In this document: positions 1 through 41,554 of the stretch, in pieces
Numbering within the stretch: position 1 is the first letter of the stretch
Layout: each line of letters opens with the position of its first letter
Source of the DNA: an uncultured Pseudomonadota bacterium
GTDB taxonomy: Bacteria > Pseudomonadota > Alphaproteobacteria > Rs-D84
DNA length: 41,554 nt
Assembly (NCBI GenBank): GCA_902788485.1
Contig: CADAKI010000006.1
Coordinates: forward strand, 1 to 41,554
Reading direction: 5' to 3'
Notes under the pieces: model-generated
Seen by the model: the letters and a program-made list of their open reading frames with translations, nothing else
Databases searched by the model: none
Told to the model about the DNA's origin: nothing
Program-made: the position numbers and the translations under genes

Positions 1-13
1 TCAAATAACACAG

Positions 14-113
14 GTTTGCGCCGTTGGCGCAAACTGGATCCCGGCCTACGCCGGGATGACGGCGCAGCCGACGGCATTCCCCTCCCTGGGGAGGGGCCCG
101 GCGCCCCGCCGGG
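14..113. repeat. Cluster of three GC-rich intergenic palindromes
   Basis: Three hairpins follow one another. One is a 9-bp stem at 14-22/26-34 with a 3-base loop. One is ATCCCGGC/GCCGGGAT at 38-45/50-57. One is CCCGGC/GCCGGG at 97-102/108-113, beside a CCCTCC/GGAGGG fold. The middle unit resembles the widespread intergenic GGATCCC...GGGATGAC-type palindromes of many proteobacteria. They lie downstream of the minus-strand gene that ends at 136. They may end its transcript, but no clear T-run follows. More GC-rich repeat pieces of similar composition occur at 2160-2245 and 3095-3185. Confidence 0.6.
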
Positions 114-135
114 ATACAGGGTGGGGATTATTGCA

Positions 136-2130
136 TCACATCCCAAACACCGCAGACCGAAACGACGCGCGAAAACGGACGAAGTACGCGCAGTTGAACG
201 CACAGTAGAACGCACAATTGTCGGCCGAACTGTACGTGCTGCCGAACACCCAGGACGAGGACGCAACGTTTACAGGATACACATCCCCGTTTGTAGCCGT
301 CCCATCCTCGCCAGGGACACCAACCGCCGTCATCTTGCACCAGCACTGTTTGAAACTCTCGCGCGGATAGTTTGCATTATCCTCTTGCCCCACCGGTGCC
401 GGTAATTCATAGAATTTCGTCTCTTGCGCCGATGTCAGTTTTGTGGCGAATGTCCCCGCAACGGATGTGCATTTTGCAATGCCATACACCGCGCCCGCGT
501 CGATGTCGCCCTCGGTGCCATCCCACTCAACCGCCCAAGAACCCGCGTTTTCTAAATCACCCGCGGGCAATGTTTGATACATGCCGCCGACCGTGCGTGC
601 CGGTGTCGCCGCCGTCCATTGACGAACATAGACCGATGTTGAACCATCAATATATGTTTTGCGGAAATCCGGGTTGCCCTGCCACCGGCGGAAATCAACA
701 CCGTTTTCCTCATATTGTCCGTTCGGGTTTACCTTGAAAAATGCCTCCACCCAGCGGTTTATCGGGTCAAAGATTTCGTACCAATGGGGGGTGCCGGATT
801 CATCCTCGACAAGTAAGCACTTTTTACCCGCCGGACAATTTTCGGCATTGTTCGCATCCGTTGGGTCATCCGCGGGGCGGGTTTGCTTGCCCGATTGCAA
901 GGTCGCAATCGATGCGGCCTGGGCAATCGTTTGTGTCACGACAGTATTCACCGTCGCCACCGCATTCGCCAACGCCGTATTCAGCGCACTAAATTCCGAT
1001 TCAACATATTTCGTGGATGCGATTTTTATACCATCCACGATGTTGGTAATGAGGGTTGCGCCACTGGTCAACAATGTTGTAATCGTCATGCCGGTAACAC
1101 CGCCGGTTTTGTTACTGACCGGCGCCATAGTCATCGTTTGTCCCGCAACAGATTCCGTTGTCGGTTCTGCCAGTGGGTAGACAACGATTACAGGCGTTCC
1201 CGCCGCATATTGGTCGGCAAGCCATTGGTTATACAAATCAACCGTTGTTAAAGATTGGTCGCTGCTTACCAAAACAATATTGGTTGCTACGAAATAAAAT
1301 ATATCATAACCGCTTGCAAAAGTACCTGCCTTAAAGTGTGTAGACAATAAATCAGTTGTTGTTCCAGTTATATTTGTTTGTCCACCACAAACAGCATAAT
1401 ATTTTCCTTCGTTGACATTGACAGCGGTTGCTTTTGCCCCAGTACTTACCCCGTCTAATACCTTTACTCCAACCTTTCTCGTGATTGCGCCAGTGTTGAT
1501 ATTTTGTGTGTCACGGTAATCGCCCACGCCCAACAAAGTCGCCACGGTCGCCGTATGATTCGCACTGTCCGCAATGGTTTCCACCGTACCGTCTGTGTAG
1601 ATTTCGCCATAAGGTCTATATGCGGTCGCAGTTGAACCTTGTTCAAGTTGTACTAACACTCCAGAACTTGGGGATATGTTACTATTATCGTTATATCTTG
1701 CAGAAAACCTTAAATATTTTGCTGTTGCTGGAACAACTATGTCTGATACGCTAAGTTTGGATACAAAATTTTCAGATGAGTCATAACAATATACTTCGTG
1801 AATAGCAACATTTTGTGTGGGAGTCGATATTGTATAACGATCAGAATTAACAGGAATAAAACCACTGCGAATACGAGTGCTAGAATTTGCTTCTTCGCCT
1901 GTATTTTGGAAAGTGCCTTGTTGCCATTGCCCATCAAACAAATTCGGGCTTACCTTCAACACACCATTATTACTTACAATGTCTATTGGTGCATTGGGTG
2001 TTGGGGTTCCGTTTTGTTCGACCAATCCCGCCACCGTCACCGCAGAAATCGGACCACCATCATCCGCAAAAACCGGCATGACACATAATGCACAAACCAA
2101 TCCAAATAAACATCCCAATATTTTTTTCAT
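136..2130 (-). CDS. Secreted phage-tail-like protein with a C-terminal variable (DGR-type) region
   Basis: A 664-aa exported protein. The start at 2130 is chosen because AAGGACGGG lies just upstream and a typical signal peptide follows (MKKILGCLFGLV..., predicted cleavage after VFA). Residues after the signal contain NGTPTPNAPI, NLFDGQW and YRPYGEIYTDG, phrases typical of phage tail/adhesin proteins. A C-terminal domain (roughly the last 190 residues) follows, with WCKM and a final block CAFYCAFNCAYFVR then ASFRSAVF. This last block matches the block in the protein at 31037-31672 and looks like a DGR variable region. Probable role: surface or secreted binding protein whose tip is diversified. 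Family recognition is partial, so the function is inferred. Confidence 0.8.
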   Translation of the reverse strand: MKKILGCLFGLVCALCVMPVFADDGGPISAVTVAGLVEQNGTPTPNAPIDIVSNNGVLKVSPNLFDGQWQQGTFQNTGEEANSSTRIRSGFIPVNSDRYTISTPTQNVAIHEVYCYDSSENFVSKLSVSDIVVPATAKYLRFSARYNDNSNISPSSGVLVQLEQGSTATAYRPYGEIYTDGTVETIADSANHTATVATLLGVGDYRDTQNINTGAITRKVGVKVLDGVSTGAKATAVNVNEGKYYAVCGGQTNITGTTTDLLSTHFKAGTFASGYDIFYFVATNIVLVSSDQSLTTVDLYNQWLADQYAAGTPVIVVYPLAEPTTESVAGQTMTMAPVSNKTGGVTGMTITTLLTSGATLITNIVDGIKIASTKYVESEFSALNTALANAVATVNTVVTQTIAQAASIATLQSGKQTRPADDPTDANNAENCPAGKKCLLVEDESGTPHWYEIFDPINRWVEAFFKVNPNGQYEENGVDFRRWQGNPDFRKTYIDGSTSVYVRQWTAATPARTVGGMYQTLPAGDLENAGSWAVEWDGTEGDIDAGAVYGIAKCTSVAGTFATKLTSAQETKFYELPAPVGQEDNANYPRESFKQCWCKMTAVGVPGEDGTATNGDVYPVNVASSSWVFGSTYSSADNCAFYCAFNCAYFVRFRASFRSAVFGM
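145..252 (-). other. Putative DGR variable repeat, copy 1 (3' end of gene 136-2130)
   Basis: This is the final coding segment, from the TGG codon (250-252) to the TTT codon (145-147), two codons before the stop. Its distal 26 bp (144-169) are identical to 31264-31289. Between the two copies 13 codons differ: 12 keep the same third base, and all 13 differences change the amino acid. Such first- and second-base variation in NNC/NNT codons, next to an invariant 3' block, is the known signature of adenine mutagenesis from AAC/AAT codons of a template repeat in diversity-generating retroelements. The template and reverse transcriptase are not in the window, so the call rests on the pattern alone. 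Confidence 0.65.
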
Positions 2131-2159
2131 TTTCCCGTCCTTTTCTTTTTTTGTTAACC

Positions 2160-2245
2160 CCCGCCACCGCTGACGCGGTCCCCCCCAAGCATCACCCACC
2201 CGTCGCATAAATGCGCCGCGGTGGGGCCCGGTGGAGGGGAACTTT
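2160..2245. repeat. GC-rich intergenic repeat fragment
   Basis: The segment contains GACGCGGTCCCCC and GGAGGGGAACTTTG. Both phrases also occur, in the same orientation, at about 3102-3180 (GACGCGGTCCCCC and GGAGGGGAACTTTGG). It is therefore a degenerate copy of the same extragenic element. It lies just upstream of the secreted protein gene starting at 2130. Confidence 0.5.
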
Positions 2246-2342
2246 GCGGTTGATGTGTTTTGTTTTATCGGGACTTTTTATGGCCTTAGATTTTTTACAG
2301 GGAATTGAGTTCGAGGTAAAAATCCCGGTAAAAATAAAACAC

Positions 2343-2366
2343 AAAAAAAACCGCCATCAATGGTGG
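2343..2366 (-). terminator. Weak intrinsic terminator-like hairpin
   Basis: On the minus strand CCACCA-TTGA-TGGCGG is followed by eight T. The stem has one A-C mismatch, so it is imperfect. No gene ends just upstream on this strand. If it works, it would end a non-coding transcript starting somewhere between 2370 and 2770. Confidence 0.3.
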
Positions 2367-2671
2367 AAATGCGCGGCAAGGGTGTTCAAAAAATCAAAAA
2401 CAACAAATGACCCCACGGGCGTTGTCCGACACCGTGGCACCCCGCCAATAATCAAATTATTGTAGAGGGCGAAACATCATTTCGGGAAAATTTATATTTA
2501 TTTCCAATCGGCAAACATCCCCGTTCTGGGCTCAGAACAGGTATCAAATATTACACCGCTTTAACAACACGCGTGAACACACCGACGAAAATAAATATCG
2601 GTGCAAAAATTGAATTGGACACCAAAATACCATGGGCCGAATCGATTCGTTCCCACAAGTATTATAAACAG

Positions 2672-2757
2672 TAAAAAAAGGGTCTCAGCGCAAGTTCTGC
2701 ACCGGTTGTTTTAGGCTTTTTGAAGACCTATACCGAATCCAATCCCATTGAATTCAT
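2672..2757 (-). ncRNA. Candidate small RNA with own promoter and terminator
   Basis: On the minus strand TTGCAA, 18 bases, TATACT (near 2764-2793) could form a promoter. About 85 bases downstream a GGTCT...AGACC stem encloses an inner GTGCA/TGCGC hairpin and is followed by CCTTTTTTT at about 2672-2678. No convincing ORF lies between. It does not carry the signatures I know for SRP RNA, RNase P RNA or tmRNA. Low confidence. Confidence 0.25.
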
Positions 2758-2919
2758 TTGTTAGTATAGAAAATATTTTTGCGTTTTTGCAATGTTTTTT
2801 TTCCGTCGGATATTTACCGTCTTTATGACTACGAGTAGATTTGACAAAGTCAAATCGTCAGGAGTGCCGCATAGGCGCACCGCGCCGAGCGAAATAAGGG
2901 GGGGACCGTCGTTTCCCCC

Positions 2920-3090
2920 GGACATTCCCCTTCTTTATGAAAGAAGGGGGGACCACCGGAGGTGGTGGGGTAGTTGTGATTTATAAATTCTTTCCACAAT
3001 CACAACCACACCGGCAGTTTAGACCATTTCACAACTACCTCCCCCCACTTGCGTGGGGTACTCCTTCTTTCATAAAGAAGGAGAATGTCC
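2920..3090. repeat. Long imperfect inverted repeat, MITE-like or extragenic palindrome
   Basis: The left arm begins GGACATTCCCCTTCTTTATG at 2920 and runs to about 2982. The reverse complement of the right arm, ending at 3090, begins GGACATTCTCCTTCTTTATG. Both continue with AAAGAAGG, ACC/CC-rich sequence and GGTAGTTGTGA. Each arm also holds its own CCTTCTTT/AAAGAAGG hairpin. No ORF with a recognisable transposase is inside, so it is at most a non-autonomous element. It makes up part of the 1.15-kb gene-free stretch 2131-3283. Confidence 0.6.
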
Positions 3091-3094
3091 CATA

Positions 3095-3185
3095 TGTGGG
3101 TGACGCGGTCCCCCTCCCCAATGGGGCGGAATCCCCCACCCCGGCACTGCGTGCCACCCCTCCGAGGAGGGGAACTTTGGGGCGG
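3095..3185. repeat. GC-rich extragenic repeat unit
   Basis: The stretch GTGACGCGGTCCCCCTCCCC through CCCCACCCCGGCACTGCG to GGAGGGGAACTTTGGGGCGG is strongly GC-rich against its AT-rich surroundings. It is partly repeated at 2160-2245. It adjoins the long inverted repeat ending at 3090, so the two may form one composite element. No coding signal was seen. Confidence 0.5.
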
Positions 3186-3195
3186 AATCAAAAAA

Positions 3196-3216
3196 CCGGG
3201 TGATGCCCGGTTTTTT
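3196..3216 (+). terminator. Intrinsic terminator ahead of trpS
   Basis: CCGGG-TGATG-CCCGG followed by six T. The A-run on its other side would let it work in both directions. No gene is recognised upstream on the plus strand. It insulates the trpS promoter from the repeat region. Confidence 0.75.
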
Positions 3217-3227
3217 GTCGCAAATCC

Positions 3228-3256
3228 TTGCATTTCAGGAAAAAATCTGATAAAAT
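3228..3256 (+). promoter_or_regulatory. Promoter of the trpS operon
   Basis: TTGCAT at 3228-3233, a 17-base spacer, and TAAAAT at 3251-3256 give a good sigma70-type promoter. Transcription would start near 3263, about 20 bases before the trpS ATG. An AAGG ribosome-binding site lies at 3273-3276. Confidence 0.7.
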
Positions 3257-3283
3257 AACACCAACATATATAAAGGTTATTTG

Positions 3284-4276
3284 ATGTCTGAGAAAATTAT
3301 TTTAACCGGTATTAAACCAACCGGTATGCCACATATCGGAAACTATATCGGCGCGTTAAAACCATTGATTGAAAATTCCCGGCATAATAAAACTTTCGTT
3401 TTTATTGCGGATTTGCACGCACTGAATTCGGTTCATGATGCAAAAACAATTAAAATGCACACATATGAAATCGCCGCATTATTGATTTCGATGGGGTTGG
3501 ACATGAATAACGCGATTTTGTTTCGGCAATCTGATATTGATGCGGTATATAAATTAAACACTTTGCTAATGAACATCACGCCCAAGGGATTGATGAATCG
3601 TGCCCATTCTTACAAGGCAATGTTGGAAAAAAATGCCGCCGCGGGTGATGATGCGGATGCGGGCGTAAACATGGGTTTATATACATATCCGGTTTTAATG
3701 TCTGCGGATATTTTATTATATAATGCCGACATTGTGCCGGTGGGTGCCGATCAAAAACAGCATGTCGAATTCGCCCGTGATATCGCAGAATATTTTAATA
3801 GGACATACGGCAATGTGTTCCGGTTGCCTGAACCACAGATTGGGGCGGACGCCGGTTTGGTTCCGGGCCTGGATGGTCGCAAAATGAGTAAATCTTATAA
3901 CAACACAATTCCTTTGTTCGCCGAAACATCTGAATTAAAAAAATTGGTTATGCGAATAATCACCGACAGTAAATTGCCGGACGAGCCCAAAAATCCTGAT
4001 GAATCAACGATATTTTTGCTGTATAAACATTTTGCGAATTCAACCGATGTTGAAAAATTGCGCCAAATGTTTGAAAACGGCAAAATCGGTTATGGCGACG
4101 CAAAAAAAATGTTGTTCGATGCGATAAATGCGACACTTGCCGCGCCACGCGAAAAATATAAATATTTAATGTCGCACACGGGCGAATTGGATGAAATTTT
4201 GGCATCTGGCGCGGAACGCGCACGGAAAATCGCCGACAAAACAATCGAACGCGTCATGCACGCAATGTTGGGTTAA
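3284..4276 (+). CDS. trpS: Tryptophanyl-tRNA synthetase
   Basis: A 330-aa class I aminoacyl-tRNA synthetase that charges tRNA-Trp in the cytoplasm. The HIGH-type motif is PTGMPHIGNYIGAL near residue 11, and the KMSKS loop is GRKMSKSYNN near residue 200. Length is normal for bacterial TrpRS. A TTG codon at 3281 is in frame, but ATG at 3284 has the better distance from AAGG (7 bases) and is preferred. It is the first gene of a plus-strand operon with the SIMPL protein (21 bases downstream) and the Xer recombinase. No terminator separates them. Confidence 0.97.
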   Translation: MSEKIILTGIKPTGMPHIGNYIGALKPLIENSRHNKTFVFIADLHALNSVHDAKTIKMHTYEIAALLISMGLDMNNAILFRQSDIDAVYKLNTLLMNITPKGLMNRAHSYKAMLEKNAAAGDDADAGVNMGLYTYPVLMSADILLYNADIVPVGADQKQHVEFARDIAEYFNRTYGNVFRLPEPQIGADAGLVPGLDGRKMSKSYNNTIPLFAETSELKKLVMRIITDSKLPDEPKNPDESTIFLLYKHFANSTDVEKLRQMFENGKIGYGDAKKMLFDAINATLAAPREKYKYLMSHTGELDEILASGAERARKIADKTIERVMHAMLG

Positions 4277-4297
4277 AAAACCAAAGGGAGAGAGAAC

Positions 4298-5014
4298 ATG
4301 AAACAATCAACACTGTGGATTATCGGAATTATTTTAGCATTGTTGGGTTATAACTTTATAACCCCGGTCACACCGCGCACAATTACAACATCGGGCGAAT
4401 GCCTGACCACGGCACCACGCGACCGGACGGCAATTACCCTGCGTGTCACAACATTGGATAAAAACGCATTAAAATCTATGCGTGATGCGACCGCAAAAAT
4501 TGCCGAAATTAATGCATATTTGGCAAACCTGGATGTAAAAACACAAACAACAGAATTTAACTCGTATGAAAAGTCAGAGTGGAATCACACAACACAAAAA
4601 TCAATAAGCCAAGGAACCGAAACCACCATCGCATTGGAGGTTTCGTCCGACAACATGGACATTATCGAACAAATTTTGAACCAATTCGCCGGCCAGGAAA
4701 ATATTTATGTCGGCAACCTGCAAATGTTCACAAGTGCCGAAACATTACAACCAATCATCCAAGATTGCATGTCTGCGGCGGTGGAAAACGCACGGGAACG
4801 CGCAACGGCGTTGGCGGCGGGTGACAATTCGTATGTCGGCAAAATGTTATCTGTGTCATACGGCACATCGCCAAATGTTGCAACCCCAACCGCAAATTAT
4901 CGATTGATGTCCATGGCCAAGGCAGAATCCATGGATGCCGGCGCATTTGGGACTTTGTCAACCAAAGATACAAATGTTTCGGTGGTCGTTTCTGCGACAT
5001 TTGAAATAAAGTAA
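4298..5014 (+). CDS. SIMPL-domain (DUF541) exported or membrane-anchored protein
   Basis: A 238-aa protein starting after AAAGGGAGAGAG. Residues 5-22 form a hydrophobic N-terminal segment (uncleaved anchor or signal). The rest, from TITTSGECLTTAPRDRTAI onward, has the layout of the SIMPL/OMP26 family: an N-terminal strand region, a middle with ALEVSSDNMDIIEQILNQF, a conserved A.ENARERATALA helix near residues 160-173, and a C-terminal VSVVVSATFEIK strand. Family members are periplasmic or membrane-attached and of poorly defined function. It is cotranscribed with trpS and overlaps the Xer ribosome-binding region. Confidence 0.8.
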   Translation: MKQSTLWIIGIILALLGYNFITPVTPRTITTSGECLTTAPRDRTAITLRVTTLDKNALKSMRDATAKIAEINAYLANLDVKTQTTEFNSYEKSEWNHTTQKSISQGTETTIALEVSSDNMDIIEQILNQFAGQENIYVGNLQMFTSAETLQPIIQDCMSAAVENARERATALAAGDNSYVGKMLSVSYGTSPNVATPTANYRLMSMAKAESMDAGAFGTLSTKDTNVSVVVSATFEIK

Positions 5015-5015
5015 A

Positions 5016-5939
5016 ATGAACGAAATTGTTACGGATTTTATAAATTATTTATTGAATACAAAAAATTATTCAACGCATACGGCAACGGCGTATGAATCGG
5101 ACTTGCACGATTTCATTTCGTTTTATACGCAATGGTCTGGCGATGCACCGATACCTGATGATTTGTCGCGCATCGACACAATCGCGTTTCGCGCATGGAT
5201 GGCGGACCGCGCACGACGAAAATTAGAACACAAATCAACCGCACGCGCATTATCCAGTTTACGCAGTTTTTACAAATACATCGCAAAAAAATACGACATT
5301 CAAAATGATGCAATCGGTTTGATTTCTGCGCCACGCATGCCACGCAAATTATCAAAAGCAATCGCCCCAACCGATGTCGCACACATGCAAAATGCCATAA
5401 ATGTAATCGATACAAAAAATCCATGGATTGCCACACGCGATTGGGCGTTGGTGACATTGTTGTTTGGATGCGGACTTAGAATATCCGAGGCATTATCACT
5501 GCGCCAACGGGATTTTGCAAGCCGTCCCGACACATTGCGCATCATGGGCAAGGGTCAAAAAGAACGGATTGTGCCTGTATTGCCGGCGGTAAACGACGCG
5601 ATTGAAAAATATATCGCCGCGTCCCCATATGCCGACGCCCCCGACCGCCCATTGTTCCGCAGTGTTCGCGGTTTGCCAATGACGGCGCGCATGGCGGAAA
5701 AGGTTGTTGAAAACCTGCGCGCGTATTTACAGTTGCCAGATTTCGTAACACCACACGCATTGCGACACTCTTTTGCAACGGCATTGTTGGCGGGTGGCGC
5801 AGATTTACGCAGTTTGCAAGAATTATTGGGACATTCGTCATTGTCAACAACACAACTGTATACCCGGGTTAATATGGCGGAAATAAATAACATTTACGCC
5901 CACGCCCATCCTTTTGCACACACCGATAACAACAAATAA
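5016..5939 (+). CDS. Tyrosine site-specific recombinase, XerC/XerD type
   Basis: 307 aa, the usual Xer length. The N-terminal SAM-like core-binding domain spans about 1-95. The catalytic domain shows the Arg in FGCGLRISEAL, a Lys in GKGQKERIVP, the HALRHSFAT box, LGHSSLSTTQLYTRV with the second His, and the nucleophilic Tyr. Xer proteins resolve chromosome dimers at dif during division. The start codon is one base after the previous stop and has no clear Shine-Dalgarno, so translation is probably coupled. Sequence alone does not separate XerC from XerD. A mobile-element integrase is less likely, given the core-gene context. Confidence 0.9.
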   Translation: MNEIVTDFINYLLNTKNYSTHTATAYESDLHDFISFYTQWSGDAPIPDDLSRIDTIAFRAWMADRARRKLEHKSTARALSSLRSFYKYIAKKYDIQNDAIGLISAPRMPRKLSKAIAPTDVAHMQNAINVIDTKNPWIATRDWALVTLLFGCGLRISEALSLRQRDFASRPDTLRIMGKGQKERIVPVLPAVNDAIEKYIAASPYADAPDRPLFRSVRGLPMTARMAEKVVENLRAYLQLPDFVTPHALRHSFATALLAGGADLRSLQELLGHSSLSTTQLYTRVNMAEINNIYAHAHPFAHTDNNK

Positions 5940-5963
5940 AAACCGCCAAAATGGCGGTTTTTA
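5938..5963. terminator. Bidirectional terminator between xer and rpsD
   Basis: ACCGCCA-AAA-TGGCGGT (5942-5948/5952-5958) is flanked by A-run and T-run. It sits directly after the Xer stop and 20 bases beyond the rpsD stop, so it can end both converging transcripts. Confidence 0.85.
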
Positions 5964-5981
5964 TTTTGAATATATTCACGA

Positions 5982-6614
5982 TTACCGAGAATAAAATTCA
6001 ACAACCAATTCCGGTGACATTTGCACGGGGTATGGAACATCCGCAAACGCAGGCACGCGAACAAATGTCGCGGTAAAGTTCGCACTGTCGACATTAACAT
6101 AGTCACAGAAATTGCGTTCACCCGATTCCAACGCCAACACAACCAATGGCATTTGTTTTGCTTTTTCGCTGACGGTGATGACGTCACCCGGATTGACACG
6201 GTATGATGGAATTTTCACGCGTTTGCCGTTCACCATAATGTGACCGTGGTTAATCAATTGACGCGAAGAAAACACGGTTGGTGCCAATTTTGCACGATAC
6301 ACAACCGCATCCAAACGACGTTCCAACAAACCAATCAAATTATCCGGAGTATCGCCGCGCATGTTGTCGGCCTCGGCATAATATTTGTGGAATTTCTTTT
6401 CGCCAATATTGCCGTAATAACCCTTTAATGTTTGTTTTGCGCGCATCTGTTGTGCGTATGCAGAATTGTTTCCGCCGCGGGATGTTGGTCCATGTTGACC
6501 CGGTTTATATTTGCGTTTGTTAAATGGGGATTTTGCCTGGCCCCACAGGTTGACGCCCAAAGAACGGGCGATTTTTAATTTACGTGTGCTACGTTTTGCA
6601 CCGGCTCTTGCCAT
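5982..6614 (-). CDS. rpsD: 30S ribosomal protein S4
   Basis: 210 aa. It begins MARAGAKRSTRKLKIARSLG and carries the S4-type RNA-binding domain (LERRLDAVVYRAKLAPTVFS, then INHGHIMVNGKRVKIPSYRV). S4 nucleates 16S rRNA assembly and in many bacteria autoregulates its mRNA. An AAGGA site lies upstream of the ATG. It stands alone rather than in the alpha operon, as is usual in alphaproteobacteria. Confidence 0.97.
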   Translation of the reverse strand: MARAGAKRSTRKLKIARSLGVNLWGQAKSPFNKRKYKPGQHGPTSRGGNNSAYAQQMRAKQTLKGYYGNIGEKKFHKYYAEADNMRGDTPDNLIGLLERRLDAVVYRAKLAPTVFSSRQLINHGHIMVNGKRVKIPSYRVNPGDVITVSEKAKQMPLVVLALESGERNFCDYVNVDSANFTATFVRVPAFADVPYPVQMSPELVVEFYSR

Positions 6615-6684
6615 AATTAATCCTTTTATTTTTTGGTTTTTATTGTGCCAGATATTTCACAGAATCCTTATCACGGGCGGGACC

Positions 6685-6727
6685 AAAAAGCACCGCCGTT
6701 TAATCAGTTCTGATTACCCAGCGGTGC
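6685..6727 (-). terminator. Two-tier hairpin upstream of rpsD
   Basis: On the minus strand GCACCGC...AATCAG-AA-CTGATT...GCGGTGC is followed by TTTTT. It lies between the orphan gene ending at 6773 and rpsD starting at 6614. It most likely ends the orphan transcript. A role as an S4-responsive leader structure is possible but not shown. Confidence 0.65.
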
Positions 6728-6772
6728 ATATATTAAAGCAAAATTACCCGAAAATCAAGTTTTTTTATGATT

Positions 6773-7198
6773 TTATTTATCTTTTTCTTGGTCAAAAACG
6801 AATTTCGCCAATGCATCACGCATTTTTTGAACATTTTCCGTCCGCTTTTGCGCCCGCTCTTGCTTTTTTGCGGCTTTATCGTACGCCTTGTTTTGGGATT
6901 TTATTTTATTATCCAACGCACGACGCAAAACACCCAATTTCCATTTCATATATCCTGTTGCATCAAACATATGAACAAAACCATTTTCTGTAATTTTTAC
7001 CACAGAACCATTAAACTCAATCACGGTGCGATATCCATGAACATCTTGTTGCCAATCCATAATATATCTCTTATAAACAATGGTTTCGTGCACCAACCGA
7101 ACATGTACGGATTCACCGGCATCCAACACAGTCAAATATTTGTTTGTCAAATCAATGTCTTGTTTTAACAGTTTGGCCTTACCAACAACTTTATTCAT
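6773..7198 (-). CDS. Hypothetical basic protein with C-terminal coiled coil
   Basis: A 141-aa protein I do not recognise. The N-terminal two thirds look like a beta-rich domain (VHVRLVHETIVYKRYIMDW, TVIEFNGSVVKITENGFVHM). The last 50 residues are Lys/Gln/Arg-rich and helical, likely a coiled coil or nucleic-acid-binding tail. No signal peptide or membrane segment. ATG at 7198 is used; an in-frame GTG one codon earlier fits the AAAGGA site equally well. A near-consensus promoter in front suggests strong constitutive expression. Confidence 0.75.
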   Translation of the reverse strand: MNKVVGKAKLLKQDIDLTNKYLTVLDAGESVHVRLVHETIVYKRYIMDWQQDVHGYRTVIEFNGSVVKITENGFVHMFDATGYMKWKLGVLRRALDNKIKSQNKAYDKAAKKQERAQKRTENVQKMRDALAKFVFDQEKDK

Positions 7199-7231
7199 CA
7201 CTATAAATCCTTTATTTTTTTAAGCAAACTT

Positions 7232-7259
7232 ATTATAGCCCAACTTTTTGTTTTGTCAA
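7232..7259 (-). promoter_or_regulatory. Near-consensus sigma70 promoter of the orphan gene
   Basis: On the minus strand TTGACA (7254-7259), a 16-base spacer and TATAAT (7232-7237). Both hexamers match the consensus exactly. Transcription would begin about 25-30 bases before the start codon at 7198. Confidence 0.85.
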
Positions 7260-7270
7260 CCTATTCTTCG

Positions 7271-7295
7271 TAAAAATTCCCCGCAAAACTTGCGG
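7271..7295 (-). terminator. Terminator of lemA
   Basis: CCGCAA-GTT-TTGCGG on the minus strand (7281-7295) followed by GGAATTTTTA. It sits 9 bases beyond the lemA stop. Confidence 0.7.
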
Positions 7296-7303
7296 AGCAA
7301 CTA

Positions 7304-7846
7304 TTAAAACTTTACCTGGGGTGCGCGCCGTTCGGCATCATCGATTTCGAACAGTTTTTCATGTGTAATACCAAACATATTGGCAATCAGATTTGTTGGG
7401 AATTGATCAATCGATGTATTTAATCCCATAACAACTGTATTATAAAATTGACGCGTGGCCTGGATTTTATTTTCTGTATCCGTCAATTCGCGTTGCAATT
7501 CCAAAAAATTCTCATTTGCTTTCAAATTAGGATAACTTTCCGCCAACGCAAAAATGTTTTTCAATGCACCCGTCAATGCATTTTCCGCCACACCACGGTC
7601 CGCCGCACCGGTCGCCGTCATTGCCGCATTACGCGCCGTAATTACCGCGTTTAATGTTTCCTTTTCATGTTTTGCCGCCCCCTTAACAGATTCTAATAAA
7701 TTTGGAATTAAATCATACCGACGCTTTAATTGGGTATCAATTGTCGCCCATGCCTCGCGCACCTGGTTCCGGCGGGCAACCAAACCATTATAAACAAACA
7801 CAATATACAAAACCAAAACACCCAATATAATTAAAACAGTCGTCAT
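7304..7846 (-). CDS. lemA: LemA family protein
   Basis: 180 aa. Residues 2-19 form an N-terminal membrane helix (MTTVLIILGVLVLYIVFVYN). Then comes the LemA signature NQVREAWATIDTQLKRRYDLIPNLLESVKG, and later ANENFLELQRELTDTENKIQATRQFYN. Members are membrane-anchored helical-bundle proteins of unclear biochemical role. The start at 7846 is chosen for AAAGGAGTG and for the transmembrane start; longer in-frame extensions lack these. It is flanked by its own promoter and terminator, so it is monocistronic. Confidence 0.93.
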   Translation of the reverse strand: MTTVLIILGVLVLYIVFVYNGLVARRNQVREAWATIDTQLKRRYDLIPNLLESVKGAAKHEKETLNAVITARNAAMTATGAADRGVAENALTGALKNIFALAESYPNLKANENFLELQRELTDTENKIQATRQFYNTVVMGLNTSIDQFPTNLIANMFGITHEKLFEIDDAERRAPQVKF

Positions 7847-7872
7847 GCAAACACTCCTTTGTTCATGAAACA

Positions 7873-7901
7873 AATATAATACAACACACAAAAAAAATCA
7901 A
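7873..7901 (-). promoter_or_regulatory. Promoter of lemA
   Basis: On the minus strand TTGATT (7896-7901), a 17-base spacer and TATATT (7873-7878), about 26 bases before the ATG at 7846. Confidence 0.7.
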
Positions 7902-7913
7902 GACATTGAAAAA

Positions 7914-7947
7914 CAAAAAAACCGCCCAATCCCCAAATTTTGGACGG
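7914..7947 (-). terminator. Terminator of the cold-shock gene
   Basis: On the minus strand CCGTCC...GGGCGG, closed with one U-G pair, is followed by seven T. It lies 26 bases beyond the stop at 7973. Confidence 0.75.
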
Positions 7948-7972
7948 TTTGTTTTTCAACGAAACTTTTATT

Positions 7973-8326
7973 TTATTTTTTCCAAAATGCGAATCCGCGC
8001 TTTTTTTCAGAATGTTCATCATGTTCTTCGCGATTTTTTCTGCTCTCGCGGGCACGACGACGTTCGGCCTTGCGTTCTTGGAAACGCGCCGCAGATTCTT
8101 CATCGCGTTGCACAACCCGTATCGTTGTCACAGATAATTTACCATTGCGTGGTTCTTCATCAAATTCAACAATATCATTTTCGTTCAAGAATTTTATTCC
8201 GGCATCCTTTAACGCAGACGAATGAACAAATACATCATCTGTATTCCCATCCGCATTTGGCGCATCCGGCGCAATAAAACCGAAACATTTTTTACCATTA
8301 TACCATTTAACCTTTCCTTGACGCAT
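7973..8326 (-). CDS. Cold-shock-domain protein with charged C-terminal tail
   Basis: 117 aa. The N-terminal cold-shock domain has [17 protein letters not shown] (RNP1 with Cys in place of the usual Gly) and [14 protein letters not shown] (RNP2), then a beta-barrel continuation to about residue 75. A strongly basic/acidic tail follows ([20 protein letters not shown]) and ends in FAFWKK. It probably binds single-stranded RNA or DNA as an RNA chaperone. An AAAGGATTAG site precedes the ATG at 8326. The upstream leader of about 60 bases contains GGTC...GACC complementarity and may fold, as cold-shock leaders often do. Confidence 0.93.
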
Positions 8327-8393
8327 AACTAATCCTTTCCTTATGCTTGTTATGGTCCCAGGCCACAAAAGTCCACACCCAAGACCTGATATA

Positions 8394-8422
8394 ATATTAA
8401 ACAGTTTTGGTATTTAACGCAA
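8394..8422 (-). promoter_or_regulatory. Promoter of the cold-shock gene
   Basis: On the minus strand TTGCGT (8417-8422), 17 bases, TAATAT (8394-8399). It gives a leader of about 60 bases before the ATG at 8326. Confidence 0.65.
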
Positions 8423-8455
8423 GAAAATACATACGGCTTTAATTCCGACACCAAA

Positions 8456-9841
8456 TTATTTTTTGTAATACCGCTGAACCTCTTTCAGCACAAAATTAAA
8501 CAATTTTCCCGCATCGGTATCTTGGGGAACCGACCAATCAGACCGCAAATACGGCATTGCCGCAACCAATATAAAACGCGCCATAAACAGGTAAATTTTA
8601 TATTCTTGTTCTTTGGTTAACTTTGCCGGAACCTCAACCATATGGAAAATTTCATTTTCCACGGCCAATGTCAATTTACCACGTATAGATTCCATAACAC
8701 GTGGCGGATAATATAATTTGCAATCTTTTGGGAAACCTTCGAACATGGAAATGTCATGATCACGCGAATACAAAATATTCCACCCCACCCTGTCGAATAA
8801 ATCTTTTAAGCATTCCACAATCATCAAATTATATTGCAACACACCATATTCCATAAAATCCGACGATTCACGCTCTTTATCCGATGCACATGATTTTGAC
8901 ACACGTATCGATTCATAATTTGCATGGGTTTTTATTTCGGCCTCGAAAAACTTACGAACTTGGCAAATAATTTCCATTGGAACAACCGCGCCATCTTTGC
9001 CAATATTGATAATAATTTTGGCATCACGATAATTGCGCGGATTGGTTATATCATAAAATTTATCACGAATTTCCAAAACACGTTCCGGCATTAACTCTTG
9101 CATTCTTTCGATAAAAGTTCGCGCCTGGGGGATTAAATCAAACAAACATTTAATACGCCAAACATCACACAAACGCGAATAAGGTTTTCTGATTTTGTCC
9201 AAATTACGAACCAAATCCACAACCAATTTTTTATCGATTTCACCAATTAAATCCAATACAACCTCGGCCGGGCGAGTTATGTATTGTGCGGCAAACTGTT
9301 CCCGGATTTTTAATTCCAGATTGGACATGAATTCACAATCACAATGCGAACCCAACGTGTTTTTAACAACATCCAAAACACGTTCCAAAAATTCAGAATA
9401 ATATTTACCGGTGATTTTATCAATGGCACGATTGACATCTTTTTGTGCCGCAACAATCACCGTCACAATTGATGACACAGACAAATCAATCTGGCATTTT
9501 TCGTGTGATGTAAAAAATTGGTTTCTCATCGGATCGGCATCCAAACGATGTTGAACCAAATAAGATTCCAACGGATTAATATCCGCAATTTTCATCGGGA
9601 CATTTATTCCTGAATTAGTGTTTTTATCATACGGAACAACGGCGGCCTTGGGCGCACCCAAACATTTTCCCAAAAAATGAAAAACCTCGCGGAACCAATC
9701 CATCCCATTGGAATAGACCAATTTCAGGTAATCTGCGGCATCGGCGTTGATGCGTCCTGCACGCAACGCATTATCAATTACCGCCAAATTTTCCGCATCC
9801 CGGGCGCGCGTCCGCGCCCACGCATCCATATTATCTGACAT
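8456..9841 (-). CDS. RelA/SpoT-like nucleotidyltransferase-fold protein (tentative)
   Basis: A 461-aa cytoplasmic protein encoded right behind lysK. Near residues 215-320 it has SRLCDVWRIKCLFD, then YRDAKIIINIGKDGAVVPMEI and FFEAEIKTHANYESIR. The order matches RelA/SpoT synthetase-like domains: a DI.G.R-type strand, a GYR/YRD box, V.(V)EIQ, and a helix with an E.H.YE-like element. The canonical ppGpp synthetase residues are not clearly conserved, so it could be a degenerate or specialised member. The ends (1-200 and 330-461) are helical and unrecognised. ATG at 9841 follows GAGGGCT; a GTG at 9850 is in frame. Only 15 bases separate it from the lysK stop, so the two are cotranscribed. Confidence 0.6.
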   Translation of the reverse strand: MSDNMDAWARTRARDAENLAVIDNALRAGRINADAADYLKLVYSNGMDWFREVFHFLGKCLGAPKAAVVPYDKNTNSGINVPMKIADINPLESYLVQHRLDADPMRNQFFTSHEKCQIDLSVSSIVTVIVAAQKDVNRAIDKITGKYYSEFLERVLDVVKNTLGSHCDCEFMSNLELKIREQFAAQYITRPAEVVLDLIGEIDKKLVVDLVRNLDKIRKPYSRLCDVWRIKCLFDLIPQARTFIERMQELMPERVLEIRDKFYDITNPRNYRDAKIIINIGKDGAVVPMEIICQVRKFFEAEIKTHANYESIRVSKSCASDKERESSDFMEYGVLQYNLMIVECLKDLFDRVGWNILYSRDHDISMFEGFPKDCKLYYPPRVMESIRGKLTLAVENEIFHMVEVPAKLTKEQEYKIYLFMARFILVAAMPYLRSDWSVPQDTDAGKLFNFVLKEVQRYYKK

Positions 9842-9856
9842 AGCCCTCACATTTTA

Positions 9857-11434
9857 TTATTGGTTCGCCAACGCATTATTTATCATATCGCACGTTCTTT
9901 CAATACCATATATCATGATAAAATTCGGCAAACGCGGACCACTTTCTTGCCCCAACAAAACATTATAAAACATTGAAAAGAAATCACGCAGTTTATCTTG
10001 GGCGTAATATTTTTTACCAATATCATAACAATATGTTTCCAAATCTTTTTCTATATCAGATTTACCGATAAATTGTGCCAAACCCGATGCAAAATCTTGC
10101 AAGACAATCCGTTCTTGCTCGGTTGCGGCGCGATATTTTTTATTTGGTTTAACAAAATCATGATAATAACGAACCGCACATTCCGCCATTTTGTTCAAAT
10201 CCGGACAATTTTGCGGGTTTAATTTTGGATTATACGCCGTGATATACCCCCACATATCTTCGATACTTTCTGTATTTGCCGCACTGGCCAAATTCAACAA
10301 TAAATTGTAAGATATCGGCATGCGCCCATCCGGCACACCATGTTCACGATGGATATAAACCACCGGATTTGTGATTTTTGCAGTATCGTCTTGTTTATCA
10401 TAATTATTCAAGTGTTGATAATATTCGTCCACACTGCGTGGAATCACATCAAAATACAATCTTTTAATTGTTGTTGGTTTATTATACATAAACAAGGCCA
10501 AACTTTCTGGATTTGCATATTTCAGCCATTCTTCAATACTGATACCATTACCCTTGGTTTTAGATATTTTTTGTCCCTGTTCATCAACGAATAATTGATA
10601 TGTTAAATTTTCCGGCGCACGTCCACCCAAAACACGAACGATTTGCCCAGACAATTTATAAGAATCCGTTAAATCTGCGCCACACATTTCATAATCAACA
10701 TCCAACGCCAACCAACGCATTGCCCAATCGGCCTTCCATTGTAATTTTGCCATACCGTTTAATACAGATTGTTCAACACGTGTTCCGTCTTCATCTTCGA
10801 ACACAACCGTTCCCTTGTCCGGGTTCACAGACAACATTGGCACCTGTAAAACACGACCTGATTTCGGTGAAATCGGCATAATCGGACTGTATGTCTGACG
10901 TCTTTCTTCACCCAATGTTGGCAACATTATTTGCATAATTTTATCATAATTTTCCAGAACCTTGATTAATGCATCATTAAACGCACCGGATTTATACATT
11001 TCCGTAGAACTCATAAATTCATATTCGAAACCATAACTGTCCAAAAATTCGCGCAACATGGCATTATTATGTGCGGCAAAACTGTCATATTCGCCAAACG
11101 GATCCGGCACCGCAGTCAATGGCGAACCGATATATTTTGCGACTTCCTCTTGATTTGGAATATTTGTTGGCACCTTGCGCAGTCCGTCCATATCATCAGA
11201 AAAAGCAATCAAACGCGTTGGAATATCGGAAATTTTAGAAAACGCCCAACGAACCATACTGGTACGTGCAACCTCGCCAAAAGTACCGATATGCGGCAAC
11301 CCGGACGGCCCATAACCCGTTTCAAACAACACATAACCCTTGGCCGGGGTTTTATTGCCAATATGCGCCAATATTTTGCGTGCCTCTTGAAACGGCCATG
11401 TATTTATTTGACTGTAATCTATATTTTCCGCCAT
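9857..11434 (-). CDS. lysK: Lysyl-tRNA synthetase, class I
   Basis: 525 aa. A class I LysRS of the archaeal/alphaproteobacterial type, which charges tRNA-Lys. It shows the HIGH-type motif ETGYGPSGLPHIGTFGE near residue 45 and the KMSKS-type motif QKISKTKGNGISIEEW near residue 285. AAGGG precedes the ATG. It is the first gene of a two-gene unit with the RelA/SpoT-like protein. The leader upstream contains a promoter, a short Lys-Lys leader ORF and a terminator hairpin, consistent with attenuation. Confidence 0.97.
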   Translation of the reverse strand: MAENIDYSQINTWPFQEARKILAHIGNKTPAKGYVLFETGYGPSGLPHIGTFGEVARTSMVRWAFSKISDIPTRLIAFSDDMDGLRKVPTNIPNQEEVAKYIGSPLTAVPDPFGEYDSFAAHNNAMLREFLDSYGFEYEFMSSTEMYKSGAFNDALIKVLENYDKIMQIMLPTLGEERRQTYSPIMPISPKSGRVLQVPMLSVNPDKGTVVFEDEDGTRVEQSVLNGMAKLQWKADWAMRWLALDVDYEMCGADLTDSYKLSGQIVRVLGGRAPENLTYQLFVDEQGQKISKTKGNGISIEEWLKYANPESLALFMYNKPTTIKRLYFDVIPRSVDEYYQHLNNYDKQDDTAKITNPVVYIHREHGVPDGRMPISYNLLLNLASAANTESIEDMWGYITAYNPKLNPQNCPDLNKMAECAVRYYHDFVKPNKKYRAATEQERIVLQDFASGLAQFIGKSDIEKDLETYCYDIGKKYYAQDKLRDFFSMFYNVLLGQESGPRLPNFIMIYGIERTCDMINNALANQ

Positions 11435-11456
11435 TGTTTTTCCCTTATGTTTGTAT

Positions 11457-11492
11457 TACTAAAAACGGACGCCGAAAAAGTGCGTCCGTTTT
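11457..11492 (-). terminator. Leader terminator (candidate attenuator) of lysK
   Basis: On the minus strand AAAACGGACGC and GCGTCCGTTTT form a perfect 11-bp stem (11482-11492/11462-11472) with a 9-base loop, followed by a T-rich tract ending in AG. The hairpin lies between the lysK promoter and the start codon, so it must be read through for lysK expression. A GGGTGCG just after the leader-peptide stop can pair with CGCACTT at the end of the 5' arm, forming a competing antiterminator. Confidence 0.7.
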
Positions 11493-11511
11493 GAATTTTG
11501 GATCGCACCCG

Positions 11512-11544
11512 TTACAGTAAAAATTTTTTTATATTCAAAATCAT
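11512..11544 (-). CDS. Putative leader peptide of lysK (MILNIKKFLL)
   Basis: A 10-codon ORF in the lysK leader: ATG at 11544, two consecutive Lys codons (AAA AAA) at positions 6-7, and TAA at 11512-11514. It lies about 24 bases after the predicted transcription start and ends 20 bases before the terminator hairpin. Stalling on the Lys codons would leave GGGTGCG free to pair with the terminator arm. A ribosome at the stop would cover it. The ribosome-binding site (AGAG) is weak, and AAA is common in this genome, so the call is tentative. Confidence 0.45.
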   Translation of the reverse strand: MILNIKKFLL

Positions 11545-11574
11545 ATAAATTACTCTATTCAGGTATCAGACCAA

Positions 11575-11602
11575 TTATTACCATAAAGAACCAATTTGTC
11601 AA
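11575..11602 (-). promoter_or_regulatory. Promoter of lysK
   Basis: On the minus strand TTGACA (11597-11602), 16 bases, TAATAA (11575-11580). It yields a leader of about 130 bases ahead of the lysK ATG at 11434. Confidence 0.75.
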
Positions 11603-11603
11603 A

Positions 11604-11622
11604 GGATAATTTACAATTATCC
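11604..11622 (-). terminator. Hairpin behind guaC
   Basis: GGATAATT-GTA-AATTATCC on the minus strand followed by TTT. It lies 12 bases beyond the guaC stop and next to the lysK -35 box. It is an AT-rich stem, so a weak terminator, or possibly an operator for lysK. Confidence 0.45.
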
Positions 11623-11633
11623 ACCAACATCAC

Positions 11634-12734
11634 TTACACAGAATATTTTTCAAACACACGGTTTAATTGATTATGCACCTGGATAATGGTTGCGCATTTC
11701 GACATATGTTTAACAGATGCCGCACCGATATATGTGCAACATGACGCAATTCCCCCGGTTATATCTTGCAACACATTATCAATGGCCCCGGTATATGGAA
11801 TCATTAATTCGCGTCCTTCGGATGTTTTATAATCCTGCATTCCGCCGGCAAATTTATTATTGGCATAAACAGACGACATCCCATAATATTGTTTAAACTG
11901 TTTTGTTTCGATAACATGCGCGCCATTAACAATTTCTGTTGTTTCAAATTGTCGTTCATATACCTCGCCGGCGGCCGCGTCTGTCCCGGCGAACAAACCA
12001 CCCGCCATAACAAAATCAGAATTCAAACAAAATGCCTTGCAAATGTCCCCAACATCAACAATTCCGCCATCGGCACAAATATGTCCGCCAACCGAATGCG
12101 CCACATCCGCACATTCTAAAATCAACGACACCATCGGTACACCACACCCGGTCTGGCGCCGCGTTAAACAAGCCGACCCCGAACCAATACCGCATTTTAT
12201 AATATCTGCAAAATCTAACATTTTCATACAAATGTCAGGACTTGCAATATTACCGGCCATAATCACAGAATTCGGAAATTCACGCCGCACACGCGCCAAA
12301 ATTTCCAATGCACGCGGTATATAAAAATTTGGTGCATCTATACAGATATTTTGGGATTTTGTCCAACCATATTTGGATTCCAACGCATGTAATTTTTGAA
12401 TATCCGCATCTATATCTTTTAACCCGATTGTTATAAATAAATTATCCAATGGCACATTTGCATTTTGCAAAAATTGCCCTATTTCATCTGTTGAATAATG
12501 TTTATGCAGTGTTGCAAACATTCCGCGTGCCAACAATTTTTTGGCGACATCAAAATTACCAACCGTTGCCATATTCGCATTAAACACCCCCAACCCAGTA
12601 CGCACACAACCATGTCTGAATTTGAACACGCGTTGCAAATTGACATCACGCCGTGAATTCAAATTTATACCCATTTTCGGACGAATTAAAATATCAGAAT
12701 AATCCAAATAAACTTCGGGCAATACCTGTGTCAT
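11634..12734 (-). CDS. guaC: GMP reductase
   Basis: 366 aa, IMPDH/GMPR TIM-barrel family. It reduces GMP to IMP with NADPH in purine salvage. The catalytic loop IKCGIGSGSACLTRRQTGCG (near residue 180) and the phosphate site HICADGGIVDVGDICKAF are of GuaC type. There is no CBS-domain insert, which argues against IMP dehydrogenase. The flap-like YYGMSSVYANNK also fits GMPR. AAGGAG precedes the ATG. Confidence 0.92.
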   Translation of the reverse strand: MTQVLPEVYLDYSDILIRPKMGINLNSRRDVNLQRVFKFRHGCVRTGLGVFNANMATVGNFDVAKKLLARGMFATLHKHYSTDEIGQFLQNANVPLDNLFITIGLKDIDADIQKLHALESKYGWTKSQNICIDAPNFYIPRALEILARVRREFPNSVIMAGNIASPDICMKMLDFADIIKCGIGSGSACLTRRQTGCGVPMVSLILECADVAHSVGGHICADGGIVDVGDICKAFCLNSDFVMAGGLFAGTDAAAGEVYERQFETTEIVNGAHVIETKQFKQYYGMSSVYANNKFAGGMQDYKTSEGRELMIPYTGAIDNVLQDITGGIASCCTYIGAASVKHMSKCATIIQVHNQLNRVFEKYSV

Positions 12735-12755
12735 GACAAACTCCTTTTCACAACC

Positions 12756-12785
12756 AATATAGCCAAAAATTCACACCAAATGCAA
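12756..12785 (-). promoter_or_regulatory. Promoter of guaC
   Basis: On the minus strand TTGCAT (12780-12785), 18 bases, TATATT (12756-12761), 21 bases before the ATG. Confidence 0.65.
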
Positions 12786-12791
12786 CAATAT

Positions 12792-12814
12792 AAAAAAACC
12801 GCCCTTTCGGACGG
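12792..12814 (-). terminator. Second terminator behind the tRNA-Gly region
   Basis: On the minus strand CCGTCC-GAAA-GGGCGG (one U-G pair) followed by seven T. It follows a duplicated tRNA 3' fragment at 12825-12840, just as the first terminator (12905-12926) follows the intact tRNA. Confidence 0.75.
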
Positions 12815-12824
12815 TTTTAAAATT

Positions 12825-12840
12825 TTTGGTGCGAGCAAAG
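12825..12840 (-). repeat. Duplicate of the tRNA-Gly 3' end
   Basis: The 16 bases TTTGGTGCGAGCAAAG (plus strand) are identical to 12933-12948, which cover the CCA, discriminator and 3' acceptor stem of tRNA-Gly. The DNA between has no intact tRNA. It may be the relic of a second tRNA gene or an attachment-site-like scar. Confidence 0.6.
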
Positions 12841-12904
12841 TACTTCGCCGGCTGTCGCCGTCTCGCCTCGCAACCCTGCGGGTTCTCGCCCCTTCGCCAC
12901 GAAT

Positions 12905-12926
12905 AAAAAAACACCCTTTCGGGTGT
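12905..12926 (-). terminator. Terminator of tRNA-Gly
   Basis: On the minus strand ACACCC-GAAA-GGGTGT followed by seven T, about 8 bases beyond the encoded CCA. Confidence 0.8.
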
Positions 12927-12934
12927 TAAAACTT

Positions 12935-13011
12935 TGGTGCGAGCAAAGGGGCTCGAACCCTCGACCTCAACCTTGGCAAGGTTGCGCTCTAGCCAACTGA
13001 GCTACGCTCGC
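12935..13011 (-). tRNA. tRNA-Gly (anticodon GCC)
   Basis: A 77-base cloverleaf with encoded CCA. The acceptor stem is GCGAGCG/TGCTCGC, the D arm contains AGCTCAGTTGGCTAGAGC, the anticodon stem CAACC/GGTTG encloses TTGCCAA (anticodon GCC), and the T arm contains GGTTCGAGCCC. It reads GGC and GGU codons. Confidence 0.97.
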
Positions 13012-13062
13012 AAATGTGTGCATATAATGACATACATTTTTTGGGTTTGCAAGTATTTTTTT

Positions 13063-14025
13063 CTAAAATTCTACCCGCAAACCAACCATTGCATTTATAT
13101 ATAACATTTTGTCCGCACTGAACCAATCACGCCGCAATTCATTATCTGCGCTGGACAACTGCCATTTTATTTTTGGCAAATACATGGCGCGCGCGCCGAC
13201 ATCCAAAAATATTTTATCAGACACCCCATACGAAAAACCTGCCGCCAACACCGGCGCCAAATTTGATGTCCGTGTATCAGATTTGTTGAATTGAATAACA
13301 CCGGCACTGTCCACCGTACCATACCCCATCAATTCATATACATCTGATAAATCGCCATAAGAATCCGTTAATTGCAACACGGTTTTCGTATCTGCATATC
13401 CGGCACCAAAACCGATATACGGAATCATTTGTTTTAACGGTTTTTGTATTCCGTCAAAGAAATCATAAAACGCCATCACACTGTAAATATCACTGGACAG
13501 GGTTGATTGCACGCCACCACTTTGCGCGTCCGCCACATATCCCTCGGACGTAATCAATCCACCTTGGAACAACGGATTTTCGTTATAATCAGATTCCGCA
13601 ATATGGTCAAATCCCAATTCAATACGCCATTGTGGCGAATCCGGCACGGTAAATCCCATACTAATTCCGGCGGCAAACGCGAATTCCGAATAATCATTTG
13701 CGGCGGGCAAATCCCCCAACTGTGCATAACCGGCATATGCATAATTTGCCTGAACCGACGCATCCTGTAAATCGTACCATGCCTGGGTCACAATTTCGCC
13801 ATTGGTTGTGTTGACCATATAATTCGCGGTCAATCCACCAATATCATTTTGAATTGTTGCATGTCCAAAAGATGCCCCGCCACGCACAGACAACACAAAC
13901 CGCATACCATCATCCCCGCGCCATGTATCGCGACGCACACCATTCACCGGGTATTGCCAATTTGCACTTGCCATGCCAATGCCCAACAACATAAACGCAA
14001 AAAAACTGGTGATACATTTATTCAT
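13063..14025 (-). CDS. Outer-membrane beta-barrel protein
   Basis: A 320-aa exported protein. ATG at 14025 starts a signal peptide (MNKCITSFFAFMLLGIG..., cleavage predicted after MASA). The mature part has alternating strands such as GGASFGHATIQNDIG, FDHIAESDYNENP and KQMIPYIGFGAGYAD. It ends MVGLRVEF, with the C-terminal Phe recognised by the BAM machinery. Family unassigned; probably an 8-10-strand surface protein. An extended -10 (TGATATAAT, at about 14057-14065) lies upstream. Confidence 0.82.
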   Translation of the reverse strand: MNKCITSFFAFMLLGIGMASANWQYPVNGVRRDTWRGDDGMRFVLSVRGGASFGHATIQNDIGGLTANYMVNTTNGEIVTQAWYDLQDASVQANYAYAGYAQLGDLPAANDYSEFAFAAGISMGFTVPDSPQWRIELGFDHIAESDYNENPLFQGGLITSEGYVADAQSGGVQSTLSSDIYSVMAFYDFFDGIQKPLKQMIPYIGFGAGYADTKTVLQLTDSYGDLSDVYELMGYGTVDSAGVIQFNKSDTRTSNLAPVLAAGFSYGVSDKIFLDVGARAMYLPKIKWQLSSADNELRRDWFSADKMLYINAMVGLRVEF

Positions 14026-14120
14026 CTCTGCTCTCTTTATTTTATTTATCGCACAGATTATATCACAAATCATATATTAAAAAAAAGAGTTTTTTATCTC
14101 AACCGCCCAACAACAAACAA

Positions 14121-14215
14121 ATTGTAAAACGGTGCAAATGCGACGTTGTTTGCAAGTGCAGTGTACGAATGCCACATAAACGCGCAAACAACCAGCAGAT
14201 GCGCCGTTTTACAAT
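14121..14215. repeat. Large intergenic stem-loop abutting the PBP stop
   Basis: The left arm, from ATTGTAAAACGGTGCAAATG (14121-14153), is the imperfect reverse complement of 14184-14215. The outer ends (ATTGTAAAACGG) and inner ends (GTTGTTTGC) match exactly. A 30-base loop separates them. It begins right at the stop codon of the penicillin-binding protein. A related phrase, CAGATGCGCCGTT, recurs at 34988-35000 behind another envelope gene, which suggests a dispersed element. Confidence 0.6.
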
Positions 14216-15976
14216 TTATCTCACTATTTCTCTGAATATTTCGGCCGGAATTGTACCGCCCGTAACTTTGGCACCCATGGATGAAAAATCATCATTACCA
14301 ACCCAAACACCAACAACATATTTATCGGTTGCACCAATAAACCACGCGTCACGATTATCATTACTGGTGCCGGTTTTACCACCCAAAACCCCGGGTGCGG
14401 CGGCGCGATGACCGGTTCCCCCGGGTGCAACAACATCTGCCAACAACTCGGTCATAAAAGATACCGTTTGTGGCTGTAAAACCTGGATTGCGTCCGATGG
14501 ATTGCGTGCATATAAAATCGTGCCATCGGCGCGCGTAATTTTCGTAATAGAATACGGTCGCACAGATTGTCCATCGTTCCAAATCACCGCATACATATTT
14601 GTTAAATCAACCAATGTCATTTCGGACCCGCCCAGAACGGTCGAATATTCGCGTTTTAATTTTGTTCCAACCCCCAATCGTCCCGCCATATCTAATACAG
14701 AATCAATTCCATAAATTTTGGTCAATTTCACCGGCACAGAATTCACACTTTTCGCGAACGCGACGGACAATGGTATATCGCCATAATAATGCTCGTTATA
14801 ATTTTTCGGATTGTAATCCCCAACTGCAAATGGCGAATCGTTCACATAAGATTCCGGCGTCAATCCATTTTCCAACGCCATTAAATAAACCACCGGTTTG
14901 AACGCACTGCCGGGTTGGCGCGCCGCCAATGTGCGATTAAACTGACTGACCTGGTAATCCGTGCCACCGGCCATAGATTTTATTGCACCATCGCGCGTCA
15001 TCACCAAAACCGCACCTTGGAATCCAGATGTGTATTTTGGCAACACCGCGGCAACATGTTCTTGGGTTGCGCGATTGATTGTGGTATGCACAAAAATATC
15101 ACTGTCCAACACACCAACCACAGAATCCAATTCATCGGCAACAAAATCCGTCCAATAACGATATATATTTGTGTCGCGCACCCCCGGCGCCGGTTTTAAT
15201 TCCGCCGCCGCACGTCGCGCCACATCCAAACTGATATAATTTTGGCGCACCATTTCTGCCAATATAACACGGGCACGCGCAATATTTTTTTCCGGATTTT
15301 TTAATGGGCTGTATAATGTGGGTGCCTTTAACATTGCGGCGATTTGTGCAGATTGTGCAACCGACAATTTATCGGCCCCGACACCAAACATAGTGCGTGC
15401 CACCGCATCGATTCCGCGCATACCACCAACCAAAGACACACGGTTCATATACAAATCCAATATTTGATTTTTTGTAAAACGATTTTCCAACCATTGCGCC
15501 AAAATCAGTTCTTGCACCTTGCGTGAAATTTTTTTATCGCGTGATAAAAATATATTTTTTGCGGTTTGTTGAGTAATGGTTGAACCACCGGCCGCAAACC
15601 GCCCACGAAATAAATTCAAAACAACGGCGCGTATTGTCGAACGCACATCAATGGCACCGTGTTCAAAAAAACGTTTATCTTCGATAGCAACAATCGCCTG
15701 CCACACATGTGGCGGCAAATTTTCAACCGTGACAGGCGTTCCCATAATACGATTAGAACTGCGAATCTCAATTCCTGCATCATCCAAGAACACAATTGTC
15801 GGCAAACGTTTTTCATGTAAAATTGAATCCAGTGACGGCATCCGCATATAAACGACACCAACATATCCCGCAATAAAAATTACCCCAATCAGCCCCAAAT
15901 TAAAAACAAATGCCCACAACCGCCGTTTGAGTGACGGTTTATTTTTTTTATCATTTGTTTTTTGTTCTTTGACCAT
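14216..15976 (-). CDS. Bifunctional class A penicillin-binding protein
   Basis: 586 aa. Cytoplasmic tail rich in Lys, a membrane helix near residues 25-45, then a GT51 glycosyltransferase domain (EDKRFFEHGAID, then GGSTITQQTAKNIF) and a transpeptidase domain with SAFKP (SxxK), KSVNS (SxN) and GGKTGTSNDNRDAW (KTG). It polymerises and crosslinks peptidoglycan in the periplasm. It is shorter than typical PBP1A and lacks a large insert domain between the two activities. ATG at 15976 follows the upstream stop by one base (TGATATG). An in-frame ATG at 15991 overlaps the upstream gene, and neither has a strong ribosome-binding site. Confidence 0.93.
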   Translation of the reverse strand: MVKEQKTNDKKNKPSLKRRLWAFVFNLGLIGVIFIAGYVGVVYMRMPSLDSILHEKRLPTIVFLDDAGIEIRSSNRIMGTPVTVENLPPHVWQAIVAIEDKRFFEHGAIDVRSTIRAVVLNLFRGRFAAGGSTITQQTAKNIFLSRDKKISRKVQELILAQWLENRFTKNQILDLYMNRVSLVGGMRGIDAVARTMFGVGADKLSVAQSAQIAAMLKAPTLYSPLKNPEKNIARARVILAEMVRQNYISLDVARRAAAELKPAPGVRDTNIYRYWTDFVADELDSVVGVLDSDIFVHTTINRATQEHVAAVLPKYTSGFQGAVLVMTRDGAIKSMAGGTDYQVSQFNRTLAARQPGSAFKPVVYLMALENGLTPESYVNDSPFAVGDYNPKNYNEHYYGDIPLSVAFAKSVNSVPVKLTKIYGIDSVLDMAGRLGVGTKLKREYSTVLGGSEMTLVDLTNMYAVIWNDGQSVRPYSITKITRADGTILYARNPSDAIQVLQPQTVSFMTELLADVVAPGGTGHRAAAPGVLGGKTGTSNDNRDAWFIGATDKYVVGVWVGNDDFSSMGAKVTGGTIPAEIFREIVR

Positions 15977-15977
15977 A

Positions 15978-17462
15978 TCAGTCCACTGCATTTTGTGATT
16001 TGTCCGCCACGACGCGAATGTTTAATTTTTTCCGGGCATCATTTGCCATATCGTCAATAAATTTATGAACACGCATCCGCGCAATCTGCATTGCAATCGC
16101 CGTACTGTTTAGTGCAAAATAATTTAACCGTTCATCCTGTAATAATGGTGCATAAAAATGTTTTAAATTTGGCTGTGTTGGTTGCAAAAATCCAATATCA
16201 GATTCACATTTTGGCACATAAATAGATTCCATTTTATGATTGTTTTGCAACGAATACGGTCCCATTTTCACCAATTCTGGCAAATTCAATTCTATTAAAT
16301 CTCGATTACTGGTTAAAAAATCTTTTCCTGTTTTTTGTAATTTCGGCATATGCAACGAATTTAACACGGTATTTCTAACACAAAAATTATCACCAATTTC
16401 ACGAACATCAGGCATGTCTAATTTTTTCAACGCCTCGGTAAATGTCAACAAGTTTTTTTCTGTGTTTGTGACACCGGGCGCAAACAATTCAGTTATTTGT
16501 CCGTTAACAACATGCAGCAATTTTTGCCCGTCAACCGATACAATTTTTTCTTTTTTATTTTGTGAATCCAATTCTATTTTTACTTTTTTTCCATTAAATA
16601 AATCAGATAAAAAATCATATGTTGAATCCGCGGGATATCCGTATTTATCTAATTCTGCGATATTTTTTATTTTACCATCACGCACATCCAAAACAAAACA
16701 ATCCAACATCAATTCGTAATCATTGTTTAACCTGGTAATCTCACTGCCTGAAAAATAATAATCAGCCCCAAAATAAATATTATGTATTTCATAATTATAC
16801 CGCACCAGTTGATCGTTTACCATGCGGAAATTACTCGGCATCTCACTTTCCGATGTATTAAAAAATACATTGAAATATTTTTTCAAAGAATTGGTCAATC
16901 CCGGTATTATTTCATCTGGATTATCATTAAAAGTTGCATCTGGATCATTCACCGTATGATTATATCGATTTTTGATTGAAATAAATCCACCCGTTTTTGC
17001 AATTTGAATTGATATAACGGACGTTCCATATTCATCTTGGCGTTCGGGATTTGCCGCCGGTTCAATTTTATCCGCACCGCGTTTGATTGCATGAATTATA
17101 TAATTCTTTTCATACCGTGTTGGGTCACGAAATGTGCATAATTCTTCACCCGGTCGAAAATATTTTTTAATAGAATTCTGTTTTTCTAATGTATCCGCGA
17201 CAAATGCATCATATCCGGCGTCATTTAATAATTCCAATGGTTTTTTATCTGTTTGATATTCAGATTTTTTTTGTGTTTTATAAATTTCACGAATAATCGG
17301 TGTCAGTTGTTTAACCTCGTCCGGGTTATTTCCGGCAAATTCCAAAATATGCACAATGTTTGGCACATCCAACAACAGTGCCTCGCGAATAACATGGGCG
17401 ACACGCTCTCCATTTTGTTTTTTTAATTGTTTGAAAACTTTATTTGTATCAATTTCCGACAT
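15978..17462 (-). CDS. Leucine-rich-repeat (BspA-like) protein, paralog 1
   Basis: 494 aa with no signal peptide or membrane helix, so cytoplasmic or secreted by a specialised route. Residues 1-215 form a conserved module with DTNKVFKQLKKQNGERVAHV, DVPNIVHILEFAGNNPDEV, EYGTSVISIQIAKTGG and YNHTVNDPDATF. Residues 310-450 carry degenerate LRRs of LPELVKMGPYSLQNN type. It is a paralog of the gene at 17568-19139, with the N-terminal halves nearly identical in order. AAGGGG precedes the ATG. The N-terminal domain family is not recognised. Confidence 0.8.
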   Translation of the reverse strand: MSEIDTNKVFKQLKKQNGERVAHVIREALLLDVPNIVHILEFAGNNPDEVKQLTPIIREIYKTQKKSEYQTDKKPLELLNDAGYDAFVADTLEKQNSIKKYFRPGEELCTFRDPTRYEKNYIIHAIKRGADKIEPAANPERQDEYGTSVISIQIAKTGGFISIKNRYNHTVNDPDATFNDNPDEIIPGLTNSLKKYFNVFFNTSESEMPSNFRMVNDQLVRYNYEIHNIYFGADYYFSGSEITRLNNDYELMLDCFVLDVRDGKIKNIAELDKYGYPADSTYDFLSDLFNGKKVKIELDSQNKKEKIVSVDGQKLLHVVNGQITELFAPGVTNTEKNLLTFTEALKKLDMPDVREIGDNFCVRNTVLNSLHMPKLQKTGKDFLTSNRDLIELNLPELVKMGPYSLQNNHKMESIYVPKCESDIGFLQPTQPNLKHFYAPLLQDERLNYFALNSTAIAMQIARMRVHKFIDDMANDARKKLNIRVVADKSQNAVD

Positions 17463-17480
17463 AAAAACCCCTTTTAAAGG

Positions 17481-17489
17481 ATTATACCA
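17481..17489 (-). promoter_or_regulatory. Extended -10 promoter of LRR paralog 1
   Basis: TGGTATAAT on the minus strand, about 19 bases before the ATG at 17462. The same TTTTTTTATGGTATAAT context precedes paralog 2, so the promoters were duplicated together. Confidence 0.6.
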
Positions 17490-17567
17490 TAAAAAAAGTC
17501 AAATTATGACAAAAAACTAACACTTTTTATGACAATTCACACACAAAAGAATATTTTAATAAATACC

Positions 17568-19139
17568 CTATCGCGAACTCTGTCCATTAATATTTTTTTC
17601 ACGACGCAAAAAACCACCCTTTAATCCAAATTTTAATTTATTTTTGGCAACGACATAACGCACATGCCGTAATTTTTTTCTGTCTGATTTTTGCACACTG
17701 GGCAAATTACAATATTCCAGAACTGTGTTCTTTAATAAAAACATTTCTGGTATCTTTTTCAATTTTGGCAAATCCAAACGACGCAACACACAATTGTCAG
17801 GTAAAAATTCCCTACCACCGGCATATTGTAATTCTGGCAAATACAATTCCGTCAAAGAATTATTATATTCCAAAAAACTACCACCACATCGTTCTAAACT
17901 TGGTAATTCTATGTGACTCAACGCACCACTAGGTATAAACGACCAGCCAACCTCTTTTAATTTTGGCAAATGCACCTGTGTTATTGAATAAACATTCCAC
18001 AAAAACATGTCACCTGCTTTTTCCAAATCTGACATATACAATTTTTTTAAATGTCCGGCATCATTTAAAAAATCATCTCCAACTTCTGTAATATTTGGTA
18101 AATTCAGCTCAATCATTTTGCCATCAACAACCTTGGCCACCCAAACACCATCCGCAGATATAATTTTTTCATGTTTATTTTCTGGATTAATAGTGACTTT
18201 TATATTTTTACCCTTGAAAAACCTTTCTAATAAAATCCTGGTTTTCTCTTTTCTTTGATACCGTTGTTGTTCCCATTCAATTGGGCCCGTGGATTCATGT
18301 ATTATCAAATCTTTTAATGTCCCTTCACGAAGATTCAAGACATAATTTTCCAGCATTATTTCATAATCACGATTTAATTTTATAACATTATCGCCATAAA
18401 AATAAAAACCATCACCATATCCATAATATCCAGACTCCGTCGTTCCCGGAAGGCGTCCCCATATTCTGTAATTAAATTTAAATATTTGTCCGTTAATAGA
18501 ACAAAAACCATTTGGCAACAAACTTTCCGTCACATCAAAATCAACATTAAAAAATTGTCTTAATGAATTTGTTAATCCATGAATAATATTATCAGGATAA
18601 TTACTAAATGTTGCATCTGGGTCATTCACCGTATGATTATAACGATTTTTTATTGATATCAACCCGCCCTCTTTGGCAATTTGAATTGATATCACAGACG
18701 TTCCGTATTCATCTTGACGCATCGGATTTGCCGCCGGTTTAATTTTATCAGCACCACGTTTAACCGCGTGAATTATATAAAATTTTTTATGCCTATCGGG
18801 ATCACTAAAAGTGCATAACTCTTCGCCCGCCCGGAAATATTTTTTAATTGAATTTTGTTTTTCTAATGTATCGACAACAAAAGCGTCATATCCCGCATCA
18901 CTTAACAATTCCAACGGATTTTTATCTACAAAAATTTCTGATTTTGTTTTGGCTTTATAACGTTCACGAATAAAAGGAATTAACGCACGTACTTCATCTG
19001 GATTATTTCCGGCAAATTCCAAAATATGCACAATATTTGGCACATCCAACAACACCGCTTCGCGAATAACGCGGGCAACACCCTCGCCATTTTGTTTTTT
19101 TAATTGTTTATAAACCGCATTTGTATCAATTTCTGGCAT
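17568..19139 (-). CDS. Leucine-rich-repeat (BspA-like) protein, paralog 2
   Basis: 523 aa. It has the same N-terminal module as its neighbour (DTNAVYKQLKKQNGEGVARV, EYGTSVISIQIAKEGG, NHTVNDPDATFSNYPDN). The C-terminal half has clearer LRRs of about 23 residues, each like LTELYLPELQYAGGREFLPDN, with six or seven repeats between about residues 345 and 490. The tail is basic (KKLRHVRYVVAKNKLKFGLK). AAGGAT precedes the ATG. It probably mediates protein-protein contact. Its function and export are not known. Confidence 0.8.
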   Translation of the reverse strand: MPEIDTNAVYKQLKKQNGEGVARVIREAVLLDVPNIVHILEFAGNNPDEVRALIPFIRERYKAKTKSEIFVDKNPLELLSDAGYDAFVVDTLEKQNSIKKYFRAGEELCTFSDPDRHKKFYIIHAVKRGADKIKPAANPMRQDEYGTSVISIQIAKEGGLISIKNRYNHTVNDPDATFSNYPDNIIHGLTNSLRQFFNVDFDVTESLLPNGFCSINGQIFKFNYRIWGRLPGTTESGYYGYGDGFYFYGDNVIKLNRDYEIMLENYVLNLREGTLKDLIIHESTGPIEWEQQRYQRKEKTRILLERFFKGKNIKVTINPENKHEKIISADGVWVAKVVDGKMIELNLPNITEVGDDFLNDAGHLKKLYMSDLEKAGDMFLWNVYSITQVHLPKLKEVGWSFIPSGALSHIELPSLERCGGSFLEYNNSLTELYLPELQYAGGREFLPDNCVLRRLDLPKLKKIPEMFLLKNTVLEYCNLPSVQKSDRKKLRHVRYVVAKNKLKFGLKGGFLRREKNINGQSSR

Positions 19140-19164
19140 AATCTATCCTTTTATTTTCAGGCAA

Positions 19165-19173
19165 ATTATACCA
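19165..19173 (-). promoter_or_regulatory. Extended -10 promoter of LRR paralog 2
   Basis: TGGTATAAT on the minus strand, about 26 bases before the ATG at 19139, in the same T-rich context as at 17481. Confidence 0.6.
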
Positions 19174-19199
19174 TAAAAAAACAAAAAATACTATAAAAA

Positions 19200-19955
19200 C
19201 TAACGCAGTTTGGCATGCACACGCGGTAAAATCCATGTTCCATTATTAAAATCATCAATTCCCGACACATATAACGGCATTTTGTATTTTTTCGCCACAC
19301 CAACACTGCGTTTATGTAAAACCTGACCACGACCATCCGTCATCAATTCACGCATCCGCGTATAAGAAATTTTTTGAAACATTTCGGCGCCTGCGTCTTT
19401 GTTCGGGTTTTTATCGCAAATACCACCACCATTTTTGAAAAACCAACAAAAATCTGCACTACACGCCACCGCAACCATAACCGCCGAAATGTCGGACCCT
19501 TCGCGTCCCAATGTGGTTATATCACCATGTTCTGAGACCCCTTGGAATCCTGTGACAACCGGAATTCCATACAATGCATTAATATATTCCATTCCCATAT
19601 GTTGAACAATCGCATTGCCAAAATTATCATTTGTTTTAATACCGCATTGCCATGCGTTATAACTGCGCGCCGGGACACCGATTGCGTTTAACCGCATTGA
19701 TAACAAAGCCGCAGATTGCATTTCACCGGTTGCCAACAATGCATCTAATTCGCGTGTATCAGGACGCGTCGCAACACCATGCGCCATGGCATCCAAATTA
19801 TTTGTTGTTTTCCCCATTGCCGACACAACCACCGCACGAATATCGTATGTATCTGACAGTTTTTTTATAACATTTGCAACATGACCCACCGCATTAATAT
19901 CAGGAATCACCGAACCACCAAATTTCAACACCACAGATTTATATTTTATATTCAT
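19200..19955 (-). CDS. lysC: Aspartokinase catalytic domain, no ACT domains
   Basis: 251 aa of the amino-acid kinase family. It has SVVLKFGGSVI at the N-terminus, VVVSAMGKTTNNLD, LDALLATGEMQSAALL and TTLGREGSDISAV, the motifs of aspartate kinase. The enzyme phosphorylates aspartate for lysine and diaminopimelate synthesis. Typical bacterial LysC has about 400 residues with two C-terminal ACT domains for feedback. These are absent, so allosteric control is probably lost or supplied by another protein. The start is 6 bases after the rlmE stop, with GGGGGTGA as ribosome-binding site, so the genes are coupled. Another amino-acid kinase activity cannot be excluded. Confidence 0.8.
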   Translation of the reverse strand: MNIKYKSVVLKFGGSVIPDINAVGHVANVIKKLSDTYDIRAVVVSAMGKTTNNLDAMAHGVATRPDTRELDALLATGEMQSAALLSMRLNAIGVPARSYNAWQCGIKTNDNFGNAIVQHMGMEYINALYGIPVVTGFQGVSEHGDITTLGREGSDISAVMVAVACSADFCWFFKNGGGICDKNPNKDAGAEMFQKISYTRMRELMTDGRGQVLHKRSVGVAKKYKMPLYVSGIDDFNNGTWILPRVHAKLR

Positions 19956-19961
19956 AAAAAA

Positions 19962-20615
19962 TCACCCCCGAAAACCCGTCGCAACAATAAACATTTCAAC
20001 ACTATCTTTGCGCGATGCAGGCGGTTTCATATGATGAACATTTTGAAAACGTTCTTTGATTTGTTTCAACAATTCATTTGTTGTGCCACCGGTAAAAGAT
20101 TTTGCCACAAATGCCCCACCCGGCTTTAACGCACGACACGCAAAATCGAACGCATATTCCAACAACACCATTTGACGCAAATGATCGGTTTTTTTATGTC
20201 CCACCGTATTCGGCGCCATATCAGATACCACAACATCCACGGTGCCCGCACCCGCGTTTTCTAAATTTAATTTATGAATCAACCAAGAATACGCCGCGTC
20301 GGTTGTAAAATCCCCCTGGTAAAATTCAACCCCGGGAATCGGTGTAATTTCCAACAAATCCATCGCAAAAATTTTTGATTTTGGATATGTGCGCACAATA
20401 TATTGCGACCAAGACCCCGGCGCCGCCCCCAGGTCAACCACAACCTGATTATTTTTCAAAAAATGATATTTTTCATCCATTTCAATCAATTTATATGCCG
20501 CCCGCGCGCGATACCCATCACGGTGCGCACGTGCAACATACGGGTCCGCCGCCTGGCGTTGCAACCATGCGACGGACGATTTATGTGATGCAATTTTTTT
20601 ATTTAATATTTTCAT
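19962..20615 (-). CDS. rlmE: 23S rRNA (uridine-2'-O-)-methyltransferase
   Basis: 217 aa, RrmJ/FtsJ family. It methylates U2552 in the A loop of 23S rRNA. It has the SAM site VVDLGAAPGSWSQYI and a K-D-K-E tetrad visible in RARAAYKL, VVVSDMAPN, FVAKSFTGG and RKDSVEMFIV. It overlaps the end of the small gene upstream by 17 bases and is followed by lysC. Confidence 0.95.
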   Translation of the reverse strand: MKILNKKIASHKSSVAWLQRQAADPYVARAHRDGYRARAAYKLIEMDEKYHFLKNNQVVVDLGAAPGSWSQYIVRTYPKSKIFAMDLLEITPIPGVEFYQGDFTTDAAYSWLIHKLNLENAGAGTVDVVVSDMAPNTVGHKKTDHLRQMVLLEYAFDFACRALKPGGAFVAKSFTGGTTNELLKQIKERFQNVHHMKPPASRKDSVEMFIVATGFRG

Positions 20616-20868
20616 TTATTTTATCTTTGATTTGTTCGGCCAACTGTGACACTTTTTTTGTCCATGATTTTTGTGCCAAATTATAACCTAAACCAAACAA
20701 GTTATAAAAAGAATATTCTTGAACCTTGGTTGAATAAAAACATAATTTACTGGGTCTGCCCTCGGGTGACGCCACCATATATTTGGCACTAAATTTCCAT
20801 CCAACCTGTTTACCTTTTTTATTATACGCAGGTTCCACCGGTGATACAGACATTAATATTTCTGACAT
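20599..20868 (-). CDS. Hypothetical small protein
   Basis: 89 aa, unrecognised. It starts MSEILMSVSPVEPAYNKKGK and contains WKFSAKYMVASPEGRPSKL and YNLFGLGYNLAQKSW, with a helical, charged C-terminus. There is no signal peptide. It lies between the Ffh M-domain gene and rlmE and overlaps rlmE by 17 bases, which supports it being translated in the same operon. ATG at 20868 is preferred over a TTG at 20883. Confidence 0.6.
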   Translation of the reverse strand: MSEILMSVSPVEPAYNKKGKQVGWKFSAKYMVASPEGRPSKLCFYSTKVQEYSFYNLFGLGYNLAQKSWTKKVSQLAEQIKDKINENIK

Positions 20869-20892
20869 TTGGTTTGATTCCAATAAATTATA

Positions 20893-21408
20893 TTATTTTA
20901 CACCTGGTGTTCCCGGCATTGCACCCGGCATTCCGCCCGATTGTTGCATGCGTTGCATTACGGCCTCCATCCCACCCATGCGTTGAATCATCGCCATTTG
21001 CCGTTTCATATTCAGATACTGTTTGATGATATGTTCCACATCACGCACCGAACAACCCGCACTTTCCGCAATACGCGCCTTGGCATTTGCAAATATTTTT
21101 TCTGGGTCTGCGCGTTCTGCCGCCGTCATAGATTCCAAAATTTTAATTTGCGCATCAACACTGCCGTCTTTGATTTTTTCCTTCATGGCATTGACCGCAC
21201 CCGACATACCCGGAACGATTTTTAGCAAACCGCTAAAATTACTCATCTTTTTAATTTGTTTTAATTGCGCCAACATGTCGTTCATATCAAATTGACCCGA
21301 CATCATGCGTTCTGCGGTCTCTTTCATACCAGATGGCATTTTAACATCATCCACACCATTTTCATTTATTGTTGCGTCATCTTTTTTCTTTTTGCCAAAA
21401 CCAAACAT
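20893..21408 (-). CDS. Stand-alone SRP54/Ffh M-domain protein
   Basis: 171 aa. After a short basic start (MFGFGKKKKDD, reminiscent of FtsY N-termini) the whole protein matches the M domain of the signal recognition particle protein Ffh: FDMNDMLAQLKQIKKMSN, LLKIVPGM, ILESMTAAERADPEKIF, RIAESAGCSVRDVEHIIKQY, and a Met-rich end. The GTPase NG domain is missing. The upstream neighbour is intact uvrA, so this is not a frameshift product. It may bind 4.5S RNA or signal peptides on its own. AAGGAG precedes the ATG at 21408. Confidence 0.85.
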   Translation of the reverse strand: MFGFGKKKKDDATINENGVDDVKMPSGMKETAERMMSGQFDMNDMLAQLKQIKKMSNFSGLLKIVPGMSGAVNAMKEKIKDGSVDAQIKILESMTAAERADPEKIFANAKARIAESAGCSVRDVEHIIKQYLNMKRQMAMIQRMGGMEAVMQRMQQSGGMPGAMPGTPGVK

Positions 21409-21448
21409 TTCATACTCCTTTTGTTTATTAAAACATAACACAATATTG

Positions 21449-24286
21449 TTATTTGTTCAAATACTTCTTTAAATATTTTCCTGTCAAAGATTCCGGCACA
21501 TTGGCGACCTGTTCAGGCGTCCCGGTTGCCACGACACGACCACCCGCATCACCGCCATTTGGACCCAAATCAATAATCCAATCCACAGATTTAATAACGT
21601 CCAAATTATGTTCAATAACGATAACCGTGTTACCCGCATCAACCAATTCTTGCAGAACATTTAACAACATTTTTATATCTTCGAAATGCAATCCTGTTGT
21701 TGGTTCATCCAAAATATAAATCGTTTGACCGGTACTAACCGCACTCAATTCCTTGGACAATTTAATGCGCTGGGCCTCGCCACCGGATAAATCCAAAGAA
21801 CTCTGTCCCAATTTGATATATTCCAACCCAACACGTTTTAACAATTCCAATTTCCGCGCAATTTTTGGCACATTGATAAAGAAACGATATGCCTCTTCCA
21901 CGGTCATATTCAAAACATCCGCAATCGATTTATCTTTATATTTAACCGCCAATGTTTCATCATTATAACGTGTTCCGTGACACTTTTCACATTCGACATA
22001 CACATCCGCCAAGAAATTCATTTCAATCTTGATTTGACCGTCACCCTGGCACGCCTCGCATCGACCACCCTTGACATTAAATGAAAATCTGCCCGATGCA
22101 TAACCACGGGCCTTGGCCTCGGGCAAATTGGCAAAGAAATCACGAATATCAGAAAATACACCTGTATATGTTGCCGGATTACTGCGCGGACTGCGCCCGA
22201 TTGGTGATTGGTCAATATCAACAACTTTATCGACATTTTCCATGCCACGAATTATATCGTGCGCACCTATTTCCATTTTTGAATTATAAATCGCACGCAT
22301 CAATGCCGGATATAATGTATCCAATAACAATGTCGATTTTCCCGACCCAGATACCCCGGTCAACGCCACAAATTTACCCAACGGTATTTCAACATCTATA
22401 TTTTTCAAATTGTTCGCACGCGCGCCCTTGATAACTATGGATTTTCCATTACCCGCACGACGCGTGGTGGGAACCTCTATACGACGGGCACCCGATAAAT
22501 ATTGTCCCGTCAAAGAATCCGGATTTTCAATCACCTGTTGTGGTGTGCCGCTTGCTATAATATTACCGCCATTTATACCCGCGCCACGACCAATATCAAC
22601 CAAAAAATCCGCCGCACGCATTGCGTCTTCATCATGTTCAACAACAATAACCGTATTATCTTTATCACGCAAAGTTTTTAATGTATCTAACAATTTGTCA
22701 TTATCACTCTGGTGCAGACCAATCGACGGTTCATCCAACACATACAAAACCCCGGACAAACCCGACCCAATTTGCGACGCCAATCGAATACGTTGTGCCT
22801 CGCCACCGGATAATGTTCCCGCCATACGCGACAAAGTCAAATATCCCAACCCAACATTTTCCAAAAAATGCAATCTGTCGGTAATTTCACGCAGGACAAT
22901 TTTTGCGATATCTTTTTCCTGGGTCGTTAAATGATTAGGCAAATCCCGGAACCAGCGCAATGAATCAGATACCGACAAATCACACGCATCAATAATATCA
23001 AACCCATTTATTTTTACGCATAAGGCATGAATATTTAATCGTTTGCCATGACACATTGGGCATTCTGTTTCAGATTGATATTTTCCCAACTCTGTTCGTA
23101 CCATATCCGAATCAGATTCGCGTAACCGCCGTTCCAGGTTTGGCACAACACCTTCGAACGGTTTTGAATACACAAACCCATTCCAATTTATTTTTATTTC
23201 TTCGTCCCCCGTCCCATACAAAATAATATTACGATGTTCCGCACTCAATGTATGCCACGGTTTAGACAGCGATATTTTATATTTTTTATGCAATGCCTCG
23301 AATAAATGGTCATATTGGGTCAACATTCCCCCACGCGACCATGGTGCAATCGCCCCACCTAGTATAGATTTTGTTGGGTCCGGAACAACTAAATCCGGCG
23401 AAACATTTAATTGCACGCCCAACCCGCCACATGTTGGACACGCCCCAATCGGCGCATTAAAAGAAAATAACCTCGGTTCAATCTTTGGCACGGTAAAACC
23501 ACTGACGGGACACGCATAGTTTTGCGAATACAACACATCTTCATTTGTATCCAACCGCCGCACCAGTACCACACCCGGCACCAGGCGCAGCGAGGCCTCG
23601 AACGAAGAATACAGACGCGAACGAAATTCATCCGCGACATCATCATCCGGCGCAATCATTTGCAACCTGTCAACAATAACAAAAATATTATGCTTTTTAT
23701 TTTTATCCAACTGTGGCGCACTGCCCAAATCGACCAATTCATTATCGATAATCGCGCGGGTAAACCCTTGCTTTACCAAAAAAGCCAATTCTTTTTTATA
23801 TTCACCCTTGCGTTCACGCACCAATGGCGCCATAACATAAAACCGCACCCCAGATGGCAATTTCATGGTCCAATCAACCATTTCCGCAATCGTTTGTGAT
23901 TTAATTGGCAATCCGGTCACCGGCGAATGTGGCACACCAATCCGCGCCCACAATAAACGCAGGTAATCATAAATCTCTGTCACCGTTCCGACGGTCGAAC
24001 GCGGATTTTTCGATGTTGTTTTTTGCTCAATAGAAATTGCCGGTGCCAAACCCTCGATAAAATCAACATCTGGCTTTTTCTGCATATCCAAAAATTGCCG
24101 TGCATATGACGACAAAGATTCGACATAACGACGCTGCCCCTCGGCATAAATGGTATTAAATGCCAACGACGATTTTCCCGACCCCGACACACCGGTAAAC
24201 ACCACCAATTTGTTTTTTGGTATATCCAGGTCAATATTTTTAAGATTATTTTCGCGCGCACCGCGAATTTTTATTGTTCCACTCAT
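21449..24286 (-). CDS. uvrA: UvrABC excinuclease subunit A
   Basis: 945 aa, normal length. Two ABC ATPase modules: Walker [15 protein letters not shown] near residue 31 and [14 protein letters not shown] near 645; signatures [13 protein letters not shown] and [13 protein letters not shown]; zinc-binding Cys pairs in CPTCGG, CPMCHG and CEACQG. It recognises damaged DNA in nucleotide excision repair. There is no Shine-Dalgarno. A -10 box lies only 9 bases before the ATG, so the mRNA is probably leaderless. Confidence 0.98.
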
Positions 24287-24295
24287 AGTAAGTAA

Positions 24296-24323
24296 AATAT
24301 AGAAAATTTATTAAAAAATACAA
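24296..24323 (-). promoter_or_regulatory. Promoter of uvrA, probably leaderless
   Basis: On the minus strand TTGTAT (24318-24323), 16 bases, TATATT (24296-24301). Nine bases remain before the uvrA ATG, so transcription would start at or next to the A of the start codon. Confidence 0.6.
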
Positions 24324-24350
24324 GGGCACGATGAAAAAATCACCGCGCCC
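24318..24350 (-). terminator. Terminator of rodZ
   Basis: On the minus strand GGGCGCGGTGA and TCATCGTGCCC pair over 11 positions (two G-U) around a T6 loop (24324-24350), followed by TTGTATTTTTT. The T-tract overlaps the -35 box of uvrA. Confidence 0.7.
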
Positions 24351-24366
24351 CCAAACAAACATATCA

Positions 24367-25203
24367 CTATTTGGATTTCTTCATCAAAGAATCCGGATTT
24401 AACGATACATCTTTCTTGGATGTTTTGTTTGCGCCAACCTTGGGTGCCAATTCACCGTCGACCCAAATATCGACACCGCCGGCATTACCAAATTTTGCCT
24501 TGTACCCATTGCCATTTGGCACATAGAACACATCACCCGCAACCAAAGAACGTCCAAATATAACCTTGCCCTTGGCATCTTCAACACCGACATAAGAATC
24601 TTCGACGGCCTGGATAATAACATGCGATTTTGCCATGTTTTCTTTACCGAAACGTTCGCGCACCGGGATATTGTATACCGGTTCTTCAACCACAGGCGCC
24701 GCCGCCACAACCGGGGCCGTCGCCGCGACCGGCGCATCCGGCGCCACATTATTCGACCCACCAAAAATAATAACTATCAACATCGCCAACACCAACACGC
24801 CCGCACCAATCGCGAACCACAACCAATGACGACGAACATAATCAATCGACACCCGAACGATTTCTTGTAATTTTGCCTTGTATTCAGCGGTTTTATCGCG
24901 TTCCGCCAAATCTTCTATCGTGACCGGCGTATCATTTTCCGCCTCGATTCCCAATTCGTCCTTTACCTTGTTCACGATTTCATCCGGGTCCAAACCCAAT
25001 TCCATTGCATAATTGCGAGCAAATCCCAAAACATACACAATTTCAGGGATTTTTTTATAATCACCGTTTTCCAATGCCTCTAAAAATTCTTCACCGATAC
25101 ACAGTTGTTTTGCAATCGTTCCAATTTCGCGTTTTCTGCGTCCCATTGTACGTGCATTACGCAGAATTTCGCCAACTGTTAAATTTGTATTTTCGTCGTT
25201 CAT
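24367..25203 (-). CDS. rodZ: RodZ-like cytoskeletal membrane protein
   Basis: 278 aa. The N-terminal helix-turn-helix domain (about 8-85) has NLTVGEILRNARTM, IAKQLCIGEEFLEALENGDY and VYVLGFARNYAMELGL, the layout of the RodZ HTH. A membrane helix follows near 129-150 (WLWFAIGAGVLVLAMLIVII), then a Pro/Ala linker and a periplasmic domain of DUF4115 type (VIIQAVEDSYVGVEDAKGKV ... GDVFYVPNGNGY). RodZ links MreB to the elongation machinery. GGGGGCG precedes the ATG. Confidence 0.9.
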   Translation of the reverse strand: MNDENTNLTVGEILRNARTMGRRKREIGTIAKQLCIGEEFLEALENGDYKKIPEIVYVLGFARNYAMELGLDPDEIVNKVKDELGIEAENDTPVTIEDLAERDKTAEYKAKLQEIVRVSIDYVRRHWLWFAIGAGVLVLAMLIVIIFGGSNNVAPDAPVAATAPVVAAAPVVEEPVYNIPVRERFGKENMAKSHVIIQAVEDSYVGVEDAKGKVIFGRSLVAGDVFYVPNGNGYKAKFGNAGGVDIWVDGELAPKVGANKTSKKDVSLNPDSLMKKSK

Positions 25204-25247
25204 ATTCGCCCCCAGTTATTGATAATTTATATACATTTATGATACCG

Positions 25248-26168
25248 TCATTTTTTGGCAACGCAACCCCAAAATTCAGATATTTTATCTTTTAATTCAT
25301 TTACATCTGTTATTTGATTTACCGCCACACGAAACGCACCGGCATCCGGCATTCCGGCAGAATACCACGCGGCATGTTTGCGAAACAATGGCACACCACC
25401 ACGTTCACCATAATAATCAATCACCGCATCCAAGTGTCGCAATACAATTTGTCCGATATTTTCCGGTGCCGCCCCCGTGATTATTTCTGATATTTTCCAT
25501 GGGGCACCCAACATTGCGCGCCCAACCATAACGCCCGCATAACCCAATTTTTCCATCGCGTTTACATCACTTTCGGTTTTAATATCACCATTTGCAATAA
25601 TTGGAATCGGTGCGTCCCAAACATCCGGATGCTCGGCCTGCCCGGTATATCCCGCCGCCCGTGTCCGTCCATGCAACGCAACAAATTTAACGCCACTATC
25701 TGCGGCAATATTCACCAAATCGCGCCAATCAGCATGTGCCGAATCCCACCCCAGCCGCGTTTTTACCGACACCGGAATACCAACCGCATGCACCACGGCA
25801 TGCATAATCGACGCCGCCAATTTATGGTCGCGCATTAAATGCGCACCGGCGCCGGCACGTGTTGCGACCTTGGGCACCGGACACCCCATATTTATATCAA
25901 TCCATTTTGCACCTGCGTCCTGTAAAATACGGGCGGCATCCGCCATTAGTTCCACATCTGCGCCGAAAATTTGTGCACCGATATTACCCTCTGCGCCATA
26001 ATCATCAAAATTTCGCGGACAATTTTTATGCCGCCCAACCAAAGAATGACATGAAATCATTTCCGTCACCAAATTTACATCTGGTGAAAATTCACGCACC
26101 ATCATCCGGAAGGGTTTATCCGTAATCCCTGCCAGTGGCGCAACAAAAAAACTATTTTTTTTCATCAT
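25248..26168 (-). CDS. dusB: tRNA-dihydrouridine synthase
   Basis: About 306 aa, an FMN-dependent enzyme that reduces uridines of tRNA. It starts FFVAPLAGITDKPFR and has INMGCPVPKVATRAGAGAHL with the catalytic Cys, SVKTRLGWD, ALHGRTRAAGYTGQA and ANGDIKTESD, all Dus motifs, closest to DusB. The start ATGATG at 26168/26165 has no Shine-Dalgarno. Longer in-frame upstream codons would run through the divergent ftsB gene and are rejected. The promoter region is shared with ftsB. Confidence 0.93.
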   Translation of the reverse strand: MMKKNSFFVAPLAGITDKPFRMMVREFSPDVNLVTEMISCHSLVGRHKNCPRNFDDYGAEGNIGAQIFGADVELMADAARILQDAGAKWIDINMGCPVPKVATRAGAGAHLMRDHKLAASIMHAVVHAVGIPVSVKTRLGWDSAHADWRDLVNIAADSGVKFVALHGRTRAAGYTGQAEHPDVWDAPIPIIANGDIKTESDVNAMEKLGYAGVMVGRAMLGAPWKISEIITGAAPENIGQIVLRHLDAVIDYYGERGGVPLFRKHAAWYSAGMPDAGAFRVAVNQITDVNELKDKISEFWGCVAKK

Positions 26169-26171
26169 TTG

Positions 26172-26180
26172 TGATATAAT
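26172..26180 (+). promoter_or_regulatory. Extended -10 promoter of ftsB
   Basis: TGATATAAT, with TATAAT at 26175-26180 and 7 bases to the ATG at 26188, so the transcript is probably leaderless. The overlapping minus strand has an AT-rich box (TTATAT) 6 bases before the dusB start. No good -35 is seen on either strand. Confidence 0.55.
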
Positions 26181-26187
26181 GACATGC

Positions 26188-26514
26188 ATGAAGGAAAAAA
26201 TCAAAAATTTATTTACATTTATATCAACCGCATGGTCTGCCGGCATCCATGGCAAAATGGGTGTTATAATGACGATTGTGGCAATATTTTGGTCGGTGGG
26301 GATGTTCACCGGCAAAACCACGATTCAGGGATTCATTATAAACATATGGCGACTGAACGCGGCAAATGAACAACTGGCATCGGAACAATCAAAATTACAT
26401 CAATTACAAATGCACATCGATTTGGTCCAAAAAAACAGTCCCGATTACATCGAAGAACTGGGACTGAAACGGTTGAATATGGGCGATGCCAAAACCAAGA
26501 TATTAAAAATTTAA
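26188..26514 (+). CDS. ftsB: Septum formation initiator, FtsB/DivIC family
   Basis: 108 aa. Short cytoplasmic tail, one membrane helix (about 25-43, MGVIMTIVAIFWSVGMF), a coiled coil with RLNAANEQLASEQSKLHQLQ, and the conserved end SPDYIEELGLKRLNMGDAKT. FtsB joins FtsL and FtsQ at the division site. ATG at 26188 is chosen because the ATG at 26179 lies inside the -10 box. It converges with tspO, overlapping its stop by 4 bases with no terminator between. Confidence 0.85.
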   Translation: MKEKIKNLFTFISTAWSAGIHGKMGVIMTIVAIFWSVGMFTGKTTIQGFIINIWRLNAANEQLASEQSKLHQLQMHIDLVQKNSPDYIEELGLKRLNMGDAKTKILKI

Positions 26515-26993
26515 TTCATACACGCAATAACACCGTTTAAATAAAATGCGAATACCAACCATGCGATATATGGCCACACCAGGTAATATGCGGTTTTACT
26601 GACGGTTTTGAATTCTGCGGCCATATAAATCGACACAATAATTAAACCAAACAACACGAACAACCCTAATGTTGCCATATGTAATCCAAAGAATACATAA
26701 GACCACAACGCATTTAACACCATTTGCGCGAAAAACAGCCACTCTGATGCCGAAACACCACCTTCACGCGCACGATGTTTTGCACGCCAAATCATAAATA
26801 ACGCAATGCCCAGAATCGTGTATAAAACCGTCCACGCAATACTAAAAACTATTGGTGCGGGTGTTAAACTTGAATTTGCCAAAGTATTGTACCACGCATC
26901 CGTATGACCCGTGACCGGTGTGAATAACACCCCGATTGCGCCTGGAATAAAAGAAATAAGTATTGCGGCAATCAAAGTAAAAAAAGATTTCAT
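26511..26993 (-). CDS. tspO: TspO/MBR family membrane protein
   Basis: 160 aa with five hydrophobic helices. Typical motifs are WYNTLANSSLTPAPIVFSIAW (helix 1-2 loop), WTVLYTILGIALFMIW, LNALWSYVFFGLHMATLG and a C-terminal WPYIAWLVFAFYLNGVI. The family binds tetrapyrroles and cholesterol-like ligands and modulates porphyrin or stress responses. AGGAGAG precedes the ATG. Confidence 0.95.
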   Translation of the reverse strand: MKSFFTLIAAILISFIPGAIGVLFTPVTGHTDAWYNTLANSSLTPAPIVFSIAWTVLYTILGIALFMIWRAKHRAREGGVSASEWLFFAQMVLNALWSYVFFGLHMATLGLFVLFGLIIVSIYMAAEFKTVSKTAYYLVWPYIAWLVFAFYLNGVIACMN

Positions 26994-27066
26994 TTTTCTC
27001 TCCTATTTTCATATTTGCAATAATATCACATACACCACCACCCATCCACAGGCAGATTTTCCGCAT

Positions 27067-27090
27067 AAAAAAACGGGGGACAATCCCCCG
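27067..27090 (-). terminator. Terminator of ctpA
   Basis: CGGGGGA-TTG-TCCCCCG on the minus strand followed by seven T, directly beyond the ctpA stop at 27095. Confidence 0.9.
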
Positions 27091-27094
27091 ATTT

Positions 27095-28564
27095 TTATTT
27101 TTTTGTATTTGCATCTGTCCGCAATTTTTCCCGCGCCGCATTTTTGGCCTTATCCCGTTCAGCGTTTTCGGCATCAACCTCGGCACGACGATCATCAACC
27201 GTCATTTGCAATTTAGTCATGGCGATAACCATACTGATTCCGCGTTGTAATTGATAATCACGTGCATCTTTTTCTTCTTCGGACAAATCATTAAAATCAA
27301 CATCATCATCGTCATCATCATTTTTGTGCGATTTAGAATCGTCCGACGATTTTGATTTTTTGGTCTTTTTCGCATCTTCATTTTTCAGCGAATTTTTGAA
27401 CGATGCCTCGGAATAATCACTATCGCGTTTTTCCAAAACCTTTACCTTGGATTGTAAAACCTGAACATCGGGGGTAATACCCTCGTTTTGGATAGAACGA
27501 CCACTGGGGGTAAAATACCGTGCAATTGTGATGTGAATTGCCGTTCCATCACCCAACGGTTTTTGTTGTTGGACACTGCCCTTGCCAAAAGATTGCGATC
27601 CCATAACCAACGCGCGACCATTATCCTGTAACGCACCCGCAACAATTTCCGATGCCGACGCCGAACCATGATTTATCAGAACAACAATCGGTTTACCATT
27701 TGTTAAATCACCCGGCTTTGCAAAATTGCGTTCAATATCTGTTTTTTCTTTGCCACGCGTTGACACAATTTCGCCATCATCTAAAAACGAATCAGACACC
27801 CCGATTGCCGCGGTCAAATACCCCCCCGGATTATTGCGCACATCCAACACATAACCAACAACCTTGTCTTTTTCTAACTTTTTAATTGCGTCCTGTAATT
27901 CCTTGACCGTTGTTGCCCCAAATTCAGAAATTCTGATATAACCGATTTTCGGACTATCCTCGTCCATATCTGCCATTTGCACAACACGATGCTTAACCGA
28001 TTTAACCTTGATAATATCGCGTTTCAATGTCAATGTTTTGGTTTCGTGATCTTCATCCACAACCGTCAATGTCACACGTGTCCCGGGCCGCCCCTTCATT
28101 TTTTTTACCGCCTGGTTTAACGTCATATCAAACACCGGTTCATCATCAATTTTCATAATGTAATCACCCGCCTTGATACCCGCACGCGCCGCCGGGGTAT
28201 CATCAATCGGCGAAATTACACGAATCGCCCCACGGTCAGATGTAATTTGAATACCCAAACCACCAAATTCACCCTGGGTTTTATCATTAAAATCCTTGAA
28301 ATCATCAGAATTCAAATACGAAGAATGTGGGTCCAATTCCGCCAACATACCGTTCATTGCGGCCTCTAACATTTTCTTTTCATCGGCTTCTTCGACAAAA
28401 TTATCGCGTGCAGTTTCAAACACCAACGCCAATTTTTGCAATTCCGTATAAATTTCTTCATCGGTTAAATGCACAACCGGTTCATTTTTTTCAGATTTTT
28501 TCCCCGCGAAACAATTCACCGACACCGTCGCCATTACCACAAAAACCAGGATTTTTTTCAACAT
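27095..28564 (-). CDS. ctpA: Carboxy-terminal processing peptidase (S41)
   Basis: 489 aa. Signal peptide (MLKKILVFVVMATVSVNCFA), a PDZ domain (GLGIQITSDRGAIRVISPID ... AGIKAGDYIMKIDDEPVF) and an S41 catalytic domain with NHGSASASEIVAGALQDNGR (nucleophile Ser) and SQSFGKGSVQ (general-base Lys). It is a periplasmic protease that trims envelope proteins. The C-terminus has a strongly charged low-complexity stretch (KSHKNDDDDDDVDFNDLSEE) and a coiled tail. The gene order envC-ctpA is conserved in alphaproteobacteria. AAAGGG precedes the ATG. Confidence 0.95.
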   Translation of the reverse strand: MLKKILVFVVMATVSVNCFAGKKSEKNEPVVHLTDEEIYTELQKLALVFETARDNFVEEADEKKMLEAAMNGMLAELDPHSSYLNSDDFKDFNDKTQGEFGGLGIQITSDRGAIRVISPIDDTPAARAGIKAGDYIMKIDDEPVFDMTLNQAVKKMKGRPGTRVTLTVVDEDHETKTLTLKRDIIKVKSVKHRVVQMADMDEDSPKIGYIRISEFGATTVKELQDAIKKLEKDKVVGYVLDVRNNPGGYLTAAIGVSDSFLDDGEIVSTRGKEKTDIERNFAKPGDLTNGKPIVVLINHGSASASEIVAGALQDNGRALVMGSQSFGKGSVQQQKPLGDGTAIHITIARYFTPSGRSIQNEGITPDVQVLQSKVKVLEKRDSDYSEASFKNSLKNEDAKKTKKSKSSDDSKSHKNDDDDDDVDFNDLSEEEKDARDYQLQRGISMVIAMTKLQMTVDDRRAEVDAENAERDKAKNAAREKLRTDANTKK

Positions 28565-28612
28565 AAAAACACCCTTTCTCTTTCCTCTAAACTATCAACA
28601 CCAGCATATTAT

Positions 28613-28648
28613 AAAAAAACAATTTCTGCAACACGAAATTTCGCAGAA
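28613..28648 (-). terminator. Terminator-like hairpin between envC and ctpA
   Basis: On the minus strand TTCTGC...GCAGAA encloses a palindromic CGAAATTTCG and is followed within five bases by TTTTTTT. A TATAAT follows immediately (about 28607-28612) and could drive ctpA on its own. Confidence 0.5.
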
Positions 28649-28650
28649 TT

Positions 28651-29727
28651 TTAATTTTCTTCGCGGAACAAACGCGCCGGATCAACCGTTTTGTTTCCAC
28701 GGCGAACCTCCATATACATTTCACGTTTATCCGCACTGACGCGACCGATTGGCTCGCCCGCCAAAACCTCTTGATTTGGAACGACATCCACGCGTCCCAT
28801 ATTTGTGATAACCGTATTATAACCATTTTTATGCGACATAATAACAACCCGACCAAATCCACGGAAAGTATCGGCAAATTTTACAACACCATCCGCCGGC
28901 GCAGTCACCAACGCATCACCCGACGTGCGAATTCGCCAACCATCCGATGTCAAACCCAACGCCGTTTTTTCACCGAATCGCACAACAATACGCCCACGCA
29001 CAGGCAAATTTAATTTACGTTTTGAAAACCGCGCATCCGCCGACATTTCCGAACTGCCCACGCCGGCTGACAATTCCGAAATATTTTTTGCGCGTTCGGA
29101 TAATGCCTTTAATTTTTTCTGTAATGCGGCATGTTCGGTTTTTAATTTTTCGTTTTGCGCACTGCGTGTTTTTAACAATTTGTCCAACGCATTGCGTTCA
29201 CGAGTATATTTTTTTGCAGACCTGTCCAACTTTTCTTTTTCCACACTGCGTGCATTACGAATTTTTTCCAATTCATCCAATTGTTGCGACGCGCGCTGTA
29301 TCTCGGCATCAAATTGCCCGGTAACGCCGGTCAACACAGACGCAGTTAAAACATAATCATGCATATTTTGTACATCAAAATTGGGACGCATTGCCATATA
29401 TAAAATTCCCGACACCGAATCCAGAACGCGCGATTTATTTGCATCCAACTCGCGGGATATTTCGGCACGCCGTGCATCCAATTCATCAATTTTATTTTGC
29501 ATTTTGCCGCGTTGCTCTTCTAAGGAACTCACCCGGTCCGCGGTTCGCACCAAATCTTGTTTTGTTTGTGCGACATTTTTATCAGATTGTTTAACCTGTT
29601 CGGCCAACTTTTTATTTTTTTGTTCGACCTGTTTTATCTCGGTCTGAATGCGTGACAATTCACTGGCACAAAATGCCGGCGATAAAACAACCACACAACC
29701 GATTAAAATAATCAGTATTTTTTTCAT
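28651..29727 (-). CDS. envC: EnvC-like murein hydrolase activator
   Basis: 358 aa. Signal peptide, a long coiled coil (about 25-220: ELSRIQTEIKQVEQKNKKLA ... ALQKKLKALSERAK) and a C-terminal LytM-like domain (LPVRGRIVVRFGE, TAPADGVVKFADTFRGFGRV, MYMEVRRGNKTVDP). The metal-binding HxxxD and HxH residues of active LytM peptidases are not preserved, as in EnvC. It therefore likely activates amidases at the septum. It starts 4 bases after the tyrS stop without a clear Shine-Dalgarno, so coupling is likely. Confidence 0.9.
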   Translation of the reverse strand: MKKILIILIGCVVVLSPAFCASELSRIQTEIKQVEQKNKKLAEQVKQSDKNVAQTKQDLVRTADRVSSLEEQRGKMQNKIDELDARRAEISRELDANKSRVLDSVSGILYMAMRPNFDVQNMHDYVLTASVLTGVTGQFDAEIQRASQQLDELEKIRNARSVEKEKLDRSAKKYTRERNALDKLLKTRSAQNEKLKTEHAALQKKLKALSERAKNISELSAGVGSSEMSADARFSKRKLNLPVRGRIVVRFGEKTALGLTSDGWRIRTSGDALVTAPADGVVKFADTFRGFGRVVIMSHKNGYNTVITNMGRVDVVPNQEVLAGEPIGRVSADKREMYMEVRRGNKTVDPARLFREEN

Positions 29728-29731
29728 TATG

Positions 29732-30943
29732 TTATTTTACAACAACACGCAAAAATGTTTTCTTTCCTTTCTGAACCATGTGTTCTGCATTTGACACAAC
29801 AAATTCTTTATCGGTAATTTTTTGTGAATCAATTTGAATTCCACCCTGTTCGACATTACGACGCGCATCAGATTTTGAATCAAACAATTTAATTGCGACC
29901 AAAAAATCCAAAATTTTCATTGGTTCACGCATATCAATTTCAACGAACGGCACATTGGCACTGTTCGCACCGCCACCAAACAACGCCGCCGCCGCAGATT
30001 CTGCATCCCGCGCAGCGTCCGCCCCATGCGCAATTTCGGTTGCGGAATAAGCCAGTATTTTTTTAACCTCGTTCAATTCCGCGCCTTGCTTACGCGACAA
30101 TTCTGCAATTTCTTCCAATGGAATTTCGGTAAAGATTTTCAAAAACTTTTCAACCAACTCGTCCGGTGTATTGCGGAAATATTGATAGTATTCATACGGC
30201 GTCGTTTTATCTTCGTTCACCCAAACCGCATTACCCGCAGATTTCCCAATTTTATTTCCGTTTGAATCCGTAATCAGCGATGTTGATAAAACGAACGCTT
30301 CCTTGCCCATTTTTTTGCGAATTAACTCCACCCCCATAATCGCGTTGCCCCATTGGTCCGCACCACACAGTTGCAACACGCAATTATGTTCACGATAAAG
30401 TGTCAAGAAATCCACCGCCTGGAAAGTCATATAATTAAATTCCAAAAATGTCATACCATTTTCCAAACGTTTTTTCACACTTTCCATCGACAACATACGC
30501 GGAATTGTGAAATCCAAACCATATTGCGCCAAGAAATCCAGATGCGAATATCCGCGCATCCAATCATAATTATCAACAATCAACGCATCGGACGCACCAT
30601 TACCAAATTTCAAAAATTTAGAATAAGATTTTTTTAACCCCGCGATATTTTTTTGTAAAACATCCTCGGTCATCATGGGACGACCCGTATCACGGCCCGA
30701 CGGGTCACCAATGCGCCCCGTTGCGCCACCAACCAACATCAATGGTTTATGCCCATATTTTTGCAACCAACGCATCATCATCACCGGTACCAAGTGTCCC
30801 ACATGCAGTGAATCCGCCGTTGGGTCAGACCCCAAATACACGGCGATTTGACCATTATCCAACAAATCCGCCACCGCATCCATATTGGAACATTGATTGA
30901 TAAAACCACGTTGGGTCAATTCATCCATTAAACTATTTTTCAT
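29732..30943 (-). CDS. tyrS: Tyrosyl-tRNA synthetase
   Basis: 403 aa class I synthetase. HIGH-type motif DPTADSLHVGHLVPVM, KMSKS-type loop GNKIGKSAGNAVW, and a C-terminal S4-like RNA-binding domain (ILDFLVAIKLFDSKSDARRN ... GIQIDSQKI). ATG at 30943 is chosen for the AAAGG site and for family length; an extension to 31009 has neither. Confidence 0.97.
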   Translation of the reverse strand: MKNSLMDELTQRGFINQCSNMDAVADLLDNGQIAVYLGSDPTADSLHVGHLVPVMMMRWLQKYGHKPLMLVGGATGRIGDPSGRDTGRPMMTEDVLQKNIAGLKKSYSKFLKFGNGASDALIVDNYDWMRGYSHLDFLAQYGLDFTIPRMLSMESVKKRLENGMTFLEFNYMTFQAVDFLTLYREHNCVLQLCGADQWGNAIMGVELIRKKMGKEAFVLSTSLITDSNGNKIGKSAGNAVWVNEDKTTPYEYYQYFRNTPDELVEKFLKIFTEIPLEEIAELSRKQGAELNEVKKILAYSATEIAHGADAARDAESAAAALFGGGANSANVPFVEIDMREPMKILDFLVAIKLFDSKSDARRNVEQGGIQIDSQKITDKEFVVSNAEHMVQKGKKTFLRVVVK

Positions 30944-30970
30944 CACAAAACCTTTCTCTATATCACGGAA

Positions 30971-30999
30971 ATCATACCACGAAAAATCATGCGTTGCAA
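30971..30999 (-). promoter_or_regulatory. Promoter of tyrS
   Basis: On the minus strand TTGCAA (30994-30999), 17 bases, TATGAT (30971-30976), 27 bases before the ATG at 30943. Confidence 0.7.
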
Positions 31000-31006
31000 C
31001 ACCAAA

Positions 31007-31030
31007 CAAAAAATCCGCGAAACGCGGATT
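31007..31030 (-). terminator. Terminator of the second putative DGR target gene
   Basis: AATCCGCG-TTT-CGCGGATT followed by TTTT on the minus strand, 6 bases beyond the stop at 31037. Confidence 0.85.
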
Positions 31031-31036
31031 CAGATT

Positions 31037-31213
31037 TTATCGAACATGCAAAATTCGTTTCACACGTCGTGTCATTTGCACCACAACATCCGCACGTGTG
31101 CCGGAAAATTCTTCATGTCCCGCACGCGTGTCAAATGCGACATGATAATTTCCATTTTTATCACATAAAACGATTGTATTTTGAATTGGATAATCTTTAA
31201 CATCCTTATACAT
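31037..31213 (-). CDS. Possible internally initiated 58-aa protein
   Basis: The ATG at 31213 is preceded by AAAAGGGGGTAAAA, the same 14 bases that precede the main start at 31672. The product (MYKDVKDYPIQNTIVLCDKN ...VQMTRRVKRILHVR) is basic at its end and could be a separate small gene whose upstream neighbour lost its stop codon. It is in frame with the longer ORF, so both forms may be made. Confidence 0.4.
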   Translation of the reverse strand: MYKDVKDYPIQNTIVLCDKNGNYHVAFDTRAGHEEFSGTRADVVVQMTRRVKRILHVR

Positions 31214-31672
31214 TTTTACCCCCTTTTGTTTTGATTCCTGCGTTTTTTGTTTATCACCCAAATCAAACACCGCAGACCGAAACGACGCGTGCCTACGGAC
31301 GCTGTCCGCGCAGTCGTTCGCACAGTAGTACGCACAATCGGCGGCCGAACCGTCCGTGTGGAGGAAGACCCACGCACCCAAATTACCATTTTTATATTTC
31401 ACACGACACCATGCATTTGGACCAAACACACCATCCGGATTACCCGGCTTTGCATATTCACCCGGCGTCACAAATGCGCCAATATGAAATTCCTCTATTT
31501 TTGGATTTTGTTTCTGCATCCATGCAAATACCTTTTTCATATAATCTGTATTATATTTCACATAATCTGTATCATACGTTTTCTGACCACGATATGTTGT
31601 TGCGGGTTTTCCCCCAACAAAAATGCCATTGGCATTTACAGTGATATATTCTGTATTTGGAATGTTCGCCAT
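31037..31672 (-). CDS. Putative DGR target protein with downstream in-frame extension
   Basis: 211 aa, no signal peptide. Residues 1-95 (TEYITVNANGIFVGGKPATT, IGAFVTPGEYAKPGNPDGVF) form an unrecognised domain. WCRVKYKNGNLGAWVF follows, then the block CAYYCANDCADSVR and ASFRSAVF, shared with the secreted protein at 136-2130. In that protein the block ends the ORF. Here the frame continues through GDKQKTQESKQKGVK into a 58-residue segment (MYKDVKDYP...) that has its own ribosome-binding site. The start at 31672 follows AAAAGGGGGTAAAA. Probable role: ligand-binding protein with a diversified tip; inference from the variable block. Confidence 0.75.
   Translation of the reverse strand: MANIPNTEYITVNANGIFVGGKPATTYRGQKTYDTDYVKYNTDYMKKVFAWMQKQNPKIEEFHIGAFVTPGEYAKPGNPDGVFGPNAWCRVKYKNGNLGAWVFLHTDGSAADCAYYCANDCADSVRRHASFRSAVFDLGDKQKTQESKQKGVKMYKDVKDYPIQNTIVLCDKNGNYHVAFDTRAGHEEFSGTRADVVVQMTRRVKRILHVR
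31265..31372 (-). other. Putative DGR variable repeat, copy 2
   Basis: This runs from the TGG codon at 31370-31372 to TTT at 31265-31267. It aligns without gaps to 145-252. Differing codons (copy 1/copy 2) are GGC/CTC, AGC/CAC, TAC/GAC, AGT/GGT, GAC/GCC, AAT/GAT, TTC/TAC, TTC/AAC, AAC/GAC, TAC/GAC, TTC/AGC, TTT/AGG and CGC/CAC. Fixed framework codons include TGT GCG (twice), TGC GCG and GTC CGT, and the last eight codons are identical. Confidence 0.65.
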
Positions 31673-31692
31673 TTTTACCCCCTTTTCGATGG

Positions 31693-31722
31693 AAAAGTCG
31701 CACAAATAAAATCTGTGCGACT
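31693..31722 (-). terminator. Hairpin behind tsf
   Basis: AGTCGCACA and TGTGCGACT form a perfect 9-bp stem around ATTTTATTT? sized loop bases, followed by TTTT on the minus strand. It ends the rpsB-tsf unit and sits about 20 bases before the start at 31672, so it could also shape that gene's leader. Confidence 0.65.
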
Positions 31723-31750
31723 CTCTCCATTATTTTTATTTATGCAACCA

Positions 31751-32620
31751 TTATTGCAACATTTTTGCAACTTCGTCCGCCAAGTTATCTTCGCGTTTTT
31801 GGATACCTTCGCCCAAAACATAGTATGCGAACCCGGCCAATTTACCACCGGCCTCGGCCACAACCTGTTTTACAGATTTGCTTGGGTCCATAACGAACGG
31901 TTGTTCTTCTAAAACGGATTCCGCATAGTATTTTTGCAAACGACCCTGGACCATTTTTTCAACGATGTTTTCCGGTTTGCCATTTGTTGCGCCCGATTCA
32001 ATAAACACACGACGTTCGCGTTCAACCGCCACCGGGTCAACATCCGCAACGGTCATATATTCCGGTTTGTTTGCCGCAATGTGCATTGCAATTTTTGGTC
32101 CAATTTCATCGATTTTTGGGTCGTTACCATTGATAGCAACCGCAACACCAATTTGTCCCATACCCGGCACCAATGCATTGTGAATATAAGAATACACATG
32201 GTCACCATTGACCTTGGCAATACGGCGCAAGTTCATATTTTCGCCAATTGTGGAAATTGTTGCCGCGATATCATCTTTGACCGCCGCCAATGTGGCATCA
32301 AAATCGCCAGACAATTCCAATGCTTTGTTTGCAACATCGGCAACCAATTTTTGGAATTTTTCGTTTTTGGCAACGAAATCTGTTTCGGCATTTAATTCAA
32401 CAACACAGCCCAAATTATCGCATTTAACAACTGTCACCAAACCCGACGCCGCAACACGACCGGCCTTGGATGCCGCCTTGACAATACCTTTCTTACGCAA
32501 CCAGTCCGCCGCCGCATCAATATCGCCATTGTTTTCGATTAATGCTTTTTTGCAATCCAACATACCCGCCGCGGTTTTTTCGCGCAGTTCTTGAATCAAT
32601 TTTGCTGTCACTTCTGCCAT
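31751..32620 (-). CDS. tsf: Elongation factor Ts
   Basis: 289 aa. The N-terminal UBA-like module is VTAKLIQELREKTAAGMLDC, then KKALIENNGDIDAAADWLRK. The core TDFVAKNEKFQKLV and MHIAANKPEYMTVADVD are typical. It is the guanine nucleotide exchange factor for EF-Tu. AAGGA precedes the ATG. It lies 74 bases behind rpsB, as in most bacteria. Confidence 0.98.
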   Translation of the reverse strand: MAEVTAKLIQELREKTAAGMLDCKKALIENNGDIDAAADWLRKKGIVKAASKAGRVAASGLVTVVKCDNLGCVVELNAETDFVAKNEKFQKLVADVANKALELSGDFDATLAAVKDDIAATISTIGENMNLRRIAKVNGDHVYSYIHNALVPGMGQIGVAVAINGNDPKIDEIGPKIAMHIAANKPEYMTVADVDPVAVERERRVFIESGATNGKPENIVEKMVQGRLQKYYAESVLEEQPFVMDPSKSVKQVVAEAGGKLAGFAYYVLGEGIQKREDNLADEVAKMLQ

Positions 32621-32661
32621 TGTAATTTCCTTATCTTTTATATAATATTAAAAATTCTGCG

Positions 32662-32681
32662 TTCGGGGACGCATCCCCGAA
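32662..32681 (-). other. Stable stem-loop in the rpsB-tsf intergenic region
   Basis: TTCGGGGA-TGCG-TCCCCGAA on the minus strand, 14 bases beyond the rpsB stop and about 40 bases before tsf. It has no strong T-run (GAATTTTTAA follows after 10 bases). It may be a partial attenuator or an mRNA processing or stability element that sets the S2:EF-Ts ratio. Confidence 0.55.
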
Positions 32682-32694
32682 CAGCGTCTAATTC

Positions 32695-33531
32695 TTATTT
32701 GTCGGCTTTCTTTTCACGACGTTCCGCGCGTGAAACAGACGCCTTGGACTTTTCACGGGCCGCAGAATCTTTGGCATCGGCCTCGATTTCATCGGCCGCA
32801 TCCGTGTCAGCATCCGCCTTTTTGGCCGCCGCACCGCCCAAACGTTTTTCAATACCCGACAAAATCGCATCAACGAACAAATCGCAATACAACTGTGTCG
32901 CACGTGCCGCGTCATCATTACCCGGCACCGGATAATCAACCATTTCCGGATTCGCATTTGTATCACAAATTGCGATTGTTGGAATGTCCAAAATTTTTGC
33001 CTCGCGCACAGCGTTCATTTCACGTGGCACATCAATAACAATCATCGCCTGGGGCGTGCCATGCATTTCCAAAATACCACCAAACACAGAACGCAATTTT
33101 TCGACTTCTTTGGTCATAACGCCGACTTCTTTCTTGGTCAGTCCCAATTTGTCAGCATTTGCGATGTCATTTTCCATTTTTTTCAAACGACGAATAGATT
33201 GCGAAACCGTTGTCCAGTTTGTCAACATACCACCCAACCAACGATTGTTCACATAGTATTGACCGCAACGTTCGGCGGCGTCGCGAACGATATCTTTGGC
33301 CTGGTGCTTGGTTGCGACGAACAAGATTTTACCACCGGCGGCGGCAACGGCCTCTAATGCGACCAATGCACGATGCATCAGGGGTGCAGTTTTGTTCAAA
33401 TTGATAATGTGAATTTTATCTTTGACGCCATAAACGTATGGGGTCATCAATGGGTTCCAACGACGGGTGTGGTGTCCAAAATGAACGCCGGCCTCCATCA
33501 ATTGTTTCATAGTAAATGTAGGCAATGCCAT
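32695..33531 (-). CDS. rpsB: 30S ribosomal protein S2
   Basis: 278 aa. It starts MALPTFTMKQLMEAGVHFGH and carries the S2 signatures TRRWNPLMTPYVYG and NNRWLGGMLTNW. It has a C-terminal extension of about 45 residues, first Ala/Asp/Glu-rich and then basic (REKSKASVSRAERREKK), longer than in E. coli. ATG at 33531 follows AAGGAT; upstream in-frame codons run through the promoter and are not used. Confidence 0.97.
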   Translation of the reverse strand: MALPTFTMKQLMEAGVHFGHHTRRWNPLMTPYVYGVKDKIHIINLNKTAPLMHRALVALEAVAAAGGKILFVATKHQAKDIVRDAAERCGQYYVNNRWLGGMLTNWTTVSQSIRRLKKMENDIANADKLGLTKKEVGVMTKEVEKLRSVFGGILEMHGTPQAMIVIDVPREMNAVREAKILDIPTIAICDTNANPEMVDYPVPGNDDAARATQLYCDLFVDAILSGIEKRLGGAAAKKADADTDAADEIEADAKDSAAREKSKASVSRAERREKKADK

Positions 33532-33645
33532 AATTTTATCCTTTTTTCTGTTAATTCCTCGTTCCCGTGGATTTAGCCAAAAACAATATGTTATGGACAG
33601 AATCAACCACGAAAACTGTGTTCTTCGCTGAAATAGCGTGCCCTG

Positions 33646-33674
33646 ATTTTGACACAAAAATATCGGAAAATCAA
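33646..33674 (-). promoter_or_regulatory. Promoter and structured leader of rpsB
   Basis: On the minus strand TTGATT (33669-33674), 17 bases, CAAAAT (33646-33651). The leader of about 108 bases down to 33532 contains TTTTCGTGG and CCACGGGAA, which can form a 9-bp stem with G-U pairs. That could be an S2 autoregulatory structure; this is inference. Confidence 0.5.
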
Positions 33675-33684
33675 GTATTTTTAT

Positions 33685-33715
33685 AAAAAAATCCCGCATT
33701 TCGCAGGATTTTTTT
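33685..33715 (-). terminator. Terminator of the ACP-like gene
   Basis: AAAAAAATCCTGC-GAAAT-GCGGGATTTTTTT on the minus strand, a stem with one G-U pair and long A/T runs, about 50 bases beyond the stop at 33766. Confidence 0.85.
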
Positions 33716-33765
33716 GATATCGTATTATCTGCCACGATTCCATGGACACGACTTGTTCTCTTCTT

Positions 33766-34242
33766 TTATCTTTTATTTTGTTTGCCGTTTGCATTGGCAA
33801 TCCGTGTTTTAGCAGATATAAAATGTCCCGACGCATCACGCAACGGTGTTTTTTTCTTGTCAGAAACTTTTGGTTCCGACGATTGTTTAGCCGTGGCAAC
33901 ATCTGGTGCAGTTGCCGACGAAGCCAAATTCGGAACTTCTTTTTTTTCTGACGCCACACGATTTGTCCCTTGCGGAATATCAATATGTTTTTCATTTGCA
34001 ACACATTTTATAATTTTCAAAAGCGTTGTTGCTCTGTCTTCTTCCACATCAACAGAAATAGACACACCAAACACACCCTCAATGTTCATAAAGAATTCTA
34101 TAACATCCAAAGAGTCACCAAATGTATACACAGAAACATCTAATCTTATGTCTTTTTCATGATAACCGAAATGATTTGCAGCTTCCGATATAACAACCCG
34201 CTTGATTTCGTCAAACGTACTAACAACAATACTATTCTTCAT
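33766..34242 (-). CDS. Acyl-carrier-protein-like domain with basic C-terminal tail
   Basis: 158 aa. Residues 1-80 resemble an acyl carrier protein: helical start VVISEAANHFGYHEKDIRLD, then FGDSLDVIEFFMNIEGVFGV with the DSL Ser that takes phosphopantetheine, and ISVDVEEDRATTLLKIIKCV. A disordered linker follows (about 80-130), then a basic end with TPLRDASGHFISAKTRIANA. Ordinary ACPs are about 80 aa and acidic, so this tail is unusual. There is no fatty-acid or polyketide gene nearby. ATG at 34242 follows AAGGGG. Confidence 0.75.
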   Translation of the reverse strand: MKNSIVVSTFDEIKRVVISEAANHFGYHEKDIRLDVSVYTFGDSLDVIEFFMNIEGVFGVSISVDVEEDRATTLLKIIKCVANEKHIDIPQGTNRVASEKKEVPNLASSATAPDVATAKQSSEPKVSDKKKTPLRDASGHFISAKTRIANANGKQNKR

Positions 34243-34278
34243 GGTCGCCCCTTTGTTATGATTACACAATCGCCGAGC

Positions 34279-34306
34279 AGAGTATCACATACAGTCAACT
34301 TGTCAA
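34279..34306 (-). promoter_or_regulatory. Promoter of the ACP-like gene
   Basis: On the minus strand TTGACA (34301-34306), 16 bases, TACTCT (34279-34284). The -35 overlaps the stop of the truncated upstream ORF. Confidence 0.5.
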
Positions 34307-34392
34307 TAAAAAAATGAGAATTGAACAGTTGTTGTCACAACCAGTATTTCCGTTGATTCATGTTCAATAATACTATAAAAATCACCAGACAT
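34303..34392 (-). pseudogene. Truncated duplicate of the small gene 34406-34744
   Basis: A 29-codon ORF (MSGDFYSIIEHESTEILVVT..., TGA at 34303). Its ribosome-binding site and first 12 codons nearly match those of the intact gene upstream: 33 bases around the start are identical (ATAAAAATCACC...ACCTTTTT on the plus strand). After about 85 bp the similarity ends. It is the left-over 5' end of a tandem duplication, possibly still translated. Confidence 0.6.
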
Positions 34393-34408
34393 TTTATTTA
34401 CCTTTTTA
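34324..34408. repeat. Direct repeat of about 85 bp (partner 34674-34757)
   Basis: The two copies span the ribosome-binding site and 5' coding part of the MSGDF gene and are about 350 bp apart. They share the exact block around the start codon and diverge by scattered substitutions further into the coding part. Confidence 0.7.
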
Positions 34409-34744
34409 TCTTGTTTTTTTATTGGCATTACACCAATTTTTATAACGCGCACAATTCGCACGCATCACATCATCACACGGTGGATAATCAACACTAAAAC
34501 CATCTTGTTGAAAAATCAATTCTTCACTGCCTGTTTCAAAAGCATTCCTAACACGTTCTTCAAATTTTTGATACGCATTTATCGTTTCAACACAATATTT
34601 TAAATCATAAGGACAAGAAAAATCATCACCACTATGTGATGCATCATCTTTACTTTCTTTATGTTTTGTCCGCGGAACAGTTATTGTCGCAACCTGTATC
34701 TCTTCCGGTTCGTGTTCGATAATGCTATAAAAATCACCAGACAT
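34406..34744 (-). CDS. Hypothetical small Cys-containing protein
   Basis: 112 aa, unrecognised, no signal peptide. It starts MSGDFYSIIEHEPEEIQVAT. A charged middle follows, then FSCPYDLKYCVETINAYQ and YPPCDDVMRANCARYKNWC, with five Cys in the second half. That suggests a metal site or a disulfide-linked fold. AAGG precedes the ATG. Its 5' end is duplicated downstream at 34303-34408. Confidence 0.65.
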   Translation of the reverse strand: MSGDFYSIIEHEPEEIQVATITVPRTKHKESKDDASHSGDDFSCPYDLKYCVETINAYQKFEERVRNAFETGSEELIFQQDGFSVDYPPCDDVMRANCARYKNWCNANKKTR

Positions 34745-34900
34745 TTTATTTACCTTTTTTTATCACTATACTCACAGTCAAAATACCAAAAAAAACGGCA
34801 ATATCAAGATATTTTGACAAAAAAGTATTTCGCCATCCTGGGGAACTAATCACCCACAAAATTTCAGAATTTTGCGGGGCCCGATATCGCCCCTTTGCAC

Positions 34901-34967
34901 AAAAAAACGCCCATCCCCAGGCCCCGAAAAATTCCAACGAATTTTTTGGGTGGGTTCAGGCGTTTTT
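34901..34967. terminator. Complex terminator behind the gene 35011-35886
   Basis: Outer arms AAAAACGCC and GGCGTTTTT enclose CCCATCC/GGGTGGG and AAAAATTC/GAATTTTT pairings. T-runs at both ends allow use in either direction. The minus-strand exported protein gene ends 44 bases upstream. Confidence 0.7.
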
Positions 34968-35010
34968 ATCAAATTGGTAAGAACGATGCAGATGCGCCGT
35001 TGTGAATAAT

Positions 35011-35886
35011 TTATTTTTCTGTTGGCAAAGATTCTGCGCGTTTCAAATTAAATTTGTTTATATAGTTAAACGATAACCCAACGGTCATATTGGAACCGTA
35101 ATGTTCTGCGGCACGCGCCAGGGCCCGCCGATAATTCACATACGGACCAAATGTAAAATTCCCCCACAGGTTCGTATCCAACCGGGCATTCGCACTCAAA
35201 TCACGGCGAAAATCAGTTGCAACATAACGTGAATAATCCAAATATTCACGATAATATCCATCACTGGTGAATTTTACACCGTCCCTGATTTCGTATTCTG
35301 CGCGCCATCCGGCCTCGACTGCGAATTTACTGACCGGTTCATGCACATCTGTGAAATCATTTTCATACACCGCGGTCAAATACAAAGTTTTGAAAACCTT
35401 GTGGTCAAACAATGCGATACCGGCAGATGGGCGGGCAATTTTACGAATATGCGGATTACCCACAAATTCAGATTCATATTCAGCCCTGACGATTGGACCC
35501 AATTTTACATTTTCCCAATCCCACACCGCATAAGACAGGTCAGACGTGAATAAAATTTTATCCGCCTTTTCGTCCGTTGTTCGTGGTTCGTTATACGGTT
35601 TTAATGTTGTTTTACCATATGTCATAAACAACGAATTATCCCAACGAAACCGGTCAAAACCATATTCTAATGCCGTATCAAAAACCCCCACAAACCAATC
35701 TTGGGATGTGGCGGTAAATGCCGACACCGGCGACGACGCGTATTCTTCGGCATGCCCGATTTGTGTTTTTGACCAATCAACACCAATCCGACGAATATTC
35801 AAATCAAATTTAGATTCATGTGGTGTATCCAATGCGAAACCCATCGTTGGAACCATACACGCCAATATAATTGCAACCTTTTTCAT
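35011..35886 (-). CDS. Exported beta-barrel-like protein
   Basis: 291 aa with a signal peptide (MKKVAIILACMVPTMGFA). The mature sequence is rich in aromatic, alternating strands: FDTALEYGFDRFRWDNSLFM, LYLTAVYENDFTDVHEP, AEYEIRDGVKFTSDGYYREY and FTFGPYVNYRRALARA. An outer-membrane barrel is likely, although the last residues (RAESLPTEK) are not the usual terminal Phe strand. AAGGAAGGG precedes the ATG. Family not recognised. Confidence 0.75.
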   Translation of the reverse strand: MKKVAIILACMVPTMGFALDTPHESKFDLNIRRIGVDWSKTQIGHAEEYASSPVSAFTATSQDWFVGVFDTALEYGFDRFRWDNSLFMTYGKTTLKPYNEPRTTDEKADKILFTSDLSYAVWDWENVKLGPIVRAEYESEFVGNPHIRKIARPSAGIALFDHKVFKTLYLTAVYENDFTDVHEPVSKFAVEAGWRAEYEIRDGVKFTSDGYYREYLDYSRYVATDFRRDLSANARLDTNLWGNFTFGPYVNYRRALARAAEHYGSNMTVGLSFNYINKFNLKRAESLPTEK

Positions 35887-35961
35887 ATCGCCCTTCCTTT
35901 ATATACAGAAAAAACATCATGTGAAAAAATGTAAAATATAAAACGCAAAAATTCAATAAAA

Positions 35962-36591
35962 TTATCTGGAAATTTTTATACCCGACGCGTCACGCACCAC
36001 ACGCCAACCGTTATCACGCAACGTACGCGACAATTTTGACGCATCCATATCCGACACCACAAAAGAAACACGTGATCCAATTACATTTTTTGTTGCAATA
36101 TCAACACCTGCGGTCCGCGCAACCGCATTTAATGCCGCCCAATCATAAATCGGATTATACAATGTCGCAACCGCCACCACATAATTTTCCGGCGCCACAA
36201 CCGCGGTCGCATTTGATGACGGCAACGAATTTACAACCGAATATTTTTCCATCCAACTTTTCGCCGCATCCCCATCAATCACAAAAGAAATATTTGCCGT
36301 GTATGTTGTATCCGACACACGTTCCCCCGCCACAGATGACGAAGAAATTATATCTGATAATTCATCATCAGAACTCTGTTTAATTGCCGCATTTAATTGT
36401 TCAACATTGGCATACGGACGCAATTCGGTTGCGATAACATCACGTTGCGCCGAATTAAATGCACGCGCCTTGGCCGCCGCGGCGGTATCCGCCGTCACAT
36501 TGACCGGCACCGTCCCGGTAATTTCAACCGCCGATGACGCATAAACCGCGAACACACAACAAAACGCGAATAAAAATTTAATTCTGCGCAT
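35962..36591 (-). CDS. Periplasmic protein, DUF2066/FlgT-N-like (tentative)
   Basis: 209 aa with a signal peptide (cleavage predicted after YASS or nearby). It begins VEITGTVPVNVTADTAAAAK, then ARAFNSAQRDVIATEL, LSDIISSSSVAGERVSDTTY and TANISFVIDGDAA. This resembles envelope proteins that fold an A..A...A helix against a strand with S..Y.A. (LPP20/FlgT-N/DUF2066-like). The second half (ATLYNPIYDWAALNAVARTA ... SRTLRDNGWRVVRDASGIKI) is a small alpha-beta domain. GGGGG lies 11 bases before the ATG. It follows the OMP gene by 17 bases, so the two are cotranscribed. Confidence 0.65.
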   Translation of the reverse strand: MRRIKFLFAFCCVFAVYASSAVEITGTVPVNVTADTAAAAKARAFNSAQRDVIATELRPYANVEQLNAAIKQSSDDELSDIISSSSVAGERVSDTTYTANISFVIDGDAAKSWMEKYSVVNSLPSSNATAVVAPENYVVAVATLYNPIYDWAALNAVARTAGVDIATKNVIGSRVSFVVSDMDASKLSRTLRDNGWRVVRDASGIKISR

Positions 36592-36608
36592 AAATATTTA
36601 TCCCCCAA

Positions 36609-38150
36609 TTAGAACTTGGCCTGAATACCCAAACGAACACCCAATGATTTATAAATCGATTCGATTTCATCAGACATTTCTTGTTTCCATCCCGCGCCCT
36701 GCATCGCATTTATCGCGGCAATCGTTTCCAAATTTTCGACATATGTTTGTGCGTCTGTCGTGGCACTTGCACCCGTCCAACTGTTATAATCTGAATTACC
36801 GTATGTTGCCTCTAGCGCATTGTTTTCTGCAACCGCCGGATTATAATAACGATTCATATAATATGACGAATTCAGGTACGATGTCACATCCGCACCCGAC
36901 ACAGTATAATAATCAAATGTCATTCCCAAAGTCATCATCACAGAATCCGTAAGCGCGTGCATCCAATTTGCCCCCAAACCAAAATGATACGCATCACCGA
37001 AACCGCCCTTGTCTTCTAAACTTTTTGGATGTTGCCAATCCGGACGATACGGTTGATCCGCCGTCACATTATATGTTGGCAAACCAAATTCCAACCGTGC
37101 ATTTATGGCATCATTTTGCGAAATATCATATATCATATCCAACGCCAAATATGGCCCCGCCCATTCGGCCTCGTAAGAATGACTGACGCCATCTTGATAA
37201 TAATAATAGTTGTTTTCGGTGCTGACATAATCGGCGCCACTTGGTATCACAACATAAAAACTATTTGGGTCAATCGTTCCCAACGCCGGATTACCCGATC
37301 CATCAACAAAAACCAAGAACGGCAAACATTGCGTTTCACCATCACGCGTCACACAATAATTATCCGCACCATTAACCGTATCAAAAGACACGCCATAATT
37401 TTGTTTGGTTTCCAATTTATATTTCAAATACCGATAACCAACCGACGGCGTAATTCTGAGCCCACCCAAATGCCACACATCAACCAAACCAACACCGGCG
37501 AACAGCCCCATCATATCACCATCATTTGATGTTCCGACCGATAACGCACGCCCCTGTTGTACCCAAATTTGGTCCGCAATACCATCGTTTGTTAAATCAA
37601 CATTCCAACTTTGCAACGCATAACCACCATTTGATATATCATCATCAACCATTGGCGAATCGCCAAATTGCATACCATATTGTCCGCCCAACTGCAGGCG
37701 CACCAAACTATTTCCCCAATTAAAGTCATATTTTGCCGCACCATCCAACACATTCCACCGCAAATTATCATAATGTAATTTAGATCCCGCGGTTTTCATT
37801 TCGAAATTCCAATCTGCAAATTGATGTGACAAACCAACATCCAACCCAAAACCACCATTTTGATTGGTACTGTTATAAACAGGCGCGCTTTTTTTCGCAG
37901 AACGCGTATTTTGTTGCTTTGATGCGACATTATTCATCGTCGCCCCAGAATTCGGACACGCCGTCCCCTTGCATCCCGACGCAACCGCGTTTGCGTTATT
38001 TGTACCATAATTGTAAAACGGGTTTGCCGACGAAGTGTAATTTCTCTGGACAGTCCCATTATAATCGTAATAAGTTCCCGCCGCATTTGCCACGCCACAC
38101 AACAATGCAAATATCGAACAATGTAATAAAATATGCAGATTTCTTGTCAT
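36609..38150 (-). CDS. Large outer-membrane beta-barrel protein
   Basis: 513 aa. The signal peptide ends near GVANA. A low-complexity Asn/Ser segment with two Cys (GCKGTACPNSG) follows. Then come barrel strands such as GLDVGLSHQFADWNFEMKTA, LVRLQLGGQYGMQFGDS and LRITPSVGYRYLKYKLETK. It ends SLGVRLGIQAKF with the terminal Phe. Omptin-like or porin-like function is possible, but no catalytic set is evident. AAGGTAAGG precedes the ATG. Confidence 0.82.
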   Translation of the reverse strand: MTRNLHILLHCSIFALLCGVANAAGTYYDYNGTVQRNYTSSANPFYNYGTNNANAVASGCKGTACPNSGATMNNVASKQQNTRSAKKSAPVYNSTNQNGGFGLDVGLSHQFADWNFEMKTAGSKLHYDNLRWNVLDGAAKYDFNWGNSLVRLQLGGQYGMQFGDSPMVDDDISNGGYALQSWNVDLTNDGIADQIWVQQGRALSVGTSNDGDMMGLFAGVGLVDVWHLGGLRITPSVGYRYLKYKLETKQNYGVSFDTVNGADNYCVTRDGETQCLPFLVFVDGSGNPALGTIDPNSFYVVIPSGADYVSTENNYYYYQDGVSHSYEAEWAGPYLALDMIYDISQNDAINARLEFGLPTYNVTADQPYRPDWQHPKSLEDKGGFGDAYHFGLGANWMHALTDSVMMTLGMTFDYYTVSGADVTSYLNSSYYMNRYYNPAVAENNALEATYGNSDYNSWTGASATTDAQTYVENLETIAAINAMQGAGWKQEMSDEIESIYKSLGVRLGIQAKF

Positions 38151-38246
38151 CTTACCTTACCTTTTAAATATTATCGCCGTCATTATAACACAAAAAACTT
38201 GAAAAGGAAACATCTTATTGCAAAAATATATCCGGATTTTGTTCGG

Positions 38247-38331
38247 GCAGCCATGGCGGAATTGGTATACGCGCAGCACTAAGGATGCTGTGGAGAAATC
38301 CTTGGGGGTTCAAGTCCCCCTGGCTGCACCA
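38247..38331 (+). tRNA. tRNA-Leu (anticodon UAA)
   Basis: An 85-base class II tRNA with encoded CCA. The acceptor stem is GCAGCCA/TGGCTGC, the anticodon stem CAGCA/TGCTG encloses CTAAGGA (anticodon TAA), the long variable arm is TGGAGAAATCCTTG, and the T arm contains GGGTTCAAGTCCC. Confidence 0.97.
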
Positions 38332-38396
38332 AAAAAATAAAAATATCCTTGCCCCAGCAAAAACAATTTTGCTACCATTTGAATCAAAGAAAGGAA

Positions 38397-41264
38397 ATGA
38401 GGGCTCTAAATCTGTTTTTAGCCGTGTTTTTCGCTGTGCCAATCTGTGATGGCGCAGTTGCCGCCGTTGCAAAAAACACATCCCGTTCGCAAAATTCTGT
38501 GGCACGCACAACACAAAACATATCCACACGCAACACCGACACAACAAAATCACGAACACAATCAAACACAACGGTGTCATCGCGCACGGCAACAAATAAA
38601 AATATAACATCACGCCCAACATCAACAATATCACGCACGGCAACAACACGCGCCACAACCCCGCGTACGGCAATAAATAAATCCACCATATCCCGCACGG
38701 CAACGGTCCCGCAATCACGCACGACACGTGGCGGAATATCGCGTGCGGCAACAATGACACGCGACACAATAATGACGCGCGATTTTGGCAAATGTAAAAC
38801 TGTATTTTTTGATTGTATGGATGAATTTTGCGCGAACAAAGATGCACAACTGAAACGATGCGCATGTTCAACCCGCGCAAATGAATTTACGGCAACACAA
38901 AAATCACTGGATAATGCCGAAGATAAATTATTGGATTTCAGTCAGAGATTACTCCATGTAAATATGGACCCGGATGATGCCGCGGTAATAAACCGTGCCT
39001 CTGAAGGCGAAGCGGCGTATTACGCAACCGCGGACAAAACCGCATCTAAAAAAACATTGGATGAAATTGCAAAAAAATTAAATGCCAATTTTGATAATGC
39101 GGGCAACAACATGTCGGCACTGTCGTGGTCATTGGACATTGATTCGGCATTTGACAGTATTGATCCATTATCGGGCGCATCAACAACGGCAAAAAGTGGC
39201 ATCTCACTGCGCAATGCGGCATTACCAATTTGTCGCGAAATGGCGGCCGAGGTTTGTGACGCTACCGACATTACATTGGTCGAAAACAGTTATAATATGG
39301 CGATTGAACAGGATTGCAACACCGTTAAAAAATCATTTGAAACCCAGGTCCAAGCCACCCGCACAAAGATATTAGAATCGGGCGCATTGTTGGACATGAC
39401 GCGTTTGAATAAATACCAAGAAAACAACGCGGACGACATTTTGACGTGCAAATCAAAAATGCTGGACATGTTGACCAACACCAATGTATGTGGCGAAAAT
39501 TTAACAAAATGTTTGGATATATCGGGTCGATACATTAACCCAACAACCGGCGCGGCATTTTTATCACCCGAATTGGTGAATATATCAACATTGATTATGC
39601 GCCCCACATCAACCGATTCTTGGGCAAAGATACCGAAAAACGCATCGTTTGTATCATATTTAAATGCCAAGAAAAAATACATTGAACCTGCGACAAAAAA
39701 TTGTGAATCCATTGCCGACGATGTATGGGATTCTTTTATCGACGACGCATTGGCAAAAATCAAATTGGCACAAAACGCCAAATTGGAAGAAGTCCGCCAA
39801 TCTTGCACAACATTACTGACCGAATGTTTGGACAATGCGAACGAAAATTTATCTGAATTTGATTCGCGTGCATTATCGACATTTGGGGTGATATCTGACA
39901 AAACCGTAAACGCATTATGTGAAAATGTCCGCACATCTTGCAATGCAATCATGCAATATAACGCGGACGATGCGATACAAATTGCCGACGCGGATATAAA
40001 CGCATGGTCGGACGGCGTGCGCGACATTTCGGCAACCGAAACATATAACAGAATATTGAACACATGCCGCGAAATTGGGCGCGATTGTATAATAAATTCT
40101 TGTAAATCAATCACGGGTAATTTTGGTCTGTGTGAAAGTATAAACGGTTCGGTCAATCGTCATTCAATATTGACACGCGCGGCATGTTGGGACGACGTCC
40201 TGAATTGTGTCAGTGGCGCCAGTGACAAAACCATAAACGACATCCACGCATTATTAAACGGACAATCAACCACAGATTTATATAACAACACGTATCCTGA
40301 AACACCGGATTACGACATATGCAGTGACCAATCATCAATCAACCACCCATGTTATGACAATTCGGATTCTGTTGCATGCTATAAATGCCGTTTGGCGGAA
40401 CAAATCTGGGGTAATTGCCAACACAAGCCTGATAATTTAGATGACAACGCAATTTTAATTCCAACCGACCCGACAACAACAACATTATTGTCATGGTTTG
40501 CAAAAAACACACATACCGATACAAACAACAATTCATGTGCAACATCAATATGTCCCGCGGGCAGTTTGGATTACACCGTCGGCACATCAATTATGTGTGT
40601 TGCACCAGACAAAATTGTCAAATGCGCGACACGAAACATTTTGTGCACAACAATAGTTACCACACCAACCAACACAACAAATTGTTGCGAAACAAATGTG
40701 GTTGACAAATGGTCAAATTGTTGCATGAACGGCGGCGTGACATCATCTGGCATTACGCAATATTTGGACGACTTGTTTGATTCTATCCCAAATGCACGAA
40801 TAACACAGGATGCCAAAATCTGCACACCAAACAACAACACAACACAAATGACATTGGTTGCGAAATATGGTGCGAACAACAATAAAACATATATATTCTG
40901 TACGGATTCTGTCACGGGCGGCACGATTGGCGACAACGATGCATCCATAAATTGCGGCGGCGATTATATAATTGTTTCATGCAATGGGACAACATGCACA
41001 TACAACAAACCAACACCAACGAACAACGGTTTTGATTATGATTACAGTATGAACTATTTCATAAACGCCAATGGTGCAACGGTGTCCGGCACCAACAACG
41101 GTCACGACAGTATAACCGTTAACACACTGGCGTGCGGCAATGACAACCACGACTGCGCAGAAGATTACTGTCCCGAAAACAACCCGCAAACATGCACACG
41201 CACCGCGAACGGTTGGGATTGCAACACCACCAATACCAATGGCCATTGGATGGTTGAGTTTTAA
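38397..41264 (+). CDS. Large secreted Cys-rich protein with SRTAT low-complexity region
   Basis: 955 aa with a signal peptide (MRALNLFLAVFFAVPICDG, cleavage near AVAA). Residues about 27-120 are Thr/Arg/Ser repeats of SRTAT type. A Cys-rich module follows (CKTVFFDCMDEFCANKDAQL then KRCACS). Helical segments come next, with more Cys pairs (CREIGRDCIINSC, CYKCRLAEQIWGNC, CCETNVVDKWSNCC). An Asn/Thr-rich end finishes DCNTTNTNGHWMVEF. Probably a surface-anchored or secreted disulfide-rich protein. Family not recognised. AAGGA lies very close to the chosen ATG. Confidence 0.8.
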   Translation: MRALNLFLAVFFAVPICDGAVAAVAKNTSRSQNSVARTTQNISTRNTDTTKSRTQSNTTVSSRTATNKNITSRPTSTISRTATTRATTPRTAINKSTISRTATVPQSRTTRGGISRAATMTRDTIMTRDFGKCKTVFFDCMDEFCANKDAQLKRCACSTRANEFTATQKSLDNAEDKLLDFSQRLLHVNMDPDDAAVINRASEGEAAYYATADKTASKKTLDEIAKKLNANFDNAGNNMSALSWSLDIDSAFDSIDPLSGASTTAKSGISLRNAALPICREMAAEVCDATDITLVENSYNMAIEQDCNTVKKSFETQVQATRTKILESGALLDMTRLNKYQENNADDILTCKSKMLDMLTNTNVCGENLTKCLDISGRYINPTTGAAFLSPELVNISTLIMRPTSTDSWAKIPKNASFVSYLNAKKKYIEPATKNCESIADDVWDSFIDDALAKIKLAQNAKLEEVRQSCTTLLTECLDNANENLSEFDSRALSTFGVISDKTVNALCENVRTSCNAIMQYNADDAIQIADADINAWSDGVRDISATETYNRILNTCREIGRDCIINSCKSITGNFGLCESINGSVNRHSILTRAACWDDVLNCVSGASDKTINDIHALLNGQSTTDLYNNTYPETPDYDICSDQSSINHPCYDNSDSVACYKCRLAEQIWGNCQHKPDNLDDNAILIPTDPTTTTLLSWFAKNTHTDTNNNSCATSICPAGSLDYTVGTSIMCVAPDKIVKCATRNILCTTIVTTPTNTTNCCETNVVDKWSNCCMNGGVTSSGITQYLDDLFDSIPNARITQDAKICTPNNNTTQMTLVAKYGANNNKTYIFCTDSVTGGTIGDNDASINCGGDYIIVSCNGTTCTYNKPTPTNNGFDYDYSMNYFINANGATVSGTNNGHDSITVNTLACGNDNHDCAEDYCPENNPQTCTRTANGWDCNTTNTNGHWMVEF
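38570..38770 (+). repeat. Degenerate coding repeats (SRTAT units)
   Basis: Copies of TCACGCACGGCAAC and close variants (TCGCGCACGGCAAC, TCCCGCACGGCAAC, CCGCGTACGGCAAT) recur every 33-60 bases and encode SRTAT/PRTA. They are prone to slippage, so length may vary between strains. Confidence 0.6.
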
Positions 41265-41298
41265 AAAATTCTTGGATTTATTTCCCAACACTTAATTC

Positions 41299-41324
41299 TT
41301 GACAAAACCGATTTTTTATGTCAA
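41299..41324 (+). promoter_or_regulatory. Promoter region or operator of the lipoprotein gene
   Basis: TTGACA (41299-41304) and TGTCAA (41319-41324) form a 6-bp inverted repeat. TTGACA can act as a -35 box with a weak -10 at 41322-41327 (CAACAT). The inverted repeat could bind a dimeric regulator. Confidence 0.35.
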
Positions 41325-41355
41325 CATCCATGTATATAAACCTAAGGAGTATTCC

Positions 41356-41554
41356 ATGAAAAAAACAGTTTCTTATAATATTAAAAAAGTTTTAGCCGGC
41401 ACAATTTTGGCAACATTACCATTTGCATTTGGCGGCTGTGAAAAAGACCCGGTGAAACCAGAAAACAAAAAACATAATGTGGAATTGGTGTATGGAAGAA
41501 ACAGCGAAACAAGTTGGCAAAATATTTCCATGGATACTTTATACAAATATAATT
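41356..41554 (+). CDS. Lipoprotein, N-terminal part only
   Basis: The first 66 codons; the window ends inside the gene. Signal sequence MKKTVSYNIKKVLAGTILAT and then LPFAFGGC, a lipobox with the lipidated Cys at residue 28. The mature start EKDPVKPENKKHNVELVYGR is charged and probably unstructured. A TAAGGAG site lies 7 bases before the ATG. The family cannot be told from this fragment. Confidence 0.8.
   Translation, partial: MKKTVSYNIKKVLAGTILATLPFAFGGCEKDPVKPENKKHNVELVYGRNSETSWQNISMDTLYKYN

Follow-up and report, generated by a model that had tools for sequence, protein, structure and literature searches.

Two unlike genes of a Candidatus Enterousia-type gut bacterium very likely carry variable repeats of one diversity-generating retroelement

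Why do two genes that are not alike outside one short shared block differ, within this block, almost only in the first two bases of their codons? The question is raised by the window, namely the whole stretch of DNA that was analysed (41,554 nucleotides), which is the entire contig C6 of G000, an 844-kb MAG (843,556 bases in 9 contigs; 90.8% complete) of a gut bacterium of the Candidatus Enterousia type in the Alphaproteobacteria. The blocks at 145-252 and 31265-31372, both on the minus strand and offset by 31120, align without gaps, and their distal 26 bases are identical. The remainder holds 19 substitutions in 13 codons (169-243), of which 12 keep the third base, the exception being TTT/AGG. 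The framework codons TGT GCG, TGT GCG, TGC GCG and GTC CGT are unchanged between the blocks, and at 12 of the 19 variable sites one or the other copy has A. Realignment reproduced the gapless match, the 26 identical bases, the counts of codons and substitutions and the fixed framework codons that the first-pass annotation had reported. Its statement that no change is synonymous holds for the 13 variable codons, but not for the codon at 247-249 (GTG/GTC), a synonymous third-base difference which lies inside the quoted interval just beyond the variable core and had been omitted. It is very likely that the two blocks are variable repeats (VRs) of one diversity-generating retroelement (DGR).

The genome-wide search for the 26-bp block, which had been proposed as a check, found five copies in G000 in all, two in the window and three elsewhere (Table 1), while a reversed-pattern control search of G000 found zero, so the match of the 3' block is not due to chance. 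In the three further copies the 26 bases are near-identical, and their role in initiation is putative, as judged from the sequence. Besides, contig C1 of G000 contains two weaker relatives of the VR domain. Target genes are flanked by dispersed repeats of the CATCCCGGCGTAGGCCGGGATCCAG type (window 1-135 and elsewhere), and these repeats are also found where contigs end.

Table 1. Features of the two window target genes and positions of the additional VRs of G000. Positions without a contig name refer to the window; TR, template.
Feature	Position	Strand	Remarks
Target gene A, 690-codon ORF	136..2208	minus	N-terminal signal-peptide-like stretch; VR at 3' end
Likely start of target gene A	2130	minus	MKKILGCLFGLVCALCVMPVFA
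C-terminal VR domain of A, 158 aa	139..612	minus	AlphaFold2 model; six conserved cysteines
Variable core of VR A	166..243	minus	26 template-adenine positions, 16 changed vs G013 TR
Non-A change in core of VR A	220-222	minus	one, GCC to GAC
Invariant 3' block of VR A, IMH-like initiation block (putative)	144..169	minus	identical to 31264-31289
Target gene B, 211 aa	31037..31672	minus	no signal peptide; directly behind tsf
VR of target gene B	internal	minus	about 65 residues ahead of the C-terminus
Variable core of VR B	31286..31363	minus	13 of 26 template adenines changed vs G013 TR
Non-A change in core of VR B		minus	one, third base of the TTT/AGG codon
Invariant 3' block of VR B	31264..31289	minus	same as 144-169
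Additional G000 VR	C8:24791	minus	3' end of target gene
Additional G000 VR	C8:987	plus	3' end of target gene
Additional G000 VR	C2:159079	minus	3' end of target gene

To find the template (TR) and the reverse transcriptase (RT), we turned to related genomes, which at rpsB-tsf are 97% (G015), 95% (G013) and 88% (G028) identical to G000. The full cassette, consisting of target gene, TR, a gene for a 108-aa OB-like protein and a DGR-type RT, is present in G013 and G028. In both, the TR is non-coding and adenine-rich, lies between the target gene and the two-gene unit of 108-aa protein and RT, and has AAC or AAT at nearly every variable codon; the RT-adjoining TRs read WVFNNTNSSAANCANNCANNCANNVR(N/D)NA(G/S)FR. 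The supposition that the DGR is encoded outside the window agrees with this adenine-rich non-coding copy next to a DGR-type RT, although the search for such a pair succeeded in G013 and G028 and failed in the G000 assembly. The 3' end of the G013 TR (GGCTTTCGGGCTGCGG) is unlike that of its own remote VRs and of the G000 VRs. The order target gene, TR, accessory gene and RT recurs in some 30 further named cassettes of related Alphaproteobacteria, whose MAGs are labelled Candidatus Enterousia, uncultured Alphaproteobacteria or Rickettsiales. The RTs belong to RVT_1 (Pfam) and match phrog_1423 (E 5e-102), and IGN..SQ and YCDD are invariant across the aligned sequences. Their closest solved relative is 8ub7_A (E 3e-70, full length), which we take to be the RT of the BPP-1 DGR. 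In G028 (L051, C5, 5147-6508) the accessory gene is broken into two frames, and about 25 residues are missing near the N-terminus of the RT, yet the adjacent TR/VR pair shows zero non-A changes.

The differences follow the adenines of this template. Of the 19 variable sites of the window blocks, 17 correspond to adenines in the G013 TR. When all five G000 VRs were compared with the G013 TR, A sites differed in 75 of 130 cases and other sites in 25 of 275 (Fisher p about 5e-25), and 15 of these 25 non-A differences represent one species-specific codon (GGC vs TCG) where the 3' blocks of the species differ. For the RT-adjacent TR/VR pairs of named genomes, 55% of adenines (406 of 738) and 0.5% of other bases (14 of 2667) differ, many pairs having zero non-A changes. 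The same excess is found at single loci: for window A against its G015 ortholog, and again for window B against its G013 ortholog, 16 of 26 A sites and 3 of 52 others differ (p 2e-7 in each case), which indicates that A-site rewriting went on as the species separated. Non-A changes are more numerous in the remote VRs of G000 (1 to 4 in the core), and also in those of the RT-bearing G013 and G028, than in RT-adjacent VRs, so the remote copies appear to be rewritten rarely or to be frozen. By analogy with known DGR biochemistry, the RT would copy the TR RNA with misincorporation opposite adenines, and the mutated cDNA would replace the VR starting at the invariant 3' block. Only the NN of NNC/NNT codons would then be altered while the cysteine and alanine framework codons stay fixed, and most of the altered residues are predicted to be placed on a single helix of a small domain rich in cysteine, which may form a re-drawable binding surface.

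The target genes belong to two families, one of long proteins with a signal peptide and a C-terminal VR (window A type), the other of short proteins with an internal VR and no signal peptide (window B type). An ortholog of gene A is found on contig C6 of G015 (L056), and the G013 ortholog of gene B (L060) contains two VRs in tandem. Pfam and NCBIfam searches with both window target proteins gave no match, while a META domain was matched weakly by four homologs. Copies of the block occur in both the secreted and the non-exported family, in line with the earlier suggestion that one template may serve several proteins, and to judge from the sequences a single type of TR apparently supplies five remote sites of G000, which belong to two or more target families unrelated to each other. 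Judging from export and from the usual nature of cellular DGR targets, a role in attachment to hosts or neighbours is probable.

The domain that carries the VR in window A was modelled with AlphaFold2 using 36 homologs (pLDDT 80.9, pTM 0.76). The model consists of strands followed by a C-terminal helix at 130-147, with a per-block confidence of about 90 to 95. The VR is predicted to form a strand-turn plus this alpha-helix, which carries CAxxCAxxCAxx and 8 of the 13 variable residues. Many TRs spell CANNCANNCANN or CAxNCANNCGNN, and a helix is suited to the four-residue period of this cysteine pattern. Searches of the PDB and fold libraries with the VR domain (Foldseek, VIA) gave no match with E below 0.1 or Z above 3.2, and a C-type lectin was absent among the matches listed by either program, a result with which a divergent lectin is compatible. 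The structure prediction favours the first-pass view that the scaffold is unlike the usual lectin tip, and it is possible that the variation is borne by a helix instead. The C-type-lectin variable proteins Mtd, TvpA and TaqVP (PMC5006420, PMC6328139) and the tentaclins (PMC10743442) likewise have a small, mostly C-terminal, variation-tolerant domain, and in tentaclins the VR lies on a beta-hairpin of the C-type lectin fold (PMC10743442). In contrast to all of these, a beta sheet, a VR-bearing C-terminal helix and cysteines at every fourth residue are predicted here.

The protein encoded next to the RT is also unusual when compared with the BPP-1 DGR (mtd-avd-TR-brt). The two systems are similar in the RT type, the TR beside the RT, the adenine-specific changes and the VR near the 3' end of the target; however, here there is no Pfam Avd beside the RTs and the OB-like 108-aa protein stands in that place, several targets are remote, and the VR is predicted on a helix rather than in a C-type lectin. 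A Pfam search with the conserved 108-aa neighbour gave no match to Avd (four-helix bundle, PF05635-like). Its model is an OB-like beta barrel (pLDDT 92.4) and not a helix bundle, and VIA matched it to OB domains including SSB and PriB (Z 5 to 7, up to 6.9), which is only suggestive of a kinship with them. The 108-aa family was found at 124 of 160 RT loci taken from genomes and viruses and is a possible counterpart of Avd. Another DGR-linked protein that has no Pfam entry is mentioned in a review (PMC10053308) and may be this family, and 'diversity-generating retroelement' and 'OB-fold' occurred together in no title or abstract that our literature search found. The family adjoins DGR-type RTs in many phyla and in viral contigs (L157-L316). 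As a whole, an Enterousia-type non-lectin scaffold, with a hypervariable helix having a cysteine at every fourth residue, an OB-fold partner replacing Avd and one template for secreted and non-exported proteins, is a tentative proposal on which we are nearly undecided, leaning slightly against. If it is true, this scaffold and partner would break the link of DGRs with the C-type lectin fold, which PMC8144416 calls near-universal for DGR targets.

Where, then, would the cassette of G000 be? No RT was found by an RVT_1 search of G000 at E up to 10, nor did a profile of the genus RTs match this assembly; accessory-protein profiles found none in G000, while the positive controls (G013, G023, G027 and G028) worked, and the TR search of the assembly gave no template. 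RT, TR and accessory gene were not found in G015 either (97% identical, 96% complete). The G013 cassette is located between tig and LOG-tilS-ftsH, and that of G028 is likewise behind tig, while in G015 tig is joined directly to LOG-tilS-ftsH, that is, the site is empty. Contig C8 of G000 stops ~1.8 kb past tig; the sequence past tig is element-like and partly matches the pre-cassette sequence of G013. LOG-tilS-ftsH was sought in the G000 assembly without a match. Because C8 ends after tig and the far flank tilS-ftsH is absent, the cassette site of G000 falls in an assembly gap. We consider it probable that the RT/TR cassette lies behind tig inside this gap, and with similar confidence we infer that the living species has an RT. 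A cassette just past the left edge of the window, near which VR A lies, was considered and dropped, as the G013/G028 site is behind tig and tig of G000 is on C8. Neither the cassette region nor the end of C8 matched an Rfam family.

The main rival to an assembly gap as the reason for the missing RT is loss, by which a DGR wrote the blocks and the species has since lost RT and TR, leaving a repertoire that is frozen and drifting. This would fit the absence of RT, TR and accessory gene from both G000 and G015, as well as the larger number of non-A changes in remote VRs. Seven MAGs (G000, G001, G002, G015, G018, G027 and G034) contain at least 7 VR-like domains and no RT, G027 retains the TR and the accessory gene with the RT gone inside a 143-kb contig, in G023 the RT is divided between two ORFs, and in G020 only a fragment of it is left. 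However, the gap at the G000 site also takes in tilS-ftsH, which must exist, and the extra sequence behind tig is common to G013 but was not found in G015. Contigs of related MAGs, moreover, frequently break at VRs or TRs; in G031, for example, 4 of 8 such repeats are within 150 bases of a contig end (chance about 3e-5). On balance we regard loss as rather unlikely.

A DGR of a phage, plasmid or co-resident strain might also act in trans on the window VRs, given that this RT type is common in viral contigs (at least 586 confirmed stretches). Yet the chromosomal RTs of G013 and G028 share 77% identity, while the best viral RT relatives among the matches listed reach only ~50% with the G013 RT. 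At non-A positions the TRs of G013 and G028 agree nearly base by base with the window core; action in trans is therefore quite improbable. It could further be argued that no DGR is involved and that the blocks are paralogous repeats under positive selection or gene conversion, the target genes being paralogs within each family and dispersed repeats being common in G000. But such paralogy does not extend to genes A and B, which share the block alone, and the changes sit on adenines of an independently found non-coding template beside a DGR-type RT, a match that selection does not predict. The RT-adjacent TR/VR pairs refute this reading in practice, and its probability is negligible.

A DGR of the lineage itself, with its cassette probably in the gap, can be set beside the cellular DGRs with multiple or remote targets. 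According to PMC6642488, 28.6% of DGRs have multiple VRs, and PMC8144416 notes that its RT-centred survey misses remote targets. As in the systems of these two papers, one TR type is linked with several secreted or cell-surface targets; five remote VRs in a sub-megabase alphaproteobacterium and two unrelated target families are absent from their available text. The main text of PMC12306168, a full-text paper on these bacteria, does not contain 'retro' or 'reverse transcriptase', and our literature search for Enterousia together with retroelements found no paper. The DGR itself is an already known mechanism, and what is new here is the host lineage, the remote and dual targets and possibly the scaffold. 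Remote VRs are plainly visible in this reduced-genome gut lineage, on a helical-looking domain. If our reading is right, it would offer a naturally occurring library system for helix display and a means of studying how a single template can rewrite proteins that are unrelated.

Besides, cassettes that are intact, one that has decayed and a site that is empty occur together in the genus, which makes gain, loss and freezing of hypermutation traceable. The dead cassette of G027 (L153, C3:24500-27500) has a shortened TR, an intact accessory gene and unrelated sequence in the place of the RT. G001, G002, G018 and G034 contain seven to twenty VR-like domains per genome with no RT match, and are possibly frozen repertoires after loss of the DGR. 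L336 (G015:C8) and L052 (G013:C4) represent the empty and the occupied state of the tig to LOG-tilS-ftsH site in close species, and a comparison of the two shows that the DGR cassette is gained or lost as a whole, the unit measuring ~7 kb.
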